This document shows positions 1 to 42,111 of a stretch of DNA of 42,111 nt, in pieces. How positions within the stretch are numbered: position 1 is the first letter of the stretch; the number at the start of each line of letters is the position of its first letter. The stretch covers positions 1-42,111 of the forward strand of contig DAIDHP010000034.1 in NCBI GenBank assembly GCA_027459625.1, read 5' to 3'. The notes below the pieces were generated by a model, which was given only the letters and a program-made list of their open reading frames with translations, ran no database searches and was not told the origin of the DNA. This DNA is from Chthonomonadales bacterium (GTDB taxonomy: Bacteria; Armatimonadota; Chthonomonadetes; Chthonomonadales; CAJBBX01). Made by a program: the position numbers and the translations under genes.

Positions 1-75
1 TGTGAACCGCCCGGTGCGGACCCGCATGCCGGGTGGTGTGGGAGGCGGGATCAGTAATGACCCCGCCTACCCGAT
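1..75 (+). mobile_element. Group II intron 3' end (domains V and VI)
   Basis: Positions 6-37 fold into a domain V hairpin. The lower helix is 9 bp (6-14 with 29-37), there is a 2-nt bulge at 27-28, the upper helix is 4 bp, and a tetraloop lies at 19-22. A C-G-C triad sits at 8-10 with a G-U wobble (9-34); CGC rather than AGC is typical of bacterial class C introns. Positions 40-72 form domain VI: GGG-A-GGCGGG pairs with CCCGCC-T-CCC, leaving A69 bulged as the branch point. The intron ends CCCGAT at 70-75, matching the AY 3' splice rule. The intron body and any reverse transcriptase lie left of the window. The 3' exon starts at 76, only 24 nt beyond the stop codon of the convergent glycosidase gene. 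The structure is read directly; the class assignment is an inference. Confidence 0.88.
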
Positions 76-99
76 TTGTCGCAAACCCGTGAGTAATGC

Positions 100-1773
100 T
101 TATTCTCCAACGATTCGCAACATCCCCTCATACCAGGCTTTCCAGCGATCCCGTGTGACGATCCGTTCGGAATCCATCGCGATGCTGTCCTCCACCATCG
201 GAAGCGCATACGCCACTTTCCCTTTGCCAATTCGATTTGCAAGCACCATAGGCATGTTGCGATCATCCTTGGCCAGTACCTCCGCACTATGACATTTCAA
301 TTTGAGGCGAGTGGCGTGCGGGAATGTGTCGAACTTCCAAATGTTTCCGAAAGTTTTCACAGTCACCGTTGCGGACGAGTGTTGATCCATCGGGGTGGCG
401 CCCAGGAACCTGCTGAAATCCTTGCCCCAATTTGAAGGATTTGGAGCATGCCAAATGACATTCCCTCCGTTTTTCACCCACTCCTCCAGTTTTACAGCCT
501 CGTCAATGGTAATTTTGGTTCCGGGCAGGAATAGTGTGGAGTACTCGTCATTCAAGGGTAAATCACCTCTTACCGATACGGTCTCATAACCCATCATTTT
601 CAAAAGATAGTCGCAGAGGATCATTCTATGTGAGAGAAACTCCGGTTTATTTCCCGGGTTTGCCGGGTTTTGGCGGTTGTAATAGTGCAATGGCCAATAG
701 ACGCCGATTCTTTTTTCCTTCTCATGATGCCGCACAATTTGAGGAATCTGATGGGAATATTCCAGAAAACATTCCAACCCCGGCTTTACCGTATTATGTT
801 CATTCACCAACCCCAAAGAGCTTTCAGCGGCGTGCGTTGTGTAGGGTGAAAAGCGAGCGTCAATGTCCTTAAGGCTCCACCAGAAGAATCCATTCGCTCC
901 GAATTTCCAGCATTCCGCAAGTGTTTTGCTTAAATATCTTCTTTGAATTTCCGGATCATAGGTGGACGCTGTGCTGATTGCCTGTATCAGAACCGGTCCG
1001 AAGGATCGAAACAGCATGGTGTAATATCCTGCGACCGTCACGGCGAGCGGATCATCCATTCCTTCGAAAAGCACGTTATGCATGCGGGGGAATGGCAGGA
1101 GATGCAAGGAATGAATGTTAATGGCCTTTTGTTCGTTAGGTCTCCATCCTGTGTCATCCAGGAACTGCGCCTGATGGTTTCCTGAAAGGATAAGGCATTT
1201 CGGGTATACGGAATGAATGGCGTCGGATATCAATACGCTCCAATGATTGATGGATAACACAGGCGCGGACATGGAATCCGGAGTGGAGCAGAGTTCGTTT
1301 CCTTGATCGATGCCGATCATCCATGGATGGAAAGGCGCCACAATGTCTGCAACTCTTTGAGCGTATCCTGCGGCGCATGCGTGCATATCCATGTCGGTAA
1401 AGACATTGCATCCTTCAGCCCAATTGGGCCATGTGACCGCGCCATTCATCCATCCCGTGATAAGAGACATTTGCATATTCAAATCTCTATCCGAGCACCA
1501 CCTTAGGAAGTTTTCCAGTCGATGACAAACCGAAGGATCGTAAAATTCAGCTTCCGGTTCGAAATCCGACCAACGTAGAAAAAAACGCACGGAATTCATT
1601 CCGAGCGTTTTGATCAAATCCAAATCCTTTTGGATCTCCGTCTCCGGCCAAATTCTCCACATGCCCATGCCGCAGGAAGCAGGCCAATAATTAACGCCTA
1701 TGGGCACGAATATTTTGCCGGATCTTTCAAAATAACCCTCTTTGTTGATAAGGAGACCTTCTTTATCCGACAT
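100..1773 (-). CDS. GH5/GH42-like glycosidase with C-terminal amidotransferase-like domain, possibly inactive
   Basis: 557-residue protein with no signal peptide. Residues about 10-340 look like a clan GH-A TIM barrel: an early strand with SVRFFLRWSD, and GIDQGNEL at 153-161 giving the expected acid/base Glu160. The C-terminal third (LFLPGTKITIDEAVKLEEWV, then NGGNVIWHAP) resembles the GATase-like domain that follows the barrel in GH42 beta-galactosidases. At the strand-7 position, where retaining enzymes carry the nucleophile Glu (usually IQEFG or similar), the sequence reads GPVLIQAIS, with Ala265. This suggests a catalytically altered or carbohydrate-binding paralogue. The start is ATG at 1773, 25 nt downstream of the acetyltransferase stop, so the two are probably cotranscribed. 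The substrate cannot be told from sequence. Confidence 0.75.
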   Translation of the reverse strand: MSDKEGLLINKEGYFERSGKIFVPIGVNYWPASCGMGMWRIWPETEIQKDLDLIKTLGMNSVRFFLRWSDFEPEAEFYDPSVCHRLENFLRWCSDRDLNMQMSLITGWMNGAVTWPNWAEGCNVFTDMDMHACAAGYAQRVADIVAPFHPWMIGIDQGNELCSTPDSMSAPVLSINHWSVLISDAIHSVYPKCLILSGNHQAQFLDDTGWRPNEQKAINIHSLHLLPFPRMHNVLFEGMDDPLAVTVAGYYTMLFRSFGPVLIQAISTASTYDPEIQRRYLSKTLAECWKFGANGFFWWSLKDIDARFSPYTTHAAESSLGLVNEHNTVKPGLECFLEYSHQIPQIVRHHEKEKRIGVYWPLHYYNRQNPANPGNKPEFLSHRMILCDYLLKMMGYETVSVRGDLPLNDEYSTLFLPGTKITIDEAVKLEEWVKNGGNVIWHAPNPSNWGKDFSRFLGATPMDQHSSATVTVKTFGNIWKFDTFPHATRLKLKCHSAEVLAKDDRNMPMVLANRIGKGKVAYALPMVEDSIAMDSERIVTRDRWKAWYEGMLRIVGE

Positions 1774-1798
1774 GATCCCACCCTCGATTCTGTGATTA

Positions 1799-2443
1799 CT
1801 AACGCATACGTATCACTTTTGCGGGCACTCCCGCAGTTACGGTTCCCGCTGGAACATCATGACGCACCACCGATCCCGCACCGATTACGGCGCCGGCATG
1901 CACATGCACTCCGGCAAGCAGAGTGGAACCCGCACCGATATATACGTCATCCTCCACCCATATGGGGGAAAGATGGCATTCCTGAAAAGACATGGGGGTA
2001 TCTCTGTCCTCGAATTCATGTTCGGCGGATATGAAGTTGCATCCTGTGCCCATCATCACATTATCCCCGAACCGAACACCGCCCATCCCATTGACAATGC
2101 TGAAAGAGTTGATGCAACTCCTTTTGCCGATGTGAATCCATCCCCCGTAGGCGTGAAGCAGTGCGTAAGGGCGTATATCGGAGAAATCCTCGCATACAAT
2201 GGAGTATTTCCCACCCTCAGGATGATTCCCGAAGGTCCATAATTCCGCCCCAAATCCAATACGCGATCCATAGCCGATGGAGATATGCCTTGGATCGCGA
2301 ATGATCGCACGAAAGGATATTTCCGTTTTCTCTCCGACGGAGTACAATCGTCGCAATAACGGGAAAAGCCTCCAGCGCAACTCGTAAAGCAAGCGAAGGC
2401 GCTTATTCGATGGGTCGTATCGTTCCGTCGGTATTGTTTGCAT
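1799..2443 (-). CDS. Hexapeptide-repeat (left-handed beta-helix) acyltransferase
   Basis: 214 residues. From about residue 50 the protein carries the [LIV]-G-x4 hexapeptide periodicity of the LbH acyltransferase fold (for example ISIGYGSRIGFGAELW and YIGAGSTLLAGVHVHAGAVI). It ends with the GAGSVVRHDVPAGTVTAGVP signature common to WcaF, NodL and CysE-like O-acetyltransferases, which use acetyl-CoA. The acceptor is unknown; a sugar in an exported polysaccharide is likely from the family. A strong GGAGG sits 10 nt before the ATG. The gene lies directly upstream of the glycosidase-like gene on the same strand, which fits a role in glycan modification, but the pathway is inferred only from this. 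Confidence 0.85.
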   Translation of the reverse strand: MQTIPTERYDPSNKRLRLLYELRWRLFPLLRRLYSVGEKTEISFRAIIRDPRHISIGYGSRIGFGAELWTFGNHPEGGKYSIVCEDFSDIRPYALLHAYGGWIHIGKRSCINSFSIVNGMGGVRFGDNVMMGTGCNFISAEHEFEDRDTPMSFQECHLSPIWVEDDVYIGAGSTLLAGVHVHAGAVIGAGSVVRHDVPAGTVTAGVPAKVIRMR

Positions 2444-2521
2444 CTTGGCAAACCCTCCTTTTTGTATAGTAGGAAAGTATCCTCGTGAGAATATTCCTTA
2501 AGGGAACATTCACCATAGCTT

Positions 2522-3103
2522 TCATTTTTTGATGATGATACTCTTAATACGATCACCGAGATGAATCTTCTTCACCACGTCCATCCCTTTGATCACCTTG
2601 CCGAAAACGCAATAATCCCCGTCCAAACGATGATTGGGCACAAGGTTGATGAACCATTGACTGTCACCGGTGTCACTTTGCGGGGCTGATAACGCCATGG
2701 CGATGGTTCCTGTGTCATTGGTCAAATTGTTGCGTTCAAAGGGGATGTTTTTTCCGGAGCCACCCGCTCCGATGTGCCTCATATCACGCTGCTCGGGCGT
2801 CATCTCAAGGAACTGTTTGGGAGTCATACCCTTAGTGGCGGGGTCCCCGGCTTGAACCACGAAATCCGATATCACACGATGGAAAAGAATGCCATCGTAA
2901 AATTTCTTGTGACAAAGCTCAATGAAATGCGCCACGGTTTTAGGGGCGTCTTTCGGATAGAGGGCGATATAAACCTTGCCTCTGCCTTCAACCGTCATAA
3001 TCGCTATGGGGTTCGTAGTCTTTGGAGCGGGTTTCGCCTGGACCGCAGTTGCGACAAGGCTTAATAAAAGAACGGTGCATATGGAACGAAGCAAGTAAGA
3101 CAT
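2522..3103 (-). CDS. Exported cyclophilin-type peptidyl-prolyl cis-trans isomerase
   Basis: 193 residues from the ATG at 3103. An upstream in-frame start at 3217 exists, but the 3103 ATG has a GAGG Shine-Dalgarno and begins a clean signal peptide (MSYLLRSICTVLLLSL, with AxA-type cleavage near VQA-KP). The cyclophilin core is complete: FHRVISDFVVQAGDP contains the catalytic Arg and Gln, followed by GTIAMAL, SQWFIN and DGDYCVFGKV. A family insertion (about 30 residues around TPKQFLEMTPEQRD) is as seen in many bacterial periplasmic cyclophilins. It probably speeds proline isomerisation during folding of exported proteins. It follows the fabI and 79-residue genes on the same strand. Confidence 0.88.
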   Translation of the reverse strand: MSYLLRSICTVLLLSLVATAVQAKPAPKTTNPIAIMTVEGRGKVYIALYPKDAPKTVAHFIELCHKKFYDGILFHRVISDFVVQAGDPATKGMTPKQFLEMTPEQRDMRHIGAGGSGKNIPFERNNLTNDTGTIAMALSAPQSDTGDSQWFINLVPNHRLDGDYCVFGKVIKGMDVVKKIHLGDRIKSIIIKK

Positions 3104-3229
3104 TTTTCTAACCTCATGCATAGTGAATGGAATGAAAACATCCGATATAATTAACTTCCACGGATGTTCATCTTTCAAGTTAATTACGGCGCGAAATTGG
3201 CGAATCTTCACAGTCATTCTTTGGCGCTC

Positions 3230-3469
3230 CTATTCTCTCTCATGTTTTCGTTTTTTAGGAGGTTTGCGGGAGCGAATCATATCCTCCACATAGAGTTCCG
3301 CCAAGGCTTGATAAGGATCCTTGGCTGATCCTTGGTTGTTCGCCAATTCCTCCTTGAACTCCGAAATGCGCTTGTCAAGTCGTCGTTTGCTGCGGATGAC
3401 CATTCGCAAAAGAATAACGGAGATCGTTAAGCCTATGAGCCAAATGATGATTCTTAAATAGATGTTCAT
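3230..3469 (-). CDS. Small membrane protein with N-terminal TM helix and charged tail
   Basis: 79 residues. One transmembrane helix at about residues 3-24 (IYLRIIIWLIGLTISVILL) is followed by a highly charged, probably coiled-coil segment (RSKRRLDKRISEFKEELANN) and a basic tail (RKPPKKRKHERE). No known domain is recognised. The ATG lies 12 nt downstream of the fabI stop codon, so the gene is almost certainly cotranscribed with fabI. The topology, with a short N-out or N-in helix and a cytoplasmic basic tail, resembles small scaffold or membrane-anchor proteins, but no function can be assigned. Confidence 0.75.
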   Translation of the reverse strand: MNIYLRIIIWLIGLTISVILLRMVIRSKRRLDKRISEFKEELANNQGSAKDPYQALAELYVEDMIRSRKPPKKRKHERE

Positions 3470-3481
3470 CTCAAACGCATT

Positions 3482-4264
3482 CTACATTCCCATGATGTGA
3501 TATCCCGCATCCACGTAAATGACTTCACCGGTAATCCCTCGCGCCATGGGACTCAATAGGAATGTGATTACATCACCGACTTCGTCGGCGTCCACGTTTC
3601 TTCTTAGCGGAGCGTGCTCCGCCATATAGCCGAATATCGAACTGAACCCGGAAATGCCGCTGGCGGCGAGCGTTTTGATCGGACCGGCGGAAACCGCGTT
3701 GACTCTGATATTTTGCGGTCCGAGATCGTTGGCAAGATATCTCATGCTTGATTCCAAAGCCGCTTTGGCGACTCCCATCATATTATAACCGGGAACCACG
3801 CGTTCGCCACCCAAATAAGTTAGAGTAACAACACTGCCGCCACCGTTCGCTTTAAATAGGTTCTTCGCACCTGCGGTGAGAGCGACAAGCGTGTAAGCGC
3901 TGTTATCCATGGCAATTAGGAAGCCGTCCCGAGAAGTATCGACGAATTGACCTGAAAGGTCCTCGCGCTTTGCAAATGCGATTGCGTGAATCATTCCATC
4001 CAATTTGCCTTCGAAATGTTCGCCCACCTGACAATAGAGTTCATTGACGCTATCCTCCTTGGTGGCGTCACATAAAAAAATCGGGGAATTCGAAATTTCA
4101 GATGTGTCTAGAAGTTTTTGAACCTCCCCTTTTTCACGCTCGCTGTATACCGAAAACGCTAATGTCGCCCCCTCTCTCTGAAGAGATAATGCGCTATGCC
4201 ATGAGATGCTCCACTTATTACGCGTCCCGCTCACCAGGATGCGTTTTCCATCCATTATTCCCAA
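3482..4264 (-). CDS. fabI: Enoyl-[acyl-carrier-protein] reductase (NADH), FabI
   Basis: 260 residues, SDR fold. FabI reduces enoyl-ACP in the last step of each fatty-acid elongation cycle. The nucleotide-binding N-terminus (GKRILVSGTRNKWSISW) replaces the classical SDR glycine motif, as in FabI. The catalytic pair is Tyr150 in TLTYLGGE and Tyr160-x6-Lys167 (GYNMMGVAKAAL), equivalent to E. coli Tyr146, Tyr156 and Lys163. The start is most likely the TTG at 4264: AAGGAG lies 6-7 nt upstream, and the resulting N-terminus MGIMDGKRIL aligns with the usual MGxxxGKRILVTG. The ATG at 4255 is too far from the ribosome binding site. Heads a probable fabI, small membrane protein, cyclophilin operon. AT-rich sequence upstream probably holds its promoter. 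Confidence 0.95.
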   Translation of the reverse strand: MGIMDGKRILVSGTRNKWSISWHSALSLQREGATLAFSVYSEREKGEVQKLLDTSEISNSPIFLCDATKEDSVNELYCQVGEHFEGKLDGMIHAIAFAKREDLSGQFVDTSRDGFLIAMDNSAYTLVALTAGAKNLFKANGGGSVVTLTYLGGERVVPGYNMMGVAKAALESSMRYLANDLGPQNIRVNAVSAGPIKTLAASGISGFSSIFGYMAEHAPLRRNVDADEVGDVITFLLSPMARGITGEVIYVDAGYHIMGM

Positions 4265-4438
4265 AACGATCTCCTTTTCGAAAAAAATATATATTCTCTC
4301 GGATAATTATCATTATGACATACTCGACCCTTCCGCGTCCCTAATCCTGTTATATATCTTCGGGAAAGGGGCGTCCATTCTCCTTATATTTCGCATCCCT
4401 TCAAAGACCAAATGAAACTCCAAATCGCGATGACAAAA

Positions 4439-6490
4439 TCACCTTCCAAGGATCGTTTTCGCCCGAAGTATCTCCGCCACGCTCCATGCCTGGGCTATGG
4501 CTCCTTGAGGAGCGTGAGGAGAGTCTCCGTCGAAGATCTCCGAGATGCTTCCGATGCCAGCCTCCTCCATATGGCGTTCCAATCCGACGAGGAGGGATTC
4601 CGCTCCGCTGATGTCCGAGTGAACACGATAGTGCGCCAAGACGTAATGTCCCAGTAGCCACGGCCAAACCGTTCCTTGGTGGTACGCTCCATCCCTTTCC
4701 CAAGCGCTGCCAGAATAATATCCCTTGTATGCGGGGTCATGAGGGGAAAGAGTTCTTAAGCCTACAGGAGTAAGCAGATGATCTCGCACCGTTAATAGTA
4801 AATCGGTCCATTGACTGCGGGCAAGCGGGGAAAATGGAAGACTGACAGCGAATATTTGGTTGGGACGTATGGAGTCATCCGTAAAGTCATTTCCGATAAC
4901 GTCGTAAAGCCCCAAATGATCCGGTCGTACATACGATAGTGAAAAACTATGCAACGCTTGCCGCGCCATCTCTTCGTACGCACGGCAATCCATATCGCAT
5001 ATTTTTAATAGCTCAGCTATGATATGCAGCGCGTTGCACCAGAGAGCGTTCACCTCCACGGGCTTGCCAACCCTGGGGGTGAACGCGTTATCCCCGATTT
5101 TAGCGTCCATCCACGTCAATTGCGTTCCCGGGTTCCCTGCCCAAAGGAGATGATCGGATGGGTCCATGTGAATGTCGTATCGAGCGCCTCGCACATGCCA
5201 ATCGATTATATCCGTTAATTTCGGAATGATTGTACGAAGCATCTCCATTTTCCCCCCGTCCAAATGAGCCGGGGGGAGCGTGATTATCTCGTAATAATTG
5301 GGACATAGGGCGTCATACCCATGCAGATACTCCCAGATAGCCTGAAAATACCATAACGTTCCATCCACGTTATTGTATTCCGCCCCCGTTCCGGAATCCG
5401 GGAATCGATTCGGCAGCATGCCCTGATCGATGTAGTTTGCATACGAAAGGATGATGTCTCTGGCGATATGTTCCCTTCCGGTACACAAGCATATGCCGGG
5501 CATGGAGATCATCGTGTCGCGGCTCCAATCCGAAAACCAATGGTATCCTGCGAGGATGGTGCTTCGTTTCAAGGTCAATGAGGACTTGGCGTGGGATTCT
5601 CGATCCATAAGGAAGCAATCGGATGACAAAACAAGTTTAGAAAGGAAAGGATCGTTTACGGAAGACCGATCCAAGAGGGTTTTTTGACGGGATAGAATCT
5701 GCCGATAAGATTCCGATGGATCACTCCACTCATCATCCGTGCTGGCGACAAATGTAATCTCCTCATGTTCGTCCAATTCACACACGAAATGTGCAGGGCA
5801 GTATAAATCCTCCAACCAATCCATCCCGCGCTCCCGCTCCCGCATGTGTTCGATGTTCATATGCCAATAATCCACGGGTTCGCAACGCATTTCTCTCGCG
5901 GACAATCGCAAACGATCCTGGGTTTCATCTAATTGAACGCTTAATCCGGAATCATTTGGGAATAGGTGAAAGGGGGGGGGGGAATCTCTTCTCATCTCCT
6001 GATGATAACTCTTCCTGCAGATCAGGGGAGCGAGATTGAGTTGTATCGGGGAGTTGGATTGCAAGAGTTTATATTTCACGTAGACAGTGTTGCCGCCGTA
6101 TTCCATCCAGATAGTCTTTTGAAGGAGAATATCAGTACTTATTCGATAGGTGAATTGGGGGGTTGGCGTATGGGTGAAGTGATCCAACAAAAGATGACCC
6201 TGAGGGTGAATTACACCGGGATACTGATTTGAGGAAAGTTCATACACCGCCCCCTCCGCCATGACGGTCTCCTCCAATTTCGATAAGAACGTTACTCGTT
6301 CCAAAGGTGGCTTCAAAGAGGCGACAAGAAGCGCATGGTATCGGCGTGTGTTTGATCCGGACAGAGTGGAGGAGGCAAAACCCCCTACGCCATTGGTTAT
6401 GAGCCATTCCCTGTGGCTGGAAAAATCGTAATCACGTAATTGGTCTCCGTTGAATGTGATTGGCTTAAGGGATCGATCTATTGATTGCAT
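4439..6490 (-). CDS. Amylo-alpha-1,6-glucosidase / glycogen debranching-type enzyme (GH133)
   Basis: 683 residues from the ATG at 6490, which has AAGGAG 10 nt upstream; an in-frame ATG at 6538 has no ribosome binding site. The N-terminal domain opens with the GDE_N signature (REWLITNGVGGFASSTLSGS, then NTRRYHALLV). The C-terminal (alpha/alpha)6 barrel carries GYHWFSDWSRDTMISMPG and later GTVWPWLLGHY, matching the GDE_C family that removes alpha-1,6-linked glucose branches from glycogen. It is probably cytoplasmic. An uninterrupted run of 11 C (G on the plus strand, 5972-5982) encodes Ser-Pro-Pro-Pro near residue 171 and could be slippage-prone. The reading frame is intact as given. Ends 175 nt before fabI, same strand. 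Confidence 0.88.
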   Translation of the reverse strand: MQSIDRSLKPITFNGDQLRDYDFSSHREWLITNGVGGFASSTLSGSNTRRYHALLVASLKPPLERVTFLSKLEETVMAEGAVYELSSNQYPGVIHPQGHLLLDHFTHTPTPQFTYRISTDILLQKTIWMEYGGNTVYVKYKLLQSNSPIQLNLAPLICRKSYHQEMRRDSPPPFHLFPNDSGLSVQLDETQDRLRLSAREMRCEPVDYWHMNIEHMRERERGMDWLEDLYCPAHFVCELDEHEEITFVASTDDEWSDPSESYRQILSRQKTLLDRSSVNDPFLSKLVLSSDCFLMDRESHAKSSLTLKRSTILAGYHWFSDWSRDTMISMPGICLCTGREHIARDIILSYANYIDQGMLPNRFPDSGTGAEYNNVDGTLWYFQAIWEYLHGYDALCPNYYEIITLPPAHLDGGKMEMLRTIIPKLTDIIDWHVRGARYDIHMDPSDHLLWAGNPGTQLTWMDAKIGDNAFTPRVGKPVEVNALWCNALHIIAELLKICDMDCRAYEEMARQALHSFSLSYVRPDHLGLYDVIGNDFTDDSIRPNQIFAVSLPFSPLARSQWTDLLLTVRDHLLTPVGLRTLSPHDPAYKGYYSGSAWERDGAYHQGTVWPWLLGHYVLAHYRVHSDISGAESLLVGLERHMEEAGIGSISEIFDGDSPHAPQGAIAQAWSVAEILRAKTILGR

Positions 6491-6797
6491 TGGAAAAGGT
6501 CTCCTTATGGTATGAAATCCCAACGGCAAATCCATCAATGGAGGGGCGCTTATGGTAAACTAAATTGAATTAGCGAATGATGAAATAGGTTGTTTCGCTT
6601 CTTGCCATAAATCCGCAATTTATCCGAAACACTTTCTCGAAATGAAAGTCTACATAAATGGATTGAAAACGAGGCAATCATCTATGAAGCGCCCCTTGCC
6701 TGCCGTACGGATTTGAAGTTACGCTAGCGAAACCTTCAAACCGTATGATTATTATCTCATGTATTCGTTGGATTAGGATCGGAAATCACAATTGTCA

Positions 6798-7853
6798 ATG
6801 GGACTGATAGGTCTAACAACGGAAGAACTAAGCGAATTGGTGGCGAAACATAAAGCCCCTTCTTACAGAGGGAAGCAACTCTCCCATTGGATCTACCGTC
6901 GGTATGCATCGGATTTTAATGAGATGAGCGATCTCCCCGCTGATCTTAGAAGTGATATTCATCAGGAATACACCATAAATCCGATTCATATCTCCGCTTG
7001 CGTGAAGTCCTCCGACGGTGTGGTGAAATACCTGTTTGAAATGGGGGACGGGGAGCGTATCGAGTCGGTGTACCTGCCATATCCCGATCGGGTATCGATT
7101 TGTGTTTCCACCCAGGCGGGATGTCCCATGAGATGCGCTTTTTGCGCCACAGGCTCCGAGGGGTTATCAAGAAACCTAACCGCAGGTGAGATAGTGGGGC
7201 AAGCCCTCGCGCTGCAACGGGAGCGCCCTGACAGGCGGATCAGTCATGTTGTATATATGGGTATGGGCGAGCCGCTGTTAAATTACGACGCAACGTTAAA
7301 AAGCGTGCGTCTGCTGATAAATGAGGTTGGGTTTTCAGCGCGACATATAACTCTTTCCACAGTGGGCGTTCCCGACGGAATACGCAAGCTTTCAAGGGAA
7401 AATGCGCCAGTCACATTGGCGTTGTCACTTCACGCCCCAAATGATCAACTTCGCGCTCGGTTGATTCCGACCGCGATGAAATGGCGATTAGCCGAGATTT
7501 TGCAAGCTTGCAGGGAGTATTTCGACGCAACCGGTCGAAACCTGACTTTTGAGTATCTCTTGCTGCAGGGTGTCAACGATTCGCCGGAACATGCGGAATC
7601 CTTGGCTACACTGTTGGAGGGACTGCCTGGGAATGTTAATCTCATTCCTTACAATCCGGTGAAAGTGGATCAGACTTTTAGACGACCCAACACAAAGGGG
7701 ATTCAGGCATTCAGGGAGGTGTTGGAGAGAAGAGGGCGTGTTGTGACGCAACGAATGGAGCGAGGGGGCGGGATAAGCGCCGCTTGCGGTCAACTCAGAA
7801 GACACGCGTTTGAAGCTCAACAACCCGAAATATCGGCGGCGCCGGAAAGGTGA
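6798..7853 (+). CDS. rlmN: Dual-specificity 23S rRNA/tRNA adenine-C2 methyltransferase RlmN
   Basis: About 351 residues, the normal size for RlmN, a radical-SAM enzyme that methylates C2 of A2503 in 23S rRNA and of A37 in some tRNAs. The radical-SAM cluster motif CPMRCAFC (CxxxCxxC) falls at about residue 110, followed by ATGSEGLSRNLTAGEIVGQ. Further signatures are YMGMGEPLLNYD, LSLHAPND and FEYLLLQGVND. The C-terminal GGGISAACGQL contains the resolving/methyl-carrying cysteine. The start is uncertain: ATG 6798 or TTG 6792, neither with a strong ribosome binding site. The stop overlaps the GTG of the LptC-like gene (GTGA), implying translational coupling. Confidence 0.95.
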   Translation: MGLIGLTTEELSELVAKHKAPSYRGKQLSHWIYRRYASDFNEMSDLPADLRSDIHQEYTINPIHISACVKSSDGVVKYLFEMGDGERIESVYLPYPDRVSICVSTQAGCPMRCAFCATGSEGLSRNLTAGEIVGQALALQRERPDRRISHVVYMGMGEPLLNYDATLKSVRLLINEVGFSARHITLSTVGVPDGIRKLSRENAPVTLALSLHAPNDQLRARLIPTAMKWRLAEILQACREYFDATGRNLTFEYLLLQGVNDSPEHAESLATLLEGLPGNVNLIPYNPVKVDQTFRRPNTKGIQAFREVLERRGRVVTQRMERGGGISAACGQLRRHAFEAQQPEISAAPER

Positions 7854-8452
7854 GATTATTCATAAAGAAGATAGATTTCATGTACAGCCACTTCTCATCC
7901 CGAGGCGCCGGTTTCATATTCGTTTTATTTTCACTCCTGCTCGTCGGATGTGTGCATGTACAACCGATAGCCGAGCGGAATTCGAACGCGAATAAACCGA
8001 AACAGGTGATACCAAATGTGAACAGCCAAGGCATCACCATGCATTGGCAGGAGAAAGATATAAAATCCCGCGTATTCAAACCGCTGTTGGATATCAAAGC
8101 GGATAACGGAATGATGAAGGCGTCGAGTGAATCTGGGACTTTGAATCAAGCTTCGGGAGTGCTATACAAGAACGGATTGCCCGCAGCAAGGTTTCAAGCT
8201 CCGCATGTTAAAGCGAGCAGAGCGTCAAACATTGTGATTGCATATAATGGCGTGGTATTGAACAGCATATCTCCTCCTGGTGTGAAAGTGACGGCGGATC
8301 GTTTTATTTGGAGGATGATTGAAAATAAAATTATCGTGTATGGAAACGTGCATGTCGTATATCAACCTCCTAAAGCGAAGACACCGGTCGCATGGGGCTT
8401 TGCGCAAAGAATGACCATAGACACGCAACTGCAAAAACTGACCATACCGTAA
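7850..8452 (+). CDS. LptC-like LPS-export lipoprotein
   Basis: 200 residues from a GTG that overlaps the rlmN stop; an alternative ATG at 7880 would give a more conventional signal length. The N-terminus is a lipoprotein signal with lipobox LLVGC. The mature part (MHWQEKDIKSRVFKPLLDIKADNGMMKASSESG...) looks like the short beta-strand repeats of the LptC/OstA (beta-jellyroll) superfamily, including YNGVVLNSISPPGVKVTADR. LptC normally bridges the LptBFG transporter to the periplasmic LptA. The call rests mainly on position: LptA-like, LptB and LptF/G genes follow on the same strand. A lipoprotein rather than a bitopic LptC is a variation. Confidence 0.62.
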   Translation: MRLFIKKIDFMYSHFSSRGAGFIFVLFSLLLVGCVHVQPIAERNSNANKPKQVIPNVNSQGITMHWQEKDIKSRVFKPLLDIKADNGMMKASSESGTLNQASGVLYKNGLPAARFQAPHVKASRASNIVIAYNGVVLNSISPPGVKVTADRFIWRMIENKIIVYGNVHVVYQPPKAKTPVAWGFAQRMTIDTQLQKLTIP

Positions 8453-8488
8453 GCGGTATGATGACGGAAAGATACAGGAATGCCGTCA
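8443..8488 (+). other. Two consecutive hairpins after the LptC-like gene
   Basis: A perfect 7-bp stem with a 4-nt loop (CATACCG-TAAG-CGGTATG, 8443-8460) contains the stop codon in its loop. It is followed by a 6-bp stem (TGACGG at 8462-8467 with CCGTCA at 8483-8488). Neither is followed by a T run, so these look more like mRNA 3'-end stabilisers or an attenuator than simple terminators. The remaining gap to 8693 shows no gene. Confidence 0.4.
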
Positions 8489-8693
8489 CATATCACATAT
8501 GAGAACCTGATGTTAAATTGATTGGTTATCCTTATTTGTGAGATTGTTCAAATAAACAGTACATCAAGAGGTAATTGCATAATTCAGAAAGCCGCACATA
8601 TCGCTGATTTCAGACATGATGAACCTGCCAAGCTGGAAATTGCGGTTGTCTGTAACAAAGCATAAATAGATTCTCCGGCATAGGGGAAAAGGG

Positions 8694-9428
8694 ATGAGAA
8701 CTCTTTTGAAAAAAAATACACTGGTTTATTGTTTGTCCTTGACGGCTTTGCTATGTTTCACTCTGTTCGCCATGGCTCAATCCAAGCGTCGGGCGAGCGG
8801 AACCGCATCCACACCCACTCAAAAATTCGTGTTCGGCGACATCACCCTGTCAAACTACGACACTCTGAGCGTGGAACTGGGCAGGCTGGCTGAAGCGAAG
8901 GGGAAAAACACTACTGTCGATTCCGTTGATGTCAAAAACAATACGAAGAGCCAATTGAAGGCGGAACATATCACTGCATATATGTTGCCGAAGACAAACA
9001 ACCAAGTGGAAAGAATTGAAGCCGAAGGCAAAGTCCATTTCCTGAACACCGTGTATTCCAAAGACAACACACAGATACAGCGTATCAGCGCCAGCGGAAG
9101 CAAGGGTGTTTACTTTAAAACGCAAAACAGGTTGACTTTGAGTGGCCCCGTCATATTCCACGCCGAGCAACCCTCCCAGGATGGCAAAACGATCAACAAA
9201 ATCGATGGGGATTCGGACAGCGCGGAATTTGATGAAAACACGGACATCCTAACCTTTGATGGAAACGTGCATGTCACAATTATCGCTCCGGAATCTTTGG
9301 ACGCCCCAGCCAAGGTGAATGGAGATCAAATCAAGGTCAATATCGGCGTCCATCCATACAAAATAGATATCCAGAGCGGCAATGTGAATTTCCATCCGAA
9401 GGAAAGCGCTCCGACTAAGTCTAAGTAA
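8694..9428 (+). CDS. LptA/OstA-like periplasmic protein
   Basis: 244 residues with a Sec signal peptide (KKNTLVYCLSLTALLCFTLF, cleaved near AMA-QS). The mature protein is built of short beta strands typical of OstA-fold proteins: ISASGSKGVYFKTQNRLTLS, then VIFHAEQ, and DSDSAEFDENTDILTFDGNV. LptA forms the periplasmic bridge carrying lipopolysaccharide to the outer membrane. It is somewhat longer than E. coli LptA (185 aa). It sits 12-21 nt upstream of lptB, a conserved arrangement. Purine-rich sequence GGGGAAAAGGG precedes the ATG. The family assignment is good; whether the ligand is true LPS is inferred. Confidence 0.75.
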   Translation: MRTLLKKNTLVYCLSLTALLCFTLFAMAQSKRRASGTASTPTQKFVFGDITLSNYDTLSVELGRLAEAKGKNTTVDSVDVKNNTKSQLKAEHITAYMLPKTNNQVERIEAEGKVHFLNTVYSKDNTQIQRISASGSKGVYFKTQNRLTLSGPVIFHAEQPSQDGKTINKIDGDSDSAEFDENTDILTFDGNVHVTIIAPESLDAPAKVNGDQIKVNIGVHPYKIDIQSGNVNFHPKESAPTKSK

Positions 9429-9449
9429 TACACTGTTGAGGTGAATCGG

Positions 9450-10169
9450 TTGGAGATTATAACGGAAGATCTGGTCAAAATTTACCGCGGGCGCAGAGTG
9501 GTGAACGGAGTCAGCTTGCAAATACGGCAAGGCGAGATAGTTGGATTACTCGGACCAAACGGCGCGGGCAAAACGACGACATTCTACATGATTGTGGGTT
9601 TGGTGCATCCAAACAGTGGGAGAGTTTTGTTAGATGGCAAGGATATCACCCATCTGCAAATGTATAGGCGCGCACGTCTGGGTGTGGGTTACCTGGCGCA
9701 GGAGCCATCTGTTTTTCGTGAATTAAGCGTAGAGGATAATCTTCGCCTAGTGTTGCAATTCTCAGGGATGGGGAAATCCGAGCAACGAACGAAGGCGAAG
9801 GAGTTGCTGGAGGAACTACATATCCCGCATTTGGGCAAAAACCTCGGGAAAACTTTATCCGGGGGCGAGCGTCGCCGCGTGGAGATTGCTCGCGCACTCG
9901 CCACCGCACCCGCGTTCATCCTGCTTGACGAGCCATTCACCGGAGTGGACCCCATAGCCATACAAGATATCCAACAGATCATCGCGCATTTAAAAGAGAA
10001 GAATATTGGCATTTTGATTACCGATCATAATGTTCAGGCAACACTGAAGATCACTGAGCGCTCCTATATTATTGCGGACGGTCAGATCATGGCTGCCGGC
10101 ACTTCCGATAAGTTGCCGGACGATCCCAAAGCGCGACGTTACTATTTCGGTGATGAATTCGGGAGTTGA
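9450..10169 (+). CDS. lptB: LPS export ABC transporter ATP-binding protein LptB
   Basis: 239 residues. All ABC ATPase motifs are present: Walker A GPNGAGKTTT, Q-loop YLAQEPSVF, signature LSGGERRRVEIARAL, Walker B FILLDEPF and the H-loop ITDHNV. The LptB-specific LAQEPSVFRELSVEDN makes it clearly LptB rather than a general ABC protein. It powers extraction of LPS from the inner membrane. The start is best placed at TTG 9450, 6 nt after GAGGTG; the in-frame GTG at 9441 overlaps that ribosome binding site. The stop overlaps the first possible start of the permease gene (TTGA). Confidence 0.93.
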   Translation: MEIITEDLVKIYRGRRVVNGVSLQIRQGEIVGLLGPNGAGKTTTFYMIVGLVHPNSGRVLLDGKDITHLQMYRRARLGVGYLAQEPSVFRELSVEDNLRLVLQFSGMGKSEQRTKAKELLEELHIPHLGKNLGKTLSGGERRRVEIARALATAPAFILLDEPFTGVDPIAIQDIQQIIAHLKEKNIGILITDHNVQATLKITERSYIIADGQIMAAGTSDKLPDDPKARRYYFGDEFGS

Positions 10170-10177
10170 AATTTCCT

Positions 10178-11320
10178 ATGCGTTTAGTAGATAAACTGAT
10201 TTGTCGCGAGTTGATCGCACCACTCTTTAACAGCATCTTTATGTTCCTGATGCTTCTTTTCGCGTCCGCATACCTGTTTAAGCTCACGGATTTGATCACC
10301 CAAGGGGTTTCTTTCGCCACCGTACTCCGAATAGGTTTGTACAGTCTTCCCACTCTTATCACTCAGACCCTACCGATGTCAATGCTGCTTGCCGCGCTGC
10401 TTGGGTTCGGGCGGTTATCCGGCGACAGTGAGCATATCGCCTTGTTTGCAAGCGGTATCTCCTTCTTTCGCATTGCCTTGCCGGTGGCGTTTCTTGGTTT
10501 GCTTGTATCGATGATCACCATAGCATGGAATGAAACAGTTGTTCCACCGGCTACTCGAGCGTATTATGATCTCTTACAACACGCCACGGAGCATATCAAA
10601 GCGACTGATAAGCCCCTCAATTACGTAATATTAAGAGGGGACGGGCACGTGGATGAGTTTGTCGACGTGGACGGCGGGTATGATGCGAAAACTCGGAGTC
10701 TGCGACGAGTGAACATTTTGAAAATGAGTGATGATCCGCGTTCTCAGGGGCAACCGGAATTGAACCTGTATGCGGATCATGCCATCGCCAAGGACCCAAA
10801 GGGGCTGGACTGGGACTATTTTGATGTCACTGTAACTTGGTTGCGACCGGAATCGAACAAGAATCTGTATGTTTATTCGCACATGAATCATGCCACCACA
10901 AGCACATTGCCTAAGAATGTCCGATTGGGTAAGGACTTTCGCGGTATTATGGAAACCGGGGTCACTGATAATCATCGACTGACTTTCGCTCAGTTGAGAA
11001 GAAAAATCAACGAAGAGCGATCCGAGGGGAGCGTCGATACTCGTGGGGACGAAGTGGATCTGTGGGAGAAGATATCTCTTCCATTGGCGAGTTTGATCTT
11101 CGGACTGGTTGGCGCCGCTCTTGGGGTGCGTCCGCATCGCGGAAGCCGGGCGATGGGTTTTGGGATTGCGGTAAGCATTATATTTGTGTATTGGGTTGTT
11201 TATCACTGGATGTATATCTTAGGCAAGACGGGGAGCTTGCCTCCCGCCTTGGCGAGTTTTATGTCGGATATTCTTGGAATGATTGCTGCGGGAGTACTGA
11301 TCGCTAGAGCGCGGCAATAA
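10178..11320 (+). CDS. LptF/LptG family LPS export permease
   Basis: 380 residues from ATG 10178 (GGGAG 12 nt upstream); a TTG at 10166 overlaps the lptB stop. Transmembrane helices cluster at the N-terminus (about residues 8-35, 50-75, 95-115) and the C-terminus (about residues 295-375). They flank a periplasmic beta-rich domain, the layout of YjgP/YjgQ (LptF/LptG) permeases. The N-terminal RLVDKLICRELIAPLF is a typical family opening. Only one permease gene is here, whereas E. coli uses an LptF-LptG heterodimer; either the partner is elsewhere or this one acts as a homodimer. Confidence 0.88.
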   Translation: MRLVDKLICRELIAPLFNSIFMFLMLLFASAYLFKLTDLITQGVSFATVLRIGLYSLPTLITQTLPMSMLLAALLGFGRLSGDSEHIALFASGISFFRIALPVAFLGLLVSMITIAWNETVVPPATRAYYDLLQHATEHIKATDKPLNYVILRGDGHVDEFVDVDGGYDAKTRSLRRVNILKMSDDPRSQGQPELNLYADHAIAKDPKGLDWDYFDVTVTWLRPESNKNLYVYSHMNHATTSTLPKNVRLGKDFRGIMETGVTDNHRLTFAQLRRKINEERSEGSVDTRGDEVDLWEKISLPLASLIFGLVGAALGVRPHRGSRAMGFGIAVSIIFVYWVVYHWMYILGKTGSLPPALASFMSDILGMIAAGVLIARARQ

Positions 11321-11787
11321 TCGGCAAGCGCGTAGATGCCTGAACTGGGAAGGACGATCATGTGATACGCTAAATCGCCTTTTGAAGCGGTGTAAACTGT
11401 TCATGCATCCTTCGAGTATTGAGGGCGTTCATATGCATAGTCATCCTGTTTTATGCTATTGCCGTGTAGTATCAGCATAATTCCTCGGTTCGGCATCACT
11501 AAAACGTTTCTATTTGGGATGTGGTCACCAAAAAAAGTTACAGCAATTAACCGACTTGTTAGTTAATTTCATATAGGCTTGATATAATAATCCATGCGTG
11601 TGTTTGATTCGGATTGGTATTGGCGGTTTGCAAAAATATGCGACAAACAGTTCAGCGCCACAAAGGATGTGTGAATAAGTCTTATTTCGAAGATGTCGTG
11701 ACTTTAAGATTTATGGATCGACTATGCGTTGGTGGGTTAATTTCGGTATATCGTTTCCGAAGAGGATCGTTAGGTGGAGGTCGTTAA
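11321..11787. other. 467-bp intergenic region
   Basis: No coding frame with protein-like composition is seen. A TATAAT at 11583-11588 with a weak TTAGTT 18 nt upstream could be a promoter for the DUF3084 gene, about 200 nt before its start. AT content rises from about 11510. No terminator with a clear T run follows the permease gene. Confidence 0.4.
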
Positions 11788-13449
11788 ATGTTTTGGACCA
11801 TTCTCGCTCTTAGCATGACGGTGTTAATGGGCGGGATTATCGCCTATAACGGAGATTTAATAGGCAGGAAATTCGGCAAGCGCCGGGTCTCCATGTTTGG
11901 CTTGCGTCCGAAACACACTGCGATCCTCATTACCAGTATTACAGGGGTGCTGATTTCCGCCGGCACGACGACTGTACTTTTTCTATTAGTCTCTCCTGTT
12001 CGCGAGGTGATACTTTCCGGCGAGCAGGCGTTGAGGATTAATCGGGTTCTGAAAAAGGAGAACTCGCAATTGGATCTTCGTATCGCTGCTCTGAAGCAGC
12101 AGGCTGTTAAAGAGAAAATTCAGGCTCGACAGACTGGCAAGCAATTATTCACCGTCGAAGCGAATTACAACAGCTCCCTTCACCGCTATCGCTTGATGCA
12201 TGGTCAGTTGTTACGCTCCCAAGCGGATATTCGGCAGGCGGTGCAAGCCGAGCGAAAATCCTTCCGCCTAATGCTGGCGGAGCAAACCAAAACTCACAAG
12301 CTTGTTGCCTATAATCAGATATTGCGCAACAAGAATCAGGCTATGTCGGAGGCGAATGAGGTTCTTGGCAGGCAGAACTTGTCTTTGGCAGAGCAAAATC
12401 ATACGCTTTCCATGACGAATGTCGAGTTGAAAAATGAAAACGACATCGAAGTGCAACGCAATGCGGAGTATATCCGCGCCAACTCCGATCTTGCTCAGCA
12501 GAATGAGCAACTCACCCGTACGAACACCGCATTGTCCAATTCAAACAAGGAACTCACTCACTCCAATGATATCGTGAAGCGAGTCAATGTGGAACTCATT
12601 AAGGCGGGGCATGACCTGATGGATGAAAATCAGCAACTTACCGCCGAAAACAAATCACTCACCGAAGAGAACAAGGAACTTATTGAAGCGAAGAAGGAGT
12701 TCGAACAGTTCAAGCAAGAATACGGACCCGGTTATCGTAATCTATTGGAAGCTTTCTTCGCACTTAGAAACAAGCATGTGGCGATTTACGGCGGTGAGGA
12801 TTTGGGGCGAACGGTGATTCCAGCCAATTCATCGCCGGATGTGGTTCGACAGGCGTTACACGATCTAGTTCAAACGGCAAGCGTCAACGCATTAACGAAA
12901 GGCGCTTCCGGCTCCGGGCAAGCTCAAGCGGTTCAGGTTGTGGATAAGGAGTTCTTCCAAAGAACCCCCATGGGGCAATATGTTCCCATCCATGTGACCG
13001 CTCAGGAGCGAATCGAGGCTATAATCAATCGAATTTCATGGCAACCGATCCCGTATTGCATCATCGCCATGGCGGTCGCAAACAGCGTTGATCAGGAGCC
13101 TGCCTCCATTGATTTTCAACCATTTCCAAACAGGCTTATCTACCCACAGGGTTATCTGATCTCCACAAAGAAGATGAATGCGTCCGAACCCATTGACAAA
13201 ATATTCACACAGTTGATAGGATTTTTAAAGGATTTAGGGCAGGAGGCGTTACAGAGGGGCATCATCCCCAAAATCGATCCGGTTACCGGATATCCGCAGG
13301 TCGGCTCGCTCAGCGCTGCGGACGTAGTCAACCTCGCCAGTGAAGTGAAATCCAAGGGGGGAGAGGTGAATGTTCAGGCGTATGCGGAGCAGGATATCTA
13401 CTCTGCCGATCCCCTTAAGATGAACTTCAAAATCGTATCCACCTTTTAA
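11788..13449 (+). CDS. DUF3084 membrane-anchored coiled-coil protein
   Basis: 553 residues. Two N-terminal transmembrane helices (about residues 3-20 and 47-70) surround the conserved GRKFGKRRVSMFGLRPKHTA loop that marks DUF3084. Residues about 85-320 are a long coiled coil rich in Asn, Gln and Leu heptads, with repeats such as NSNKELTHSND, TNVELKNEND and LTEENKELIEA. A globular C-terminal domain follows. The function of DUF3084 is unknown; such proteins are known mainly from cyanobacteria and related groups. The next gene (YqgF-like) starts 18 nt after the stop, an arrangement I recall from cyanobacteria. The start ATG follows a GGTGGAGG ribosome binding region. Confidence 0.85.
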   Translation: MFWTILALSMTVLMGGIIAYNGDLIGRKFGKRRVSMFGLRPKHTAILITSITGVLISAGTTTVLFLLVSPVREVILSGEQALRINRVLKKENSQLDLRIAALKQQAVKEKIQARQTGKQLFTVEANYNSSLHRYRLMHGQLLRSQADIRQAVQAERKSFRLMLAEQTKTHKLVAYNQILRNKNQAMSEANEVLGRQNLSLAEQNHTLSMTNVELKNENDIEVQRNAEYIRANSDLAQQNEQLTRTNTALSNSNKELTHSNDIVKRVNVELIKAGHDLMDENQQLTAENKSLTEENKELIEAKKEFEQFKQEYGPGYRNLLEAFFALRNKHVAIYGGEDLGRTVIPANSSPDVVRQALHDLVQTASVNALTKGASGSGQAQAVQVVDKEFFQRTPMGQYVPIHVTAQERIEAIINRISWQPIPYCIIAMAVANSVDQEPASIDFQPFPNRLIYPQGYLISTKKMNASEPIDKIFTQLIGFLKDLGQEALQRGIIPKIDPVTGYPQVGSLSAADVVNLASEVKSKGGEVNVQAYAEQDIYSADPLKMNFKIVSTF

Positions 13450-13466
13450 GCGTGAAGGATAGGGTC

Positions 13467-13910
13467 ATGCCGAATCAACTTGATCAAAACGGCTTGGCAA
13501 CGGTTATCGCAATTGACCCAGGCAGAGCCAAATGCGGATTGGCAATTCTTTCCGAAAAGGGGGAAATCTTATATCGTTCCGTGGATCGCCCGGGCTGCAT
13601 TCAACGTCTTCTCCCTGAATTGATAGACAAATATCATCCATTCGCCCTAATTGTCGGGGACGGCACGGGAAGTCAGTTGATGGTTCGTCAATGCAAGTTG
13701 AGCGCGACGGAGTTGCCGATTCATAAGGTGGATGAAAGTCACTCCTCGGAACAGGCGCGGAAAAGATATCTGATGGAGAACCCGCCAAAGGGCTGGCGTC
13801 GCATAATTCCTCAAGCATTGCGCGTTCCTGACGCACCTTACGATGATTACGTCGCAGTAATATTGGCGGAACGATGGTTGCGTGAAAAGTCTATCATCAA
13901 ACCTGATTAA
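13467..13910 (+). CDS. YqgF/RuvX-like RNase H-fold protein
   Basis: 147 residues from ATG 13467 (AAGGA 7 nt upstream); a GTG at 13452 is also in frame. The first strand, VIAIDPGRAKCGLAI, carries the acidic DPGxxxxG motif of the YqgF/RuvC-like RNase H fold. LIVGDGTGSQ and VDESHSSEQAR correspond to later strands with further acidic residues, and YDDYVAVILA is the final helix. YqgF (RuvX) matures the 5' end of 16S rRNA, but this is a divergent branch and could act on another substrate. It is tightly linked to DUF3084. Confidence 0.75.
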   Translation: MPNQLDQNGLATVIAIDPGRAKCGLAILSEKGEILYRSVDRPGCIQRLLPELIDKYHPFALIVGDGTGSQLMVRQCKLSATELPIHKVDESHSSEQARKRYLMENPPKGWRRIIPQALRVPDAPYDDYVAVILAERWLREKSIIKPD

Positions 13911-13988
13911 ACGAGTTGAAGATAGGATTATGGATCCGCCGTGTTATCCATGAATGAAATAATTTCCAAAAATACCTGAAGCCAATAA

Positions 13989-14016
13989 TTGATTTGTATC
14001 GTAGTGACTGTATATT
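13989..14016 (+). promoter_or_regulatory. Candidate sigma-70 promoter for the Met-rich gene
   Basis: TTGATT at 13989-13994 and TATATT at 14011-14016 are separated by 16 nt, about 140 nt upstream of the ATG at 14156. The gap holds no gene. The match is moderate and unsupported by other data. Confidence 0.35.
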
Positions 14017-14155
14017 GCTTTTCAAAGGAACGATGTGAGATATATCATGATTAGGCTACAATGTAAGGGCTAAGATCATGTAATCGTTTCCAAGTGTCGT
14101 TTGCTGATTATTTCGTGTGTGTAACAACACCCTCTATCGAACAGGAGAATTATCG

Positions 14156-15094
14156 ATGAAGACTAAAATGTTTCCGGCCCTCGCATTATGTTCGATGATA
14201 GCCTTGACAGCGATCGGAGCTAACTCGACCCATGCGCAGCAATCGGTAATTGTTGCACCGAGTCAAACATACTCGCTCCGCGCTGTGTATACCAAGAACG
14301 AAGCATTGCTTTACAAAATGACCATGAACATGAAGACGGATGTAACTAATGAAAATGGGGTCAGCATACTCCCGAACGGGCCGATGGCGACTCAATCCAC
14401 TGCAAACATCCGGATGAATACGACCGATGTGAAACCGGATGGTTCCGCGACAATGGTCGTGCAGACGACTGGAATGAAAATGAGCATGAACGGACAGGAG
14501 ATGATGGCTCCCAACCCGCCAATTATCACAATGGAAGTAAATAAATACGGCATGGCGAAAATGAGCGGGATGGAAAATAAAAATATGCCAGGGATGCAGA
14601 TGATGATGAAAATGATGAATTTTCAAAACATGCCTACCATGGCGGCGTTATTGCCCAAAGTTCCAGTCAAGGTCGGTGATACCTGGACAAGCGTCATTCC
14701 CTCTCCTATGGATAAAACGGTCAATCTAACAGTTAAGAGCAAACTTCTAGGCGTGGAGACAATTAACGGACAAGAGACATTAAAGATATCACAGTCCTTC
14801 ACGATGCCCATGAATATGATGATGGGCAAAGATGGTCCCACGCAGGATGCTGCGAGCGCGATGATGACCATGACAGGATCCATAACTGCGGATTCCATAG
14901 ATTACATCCTGCCGACCAATGCGCGATTGATCAAAATGGAGACGAAGATGTCGGGGGCGATGAATATGAACATGCAAAACAAGCAGAACGCCAACGCCAA
15001 CGCCGCCAAAAATATGAACATCAATATAACAGGTGATGTTAGCATGAATCTATCAAAGGCGGATATCGAAATTCCAACGCAAAATGGCAATTGA
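14156..15094 (+). CDS. Methionine-rich exported protein of unknown function
   Basis: 312 residues from ATG 14156, which has AGGAG 8 nt upstream; an earlier in-frame start at 14117 lacks one. Signal peptide about residues 1-27 (KMFPALALCSMIALTAIGA, cleavage near THA-QQ). The mature chain has an extraordinary number of Met residues in clusters such as MPGMQMMMKMMNF, MKMSMNGQEMM and MPMNMMMG. The core around VPVKVGDTWTSVIPSP and LLGVETINGQETLKIS resembles beta-rich exported proteins (DUF6263-like), so the fold is probably a lipid- or ligand-binding barrel. Met clusters could bind copper(I) or silver, or act as an oxidant sink; that is speculation. A strong terminator follows. Confidence 0.7.
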   Translation: MKTKMFPALALCSMIALTAIGANSTHAQQSVIVAPSQTYSLRAVYTKNEALLYKMTMNMKTDVTNENGVSILPNGPMATQSTANIRMNTTDVKPDGSATMVVQTTGMKMSMNGQEMMAPNPPIITMEVNKYGMAKMSGMENKNMPGMQMMMKMMNFQNMPTMAALLPKVPVKVGDTWTSVIPSPMDKTVNLTVKSKLLGVETINGQETLKISQSFTMPMNMMMGKDGPTQDAASAMMTMTGSITADSIDYILPTNARLIKMETKMSGAMNMNMQNKQNANANAAKNMNINITGDVSMNLSKADIEIPTQNGN

Positions 15095-15130
15095 TTTACT
15101 TTGATTGCATGCGTCTGTTCTTTGGACGAC

Positions 15131-15165
15131 AAGACCCCTCCGATTGAAGGGGTCTTCCTTTTCTT
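15131..15165 (+). terminator. Rho-independent terminator after the Met-rich gene
   Basis: A 9-bp perfect stem, AAGACCCCT (15131-15139) with AGGGGTCTT (15148-15156), has an 8-nt loop and is followed by CCTTTTCTT. It lies 37 nt after the stop codon. Confidence 0.9.
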
Positions 15166-15284
15166 ATGCAGTGAATTGCACTATTTCATCTCATTACACA
15201 TCTCTTATGTAAGCTCTTTCGCCCATCCTGATATGGACGAATAAAGCCCATACCTCATATTTTGGATTTAACTCATCCGGATGA

Positions 15285-16192
15285 CGACCTTTCAATTATC
15301 AGTCGGGGCAGGAGATGTTTGGATTTTTCCTGCCGGAGTCTTTGACTCTCCTGCTGCCGGAAGTCGCTCTCGATATCGTCCTTGCGCATCTTCGTTCGCA
15401 TAACAAGGAGTTGTTCAATCACGGACCTTGGGGCAGGCATCGCGAACCTGTTGTGTTGACGGTAATTCCATGGAGAAGCGGGCTTGGTTCGACTCTGTTG
15501 CATTTGGAGTTCAGGCAAGTATATCCAGAGGCTTTCCCCGCAGGATATGGGAGTATTTCATGATGCTGACGCTTTGCGAGAAGACCCTCATCCTTCCCTT
15601 GGTATTGTATCTCTGTCCCGGCGATGGGATCACGGAGGAGGGGCACGACGTGATGTTGCACGGCAAGACGGTGAGCGTGTTTCGCTGCACGGCGATTTAT
15701 CTTCCCGATTTGTGGGAGGAGGACCACTGGGACGAAGGCAACATCCTCTGCCCCGCAATATGCTCCTTGATGGGGAGCAGAATTCGCAAGAACCTGGCAA
15801 GAAGGGATCGGGCTTACGAGTATAGTGCATCCGCGCCTGTCGAAGAGGAGAGGCGTTCCGTTCTATTGAACATGGTGGATCAGTACCTATTCTTAACGAT
15901 CGTGAAACTGTGGAATGGAATGCGTGGATGCGAAGGAGGTAAGGTAAGGAGAATGTTGTCGCAATGGCATGTGAAGGGTATCAATGAAGGAAAGACGCTG
16001 GGCAAAGCGTAAGGAAAGGCTGAAGGGAAGCGAGAGACGCTGCTCTGACAAATGAGGGTTAAATTCGGTCAGATACCGGAAAGCGTGGAAACGCTGATAA
16101 ATGGAATTAAAGGTCCTGAGATGTTGGATGAATTGGCGGACCGGGTGCTCTTCGCCAATTCGTTGGAGGAAATGAATATCGAAACAACATAG
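15285..16192 (+). pseudogene. Rpn-family (PD-(D/E)XK nuclease/putative transposase) pseudogene
   Basis: Fragments in two frames join into one protein. From 15315 comes MFGFFLPESLTLLLPEVA, then TLLHLEFRQVYPEAFP. From 15536 in another frame comes RRIWEYFMMLTL, then LYLCPGDGITEEGHDVML. Together they match the Rpn nuclease/transposase family (HLEF..., then PRRxWEY). Restoring one C to the CCCC at 15536-15539 rejoins the frames. Two in-frame stops follow: TAA at 16010-16012, inside the family's typical EGK-repeat tail, and TGA at 16046-16048 (from CGA by a single change). The C-terminal domain (KFGQIPESVETLINGIK, then LADRVLFANSLEEM) then reads in the same frame to TAG at 16190-16192. The usual N-terminal HDxLFK motif is not intact. 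Three lesions make this a decayed gene rather than a sequencing artefact alone. Confidence 0.8.
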
Positions 16193-16266
16193 TCTTCATT
16201 GACTATTAGAGATTTAAGGGAGGGGGTAAGGACATATCGACAGGATAGCTAAGGGAGCGTATAGAA

Positions 16267-16297
16267 AACGAAAAGCAATATCCCCTATGAAAGGGAT
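16267..16297 (-). terminator. Possible terminator after folP
   Basis: On the minus strand ATCCC (16293-16297) pairs with GGGAT (16280-16284) around an 8-nt loop, followed by the T-rich ATTGCTTTTCGTTTTC. It lies about 19 nt after the folP stop. The stem is short, so confidence is limited. Confidence 0.4.
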
Positions 16298-16315
16298 GAA
16301 TTGAATCAGAGTTCT

Positions 16316-17173
16316 TCAATGGAACAAAATGGCATCCGTCATTTGCGCCACTCTCTTCATTTCACGAACATCATGAACTCTTACAATGTTCGCCCCTTTA
16401 GCGATACTTATAGCCACGCTGGCTGCCGTCCCCTCCACGCGTTCCTCGGGCGGTAGTCCTCCTAGCATCTTACCAATGAAGCTTTTACGCGATGTGCCAA
16501 TAAGAACCGGATATCCCATTTCGCAGAATTCATTCAATCGTCTTAAAATTTCCAGATTGTGCATTGTCGTCTTGCCAAAACCTATGCCTGGGTCGATGAT
16601 GATGTGATCTTTGGGTATGCCTTGTGATAAGCCATAGTCAGCTTGCTGTGTCAGCCATTTATTTACATCGCATACAACGTCCTCATAAGTCGGGTTGATC
16701 TGCATGTTCTTGGGAGACCCCTGAATGTGCATGATGCATACCATCGCCCCTCGCTCGGCTACCACACTCGCCATCGCCGGATCGAAACTTAATCCGCTGA
16801 TATCGTTCACAAGGCAAGCCCCTGCCTCGATCGCATGACGGGCAGTTTCCGCCTTGTAGGTGTCCACGGAGATGGGAATCGGACGCTCGGATGAGATATG
16901 GGAAATAACAGGTAAAATACGGTCCAGTTCTTCCTGAAGCGGCAAGGGATATGAGCCTGGGCGTGTGGATTCCCCGCCGACATCCAAAATATCCGCCCCC
17001 TCTTCGATCAAACGCATCGCGCGGTCGTATGCGTCAGCCTGATTGAAATACTTCCCACCATCGGAGAATGAATCGGGGGTTATATTGAGTATTCCCATGA
17101 TTAGAGTGTGATGCCGTTCCATCTCAGATTTGAGGGTGGCGTAAAATGAAGAGTTCATAATATGATAATCCAT
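16316..17173 (-). CDS. folP: Dihydropteroate synthase FolP
   Basis: 285 residues, TIM-barrel enzyme that condenses p-aminobenzoate with hydroxymethyl-dihydropterin pyrophosphate in folate synthesis. The pyrophosphate-binding opening MGILNITPDSFSDGG is canonical, followed by DILDVGGESTRPGS, ISVDTYKAETARHAI, LVNDISGL, IDPGIGFGKT, PVLIGTSRKSFIGKM and the final IVRVHDV. All pterin- and sulfonamide-contact motifs look normal. There is no clear ribosome binding site before ATG 17173, and ATG 17158 is an alternative. No other folate gene is adjacent. The upstream TPR gene ends 78 nt before it on the same strand. Confidence 0.95.
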   Translation of the reverse strand: MDYHIMNSSFYATLKSEMERHHTLIMGILNITPDSFSDGGKYFNQADAYDRAMRLIEEGADILDVGGESTRPGSYPLPLQEELDRILPVISHISSERPIPISVDTYKAETARHAIEAGACLVNDISGLSFDPAMASVVAERGAMVCIMHIQGSPKNMQINPTYEDVVCDVNKWLTQQADYGLSQGIPKDHIIIDPGIGFGKTTMHNLEILRRLNEFCEMGYPVLIGTSRKSFIGKMLGGLPPEERVEGTAASVAISIAKGANIVRVHDVREMKRVAQMTDAILFH

Positions 17174-17250
17174 GGGAATGATGCTACGGCACAGTTAATT
17201 CATTTACGAACCAACGTGACTTGGATCTTCCAAACGTATTGAAGGAGTGG

Positions 17251-18039
17251 TTAATGATATCTGATGGAACGTGACGGACCTTCAACCTTCATTTCGGTTA
17301 GGCCTTGCGAACACAACATGGTAAGTTGCTCCAAGCCATTTTCACTAAGCACGAACCCTTTACTCTCCACCGCCTCGCGAATATCCATGGCTAGCCGCAT
17401 TCGAAATATGTCGTCCTCAACAGCCAATACGACTATTTTTTCTATCTGATGAGAATCAAGCATTTCGAGTTGGTCCATCGTGGCGTTGATCATTTCGGTG
17501 TCATCTGTCATTTGAAGTACTCTTTCAAGCTCCATGATCGCCATTCCGATCTCTCCTCCATGCATGCAAAGCATCGCGCGGGTGTAATGGTGAGCGGGAT
17601 TGGAAGGATCCAACCGTATTTGATCATTGGTTACTCGCATTGCAGCATCTAGTTTGCCAAGCCCCATGTAAGCATATCCAAGCATATCTCTTGCAGGGAT
17701 GTTGTTAGGAGCGATCTTAATTAACTCTCGACCCACATCCACCGCTTTTTGAAAGTCTTTGTTCTCAATGGAGAGAGAGAGTAAAGCCTCCCATGCGTTA
17801 ATATTGGCTGGATCCAAATCGACCGCCTTTGAAGCCGCTTCGAGAGCCATGGGTAACTGTTTTTGACTTTGGTAAAGGCTAGCTAATCGCAGATAACAAA
17901 GCGAGGGGTTCGCACCATACCTTAGGGCAGATTTGACGCTTCGAATCGCCTCGGGAAGTTGTCCCTTGGCGGATAGTTCCTCCGCTCTCATCATGGCTTT
18001 CGACGCCTTTTCCATTGTGTTTCTTTGACTGATTGTCAT
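17251..18039 (-). CDS. Tetratricopeptide-repeat protein
   Basis: 262 residues without signal peptide, so probably cytoplasmic. TPR units run from about residue 12 to 170: for example AMMRAEELSAKGQLPEAIRS, CYLRLASLYQSQKQLPMALE, ARDMLGYAYMGLGKLDAAM and HYTRAMLCMHGGEIGMAIME. The C-terminal 90 residues (MLDSHQIEKIVVLAVEDD, then GFVLSENGLEQL) are helical and unrecognised. TPRs are protein-interaction scaffolds, and the partner is unknown. AAGGGG lies 5-7 nt before the ATG. The gene lies between mtaB and folP, all on the minus strand and possibly cotranscribed. Confidence 0.8.
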   Translation of the reverse strand: MTISQRNTMEKASKAMMRAEELSAKGQLPEAIRSVKSALRYGANPSLCYLRLASLYQSQKQLPMALEAASKAVDLDPANINAWEALLSLSIENKDFQKAVDVGRELIKIAPNNIPARDMLGYAYMGLGKLDAAMRVTNDQIRLDPSNPAHHYTRAMLCMHGGEIGMAIMELERVLQMTDDTEMINATMDQLEMLDSHQIEKIVVLAVEDDIFRMRLAMDIREAVESKGFVLSENGLEQLTMLCSQGLTEMKVEGPSRSIRYH

Positions 18040-18166
18040 CTGTGCCCCTTAAAGTTCGAGTTCTAATGGCTTTGGGATAACTGTTTTTAATCCTCGCCTC
18101 ATACATCACATGGCGTGTGACAATAATAGTTCCGTAAACGATTTGGTTGTTTGAGATAGTGCAGAC

Positions 18167-19546
18167 TTATTTCGCGGCATTGTAGTATACCATCACATTT
18201 GGAATGCGTGTCCCCTTGACAAGACTTAAGGGGATAATATCCGCTTCCGGTTGTAACGCGTTGAGCGTTTCAGCCATGGCGCCATCCTCGGTGGGGGATA
18301 TAAGTTTTATTGGCACCACCTTACCTATGAGGTGGGAGCCGCCTGCAAAAAGCGCTCGAATGTAATTCTCCGTATAACCGGAAAGCAATCCGCCTTGCGC
18401 CTCCTTGGCCTCCACAAGAACGTTCATGCTTCCGCCTAGGAACCTCGATATGTATTGATTTTGCACCTCTTTGCAGAGCACCGCCAATCGATGACTGCGT
18501 TCCTCCTTGACATCCTCCGCAACTGTTTCCGGCATGAGCGCCGCAGGTGTTCCGGGGCGAGCGGAATAGCGGAAGATATGCGTGCGTGCGAAATGCGCAT
18601 TGCGTACCACGTCCATCGTATTATGAAACGCCTCTTCGCTTTCACCCGGGAATCCCGTAAGAATATCCGTGGTTATGGCGGCGTTCGGCATAAAATGATA
18701 CACCCGCTCGCAAAGGTTCAGATAATAATCCCGGTCGTACGGACGATTCATGGCGCGCAATATGCCGCTATCGCCGCTTTGCAAAGGGATGTGCAGATGA
18801 TTGCATATACGCTTCTCCTCAAGGAAAGTTCTTAGCAGTTTATCCGTCACCTGAGTGGGTTCAATGGAGGAAAGGCGGACCCTCTCAATCCCTTTGATAT
18901 TCGCAAGAGACCTCAGTAAATCGGCGAGGTCACGGCGCTCCGCATGGCGGAAATCCTGATAGGAGCCCACAAGCACTCCGGTCACCACAATCTCGCGGTA
19001 TCCCTTATCCGCCAAATTTTCCGCCTCTTTGAGGATACTCTCAAACGGACGGGACTCCATTCGATTCCGCGTGAAAGGTATGGAGCAGTAGCTGCAGTAT
19101 AAATCGCATCCGTCCTGTACCTTGATCATCGCCCTTGTACGTGAGTTTCGCCTCTTTGATGTGTTTTGTGACATACTTTGAATCTCATGGGAAGGCCTGA
19201 AATCCGGAAATCTTTTTAAAAATATCTCTGCAGTGCACATCTTCTCCGGATTGGGAATGTGCAACGATACCTCTGAGGGCATCTCATGTCGGCTTTCAGC
19301 CATCTCACCGTAACATCCCGTAAGAACGATAAGCGCATTGGGGTTTTGTTTGTGAAGCCGTCGGATCATCTGTCTCGACTTGCGTTCCGCCGTTTGGGTC
19401 ACAGAGCAACTGTTGATGACATAGATATCGGCGGCGCAATTGAACTCCGTGATCTCAAATCCCGCGACCTCGAAGGAATCCAATATCTTCTGCGTCTCGT
19501 ACTGATTAACTTTGCAACCCAGCGTCGCAAAAGCCGCTTTTGGCAT
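18167..19546 (-). CDS. mtaB: tRNA t6A37 methylthiotransferase MtaB
   Basis: 459 residues. MtaB converts t6A to ms2t6A at position 37 of tRNAs reading ANN codons, using two 4Fe-4S clusters. The N-terminal UPF0004 domain has its three cysteines (Cys11 in TLGCKVNQYET, Cys47 in VINSCSVT, Cys78 in LTGCYGE). The radical-SAM motif is GCDLYCSYCSIP at residues 146-157. LHIPLQSGDSGILRAMNRPY and TDILTGFPGESEEAF are further hallmarks. A TRAM-like domain ends the protein. TLGCKVNQYET distinguishes the MtaB/e-MtaB clade from MiaB and RimO. The ribosome binding site is weak. Confidence 0.95.
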   Translation of the reverse strand: MPKAAFATLGCKVNQYETQKILDSFEVAGFEITEFNCAADIYVINSCSVTQTAERKSRQMIRRLHKQNPNALIVLTGCYGEMAESRHEMPSEVSLHIPNPEKMCTAEIFLKRFPDFRPSHEIQSMSQNTSKRRNSRTRAMIKVQDGCDLYCSYCSIPFTRNRMESRPFESILKEAENLADKGYREIVVTGVLVGSYQDFRHAERRDLADLLRSLANIKGIERVRLSSIEPTQVTDKLLRTFLEEKRICNHLHIPLQSGDSGILRAMNRPYDRDYYLNLCERVYHFMPNAAITTDILTGFPGESEEAFHNTMDVVRNAHFARTHIFRYSARPGTPAALMPETVAEDVKEERSHRLAVLCKEVQNQYISRFLGGSMNVLVEAKEAQGGLLSGYTENYIRALFAGGSHLIGKVVPIKLISPTEDGAMAETLNALQPEADIIPLSLVKGTRIPNVMVYYNAAK

Positions 19547-19664
19547 AATAAATAAAATACTCCAATCAAATCCGTACGCAACTAAACATGATGGATGATA
19601 CGGAATGTCATATCCCTTTTTTTATTCCACGTTTCAAGTTCGTGAGTCGTTCAATCTCATTTCA

Positions 19665-22600
19665 TTACACGAAGGAGAGAACCAGTTTGTCACCCTCATG
19701 CATCATTAATTCGGAAGGTAGTTGAACCTCAATGCGATTTCCCTCGTTCTTAACAGCTATCCTTAGTGACTTGCCGTTGTGAACCGCCTTCGACTTGGCG
19801 GGATTGATCGGAAATGGAGCCTCAAAGGATAGCGAGCTTAGTTTCACTTTTCCCCATCTGATCTCAATGGCGTTCGTCTGGGTGCTGCCAACTCTCTTCT
19901 GTGAGAATGTCCCCCAGCCTTCGGCGATAGTGAAAGCGGCTCGGAAATCCTCTTGGTTCATTCTTGGCGCGAAGCCAAGGTGTCCTTTTGGTCCGTGATA
20001 TTCATACCCGCACGCCGCAAGGAACACCCCGTAACTCGCCATGGCGCGGGCGTAATGATCCCCGCACTCCACCTCGTTCCATGGGTTCCTACGAAGTGGG
20101 TGATAACGGTCATGAATCGCGCGGGTGACCGCAAGACCCTCTCGCACCATCCCCTCAGCTATCATGTTCCATGCGACTTCATACTCGAATCCTGTCATGC
20201 ACTCGTTGAAGTACATGGCGGACCATTCCTGGGTTGGATCATTGATGGAGGGGCGTTTTCCCATCGGGAAGGTCACCATGATCATTCCGCCCTCCCCGGG
20301 CATGGCGAACCATCTTCCGGATTTGTGCGCTCCGCGATACGGTCCCACATCCGGCGTAAAGTTGTAATCCCACAGCGACTTCAAAGCTGCGAGCGTCTTT
20401 TCCTTGCTTATCACTCTTTCCATCCCGATTTGATGCGCCCAACTCTGTCCGAAGACCTGATCGATCTCACATCCATCGTAGGAACCCACTGCCTGTGCGT
20501 GGGCGGGATCGGCGATCTGGATGAAATACTGGTACTCATCTTTCCAGAGTTGCGATTCAATGTTTGCGCTTCCTTTGGCGGCGATTTCGCCGCACTTCGC
20601 AGCGAAATCCGTATCGCCCATCTCCGTCGCCATCCTCTCACCCGCCATCAGCGCCGCCACGTACAGCGAACTGAGCCAGGGAATCTTCCCGAACCATGCG
20701 GCGTCAAGCGTATTCGCCTGAGGTCCCTCCAGTATTCCGTCCTCGTTTCCGTCCAATTGCAACAGTGGATCGAACGCCTTCTTCAGTCGCAGCCAAATGC
20801 GGCTTAGAAAGGCGTTGTCCGTGGTCATCTGATGTTCGCGATAGGCGCGGAGGATAACTCCCGCCTGCCCGTCCACAGCGAGGCTGCGGTCAAACTCCCC
20901 TCGAAAACCGATGATACCGGTTGCGAGATCGAAGGATATTCCAAGGTCGACCCTGTCCCGGAGATATCTTTCCAAATCCGGGAATAACCGCGCCACTGCG
21001 TGAGCGTAGTGCCATACATGCGTGCAGGTTCCGACGCAACAACCCACCCCCTCCCAAGCCCAGAATCTCCCGGAGCTTAATCGGTGACATGTGGATGTGG
21101 CAAGGGTGGAGGCATTGAGGAATGTGCGATCCAAAAACCAGTAAGGAAGGGTCGAATCGTACCATGTATCCCGCCACAATCGGGTTTGTTCGGTAAGGGG
21201 CTTGATATTCCGCGCGATGTGTTTCGCCGTGTCTGCGGAGGTCGGGAACCGATCGGCGTAATATCTTCCTCCGAGATCCTGCAACCCCGCCAATGTCCAG
21301 TTGGGGAAGTTCCAGCATAGGATAAATTGCGTTTCGCTTCGCTTGCCGGGCTCGATTTTGACCTTCCTTGTCAAACATCCAACCAGCTTCGCGCCGACGG
21401 GCGCTTTCCCTTCGGAGTTAGCCGCGCCAGACGTGGACGATGAGAATATCGTCTGCAAATCCGTGCTCGCGAGGTTGAGGTTGCAATCGTCTTGCGCGGT
21501 TGGATTCAATAACGCCAAGGACATAGAGCCGAAATCGTACTGGTCCTCCATTCTTCGACGGATATGCGGGGTGTCCTCGAATTCAATCTGATCGATGTCG
21601 ATATGCCCCCAAGCGTCGCTGCTGTGATCCACAATCTCCAGATGGGCGGTTTTCCCCTCAAGATCGGTCACATTCCAACTGACCCACTCCATGTAATCGC
21701 TGTTTCTGCCGGTCTGAGTTCGCACGACCTTGCCGTCCTGCACGAGATTGATACAGGTTTCGTTTGGATGATCGCCTCCGCCTATCAGAAAGCTGATGTA
21801 ATGCCGCTCTATGGTGAAATCGGGCGAAATCAGCTTGCCCTGCAATGCGTCCGTGCCGGTCCATGTGTTCACCAGCCCGTTGCCTTCGTATCCGGTAAGG
21901 TGCTGATTGGCGTCGTGGGCGCCATGCGTTGGTCCGGATCCGAACGCATCCCCCTCGGTCTTCCAGTCTCCGTAATCTGCACCCTCGAAATCATCGTAAA
22001 CGATCATGGGGCGCGGATTTACGACGGTATTCTGTTCCGTAGGCTTACCATTGCAATCGAGAATCAAAAGCCCCTCGTCCCTTTCCACTCTGTTCTCAAG
22101 TTCGCCGATCACATCCGTGCCGGTGAACAGGCTGCAAGCGTTTTGGAGCCATCCCGCAAACTCGATTTCCACGGGCTCCTTGGATTGGTTGGTAACCGTG
22201 TAATTCAGGATCGTGCCTGGAAGGCTCGACTCCTCCGTGTTAAGCGGGATGAATGGCGAGAAAGCCTCCAGGGAGACTTTTACGGGGGAATCCGGATCAT
22301 CATACTCCACCAGTCCGATCGGGTACTCCCCTCGGAAAGTGATATTTTTAAACCCGGTTTTATCCAGAGATCGAACCTGAGTCCGTTTCTTGGAGGTGAT
22401 CTTTACGGCGAAACCCTGATCCAAGGGAGAGGAGGGGACGGGTGGATTCGCATAATGAGCGTCTCCGGTGGCGTCCGGGGCGTTGAAGATATCCCACAGC
22501 CATAGCTTTCCGTCGCCGCCAAGGTACAACTGCCCGGCGCAAATCCCCCCAATTGGCATGCCTATCATATCCAGCGCCGCACCGCCATAGACCTCCGGTT

Positions 22601-22838
22601 CGCCCTTGTCGTACAGGGATTTGATCCAAGCGGGACTCAGTTTCTTGTTCAGCGGCACCAGTTTTTCGAAATCGGAGCTTTCGAAGGGACCGGCGTATGC
22701 GGGAATTCCGCTTGCCAGCATCATAGCGGCGGAGGCTCCCATGATTTGTAAAAACTCTCTTCTGCCAACCTTGCAGCGACAGGATGATGAGACGCATGAT
22801 TGCGGAGCCGGAATGCCGGACGGGTGTTCGTTTGTCAT
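19665..22838 (-). CDS. Tat-exported GH116 (GBA2-type) beta-glucosidase with inserted beta-sandwich domain
   Basis: 1057 residues. A twin-arginine signal (GRREFLQIMGAS, Arg26-Arg27) predicts folded export. The N-terminal beta domain (MIGMPIGGICAGQLYLGGDG) and the (alpha/alpha)6 catalytic domain match GH116, the family of non-lysosomal glucosylceramidase and bacterial beta-glucosidases/xylosidases. By alignment with GBA2 from memory, Glu596 (AWEGVG) is the nucleophile and Asp712 (NTLDAAW) the acid/base. Conserved NECMTGFEYEVA and NEVECGDHYARAMAS are present. Residues about 279-424 (DDFEGADYGDWKTEGDAFG to HIDIDQIEF) are a jelly-roll module best known from GH32 levanases and other secreted enzymes, here inserted in the N-terminal domain. 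AGGAGG lies 7 nt before the ATG. Confidence 0.88.
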   Translation of the reverse strand: MTNEHPSGIPAPQSCVSSSCRCKVGRREFLQIMGASAAMMLASGIPAYAGPFESSDFEKLVPLNKKLSPAWIKSLYDKGEPEVYGGAALDMIGMPIGGICAGQLYLGGDGKLWLWDIFNAPDATGDAHYANPPVPSSPLDQGFAVKITSKKRTQVRSLDKTGFKNITFRGEYPIGLVEYDDPDSPVKVSLEAFSPFIPLNTEESSLPGTILNYTVTNQSKEPVEIEFAGWLQNACSLFTGTDVIGELENRVERDEGLLILDCNGKPTEQNTVVNPRPMIVYDDFEGADYGDWKTEGDAFGSGPTHGAHDANQHLTGYEGNGLVNTWTGTDALQGKLISPDFTIERHYISFLIGGGDHPNETCINLVQDGKVVRTQTGRNSDYMEWVSWNVTDLEGKTAHLEIVDHSSDAWGHIDIDQIEFEDTPHIRRRMEDQYDFGSMSLALLNPTAQDDCNLNLASTDLQTIFSSSTSGAANSEGKAPVGAKLVGCLTRKVKIEPGKRSETQFILCWNFPNWTLAGLQDLGGRYYADRFPTSADTAKHIARNIKPLTEQTRLWRDTWYDSTLPYWFLDRTFLNASTLATSTCHRLSSGRFWAWEGVGCCVGTCTHVWHYAHAVARLFPDLERYLRDRVDLGISFDLATGIIGFRGEFDRSLAVDGQAGVILRAYREHQMTTDNAFLSRIWLRLKKAFDPLLQLDGNEDGILEGPQANTLDAAWFGKIPWLSSLYVAALMAGERMATEMGDTDFAAKCGEIAAKGSANIESQLWKDEYQYFIQIADPAHAQAVGSYDGCEIDQVFGQSWAHQIGMERVISKEKTLAALKSLWDYNFTPDVGPYRGAHKSGRWFAMPGEGGMIMVTFPMGKRPSINDPTQEWSAMYFNECMTGFEYEVAWNMIAEGMVREGLAVTRAIHDRYHPLRRNPWNEVECGDHYARAMASYGVFLAACGYEYHGPKGHLGFAPRMNQEDFRAAFTIAEGWGTFSQKRVGSTQTNAIEIRWGKVKLSSLSFEAPFPINPAKSKAVHNGKSLRIAVKNEGNRIEVQLPSELMMHEGDKLVLSFV

Positions 22839-22957
22839 CTGTGAGCCTCCTTTAGGCGGGTACGCCGGGATTGTTCATAGTCAAGGGGTTGATGTAACAT
22901 GGTGTTAAGAATACCAATTCCAATGAATGGATGCAAACGTGTATTTGAGAATTCGAT

Positions 22958-23773
22958 TCACCTCGAACCGCTCTTCGTCGTGCATTGGAATGAGACTCTC
23001 CATAGGGAGAAATCCCCGCAGATCCTTTGAATTGGGGTGGCGAGTCCTTTCTCCTCCATGAGTTTTTCCAATTCCTTCATCAGTTTCGCATGGTCGGATT
23101 CCGTAGCATTCCAGCACTGGGAAAAGGGGTTACGGTCGAGCAATGACAGTAAGCGGCGGGTCTCAATTTCGATCTCCCACTGGAGCGCAGCACCGTCGAT
23201 TCGCGTTACCGAACCGTCCAGAGAGCGCAAATAGTCGAAAACCTCCTCCTTGGAATCCGCCCCGATATGCCTGTGCCGAATTCCCCTTTGCGTCGCCAAT
23301 TCGAAGTAAATATCCTGAATGGGGTTCCTTCTGCCGGTTTCGTAGCCGAGATACAGGGGGGCTTCGTCCTGAAGAACCCTTCTCACTTCGTCCAGCGCGG
23401 TCCTCCATCCCTCCAGCAGGTGCAGAATATGCACCATTAGAACACCTCGTAAGGAATGGCTCGCGAATGGAAGGCGATAGAGATTGGCTTGTATGAGTGG
23501 GAAACCTTCCTGAATGCTTCTCGCCTGTTCGAGCATCGCTCTCGATATGTCCGCGCCGATGACCCCGATCCCGTTCCGGTAGAGATGTCGGGAAAACCTG
23601 CCCGTTCCCACCCCGGCGTCGAGGAAGGGGTCGGAGGAATCCAAACGGGCGTCCTCTCGTATGATTTGCGCCACCCTGTCGAGGGTGTCTGCGGGAACCA
23701 TGCGGGTGGCTTCATAAAGATTCGCGACGCGATCGAACGAGACATAGTCCGGGGCTGTGATTTTGGATGCCAA
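22958..23773 (-). CDS. Class I SAM-dependent methyltransferase
   Basis: 271 residues if it starts at TTG 23773, which is preceded by GGGAGA 6 nt upstream and gives MASKITAPDYVSFDRVANLY. Longer in-frame starts up to 23932 give a low-complexity, Arg-rich extension that looks noncoding. Motif I is DPFLDAGVGTGRFSRHL, motif II VIGADISRAML, the post-I region LIQANLYRLPFASHSL, and VLMVHILHLLEGWRTALDEV is the family's typical motif IV-V segment. This is the Methyltransf_11/UbiE-like group, and the substrate cannot be inferred. The gene lies upstream of the GH116 gene on the same strand, 120 nt apart. Confidence 0.85.
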   Translation of the reverse strand: MASKITAPDYVSFDRVANLYEATRMVPADTLDRVAQIIREDARLDSSDPFLDAGVGTGRFSRHLYRNGIGVIGADISRAMLEQARSIQEGFPLIQANLYRLPFASHSLRGVLMVHILHLLEGWRTALDEVRRVLQDEAPLYLGYETGRRNPIQDIYFELATQRGIRHRHIGADSKEEVFDYLRSLDGSVTRIDGAALQWEIEIETRRLLSLLDRNPFSQCWNATESDHAKLMKELEKLMEEKGLATPIQRICGDFSLWRVSFQCTTKSGSR

Positions 23774-24216
23774 TATCTCTCTCCCGTGATTGGATTTTAT
23801 TGATGCGCTTGCTCCTCGCCCTTTGGGATGGACACGCCTCCTCGCAGGGGAAAAGCGCCGAGAAACATAACGCTCTATCCATGCAATTATGATACCCTTG
23901 ACACACTCGCAAGTCGATACCTCGATTCTCAATCAGCACTAAGAGACAAATTCCCTTTTTCCCTCCTCCCGGATCGCTTGAATTCCGTAGTCCGCACGTT
24001 TTTTTGGACAACCTCCTTATTTAAAATAGGGGGGTCCATATGGAAAGAGTCTGGACAAATGTCAGAAAAACGCAATCCTCGCACGTTCAAGCCGATATTC
24101 AAGGCATGCGTGGATCTGGAGCTCATTTAAGAGAGTTGACGCGGATATGACTGCCACGGATTTAGTCGCTTAAACCTTGTTCATACATGAAAGTTTTATT
24201 TTGCTTTCCCAAAAAG

Positions 24217-24233
24217 TGAGACAATGTCTCACC
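24217..24233. promoter_or_regulatory. Operator-like perfect palindrome
   Basis: GTGAGACA-A-TGTCTCAC is a perfect 8-bp inverted repeat around one base, the shape of a dimeric repressor site. No adjacent regulator gene is visible. It is about 440 nt upstream of the methyltransferase start, so its target is uncertain. Confidence 0.35.
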
Positions 24234-24284
24234 AATTAAGCTGGAGCCATTAGGTAGTGTAAACTATTTTCTGTGAAATGACAT

Positions 24285-24337
24285 TGTTTCTTATCCGTTC
24301 GCGGAGGTCGAAGGCCGAAGCGAACGGATAAGAAACA
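24285..24337. repeat. 18-bp perfect inverted repeat, stem-loop
   Basis: The left arm at 24285-24302 (TGTTTCTTATCCGTTCGC) is exactly complementary to the right arm at 24320-24337. The 17-nt loop contains a further 4-bp helix (GGTC/GGCC around GAA). It lies 80 nt after the symporter stop. No T run follows in either direction, so it may be a processing or stabilising hairpin or a palindromic REP/MITE-like unit. Confidence 0.7.
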
Positions 24338-24416
24338 TAATGGAGTATTATCCCTGTCGAAGCGATGAGAAACGGGTAAGCAGCGTTTTCCAACCCGGTA
24401 ATGGTTGCGCCAAACC

Positions 24417-25871
24417 CTACGCGACTCGCTCCAAACGGCGAACCTTCGCGGAGATCATCCCTGCGGCGTAGATAATCGTGGCGACGATAAGTCCGGGGTA
24501 CATGGGTTGTATTCCAAAGGGGAAGAGGGTGCTGTCGCTCATGTCGGCGTTCATGCCGTGGCGTATCCAGCCTATTCCAAGGCAAGCCGCCGCAACCCCG
24601 CTGCCTAGAAGAAGTTCAGAAAAAGAGAAATTCGCGCCGACCTTTAATTTGGGGGAGTAACCGGTAAGCACGGGATACAGCATGCCTGGCACGAAGACGG
24701 TTCCAATCGCCCACCACTGCTGCACTATCGACGGAATGTAGTAGCTTATGACAATTGCGACGCCTGCTGAGAGCAGGATGCCGATTCGCGTGTACGCAGG
24801 CACCTTTTCGTTATCCTTCTGATCCCCAATGCGCCAGAAGAAATCCCTGCCGATCGTCATCGCGCCGAGGAAGGTGTAGGAGACAACGGCGGACATCACT
24901 GTGGCGAACATCGCTACGTAGAAAATGCCTTTGACAACCGGCGGAAGACACTCTGCGAGGATGGGAAAGGCGAGGGGGATGTTTTTCTCCGAGAGGTGAG
25001 GGAAAATAGCTTTTGTGTAAAGTCCTGCGGTGGTGGTCATGAAGTCGAAAACAAACCAGCATACGATGGCGATTAGGATTCCCTTTTTGGCGATTTCGGG
25101 AGTGCGTGCAGCGTAGCATCGCTGATGGAACCCCGGATCCACCAAGGTCCAGAGTGCGATGAAAAACCAAATCAGTGTGAAGCCGAACCCCAATCCGCCG
25201 TCGAACTTTAGATGATCCGTCGGGACATGCATCATCATCCAGTTGAACCCGCCGAATCGATGAAAGATGAAAGGCAACGCCAAGGCGAACCCCCCGAACA
25301 TCAGGCAGAATTGAAAGGTGTTAATGCGCACATCGGATTGGAACCCGCCTGCGTAGACGTAGATTACGGAAAAGATGGTGCCGAAAATGAGGGCGGGCAG
25401 AAGGGGAATCCCCATGGTGATACGCAACAGTTCGCCTACCATGAGGATGTACGGCGCAGGGGTCACCATGAAGAAGGCGTAAAACGCGCCTAAAATCGCG
25501 GTTTTTTTGTCGTACTCCTTTGCAAGCTTGTCGGGGATCGTGTACAGGGAGGCTTCTCGGACGCGCTTGGCGAGGAAAAGAGCGAAAAGTAACGCGAAGA
25601 CATAATACGGCAATCCCTGTGTCGTCCAGTTCACCAGCCCATAACGATAAGTCATCTCGCCGACGCCTAGAATCCCCCCGTACCATGTCGCCACAAGGGT
25701 GGCGACGAACACGGGAAGGGCAAGGGATCGGTTGGCGATCAAATAGTCCTCCGTGGACTGTTTGCGTCGCCAGAAACCAACGATTAAAGTGAACGAAAAG
25801 TACGTCCCTAATATGATAAGATCAATCGCCGCGAAATGGGCTCTAATCATAAAATCCCCTATCAGACTCAC
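24417..25871 (-). CDS. Sodium:solute symporter (SSS family), candidate thiamine or precursor transporter
   Basis: 484 residues from a GTG that overlaps the thiN stop (GTGA); an internal ATG at 25850 is an alternative. About 13 hydrophobic helices span the protein. The signature early region FTLIVGFWRRKQSTEDYLIANRSL is the SSS consensus of a first helix followed by a DYxxAxRxL-type loop. DVRINTFQFCLMF and DPGFHQRCYAARTPEIAKKG match later SSS motifs. Symport of Na+ with an organic solute is the family role. The cotranscribed thiamine pyrophosphokinase and the upstream TPP riboswitch suggest thiamine, hydroxymethylpyrimidine or thiazole as solute, as proposed for the SSS protein ThiV; this is inference. 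Confidence 0.85.
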   Translation of the reverse strand: MSLIGDFMIRAHFAAIDLIILGTYFSFTLIVGFWRRKQSTEDYLIANRSLALPVFVATLVATWYGGILGVGEMTYRYGLVNWTTQGLPYYVFALLFALFLAKRVREASLYTIPDKLAKEYDKKTAILGAFYAFFMVTPAPYILMVGELLRITMGIPLLPALIFGTIFSVIYVYAGGFQSDVRINTFQFCLMFGGFALALPFIFHRFGGFNWMMMHVPTDHLKFDGGLGFGFTLIWFFIALWTLVDPGFHQRCYAARTPEIAKKGILIAIVCWFVFDFMTTTAGLYTKAIFPHLSEKNIPLAFPILAECLPPVVKGIFYVAMFATVMSAVVSYTFLGAMTIGRDFFWRIGDQKDNEKVPAYTRIGILLSAGVAIVISYYIPSIVQQWWAIGTVFVPGMLYPVLTGYSPKLKVGANFSFSELLLGSGVAAACLGIGWIRHGMNADMSDSTLFPFGIQPMYPGLIVATIIYAAGMISAKVRRLERVA

Positions 25872-26485
25872 GCCGCAATATGGCAGACGATTAACACTCC
25901 CGACCCTATCGATACCCTCGCCACATTGCCGGTCATGCGATTGCTCACCCCGTGCGAGGAGGGCAAAAGTGTCTCGCCTCTTATCGGCCAGCGCACTCCG
26001 TCCAACCTCACATCGGACACAGCGTCAAAAGTGATCAGCGACAGGGTGTCTCCCGGGACGCCGTGTATCTCCGCCGATTTTCGCACAGGGAACAGGGAGC
26101 AAGATTGTTCCTGAATGGATATCTCCGTCACCTTGCTGTATTTCACGAGCATGTCAATGGACACCAGGGTGTGGTCAATCCTTCCCCCCAAAGTGCCTGT
26201 CAATGTGATGTAATTCGCACCGGCGTCGAGTGCGTGTTCGATGGCCTTTTCAATATCGGACGTATCCTGATCGGGCGTGTGAACGAAACTGGATGTCGGA
26301 TACACCTCCCGAGTCGATTCCTCCATCGAGTCGAAATCGCCAAGTATCACATCGGGAGGAGGGATTTTCGGGCTGAGATTGTTCGCTGCGCCGTCCGTTG
26401 CGATGAAGAGATCATGGGTTCGAACCAATCGCAGCAGCACGGCGGTTTTAGGAGCGACCCCGTTCACTAAAATAAGGCATTTCAT
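25868..26485 (-). CDS. thiN: Thiamine pyrophosphokinase
   Basis: 205 residues from the ATG at 26485 (GGAGG 8 nt upstream). An in-frame extension to 26563 lacks family similarity. TPK transfers pyrophosphate from ATP to thiamine, giving TPP directly. Motifs are FIATDGAANNL, PDVILGDFDSM, PDQDTSDIEKAIEHAL and LTGTLGGRIDHTLVSI, all characteristic. The C-terminal beta domain ends with MTGNVARVSIGSG. It overlaps the symporter start by 4 nt. The upstream pseudopilin-like gene ends 127 nt before it, and a weak stem with a T6 run in that gap could partly terminate transcription. Confidence 0.93.
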   Translation of the reverse strand: MKCLILVNGVAPKTAVLLRLVRTHDLFIATDGAANNLSPKIPPPDVILGDFDSMEESTREVYPTSSFVHTPDQDTSDIEKAIEHALDAGANYITLTGTLGGRIDHTLVSIDMLVKYSKVTEISIQEQSCSLFPVRKSAEIHGVPGDTLSLITFDAVSDVRLDGVRWPIRGETLLPSSHGVSNRMTGNVARVSIGSGVLIVCHIAA

Positions 26486-26612
26486 TTTGATAGCCTCCAA
26501 ATCGACCGTTTTTTTGCTTGCATCTCCATATATTATGAATGTCTTTGGATGCGCTTTCATCACTCACCCGAAAAAACCCATGATTCGCGGATGAATTCAC
26601 GCAGGGGTCCGC

Positions 26613-27371
26613 CTAATCGCACTCCCAGTAATACCATTCCCCCGTGGACGGGTCCGTTTGTCCGCTCTTCTGACCCGCCGGACAGACCACCTCCTGATCA
26701 AACTGCTCGGAGCTAACCACAAATTTGGCGTGACCGTCGGCGAAAATCACGGTTCCCCCTCTTGGATGCCACTGCTGGTAATATCCGGGGGTGTAGCCGT
26801 AGATAGGATTGGTGAAGAAAGGGAACATCTCATCTCGTATGATCCTCGTATCGGAGGGATCCATGAAAGAGGCGTCCGTCACAATTCGATTGGATGTGTA
26901 ATCCGTCTCGAAACTCGAACCGGCGTTTTGAGTGGACTCCCCCGCGATGATGGAAAAGCTGCCCGAATCGAAGCGATAGCTTGATCCGTAGCACTGCCAG
27001 TAACTTGACGTGCCGGGGCACCCTCCGTCCGGCGATACCTGCGCCGGACCGCCGGTATCGTCCGGGCATCGGAAAATATCCTTGTTTTTTCCATACGGAA
27101 GGATTTCAAGCTCCACCCCCTTGTGTCCCGGCTGACCTGCGGGGGGATTGACGTCGTAGGCGTAAAATATGGGCATCACTTCGTCGTAATCCTGCACATA
27201 CATTCTCGTCTGCATGCCTATCTGCCTCCCATTGGAGATGCATGTGATCTCCCGCGCTTTTTCCCGCGCTTGGGCGAATACGGGGAACAGAATTGCAGCG
27301 AGTATCGAAATTATCGCTATTACCACGAGTAGTTCAATCAATGTAAAGGCGTTCGCCTTTTTCTCGGACAT
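26613..27371 (-). CDS. Type II secretion/pilin-like protein (prepilin N-terminus, H-X9-DG-like tail)
   Basis: 252 residues from the ATG at 27371 (AAAGGA 9 nt upstream); longer in-frame versions run into the riboswitch and are not real. The short leader KKANA precedes the prepilin peptidase site and hydrophobic helix FTLIELLVVIAIISILAAIL, with Glu5 present. FAQAREKARE and RQIGMQTRMYVQDYDEV then match DUF1559-like pseudopilins abundant in Armatimonadota and Planctomycetota. The C-terminus GTVIFADGHAKFV is the H-X9-DG-type motif. It should be assembled or anchored at the cell surface after processing. It is the first gene after a TPP riboswitch, which is unusual. Confidence 0.88.
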   Translation of the reverse strand: MSEKKANAFTLIELLVVIAIISILAAILFPVFAQAREKAREITCISNGRQIGMQTRMYVQDYDEVMPIFYAYDVNPPAGQPGHKGVELEILPYGKNKDIFRCPDDTGGPAQVSPDGGCPGTSSYWQCYGSSYRFDSGSFSIIAGESTQNAGSSFETDYTSNRIVTDASFMDPSDTRIIRDEMFPFFTNPIYGYTPGYYQQWHPRGGTVIFADGHAKFVVSSEQFDQEVVCPAGQKSGQTDPSTGEWYYWECD

Positions 27372-27432
27372 GGAAACCATCCTTTCGTTCAAGTCGGGAA
27401 CGAGGGAAGGATGCGCCACCGAGATTGCGAAT

Positions 27433-27473
27433 AAAAAAAGCCGCAACCTTCGGTGGGAGCTGAAAGTAGCGGC
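27433..27473 (-). terminator. Intrinsic terminator of the TPP riboswitch
   Basis: On the minus strand GCCGC-T-ACTTTC pairs with GAAGGT-T-GCGGC (11 bp with a U-U mismatch and one G-U pair) around a 10-nt loop. It is followed at once by TTTTTTTATT. It lies between the aptamer and the pseudopilin start, as expected for an expression platform. A separate hairpin AACAAGT/ACTTGTT (27478-27497) sits between and may be part of the antiterminator. Confidence 0.88.
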
Positions 27474-27495
27474 GTAACAAGTCTTCGTACTTGTT

Positions 27496-27587
27496 CGCTT
27501 CCCTCCGTCGGCATTACCCGTATCAGGTGTAAGGGGTTCTCCGATATTCGGAATCTCAGCAAGCCTTAAGGCCAGCACCCCCAGCGA
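27496..27587 (-). promoter_or_regulatory. TPP (THI-box) riboswitch aptamer
   Basis: On the minus strand the conserved elements occur in order: P1 5' strand CGCT, GGGGGTGC, the pyrimidine-sensing CTGAGA (27554-27559), ACCC, ACCTGAT (27532-27538), GGGTAATGCC, GGAGGGAAGCG closing P1. This is a standard thiamine pyrophosphate aptamer. With the downstream terminator it should switch off transcription when TPP is plentiful. The next genes are a pseudopilin-like gene, thiN and the symporter. Confidence 0.96.
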
Positions 27588-27595
27588 TATCATTT

Positions 27596-27625
27596 ATTAT
27601 ATCTTACGAAACAATCATTCTGCAA
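27596..27625 (-). promoter_or_regulatory. Sigma-70 promoter of the riboswitch transcript
   Basis: On the minus strand TTGCAG (27620-27625), an 18-nt spacer and a perfect TATAAT (27596-27601) lie just upstream of the TPP aptamer, so transcription would start within about 10 nt of its P1 helix. Confidence 0.75.
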
Positions 27626-27830
27626 GTGACCGTCGCGGTCTCATTTTTTTAGATGCTCGATATCCGTCAGCATATTACTGCCTCGAAGGTAAGTGCAAAA
27701 CTCGATGGAAACGGTGTGCGACGCGCGTTTCACGCTTGCTAATACTCCGTAAAGCGAATTATGCAATTCCCTGAACGCATACATACCTCGTGGACGCATG
27801 CATTAGGCGTCGGACTACGGTAAATCCGCG

Positions 27831-29531
27831 CTACTGGTTGCCTCCGGACGCGACTGTTTGAACCGGATACAGGATGTTGGTCGTCATCAACGGAAAATAG
27901 GAATAGTTCAACACCCTCTTGAATAAGTCGTCGATTTTCGGTGATAAAGTATCCCCCCAATTGGTGGGATCCAGTTTGTTCGCCGCTTTCAATTCCGCAG
28001 TCTCCAGGTCAATCTGATGTGCGATATGATAAAGACAGGATAACGCCATATGCACATCCGCCGAGGAATCATTCACGCGTTCAACACTCCTCAACAGCGG
28101 AAGCGCCTGTGTCGGGTTATTCACAGCGAGGTAATAGAGCGCTCTGGAGTACTCACAATACGGGTTGTTGGGATCGATATGCAATCCGAACCCGCTTAGC
28201 ATCCCCGCTACGTCATACACACGATTCCCTTGCGTCAACGCCTCCATTGCCGTAAAGGAATAAGCCACGGACGCCATCGGGTTTTTCTCCAATGCGGATA
28301 AGAGCAACGTGTGAGCATCGCCGAGACTGTTTGCGAAGTAGGCTTGCAAGATATCCACTTCGGGCTGACCACCCATCATGGCTCCCGCTTGCAACTCCTC
28401 TTTTACGGCGCGAACCTTCCGTCCACCCTGCAAATCCGCGTAGGCTGCGATGATCCAGTCGGCGGAAGTGGATATGTCTCCGTTTGAAGGGGCGGTGGCG
28501 TCGGAATCGACTTCGGAGATCACCGCCTTGCGAGCCTTGTCTGGCTGGTGCATGATTACATAGTACATCCCCATCAGCGCATGGGTTGCTGCGTCTCCGC
28601 GTTGAGCTGAAATGAGATCTCGCAAAGTGCTCCAAGCGTTGATGAAATCGCCGGAATTGATGTAGGCGAGCGCCAAATGATTGGCGATATTGGTGGGTAC
28701 GTTATCCAAACTGCCGCATTTCTTATAGGATTGGATTGCATCGTACCAATCGTAAATGGAGGCGTAGTAATCGCCTTGGAGCATATTCTTATCCGTGGAG
28801 GAGGCGTTAGCAGGCACGGATTCCGACTGTATTTTTTTAATCTCCTTGTAGGTCGACACTGCCTGGTTCAAGTAGGGTATGGACGTATTTGGTTGAAGGT
28901 TTTTGTCCGCGGCGTCCACAAGGAAGGAGACTTTCATGGTGCGCAGAGTGGTATCGTTATCGGGAATTGGGAGCTTGTTGAGCATGTCGATGGCCTGATC
29001 TGGGTGACCGCTCTGCTTCAGATACTGTGCCATCGCTCGGATTGCGTTGGGGTTATTCGGATTGATCTTCATAGCGCGAGCGCACTCCACCTGTGCGGTA
29101 ACCAAATCCCCCTTCTTAAGCGCCTCCATCGCCATCTGCGCGTGTTTATCCGAGCCGAGGGAAAGCTGATTATCGAAGATGAGATGAAGGTCCGCCTTGA
29201 CTGTGGTCCCGTCCTGCTCGGTGGCGACAGCCGTGATGGTGTGCGGACCATCGTTATAATTCAGAGTGTCAAAGGAGACCTCGTATGGAGTTGCGGTTTT
29301 CGTTCCGATAACCGTTCCATCCACCTCGATATCCACTTTGGTGATAAATACATTATCGGGGTAAGCCAGCATTGCACGGATATTGATGGTTTTGCTAACC
29401 GTTTCCCCATCCTGATGATTAAAAGTGATCGTAACATCCGCACGAGCGATAACGCACGCGAAAAGTAAAAGCACAGCCGATAAAACAAACCCGAGATTTC
29501 GGTGTGAGATTGAAAGACGCTTCACACTCAT
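27831..29531 (-). CDS. Exported protein with Ig-like domain and TPR repeats
   Basis: 566 residues from ATG 29531 (AGGAG 7 nt upstream). Signal peptide MSVKRLSISHRNLGFVLSAV with cleavage near ARA-DV. Residues about 32-125 form a bacterial Ig-like domain (VDIEVDGTVIGTKTATPYEV and YNDGPHTITAVATEQDG, a typical Big/chitobiase-like pattern). The rest consists of TPR-type helical pairs, such as ALKKGDLVTAQVECARAMKI, IDMLNKLPIPDND, FINAWSTLRDLIS and QALPLLRSVERVND. It is probably a periplasmic or surface scaffold. A 300-bp region with the riboswitch promoter lies downstream. No direct partner is evident. Confidence 0.78.
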   Translation of the reverse strand: MSVKRLSISHRNLGFVLSAVLLLFACVIARADVTITFNHQDGETVSKTINIRAMLAYPDNVFITKVDIEVDGTVIGTKTATPYEVSFDTLNYNDGPHTITAVATEQDGTTVKADLHLIFDNQLSLGSDKHAQMAMEALKKGDLVTAQVECARAMKINPNNPNAIRAMAQYLKQSGHPDQAIDMLNKLPIPDNDTTLRTMKVSFLVDAADKNLQPNTSIPYLNQAVSTYKEIKKIQSESVPANASSTDKNMLQGDYYASIYDWYDAIQSYKKCGSLDNVPTNIANHLALAYINSGDFINAWSTLRDLISAQRGDAATHALMGMYYVIMHQPDKARKAVISEVDSDATAPSNGDISTSADWIIAAYADLQGGRKVRAVKEELQAGAMMGGQPEVDILQAYFANSLGDAHTLLLSALEKNPMASVAYSFTAMEALTQGNRVYDVAGMLSGFGLHIDPNNPYCEYSRALYYLAVNNPTQALPLLRSVERVNDSSADVHMALSCLYHIAHQIDLETAELKAANKLDPTNWGDTLSPKIDDLFKRVLNYSYFPLMTTNILYPVQTVASGGNQ

Positions 29532-29691
29532 CGCTACTCCTCCATGATCTCTCATCTTGTGGGATGAGCTTTCTTTAAAATAATAGGGGCGACGGCTACG
29601 TAAATCCCCTCTCTGCATTTATGTCGCGGGGATTGCGCGATATTCAGTTCATCTCATGAATTATACTTTAACATGTGAGTGCGGACATAAC

Positions 29692-30933
29692 TTACAAGGG
29701 ATTTATATCCGCCACCGCCGGAGATCGATCAAAATAATAGACCAATCGTGCGCTTAAGTCGTCATTTGGATCTCCCTGGGCGAGTTCCAAATGGAATCGC
29801 GCTTTTACGGATTGTCCCGGTCCGATGGAACCGAGCATGGCGATCGTCGAAGGCGTAATACGAGAGTGCGATTTGGAATGGAGAACGAATCGCGCGTTGC
29901 CAACCGTGCCTCCTCCGTAATTCGCCAAGGTAATGTTCACCGCATACGTGTCTGGCTTTCCGGCTGAACTCCGGTTCCAATTCAATTGCGGCAGCAGTTG
30001 CAGGCAGCACATGCTCGTTTCGCTAAGGGAATCACGAAGATCGCCTATATAGACATCAAACTCCTTGTCCACTATAGTATGGTTCGCAAGCTTAATGTTT
30101 TCAAGCAATGTCTGAATATTGGAGAGTAGAAACAGAGCGCGATGGATATTCCTTAGTCGATCGTAACGGTTGGATACGGAAACCCCTTGTGACACAATGC
30201 TGATCTGCTCCCGACATTCATTATAGGGGCCATTTAGTATGCGGAAGAGATGAGAACTATGTTTTTTCAACCCTCTTATGACATCGAGCAAGTTTTGTGT
30301 GTTTTCCACCATACGCGCAGTTTGATTTTCTATAATCAAAAGGGTCCCCTGTTCGGGTTTTTGCCAGATCACTTTCGTAACATTTCCAGGATGCAATTGG
30401 GGAACGGATTCCAAACGATCCAATCCTATGTCGTCAGCGGAATCCTGCAGGGGAAAGTCGATTTTACTGAAAGTAAGACACCCGGCGGGAAGTTTTACCG
30501 TGATGATGTTTCGTATCTTGCTGTCGCCTGAGTTTGTGAATAGCATGCATATTTTGTACCCTTCGCGGGTTGAGAGGATGCCACTTATGACGGACGTTCC
30601 CTCCGGGGGCAACTCGATTCCTTCCATGTCCATCTTTTCAAGAAGTCGCTTTGCTTGGTCCGGAAGTGTTGGATATTTTTTGATGATCTCATTCGTCGTC
30701 GTAAGGTTTCCGGTGTTCGTGCATGCATCCACAGCGATGTAGCGTTGAATCGGCTGCGCGGTTTGGTTAACGCTTGGCTGCGCTGGAGGTGTGTTTTGCT
30801 CAGCGGGATTATCCTGCATGCCTGGAATGACAAGAAGCAACAAGAGAGCGGACATCCCTAATAGGATGGGGGAATGGATCGCTTTTCCACCCCCCTTAAT
30901 CATGGAATGGATAAAAGTGATTAGTTGTTTCAT
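29692..30933 (-). CDS. Membrane-anchored exported protein of unknown function
   Basis: 413 residues. One hydrophobic helix near the N-terminus (about residues 22-40, SPILLGMSALLLLLVIPG) is followed by a Pro- and Gln-rich linker and a large soluble part that would face the periplasm. The middle has a predicted helical region (SLSETSMCCLQLLPQL, then HIGD-like turns). The C-terminal part (YAVNITLANYGGGTVGNARF, then GPGQSVKARFHLELAQGD) resembles a beta-sandwich such as the CARDB/NEW3 type domains. I do not recognise the family. Its ATG overlaps the DUF951 stop codon (ATGA), so the two are translationally coupled. Confidence 0.65.
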   Translation of the reverse strand: MKQLITFIHSMIKGGGKAIHSPILLGMSALLLLLVIPGMQDNPAEQNTPPAQPSVNQTAQPIQRYIAVDACTNTGNLTTTNEIIKKYPTLPDQAKRLLEKMDMEGIELPPEGTSVISGILSTREGYKICMLFTNSGDSKIRNIITVKLPAGCLTFSKIDFPLQDSADDIGLDRLESVPQLHPGNVTKVIWQKPEQGTLLIIENQTARMVENTQNLLDVIRGLKKHSSHLFRILNGPYNECREQISIVSQGVSVSNRYDRLRNIHRALFLLSNIQTLLENIKLANHTIVDKEFDVYIGDLRDSLSETSMCCLQLLPQLNWNRSSAGKPDTYAVNITLANYGGGTVGNARFVLHSKSHSRITPSTIAMLGSIGPGQSVKARFHLELAQGDPNDDLSARLVYYFDRSPAVADINPL

Positions 30934-31127
30934 ATTCTGTTTCCAGGTTTTTCCAAATGCACGATGCGTTTAATCAGTTGTTCGCGATCCATCATGATTG
31001 CATGTCCGCATCCCTCGCATATCAATCCGATATCCGCTCCAATGCGTCGCACTCTCCATGTGCGACTGCCGCAAGGGTGAGTTTTCCTCAGTTGAAGGAT
31101 ATCACCGGGTTCAATTTGCCAGTTCAA
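30930..31127 (-). CDS. DUF951 family protein
   Basis: 65 residues from TTG 31127, with AGGA 9 nt upstream; TTG at 31145 or 31166 would give longer N-termini. The core IEPGDILQLRKTHPCGSRTW, then VRRIGADIGLICEGCGH, matches DUF951, small proteins of about 60-70 residues with a Cys pair (CEGC) and a conserved KxxHPCG. DUF951 is widespread in Firmicutes and related phyla and its function is unknown; it may bind metal or nucleic acid. The stop overlaps the next gene's ATG. Confidence 0.8.
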   Translation of the reverse strand: MNWQIEPGDILQLRKTHPCGSRTWRVRRIGADIGLICEGCGHAIMMDREQLIKRIVHLEKPGNRI

Positions 31128-31428
31128 GGTTCCTTTTCCTGTCAAAAACGATATTCCCGAAAACAAGCCGACTTATAATTACGCATCCAATATGGTTACA
31201 AAGCGTTGCATTTTTAGGGATTTAAGCTTGCCTCGCTTTTTGGAAGATAGTTAAATGCACCTAAGGTCATTCCACTATCAACTGTCATTATAACATAGAA
31301 CGGACGGGGGATGAGTCGTTTAAGGATTATCGCTCTTCATATCATGCGCTTAATTGGACGCTGTGTAGGCGAATTCGTTGGTATAATGATATCATTGTCT
31401 CCAATCACTTAACGATATTGAGGTTTCG
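31128..31428. other. 301-bp divergent intergenic region
   Basis: This separates the leftward DUF951 gene from the rightward DUF697 gene. It contains an extended -10 element for the plus strand (listed separately). No other feature can be supported. Confidence 0.5.
31379..31387 (+). promoter_or_regulatory. Extended -10 promoter element for the DUF697 gene
   Basis: TGG followed by a perfect TATAAT (31382-31387) lies 42 nt upstream of the ATG at 31429. There is no good -35 at the usual distance, which the TGn extension would compensate for. Confidence 0.55.
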
Positions 31429-32328
31429 ATGCAAATTACGAAAGCCACCAATCAGTTTTGGAAACTCCTTAAGGAGATTTCCCCTCAGGACATTGAGGAT
31501 GAAAGCCAAATTCCATTCAAGATATACGTAGTATGCAGCCCGGGGGATCGTAAGGGCATCGAATCAATCCTGTTCAAGTCACACCCCACGAGCCAGATTT
31601 TGGACTCGTCTCATCAGGTGGACTTCATGGATGAATGTCCATCATCCTATGGAGAGAAGGATATCATCATCGATTCAAGAGACACCACGCCGCTTGAAGA
31701 GAACATTTCGCAATACTATTTCCACCTGAGATATTTCGGAGACTGGCGCAAGTTGATTTTACGCATTTTGGAATGCCGTGGCGATATCAGTCTCTCCCTT
31801 GCTCGTCACATACCGGCATTCCGGGCGCCCAAGACGGATCAGGTTATCAGGGAGTGTTGCATGGTGAACGCCCAATTCGTGGTCATCAACTCCCTCCCTA
31901 CGGTTATCCCGTTTGCGATTCCGTTGCTTCCGGTCTCCATGGTGGGGGATATCGTCACCTTGACGAAGAACCAGATGATGATGACGCTCAAGTTAGGTGT
32001 GATTTACGGGTTCGAGGCGGATTGGCGATCAAGAGGCATGGAGATGCTTCCGATATTCGGAAATGCGTTCGGTTGGAAGTCCATCGCTCGAGAGGTGTTG
32101 GACTTAATGCCTGCGGGCATCGGGATTGTTCCGCGCGGAGCCATTGCGTACGCAGGAACCGCCGCAATTGGTAAGGTGATGCAGGCTTATTACAGCAAAG
32201 GCGTACCCGTAAGCCTTACCGCCATCAATCGGCAATATCGCGACCAAATAGACGAAGCCATACGGATTGTCAAACAGATGCTTCCACGATTACTGGAGAG
32301 CAGAAAACAACATGGAGGCGGCAAGTGA
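31429..32328 (+). CDS. DUF697 family membrane protein
   Basis: 299 residues. ATG 31429 is preceded by GAGG 5-6 nt upstream. The N-terminal 120 residues are soluble and contain a GTPase-like or regulatory segment without clear P-loop (CSPGDRKGIESIL, then EKDIIIDSRDTTPLEENIS). Residues about 150-270 carry the DUF697 hydrophobic region (VIPFAIPLLPVSMVGDIVTL), followed by KNQMMMTLKLGVIYG and then PAGIGIVPRGAIAYAGTAAI with GKVMQAYYSKG. DUF697 (YcjF-type) proteins are inner-membrane proteins often associated with a small GTPase; here no GTPase gene is adjacent. The last codons form the left arm of the downstream hairpin. Confidence 0.82.
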   Translation: MQITKATNQFWKLLKEISPQDIEDESQIPFKIYVVCSPGDRKGIESILFKSHPTSQILDSSHQVDFMDECPSSYGEKDIIIDSRDTTPLEENISQYYFHLRYFGDWRKLILRILECRGDISLSLARHIPAFRAPKTDQVIRECCMVNAQFVVINSLPTVIPFAIPLLPVSMVGDIVTLTKNQMMMTLKLGVIYGFEADWRSRGMEMLPIFGNAFGWKSIAREVLDLMPAGIGIVPRGAIAYAGTAAIGKVMQAYYSKGVPVSLTAINRQYRDQIDEAIRIVKQMLPRLLESRKQHGGGK

Positions 32329-32352
32329 TTGCAGAAATGCCTCACTTGCCGC
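32318..32352. terminator. Stem-loop shared by two convergent genes
   Basis: GCGGCAAGTGA (32318-32328, containing the DUF697 stop codon) pairs perfectly over 11 bp with TCACTTGCCGC (32342-32352) around a 13-nt loop. It lies between convergent genes, 13 nt from the rhaT stop. T runs are weak, so it may act as a bidirectional terminator or an RNA-end stabiliser. Confidence 0.6.
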
Positions 32353-32364
32353 AACTCTCCTCCC

Positions 32365-33447
32365 TCACTTCGGAATATTCAGATAATTTCCATACCCAAT
32401 AATCACGGTGGATGATACGAGTACCAACAAGCCAAGCCCGATCAGCCAGTGAGTTCGTTTGCTGGTTCCCTTCCACTCTTTGAGAGCGATTCCCCACAAC
32501 ATACTGAAGATCATGATGCTTGCCATATGCAAGGTCCAACTGGAGAAGGAGTAACTACCCATTTTACTTTGACCCATGGTGTAGAAGAAGAACTGTAGAT
32601 ACCATGTTATCCCTGCCATTGCCGAGAAGAGATAGTTGTTGGCAATTAGCGAGGCTCCTTCCTTTTGCCCCTTGACGACGCCAAGGTATTCCCGTCCGGA
32701 GCGATTTTTAATATTAAGCGCTGCGCACCAAACGAAATTGGTCACAAAACCGCCAAGCAGTACGGGTATGAGAACCGGCAAGCCTTGCCAAATTCCAGAC
32801 CTCCCATGGAGTTGCAGGATTTTCACGGCGTAATCGTTAATCGGTTTGCCCGCATCCAGTCCAAAAGCCATGCAGGAACTCATGATGCCGGAAAAGGTTG
32901 CGATCGCCATGCCCTTGCCAAAATGGAACTCAGTGATTGTGCTCTGTTTCTGCTCCGTGGTTAGTTCACGCTCCTTGGACATGCCCGCCATTCCACTGAC
33001 GCCAATGCCTATCACGCTCGCAAATACACCAAGCAGAATGAATTTGCCGGACAAGGTCGAGAAAATTCCTGAAAGCTGTCCGTGAAAGATAGGCGGGATC
33101 ATTGTGCCAAACACCGCCGTGTAGCCGAGAGCGACCGCCATTCCCAAGGCGATGCCTAGGTATCTCATTGTCAATCCGAATGTCAAGCCTCCCACGCCCC
33201 ACAACATCCCGAACAGAAACGCCCAAAAGAGGACGGTTATGGGTGTGTGAGCTAGAATGGACCAAACTCCCGGCACTAAAAGCGATGCCATCAGTGCGGG
33301 CATGATGATCCAACTGAAAAAGCCGCCGGCAAGCCAGTATGTTTCCCACGACCAACGTCTGACTTGCTTGTATGGGATATAAAAGCTGGCGGCTGCGAGT
33401 CCTCCCGTCCAATGCAAAAGGACTCCGAGGAATGGGTTAGGTGTCAA
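32365..33447 (-). CDS. rhaT: L-rhamnose-proton symporter RhaT family
   Basis: 360 residues from TTG 33447 (AAGGAG 6-7 nt upstream), giving MTPNPFLGVLLHWTGGLAAA. This matches the RhaT opening (MNPxLGxLxHxxGGLAAASFY). Ten hydrophobic helices are present, with the family hallmarks SFYIPYKQVRRWSWETYWLA and FGLTMRYLGIALGMAVALG. E. coli RhaT is 344 residues, a similar size. An in-frame start at 33543 would add a charged, nonconserved extension. Follows an arabinose/fucose isomerase-like gene (spacing 105 nt), and with the GH78 gene at 38.4-40.7 kb suggests rhamnose uptake and use. Confidence 0.85.
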   Translation of the reverse strand: MTPNPFLGVLLHWTGGLAAASFYIPYKQVRRWSWETYWLAGGFFSWIIMPALMASLLVPGVWSILAHTPITVLFWAFLFGMLWGVGGLTFGLTMRYLGIALGMAVALGYTAVFGTMIPPIFHGQLSGIFSTLSGKFILLGVFASVIGIGVSGMAGMSKERELTTEQKQSTITEFHFGKGMAIATFSGIMSSCMAFGLDAGKPINDYAVKILQLHGRSGIWQGLPVLIPVLLGGFVTNFVWCAALNIKNRSGREYLGVVKGQKEGASLIANNYLFSAMAGITWYLQFFFYTMGQSKMGSYSFSSWTLHMASIMIFSMLWGIALKEWKGTSKRTHWLIGLGLLVLVSSTVIIGYGNYLNIPK

Positions 33448-33552
33448 CGAATTTCTCCTTTGCAGTTTTTGTGAAATAGTACATAACACGCTTCGCCTAT
33501 CCATGTCATGATCCATTATGAACATTCGAAGTGTTTTTTGCAATCGAAGGCA

Positions 33553-34968
33553 TTAACATATCCGAATGGATTCCATGCCGATCAACGAGGCGAGTTTTTC
33601 CAGTTTCGAGGTGATATGACCGGTTCCAATGGCGCAATGATGCGCAGGGCCTGCGTAACACCATCGATTTACGAACTCCTTGGCGCCAATTGGGAACCTG
33701 TATCTGCTGTTAGTGTTTCCGATTTGAAGAATGGGGCCGGGAACTGATTCTCCTTCCGCGAAGAGGAGTTTCAGCTTGCCATATCCGTCCTGAATGACGG
33801 AGAGGAGCGTCACCGGACCGTTTTTAACGCTCATCTCTATGGATAATCCCTTGCCAGGTTTCCCGTGATAGACGGGAAGAGGCACCAATTTGGCGGGCCC
33901 GTCGGCTATGGCGATATGGGCGGGCCCGTCGTGTCCCAGCAGCACGATGTCGTCATTAAAGTCCATGGCGTAGAATTCCGAGAAAGAGCCTCCGCATCCA
34001 AAGAGGTCCAATATCTTCATCGCCTGAGCGTTTTTGATTTCGCATTCCCCCGCCACAGGAACGCCGTGCGCGGTGAGCAGGGAGTTGCCGGCGATTACCG
34101 AAGTGACGATGTCCTCGTATTCATTGCCTTCGTATCCCTCGTAATAATAAGCCATGGAGCCTATATGATGGTTTTGAACCAGTTTATCCAAGGCGCATGA
34201 AGTTTTAGCGGATCTTACCAATTCATGTGCGGAGCATTGCGGGCTAACCACAAACTCGTCCTGAAATTGCTTTAGCTTGGTTTTTATCTCTTCGTCTGAG
34301 ACCGCATCCCGTAAAGCCTTGAGTTCGCACATCTCCAATATCTCGAAATGGCATCCGAGCACTGCGGATTGCTGGGTCATGTCGCTATAGACATCAAGCA
34401 TCCCCCCATAGTAATGCCCTAATACACCAACCCGATTGAGCCTCGCCCTCTCGCGCACCTTGGCGGCGGATACCCAATCCTCTATCTCGCACCATGCGTC
34501 CGAATCGGGGTCAAGAATACCGGTTATCAGATGGTATTCGATACCCGCTCTGTTGAAAACGGAGGCTATCTCCGGTGCCGAGCAGGCTTGACAATGCGCG
34601 AGCCATTCCCCCGTCATGAGACCGCGATCCCCCAGCTCATTGAAGGACTCATAATCTATCGCCTTGACGGGTTGGAGGTTGAGTACTATAACCGGTATGT
34701 TCGCTTTTTGCACAACAGGCAAAACCGTGGAGCTTAACGCATAGGTGGAGATGTAGAGAAAAAGAATATCCGCACCCTCCCTTTTGAAGAAATCACCCGC
34801 AAGCCTCGCTTTTTCCGGGGAATCCACCATTCCCGCGCTGACAACCTCGGCGTTGAAAGATTCGATGCGGGATTTTACTGTTTCCAGATAGCCAGTGAGA
34901 CGGGGGAGAAGGGATGGGAACTGTCCCCAGTAGGTGTCCAAGCCGATGCCGAACAGACCGATTTTCAT
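33553..34968 (-). CDS. L-arabinose/L-fucose isomerase family protein
   Basis: 471 residues, no signal peptide. The N-terminal Rossmann-type domains (KIGLFGIGLDTYWGQF, then ADILFLYISTYALSSTVLPV) and the C-terminal jelly-roll-like region (VTLLSVIQDGYGKLKLLFAE, then YRFPIGAKEFVNRWCYAGPA with the final HHCAIG) match the FucI/AraA superfamily of metal-dependent ketol-isomerases. It is not a close AraA or FucI. Adjacent to the rhamnose symporter, so an aldose or deoxyaldose substrate such as rhamnose, fucose or a derivative is likely. AAAGGAG lies 8 nt before the ATG. The specificity is inferred from context only. Confidence 0.78.
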   Translation of the reverse strand: MKIGLFGIGLDTYWGQFPSLLPRLTGYLETVKSRIESFNAEVVSAGMVDSPEKARLAGDFFKREGADILFLYISTYALSSTVLPVVQKANIPVIVLNLQPVKAIDYESFNELGDRGLMTGEWLAHCQACSAPEIASVFNRAGIEYHLITGILDPDSDAWCEIEDWVSAAKVRERARLNRVGVLGHYYGGMLDVYSDMTQQSAVLGCHFEILEMCELKALRDAVSDEEIKTKLKQFQDEFVVSPQCSAHELVRSAKTSCALDKLVQNHHIGSMAYYYEGYEGNEYEDIVTSVIAGNSLLTAHGVPVAGECEIKNAQAMKILDLFGCGGSFSEFYAMDFNDDIVLLGHDGPAHIAIADGPAKLVPLPVYHGKPGKGLSIEMSVKNGPVTLLSVIQDGYGKLKLLFAEGESVPGPILQIGNTNSRYRFPIGAKEFVNRWCYAGPAHHCAIGTGHITSKLEKLASLIGMESIRIC

Positions 34969-35322
34969 AAGGTGTCTCCTTTGAGAAGGCGAAGGGAATT
35001 GACGGTTGGGCGAAGTACGTACCTATTGTGTCATATTTCCCCGCAGGAGCAAAACAGACTGCCAAAAATCCAAGCGTGAAGAGGAATTGAATACTGGAAA
35101 GGCTCCTCGGTTCACTTAGTCTCTCATGCCATAAGGGATGTAAGGTTACTTTATGCCCGATCTTAGAGGCTCGGAGGCGCTATTAAATATGGCTCGAAAG
35201 GTCAGATATCGTTGGTATATTAAACCAATTTCACGGATATCTTCAGATATGGTGAGGTGGATTTCTTAGAGAGAATAACCGGAATGTAAATGTCTTTGTT
35301 GTTCAAAGCGCGGTGTTCGGCG
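34969..35322. other. 354-bp intergenic region
   Basis: Probable upstream region of the isomerase-rhaT unit. No gene, strong promoter or terminator can be supported. Confidence 0.5.
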
Positions 35323-35634
35323 TCAATGACTCCATCTCTTGAGGGATGAAAGATATGCGGAAAGGAAACATACAATAGAGACGCTTACGGCAAACGTCAG
35401 CAGCGCAACTCCCATGGATCCCCCTTTGAGATTTACGATAAATTGGGGAGCGACTAGAACAGCCATCAAAAGTAACACAACAGGAACGGCGCCGGGATGC
35501 GCCGCATTGATAATCCATCCCATCCATTTGATGTGCCTTGGCACGATCACTCGGGGGTCCGACTTGCAATAATAAACACCCCACTTTCGGTTATGCGGAT
35601 CTTTCCAGCATGTTTCTATTTCGTCTGATGTCAT
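35323..35634 (-). CDS. DUF5808-type small membrane protein
   Basis: 103 residues. The soluble N-terminal half WKDPHNRKWGVYYCKSDPR, then VIVPRHIKWMGWIINAAHPG, matches DUF5808 (core DPRxxVPKRxxxGWxxNFAHP). Two transmembrane helices follow (about residues 49-66 and 74-95). In larger proteins DUF5808 sits at the C-terminus of multi-pass proteins; here it stands alone. Function unknown. First member of the small-gene island, all minus strand. Confidence 0.7.
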   Translation of the reverse strand: MTSDEIETCWKDPHNRKWGVYYCKSDPRVIVPRHIKWMGWIINAAHPGAVPVVLLLMAVLVAPQFIVNLKGGSMGVALLTFAVSVSIVCFLSAYLSSLKRWSH

Positions 35635-35850
35635 CGTCCCGCCCTGCTTTTGGTTTTTGCCGCGAATGCAGTCTAACGATCCAATGCATAGCCACGCGTT
35701 TGAGACGAGTGGCTCGGATAACCCGATAATCGTTGTTTAATTCGAACCAAACACAAACATAAAGTACGATCAGTATGGTGACCCATCACCCCCTCGCCGT
35801 AATGGGGTGCGATAAAATTTTGGTGGTGACGGATAGGTTTAGCCGGGCAA
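35635..35850. other. 216-bp intergenic region
   Basis: Contains a hairpin, CACCCC with GGGGTG, near 35784-35809, followed by AAAATTTT. No gene is seen. Confidence 0.3.
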
Positions 35851-36495
35851 TTAATCCTGCCTGTCGGGATTTTCGGTGCTTCTTTGCTGCCACCACTGCA
35901 TAAATTCATCAACGCTTCGCACCTGAGCATCAATCACAGCTTCATACACGTGGACCGATAGCATCGTCCTGCGATACTCCGGTAGCGAATAAATAGCCCG
36001 CTTCACTTGAAGGATGCGAAAGCGCACATAATCGGTTAGCGCGACGCTCCAGCGTTGGCAGTTCGGGCAGTGCTTGGCAAACTCTCCAGGGGGGGCCGTC
36101 CAAAGGTCTAACTTCCATATGATCGCTTGACTGCTTTTCTTTGGATTACTTACCCTTATCCCCCAATAAAGACCTTCGGCGGGTCCCGTACCAATTCCAG
36201 GCTCACGTCGAGCATCCATGCAGACAAGTCGCCATGCCCAGTCTGTTGCCGCCAATCGATTACCCAAGTCCCAATGCGCATTCCAGTCGAGTTGCTCTCG
36301 CTCGCGCTCGAAATCCAAATCTCGCCAAGTCATGGTTTTCATCACGTATGATCCGACCGGATAGAAACCTTTCGCGAGAATAATCTTCCTCAAGCCGGAA
36401 TCTTCAAGCATTTGGTCTGCTTCGGTGCGCAGCTCCGCCTCACGTTCAAGCAGCTCCCTCTTCTCATCGGTGGCCACGGCGTCCTTATCAATCAA
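35851..36495 (-). CDS. Nucleotidyltransferase-like hypothetical protein
   Basis: 214 residues from TTG 36495, which has AAGGA 8 nt upstream. The segment KGFYPVGSYVMKTMTWRDLD fits the GS-x(8-9)-W-x-D-x-D pattern of minimal nucleotidyltransferases, seen in many uncharacterised accessory proteins. The N-terminus is charged and helical (EKRELLEREAELRTEADQML). The C-terminal half has conserved aromatics (WKLDLWTAPP, SVDEFMQWWQQR). It could be part of a toxin-antitoxin or mobile-gene set by analogy, but no partner is evident. Function unproven. Confidence 0.65.
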   Translation of the reverse strand: MIDKDAVATDEKRELLEREAELRTEADQMLEDSGLRKIILAKGFYPVGSYVMKTMTWRDLDFEREREQLDWNAHWDLGNRLAATDWAWRLVCMDARREPGIGTGPAEGLYWGIRVSNPKKSSQAIIWKLDLWTAPPGEFAKHCPNCQRWSVALTDYVRFRILQVKRAIYSLPEYRRTMLSVHVYEAVIDAQVRSVDEFMQWWQQRSTENPDRQD

Positions 36496-36643
36496 AGCGA
36501 TGATCCTTTTCTTCCCGTATAATCAGAAATCTTCGGGTTGCCAACCACCTGCGTAAGCGATTTTCAACGCCCCTTGGAAATGTATAGGTAACATCAGCCT
36601 GCCGTATTCGTCAGCGAATCAAGGGACATTCCTTCCTACCAAT

Positions 36644-37081
36644 TTACCGTAATCGATCTCGAAGGTTACCGAAGAACGAAGAGGAGTGCATGTGTCGAAC
36701 CATCGCAGCCCACTTATCTTCGGCTTTGACATTTTTTTTAAGGCGGGTTTCCTCTTGCTTCATGAGCTCCAAGACTCTGGTGTCTTCATCCTCGTATAAC
36801 CAGTATCCATGCTGATTTTCACAAAACTCCATTTCAAGATCATAGAGCCTGTATTTGAATTTCCTCAAAATCGCATCACACTCGGGGCATTTTGCCGCAG
36901 TGGGCGTGGAACTGAAAATCAGCGTACCCTTGTCGTGTTCACCGAAGTCGAAGACCTCATCTTCCAATTCGTCAAGTTCCTGATGCTCTAGCCACATGCC
37001 TTTGCAGGCCTCGCAGAAATTAACATTGATCCGGTGCCTCGTCTTTGGCGTCATCTCAATGTTGCATTGTGGGCATTTCAT
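36644..37081 (-). CDS. zf-TFIIB-type zinc-ribbon protein
   Basis: 145 residues from the ATG at 37081 (GGAGG 5 nt upstream); longer starts at 37093 and 37153 exist. The N-terminus MKCPQCNIEMTPKTRHRI, then NFCEACKGMWLEHQELDEL, is the zf-TFIIB (double CxxC) fold common in bacterial small proteins. A second zinc ribbon appears at KCPECDAILRKFKYRLYDLE, then FCENQHGYWLYEDED, so this is a tandem zinc-ribbon protein. Function unknown; binding of nucleic acid or metal is likely. It ends within a region upstream of which repeat copy 1 lies. Confidence 0.8.
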   Translation of the reverse strand: MKCPQCNIEMTPKTRHRINVNFCEACKGMWLEHQELDELEDEVFDFGEHDKGTLIFSSTPTAAKCPECDAILRKFKYRLYDLEMEFCENQHGYWLYEDEDTRVLELMKQEETRLKKNVKAEDKWAAMVRHMHSSSFFGNLRDRLR

Positions 37082-37140
37082 GCTTTCCTCCATATAAAGT
37101 ATTTCTCTCTCAGATTCCAACCATCCACAGCTGAGCAATT

Positions 37141-37229
37141 CCGACCGGCGCATGGCTCCGGAAGCCTGGAATTATTGTAACATACGAATCATCGTTAAGA
37201 TCCAGGAACTATCGGCGTTGGCTCCAGCG
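37141..37229 (-). repeat. Interspersed repeat, copy 1
   Basis: This 89-nt unit shares the core (AATTATTG, ACATACGAATCATC, and GGCGTTGGCTCC ends) with two further copies at 37458-37524 and 37872-37962. Its edge starts with CCGACCGGC like copy 3. It lies 60 nt upstream of the zinc-ribbon start, on its 5' side. Strand is assigned as that of the neighbouring genes. Confidence 0.75.
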
Positions 37230-37232
37230 CGG

Positions 37233-37484
37233 TTAGGCGATTTTTGTAGCGGCAATCGCCGTAACAGGGAATGCAAAATGTATCTTCCCTCCGTTGAGAT
37301 ATGCGCCGACTCCCAGATCATCACGTCCCAAATCATCACGGAAAATCCGGCGTATGCGTTCGTCGTCTACCGGATTCGGGAATGACCCCGCAAGCAGACG
37401 CTCCAACTCCATCTCCAGCTTATTGGTCTCAATCCGCAGGTCAGCGAGCGGATACCCAAGCTTGAAATTATTGCAACATACGAA
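37233..37484 (-). pseudogene. Orphan reading frame without start codon (gene remnant)
   Basis: 83 codons read without a stop on the minus strand, ending TAA at 37233-37235. The composition is protein-like: LGYPLADLRIETNKLEMELE, then FPNPVDDERIRRIFRDDLG and GVGAYLNGGKIHFAFP. The frame opens right after a TGA inside repeat copy 2, with no ATG, GTG or TTG before about residue 25. This looks like a truncated gene whose 5' end was replaced by the repeat. I do not recognise the family. Confidence 0.5.
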
Positions 37485-37524
37485 TCATCCATAAGTTCAA
37501 GAGACTCTCGGTGTTGGATCCACC
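37458..37524 (-). repeat. Interspersed repeat, copy 2
   Basis: About 83% identical to copy 3 over 65 nt by eye, from AAGCTTG to TTGGATCCA, including a shared 17-nt run CATAAGTTCAAGAGACT. It lies 7 nt beyond the 3' end of the frameshifted holin-like gene and overlaps the 5' end of the orphan reading frame. Confidence 0.8.
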
Positions 37525-37530
37525 TTGGTA

Positions 37531-37799
37531 TTAGGCGTCATGGCTTGGTTTATCTTTGGTCCAACCTGCTATCCGGTTGTAGAGCCAGGCGAAGATCGCA
37601 CCGCCAATCAAGGCGTCAAAAAACCCATAAACCAACCCTATCACACTGCCGAGCGGAGAAATGGTATAACCTCGATACACCTCGCCAATGAGCGTAGGGC
37701 TTCCCGTGGAGCCTTCGAATGCGATAATCCACCAAGTCAGTAAAACAGTCCGACTCCCCAAAAGACGCCGCAAGTTAGTGTGAATGATTTGATGTTCAT
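37531..37799 (-). pseudogene. Holin-like small membrane protein, frameshifted
   Basis: The frame 37531-37773 reads LLTWWIIAFEGSTGSPTLIG, then YRGYTISPLGSVIGLVYGFF and IGGAIFAWLYNRI, a pattern of small 'bacteriophage holin'-named membrane proteins. Its natural N-terminus, MNIKSFTLTCGVFWGVGLF, lies in another frame from ATG 37799 (GGAG 10 nt upstream). Adding one base to the AAAA at 37742-37745 (TTTT on the coding strand) joins both into one protein of about 89 residues. It is therefore either a disrupted gene or a homopolymer error. Confidence 0.7.
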
Positions 37800-37871
37800 T
37801 TTATGTTCACTCCATTTCACGTCGTTTATGCTTATGAAGTAAGAAGCCTAAAGATTCAAAACTGAGACGCG

Positions 37872-37962
37872 CCGACCGGCAAACGGCTCGGCAAGCTTGG
37901 AATTATTGGTATATACGGATTGTCCATAAGTTCAAGAGACTGTTGGCGTTGGCTCCAAAGCG
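37872..37962 (-). repeat. Interspersed repeat, copy 3
   Basis: A 91-nt unit starting CCGACCGGC and ending GGCTCCAAAGCG, matching copy 1 at its left edge and copy 2 in its core. It lies 73 nt upstream of the holin-like start, on its 5' side, and 17 nt past the end of the next gene. Confidence 0.8.
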
Positions 37963-37978
37963 TTGTGATATTTTCATT

Positions 37979-38332
37979 TCACCTTCCGAGTAATATCGCC
38001 AAACACACGCCGAGGTTCACCACGCCGATGCCGAGAAGGAGTGTGGTAAAGACAACATTGAACTGCTTGCTCCAACTCGGACAACGGCCAAGCAGACGGC
38101 ACGATGCGGGCTTTCCCCCGCCGCCAACGATTCCCTTCCTCCAGCCATAAACCTTCAAGAGCCCGAGCGTAGTGAATACCACTCCCACGAACGCATTCGG
38201 CATCCAATTTAACACCTTCTCGACGTTCGCCGACATGTGAATATGAGGCAGCCAACCGGCGGGAATCAAAAGAGCCATAAGTGGCAACATGCACAAAATG
38301 ATGAGCAATAATCTGATGGTGTCTCGTTTCAT
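37979..38332 (-). CDS. Small membrane protein with Gly/Cys-rich cytoplasmic loop
   Basis: 117 residues from the ATG at 38332; an in-frame start at 38368 lies next to the rhamnosidase stop. Three hydrophobic segments are visible: DTIRLLLIILCMLPLMALLI at the N-terminus, NAFVGVVFTTLGLLKVYGW in the middle and FNVVFTTLLLGIGVVNLGVC at the end. The loop KGIVGGGGKPASCRLLGRCP is distinctive and recalls uncharacterised proteins of several phyla, but I cannot assign a family. The ribosome binding site is weak (GAGAGAG 10 nt upstream). Confidence 0.6.
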   Translation of the reverse strand: MKRDTIRLLLIILCMLPLMALLIPAGWLPHIHMSANVEKVLNWMPNAFVGVVFTTLGLLKVYGWRKGIVGGGGKPASCRLLGRCPSWSKQFNVVFTTLLLGIGVVNLGVCLAILLGR

Positions 38333-38368
38333 GCGTGTTTGTCTCTCTCGTCGCGCTAGTATCTGCAT

Positions 38369-40726
38369 CTATCTCCCTATCGGGAGTATCACTGACCAAT
38401 CGCCGGATACCTTTTCCACCCTCTCAACCCTCCCTTCGCTCCCAAACCTTTTGGGGATATGGAGATATATGGGGACGGGGGTTTCCAAGTGGTAGTGGAT
38501 GCCGTCGGGTTCACGGGTCCATCTTATCTTAACGACACCCTTTTCGCCAAGCAAAGGGATCGCTCCGTTCGCCTCTTTAAGCGATCCGGGATACAAGCTC
38601 AAAACAAAATTGCGCTCGCCCAAGTCATAACGCGGTTGAATTCCCAGAACGTAACGCGACAGCTGCCAAGTCGGACATCCGGACCACTGATGGCAGTGAC
38701 TCCATCGGGTGTCGAAAACTTCAAGCCATGTCGTGCGGTCGTCGCCTAGCATCCATCCCCAACATTTGCGATACTGATCCAGCGCGAAGTTCATCTCCCC
38801 GTGTTCGATCAGAACGGGCAAGGCGTAGTGTCCGAAATAGGGGGTAATGAGCATGGGGTTGTTCGCCCCCGGATCGCTCAATCTGGGAGCGTTAGGATTG
38901 TTGGGAAAGCATTTAAGCATATGATTCATGATGTACATGACGCAGGCTTTCTGATCCTCTCCGTGGAAGAAACCCATTTTCAGCCCGAGAACCGCGCGAT
39001 GATATCCTATGCGTTGCCATGCGTCACCGCCTTTTTTGAATTCATCGGAGTAATACCGCCCAATGATGGCTGTCATTTGATCCGCCAAGGCTTGAAAATG
39101 AGGTGCATCGCTTTTTTTACCGATTGCGTCACACCAGTGAACCATATCGCGAAGGGCGGCGAGATAATACAAATTGACCGCCATGTCGGATGGACCCGGG
39201 TTCCGCATGTAGCCCCAATCCACAAACCCCCAACCCAGGGAGTCGCTAACTCCTCCGTCGGTCGTCTGATTTGCAAACGCCTCCATGTTTTTCACGGCTG
39301 CGGGGTATAGCTCCTCCAACAATGAGCGGTCTCCGGTCAATTCCCAATAATGGACGCATGCCGTGACCCACTGCGCCGCGTAAGTGGATAGATAAGCAGC
39401 ACCACCTGGAGAGAGCCCAGCAACAAGACCGTCGGAGCGCGCGCATTCGGCGGATTGCACCAGACCTCGTTTCAGTAAGCGCATATCGTTGTAAGCTACC
39501 GAGGAGATATCCATACCAACCGATACCACGTCGCCGGTCCACTCCCCGCGCTCCCTGGTGGGATTATCGATCAATGCGTCCTCGCTGCATGCGCGGAGCG
39601 TCGAAACTCCGACCGACCATATTTTATTCAGCAGCGGGTCGTTGGTATGAAAGGAGCCTTGCGGCTCGCCGTAATACGTTCGCTCGACGATCTCCTCCTT
39701 GATGAAATGGACCTGGTTCGGGGGAGCGTAGACGTGAATTTCCATGAATCGACCGCCCTTGGGAGTGAGAGGAAAGAACTCCTGTTCTCCCCCCCGAGCG
39801 ACGTAATGGTCCAGATTGCAGGATTCCCCTCCCGATAGCGTGATCCAGGGGCATACCCTGCCTCCTCGCAATTCCTCGGAATAGGCGAATTCCACAACCG
39901 CGCCCGAAGGCAAGTCCAAGACGAACCTTGGGCGCATCAAGCGGACCCTGCCAAAGTCGTACCGCCTCCATACGCCGTCGGGCGGTGTTTTTTTGGGAGT
40001 TAGGTTGGCGAGGTAAAAGCGCGCCGCAGGATCGTCCTTTTCATAGCCGAACTCATTGACAAACTCCCCGGAGGCGATGGGCTTTATTTGATGAACTATG
40101 GAGAGAGTATTCGCCGTGGTAAGCGCTTCCAACTTGCCGATATTTGGATTCACGGGGACCGGGGAATTCCATCCGGAATCGTCGAAATCATCCTCCTTCC
40201 AGCCCGCGGGAATCTGACGCGTGTCGCACCATTCGATAAATCCGAGTTCGGGATTGATTCGCCGGACCTGGGAATCATATCCGTTCAACCGGATGCATTT
40301 CCAAGTTACCGGGATTTCAACGCCGTCTTGCATCACGACGCAGTGGAGAAAGGGTCTCGGATTATCAAGGATCCTCGTCACCACTCCAATCTGATGCACC
40401 TCTATCGCCAAAACGTGGCGCCCGGCGGAGATATGGAGATGGTAAGTCTGATATTCGGGATAGGCGGCGGGAAATCTCGCTGGACCTTCGCAAAAGTAAT
40501 GACCGTCCATCCACCCCACATACCACGATGCACCTATCAGCCGGATGTCGCAATTCTGTTCCGTCTTGAGATCGAAATGACCTCGAAATGCCACATAGTA
40601 ATCCGGCTCTTCATTGTTTACGTTCCGATACCACTTAAATTGTTGGATGGGTTGAAAGGTGGCGTTGGCGAATGCGGAAACGGCAAGGCTCAACAAGACG
40701 AATAACAGCAGCTCGGCGAAATGCAT
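38369..40726 (-). CDS. Exported GH78 alpha-L-rhamnosidase
   Basis: 785 residues from the ATG at 40726, giving a clean signal peptide MHFAELLLFVLLSLAVSAFA; starts at 40759 and 40810 would add a charged N-terminal extension. The domain order fits GH78: an N-terminal jelly-roll (QPIQQFKWYRNVNNEEPDYY and ASWYVGWMDGHYFCEGPARF), a beta-sandwich and the (alpha/alpha)6 catalytic barrel. DALIDNPTRERGEWTGDV is the signature region with the general acid. TTWLEVFDTRWSHCHQWSGC, then PTWQLSRYVLGI, is a second conserved segment. The enzyme removes terminal rhamnose from plant pectins or bacterial glycans outside the inner membrane. It is near a RhaT symporter, and upstream of it is the H-X9-DG gene (74-nt gap). 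Confidence 0.85.
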   Translation of the reverse strand: MHFAELLLFVLLSLAVSAFANATFQPIQQFKWYRNVNNEEPDYYVAFRGHFDLKTEQNCDIRLIGASWYVGWMDGHYFCEGPARFPAAYPEYQTYHLHISAGRHVLAIEVHQIGVVTRILDNPRPFLHCVVMQDGVEIPVTWKCIRLNGYDSQVRRINPELGFIEWCDTRQIPAGWKEDDFDDSGWNSPVPVNPNIGKLEALTTANTLSIVHQIKPIASGEFVNEFGYEKDDPAARFYLANLTPKKTPPDGVWRRYDFGRVRLMRPRFVLDLPSGAVVEFAYSEELRGGRVCPWITLSGGESCNLDHYVARGGEQEFFPLTPKGGRFMEIHVYAPPNQVHFIKEEIVERTYYGEPQGSFHTNDPLLNKIWSVGVSTLRACSEDALIDNPTRERGEWTGDVVSVGMDISSVAYNDMRLLKRGLVQSAECARSDGLVAGLSPGGAAYLSTYAAQWVTACVHYWELTGDRSLLEELYPAAVKNMEAFANQTTDGGVSDSLGWGFVDWGYMRNPGPSDMAVNLYYLAALRDMVHWCDAIGKKSDAPHFQALADQMTAIIGRYYSDEFKKGGDAWQRIGYHRAVLGLKMGFFHGEDQKACVMYIMNHMLKCFPNNPNAPRLSDPGANNPMLITPYFGHYALPVLIEHGEMNFALDQYRKCWGWMLGDDRTTWLEVFDTRWSHCHQWSGCPTWQLSRYVLGIQPRYDLGERNFVLSLYPGSLKEANGAIPLLGEKGVVKIRWTREPDGIHYHLETPVPIYLHIPKRFGSEGRVERVEKVSGDWSVILPIGR

Positions 40727-40799
40727 TCCGTTAATCTTCCACTCCTTTGAGGTTACCATCCGGATACGTACTCCAGTTATCACCCGAATAATGACGTAT

Positions 40800-41699
40800 C
40801 TATCGCACATTCAACAATTGATTCCAGTCAGAATGATTAACTGCCGCCACATGACCATCTAGAAATCCCACATACCTTGAGCCGTCTCTTCTCGCATGAG
40901 GTTCATATATCACCGGAGTATTCATGGGGAGCTTAATTGAATTAAGATTTTGTTTTGTAATGTCGGCGTTTAGAGTGTAAGGGGTGTGGGTTCCGGGCAA
41001 ATAAAATACGTCGGAGTGCTTTATATAAGGATATAGAGCCTTGACGAAAACGGAATAATCCGTCATCGGGGGCAGGGTCATCTTATTATCCTGAGCGTAC
41101 ATCATCAAAGCTATGAGAATCTGATTCAGGTTCGATTTGGAAATCTCGTTATTGTACTTGCCATTGGTTGTGAGCAGCGTGTAGAGATCAAATGGGGATA
41201 TGTTCAGGATATCATCCGCCGATTGTAAATTGAGCAGGCAGAGATGCAATTCGGAATCCGGGGTTACCGGTTTATTCATCTCCTCAGCGGAACTCCCTTT
41301 TACAATCGACGAATACGCGTTTTGCAAAGAATAGGCGATCAAATAAGACGTTCCGTTTAGCGTTGTAGTTCGTCCCTGTGTGAAATACAGGTGACTCTTA
41401 TCGGTGGCTGTTCCGCTCGAACCTTCCGATGTGCGCCCGTGATTTGATGAGAGATTGAAACTGCTCCAGAGAATGTCCAGATCCTTTAGCTTCATGGTTA
41501 AGGGGGCGATCCGTCCCGTGAAGAGAGCCATCTCGGCGAGACTGGAACCACGCTGGTTTGGAGACGTGGAAATATCGAAGGATTGGGAAGCAATGGGTTT
41601 CGTAGCTAGCGTATTTGCCGCGTTTGCTGGTGGGTTTTGCGCCGCCAATACAGGCAGTGCGTAAGACATCAGCAATAGAGAAAGGAACGATCTATTCAT
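40800..41699 (-). CDS. Exported H-X9-DG-type protein without a pilin helix
   Basis: 299 residues from the ATG at 41699 (AAAGGA 9 nt upstream). It has a Sec signal (MNRSFLSLLLMSYALPVLAA) instead of a prepilin leader. The C-terminal part NLNQILIALMMYAQDNKMTL, then PYIKHSDVFYLPGTHTPYTL, and the end GSRYVGFLDGHVAAVNHSDW carry the DUF1559-like pilin body and an H-x-DG terminal motif. The middle is rich in Ser, Thr and Asn. It may be a released or surface-anchored relative of pseudopilins. The sequence ACGAAAGGATG upstream of the start recurs before the pseudopilin gene at 27371. It probably lies in one transcript with the GH78 gene. Confidence 0.7.
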   Translation of the reverse strand: MNRSFLSLLLMSYALPVLAAQNPPANAANTLATKPIASQSFDISTSPNQRGSSLAEMALFTGRIAPLTMKLKDLDILWSSFNLSSNHGRTSEGSSGTATDKSHLYFTQGRTTTLNGTSYLIAYSLQNAYSSIVKGSSAEEMNKPVTPDSELHLCLLNLQSADDILNISPFDLYTLLTTNGKYNNEISKSNLNQILIALMMYAQDNKMTLPPMTDYSVFVKALYPYIKHSDVFYLPGTHTPYTLNADITKQNLNSIKLPMNTPVIYEPHARRDGSRYVGFLDGHVAAVNHSDWNQLLNVR

Positions 41700-42111
41700 G
41701 GCAGGCATCCTTTCGTTTTGCAATTGACTGACGAGAGTGAACTACCCGTAGGAATAAGAGCATTTGTTTCAGGCGTCAGATTCATGCCATGTGATTTTAG
41801 GATTTTCAATTTGCCTGTAAGCGTGCAATATGATTTTTCAATGATATCTTACCATAATGTCTGATATTTGTCGATTCTCGTACATGGATCAATCCGTAGG
41901 GATTTTATTAACGGATTGGCGCGGTTGATGGGAGAAACTCATAGATGGATGGCTCCTTTTTATCAGGCAATTCGCCCTCCGGAAGTGTATGCGAGCGTCG
42001 GTTCAAGAGTTTCCAACGCTGCATGAAATATCTCTCATTATTTTCATCAACACCCATTGACAAGCTCTTTCAAAAGTGTTATTCTGTCAGAGACACTACA
42101 AATCCGCCGCG
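41700..42111. other. 412-bp right-end intergenic region
   Basis: No coding frame is supported. It holds the upstream region of the H-X9-DG gene and a rightward promoter (listed separately). Confidence 0.5.
42057..42085 (+). promoter_or_regulatory. Near-consensus sigma-70 promoter pointing off the right edge
   Basis: A perfect TTGACA (42057-42062), a 17-nt spacer and TATTCT (42080-42085). A rightward gene probably begins just beyond the window. Confidence 0.65.

Follow-up and report, generated by a model that had tools for sequence, protein, structure and literature searches.

Results

Genes and repeats at the locus

The window analysed here is a 42,111-nucleotide stretch from one contig of a Chthonomonadales bacterium, whose draft genome comprises 4.55 Mb in 114 contigs and is 96.55% complete. 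Between positions 36640 and 38370 of the window, the minus strand reads in the order gene A, repeat 3, gene B, repeat 2, gene X, repeat 1 and gene C (Table 1). No Pfam or NCBIfam family matched gene A. Gene B resembles the holin_4 family NF037947 (E 5.5e-18), with a score of 65.2 bits that falls below the curated cut-off of 70, and its homologues align in two frames that meet near 37740; this gene is probably frame-broken, or the break is an assembly error. At E <=0.01, 14 of the 290 other phylum genomes contain a homologue of gene B (8 of these at E <=2.3e-14), and none of the 11 other members of the family does. The last ~70 codons, which are all that is left of gene X, match residues 199-256 of a 257-residue methyltransferase from genome G265 (46.6% identity, E 1.8e-12), which itself matches Methyltransf_11 with E 1.9e-24. 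Thus, both genes lying between repeats are decayed, gene X to a stump and gene B by its broken frame. The initial annotation had placed the repeats next to small or broken genes, and the gene boundaries bear this out. As far as family searches show, the genes preceding the repeats (A, B and the methyltransferase remnant) appear mutually unrelated.

Table 1. Features of the repeat locus, in minus-strand order, and the segment missing from the sister genome G001.
Feature	Position	Strand	Description
Gene A	37979..38368	-	129-aa orphan protein; in G001 at 89%
Repeat copy 3	37854..37962	-	Full length; core onset 22 nt past gene A stop
Gene B	37531..37802	-	Small membrane protein, holin_4-like; frame apparently broken near 37740
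Repeat copy 2	37458..37530	-	Minus-strand 3' side cut off; core onset 9 nt past gene B stop
Gene X	37233..37454	-	C-terminal stump of SAM methyltransferase; first ~180-200 codons missing
Repeat copy 1	37123..37232	-	Full length; core onset 7 nt past stop of methyltransferase remnant (gene X)
Gene C	36644..37102	-	Zinc-ribbon protein 3' of copy 1; PF13453, E 3e-13; 99% in G001
Segment absent from G001	37220..37950		~0.73 kb, both genes between repeats; exact join ambiguous within repeat

Two further features were observed elsewhere on the contig. A TPP riboswitch (27483-27592, minus strand, 74 bits) lies directly ahead of the gene at 26613-27593, whose product we take to carry a prepilin-type N-terminal motif; the protein encoded next (25868-26563) is presumably a thiamine pyrophosphokinase. 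A TPP riboswitch is an unexpected neighbour for a pilin-like gene. The end of a group II intron (5-75, plus strand; Rfam RF00029, 45 bits) lies right at the contig boundary.

Three homologous spacers in one orientation

The three same-orientation copies described initially were found in their places, all within 0.84 kb. In every copy the similarity sets in 7-22 nt beyond the stop codon of a minus-strand gene, and the conserved part reads GGA.... In a single ungapped register of 109 nt, copies 1 and 3 share 79 positions, copies 1 and 2 share 67, and copies 2 and 3 share 71. Within the 66-nt core, identities are 53/66 (copies 1 and 2), 54/66 (copies 2 and 3) and 50/66 (copies 1 and 3), the second of these amounting to 82%, close to the 83% first given for that pair. 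The homology of copy 2 is limited to this core of ~66 nt and is truncated where the methyltransferase remnant begins; its flank beyond 37458 is not repeat-like, with 307 and 845 of 1000 shuffles aligning equally well. For the last 39 nt of copies 1 and 3, none of 1000 shuffles reached the quality of the real alignment. A CCGACCGGC edge had been ascribed to two of the copies; it is indeed present in copies 1 and 3 (37141-37149 and 37872-37880) but is not the true end, as their similarity extends ~18 nt past it. The longest exact run common to copies 1 and 3 is 13 nt, followed by runs of 11 and 9 nt. Judged by these alignments, copies 1, 2 and 3 are homologous spacers of ~110-120 nt.

Coding and regulatory readings of the spacers

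The minus-strand frame ending in a Gln codon and TAA, already noted in the initial annotation, occurs in all three copies and also in the copy carried by the sister genome G001, and an open plus-strand frame (WNYCNIRII...) runs through copies 1, 3 and the G001 copy. Shared frames would be expected if one gene had been duplicated and the 3' ends had decayed, an origin that the initial annotation had itself set against its own reading. However, the mismatches show no preference for any codon register (8, 10 and 12 between copies 1 and 3), so that the Gln-TAA frame shows no sign of coding, the similarity continues beyond the stop codon, and the preceding genes are unrelated by family searches; descent from one duplicated gene is therefore very doubtful. 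The repeat-frame peptide also resembled a G001 protein encoded near 10450, but the DNA match there is 19 nt long (E 0.2) and runs in the reverse direction, so this likeness was discarded.

The spacers could also be a conserved non-coding element needed for expression, such as a terminator, a processing site or the promoter of the next gene, that was copied together with the genes. Their constant position just past a stop codon and ahead of the next same-strand gene would suit such a role, as would an 11-nt run, CAATAATTCCA, common to copies 1 and 3. Searches for the corresponding signals speak against it: Rfam gave no match to the repeat at the gathering threshold or at E <=1, promoter- and terminator-like sites were near or below their numbers in shuffled sequence (3 vs 2.4 and 1 vs 2.3), and RNAalifold recovered hardly any common structure (8 pairs, -4.8 kcal/mol). 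This candidate regulatory repeat is, moreover, confined to one locus, and we consider a regulatory function rather unlikely. A stem with seemingly compensatory changes (CCTGGA/TCCAGG vs CTTGAA/TTCAAG) was rejected; it is broken in G001.

Distribution of the repeat

The initial annotation had likened the repeat to a MITE and named a lack of further copies in the genome as an argument against its reading. When copy 1 was compared by BLAST with its own 4.55-Mb genome, copies 2 and 3 were recovered at E 6.5e-12 each, the next of the 14 matches listed had E 0.48, and no fourth copy was found. At E 0.01, four of 61 genomes (this one and its relatives) matched: the present genome, G001 with 93% over 101 nt, and two, G003 and G010, in which the matches cover only 25-28 nt. 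A profile built from four copies matched 13 of 291 phylum genomes at E 0.1, of which two, belonging to the same genus, scored strongly (>=93.6 bits): this genome with three copies and G001 with one. The other 11 stayed at or below 17.9 bits, leaving no strong match in the 289 further genomes. An exact degenerate pattern had its sole match in the genome collection in the MAG MAS4.bin79, on a contig 37,317 bases long; viral contigs gave none, and for plasmids and phages a distant blastn search with 37100-37990 was negative. Judging from titles and the opening lines of abstracts, no publication on integrons, attC sites, cassettes or repeats in Armatimonadetes/Armatimonadota is evidently about this repeat.

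MITE and REP elements are short non-coding repeats located at gene ends, a description that fits the three homologous non-coding copies seen here. Insertion of such a non-autonomous mobile element behind three genes would nevertheless be hard to reconcile with the data: the copy ends hold no inverted pair, in keeping with the lack of clear terminal inverted repeats noted initially, dispersed copies are missing, the repeat being restricted to a single locus, and G001 has a hybrid copy instead of an empty site. We regard this origin as highly improbable, and the idea of a dispersed MITE-like element is left without support.

A single hybrid repeat in the sister genome

Contig C246 of G001 aligns to window positions 35310-37225 (95.4%) and 37854-42109 (86.2%), with a single repeat shared by both alignments. 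This repeat is a hybrid, matching the flank of copy 3 on one side (59/65) and copy 1 on the other (139/145). With one join allowed, 214 of 229 positions are identical, compared with 172 if the whole is assigned to copy 1 and 149 if it is assigned to copy 3. The best join falls at 37939-37958 in copy 3, an interval containing TGGAGCCAACGCC (37945-37957), the 13-nt run that is the longest exact match of copies 1 and 3. A single hybrid repeat where the interval is missing is the outcome expected of recombination between direct repeats. The join lies near one end of the repeat, a position that fits direct-repeat and site-specific recombination alike and by itself cannot tell one from the other. 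Since both genomes are draft assemblies, collapse or misjoining at the repeats is conceivable.

The one copy in G001 has copy 1 as its orthologue (98/109); their difference of 10% is counted over 109 nt that take in some of the exchanged end. Copies 1 and 3 diverge by 28% and the orthologous flanks by about 5% (~1-7% in most 150-nt bins adjoining the repeat), which suggests that the copies predate the split of the two genomes. This favours loss of the segment in G001 over its gain here, and we infer that G001 probably lost it, the direction being read from divergence alone with a single related genome carrying the locus; alternatively, this genome may have acquired foreign copies. The impression that a block of high identity ends exactly at the repeat did not hold, as identity returns to 95-98% across gene A, with low values in the large gene (38369-40810).

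Gene content also varies close by. At window positions 35091-35310, G001 carries ~2.7 kb against 0.2 kb here, comprising a pair of nucleotidyltransferase (PF01909/PF18765) and HEPN (PF05168) genes, a DUF6193 protein and a decayed paralogue of gene A. The NTP_transf_2/HEPN gene pair, intact in G001 (L060 8427-9147), is represented in the window by decayed fragments at 35087-35276. The gene A paralogue (L060 10470-10607, minus strand) has one in-frame TGA and 57% identity over residues 78-123. The right end of the window (41749-42109) matches two places on the G001 contig.

Comparison with integron cassettes

Integron attC arrays, including those without an integrase (CALIN), consist of gene-plus-repeat units that share one orientation and differ from relative to relative. 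The locus shares this arrangement: unrelated small genes are each trailed by a homologous site, and whole gene-plus-site units differ between relatives, G001 lacking two of them. The cassette-like part of the initial reading is upheld to this extent, although such variation is not specific to integrons. A decayed CALIN, in which the repeats would be worn attC sites and gene B and the methyltransferase gene cassettes, might further draw on the plus-strand end of copy 1, GTTAGGC, and on genes B and X both stopping with GCC TAA at the repeat edge. Integron integrases above the cut-off were found in 10 of the 291 phylum genomes.

The diagnostic features of attC are lacking; the initial annotation, too, had seen no clear attC site. 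At the R' end (GTTRRRY), the GTTAGGC of copy 1 is the only fit, the plus-strand sequences of copy 2 (TATTAGGC) and copy 3 (GTTGTGA) departing from the motif. None of the three copies combines an R'' motif (RYYYAAC) pairing with R' and one long bottom-strand hairpin: two scans for a RYYYAAC...GTTRRRY pair with a single paired hairpin each retained 0 of 3. The plus-strand 5' ends are TCCGACC in copy 1 and GCCGACC in copy 3. The ends of copy 1 carry GGCTCC in direct, not inverted, orientation, and the repeats fold no better than shuffled sequences (z -1.1 to +0.7 in 8 folds). No integrase above the cut-off was present in this draft genome (best 76.4 bits vs 265) or in the 11 other members of the family.

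The motif-plus-hairpin scans covered the window, the G001 contig piece, eight integrase-bearing stretches from the phylum and a class 1 integron as control, in which the strict scan found the attC of the second cassette and the relaxed scan that of the first, neither finding both. In the window, the relaxed scan gave two stray matches far from the repeats (3641-3704 and 20437-20555). No clear attC array emerged in the eight integrase-bearing stretches (L078-L085, L086-L093) from these scans or, for four of them, a repeat search. Taken as a whole, the evidence makes a CALIN quite improbable. An ancient, worn-out integron may be envisaged, since integrases occur in the phylum, though in none of this family.

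Discussion

The reading that we favour, with a probability of roughly 0.6, is that the copies are homologous intergenic spacers stemming from an old local duplication and serve as substrates for general recombination in a hotspot of gene turnover. They would separate co-directional, unrelated small genes, in the series A - spacer 3 - B - spacer 2 - methyltransferase stump - spacer 1 - C, and as direct repeats they would offer substrates for homologous or short-homology recombination, by which intervening genes could be removed or added. The state of G001 would then represent a deletion (or an insertion) between direct repeats that left a hybrid copy, presumably with no dedicated recombinase involved. 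The stump of gene X starts at the truncation point of repeat 2, and the 5' portion of the methyltransferase gene and the 3' end of copy 2 may therefore have been lost in a single deletion. What counts against this explanation is that simple tandem duplication accounts only in part for three homologous spacers between unrelated genes, no duplicated gene being left between them.

Known deletions between direct repeats, whether by homologous or short-homology recombination, likewise show a hybrid repeat at the join, a join at the longest exact match and missing intervening genes. The locus differs from them in that its copies, which are 28% apart, are old and lie between unrelated genes.

A more exotic proposal is that the spacer is the recombination site of an undescribed cassette system lacking an integrase. 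This site would be unlike attC and would act at its minus-strand 5' edge (TGGAGCCAACGCC), allowing unrelated small genes to be inserted or lost unit by unit behind gene A with the help of a Xer protein or another host recombinase. We hold this to be a very long shot. If more relatives were found to have exchanged units at one fixed nucleotide, the locus could then be considered a candidate non-integron cassette system.

Local gene turnover through old spacers remains our preferred account; the locus looks like ordinary turnover and not like a new mobile element. The repeat itself is without match in the collections searched, and its behaviour needs no new mechanism. The comparison with the sister genome would provide a before-and-after picture of the turnover of small orphan genes at a single intergenic hotspot by way of short, old direct repeats.
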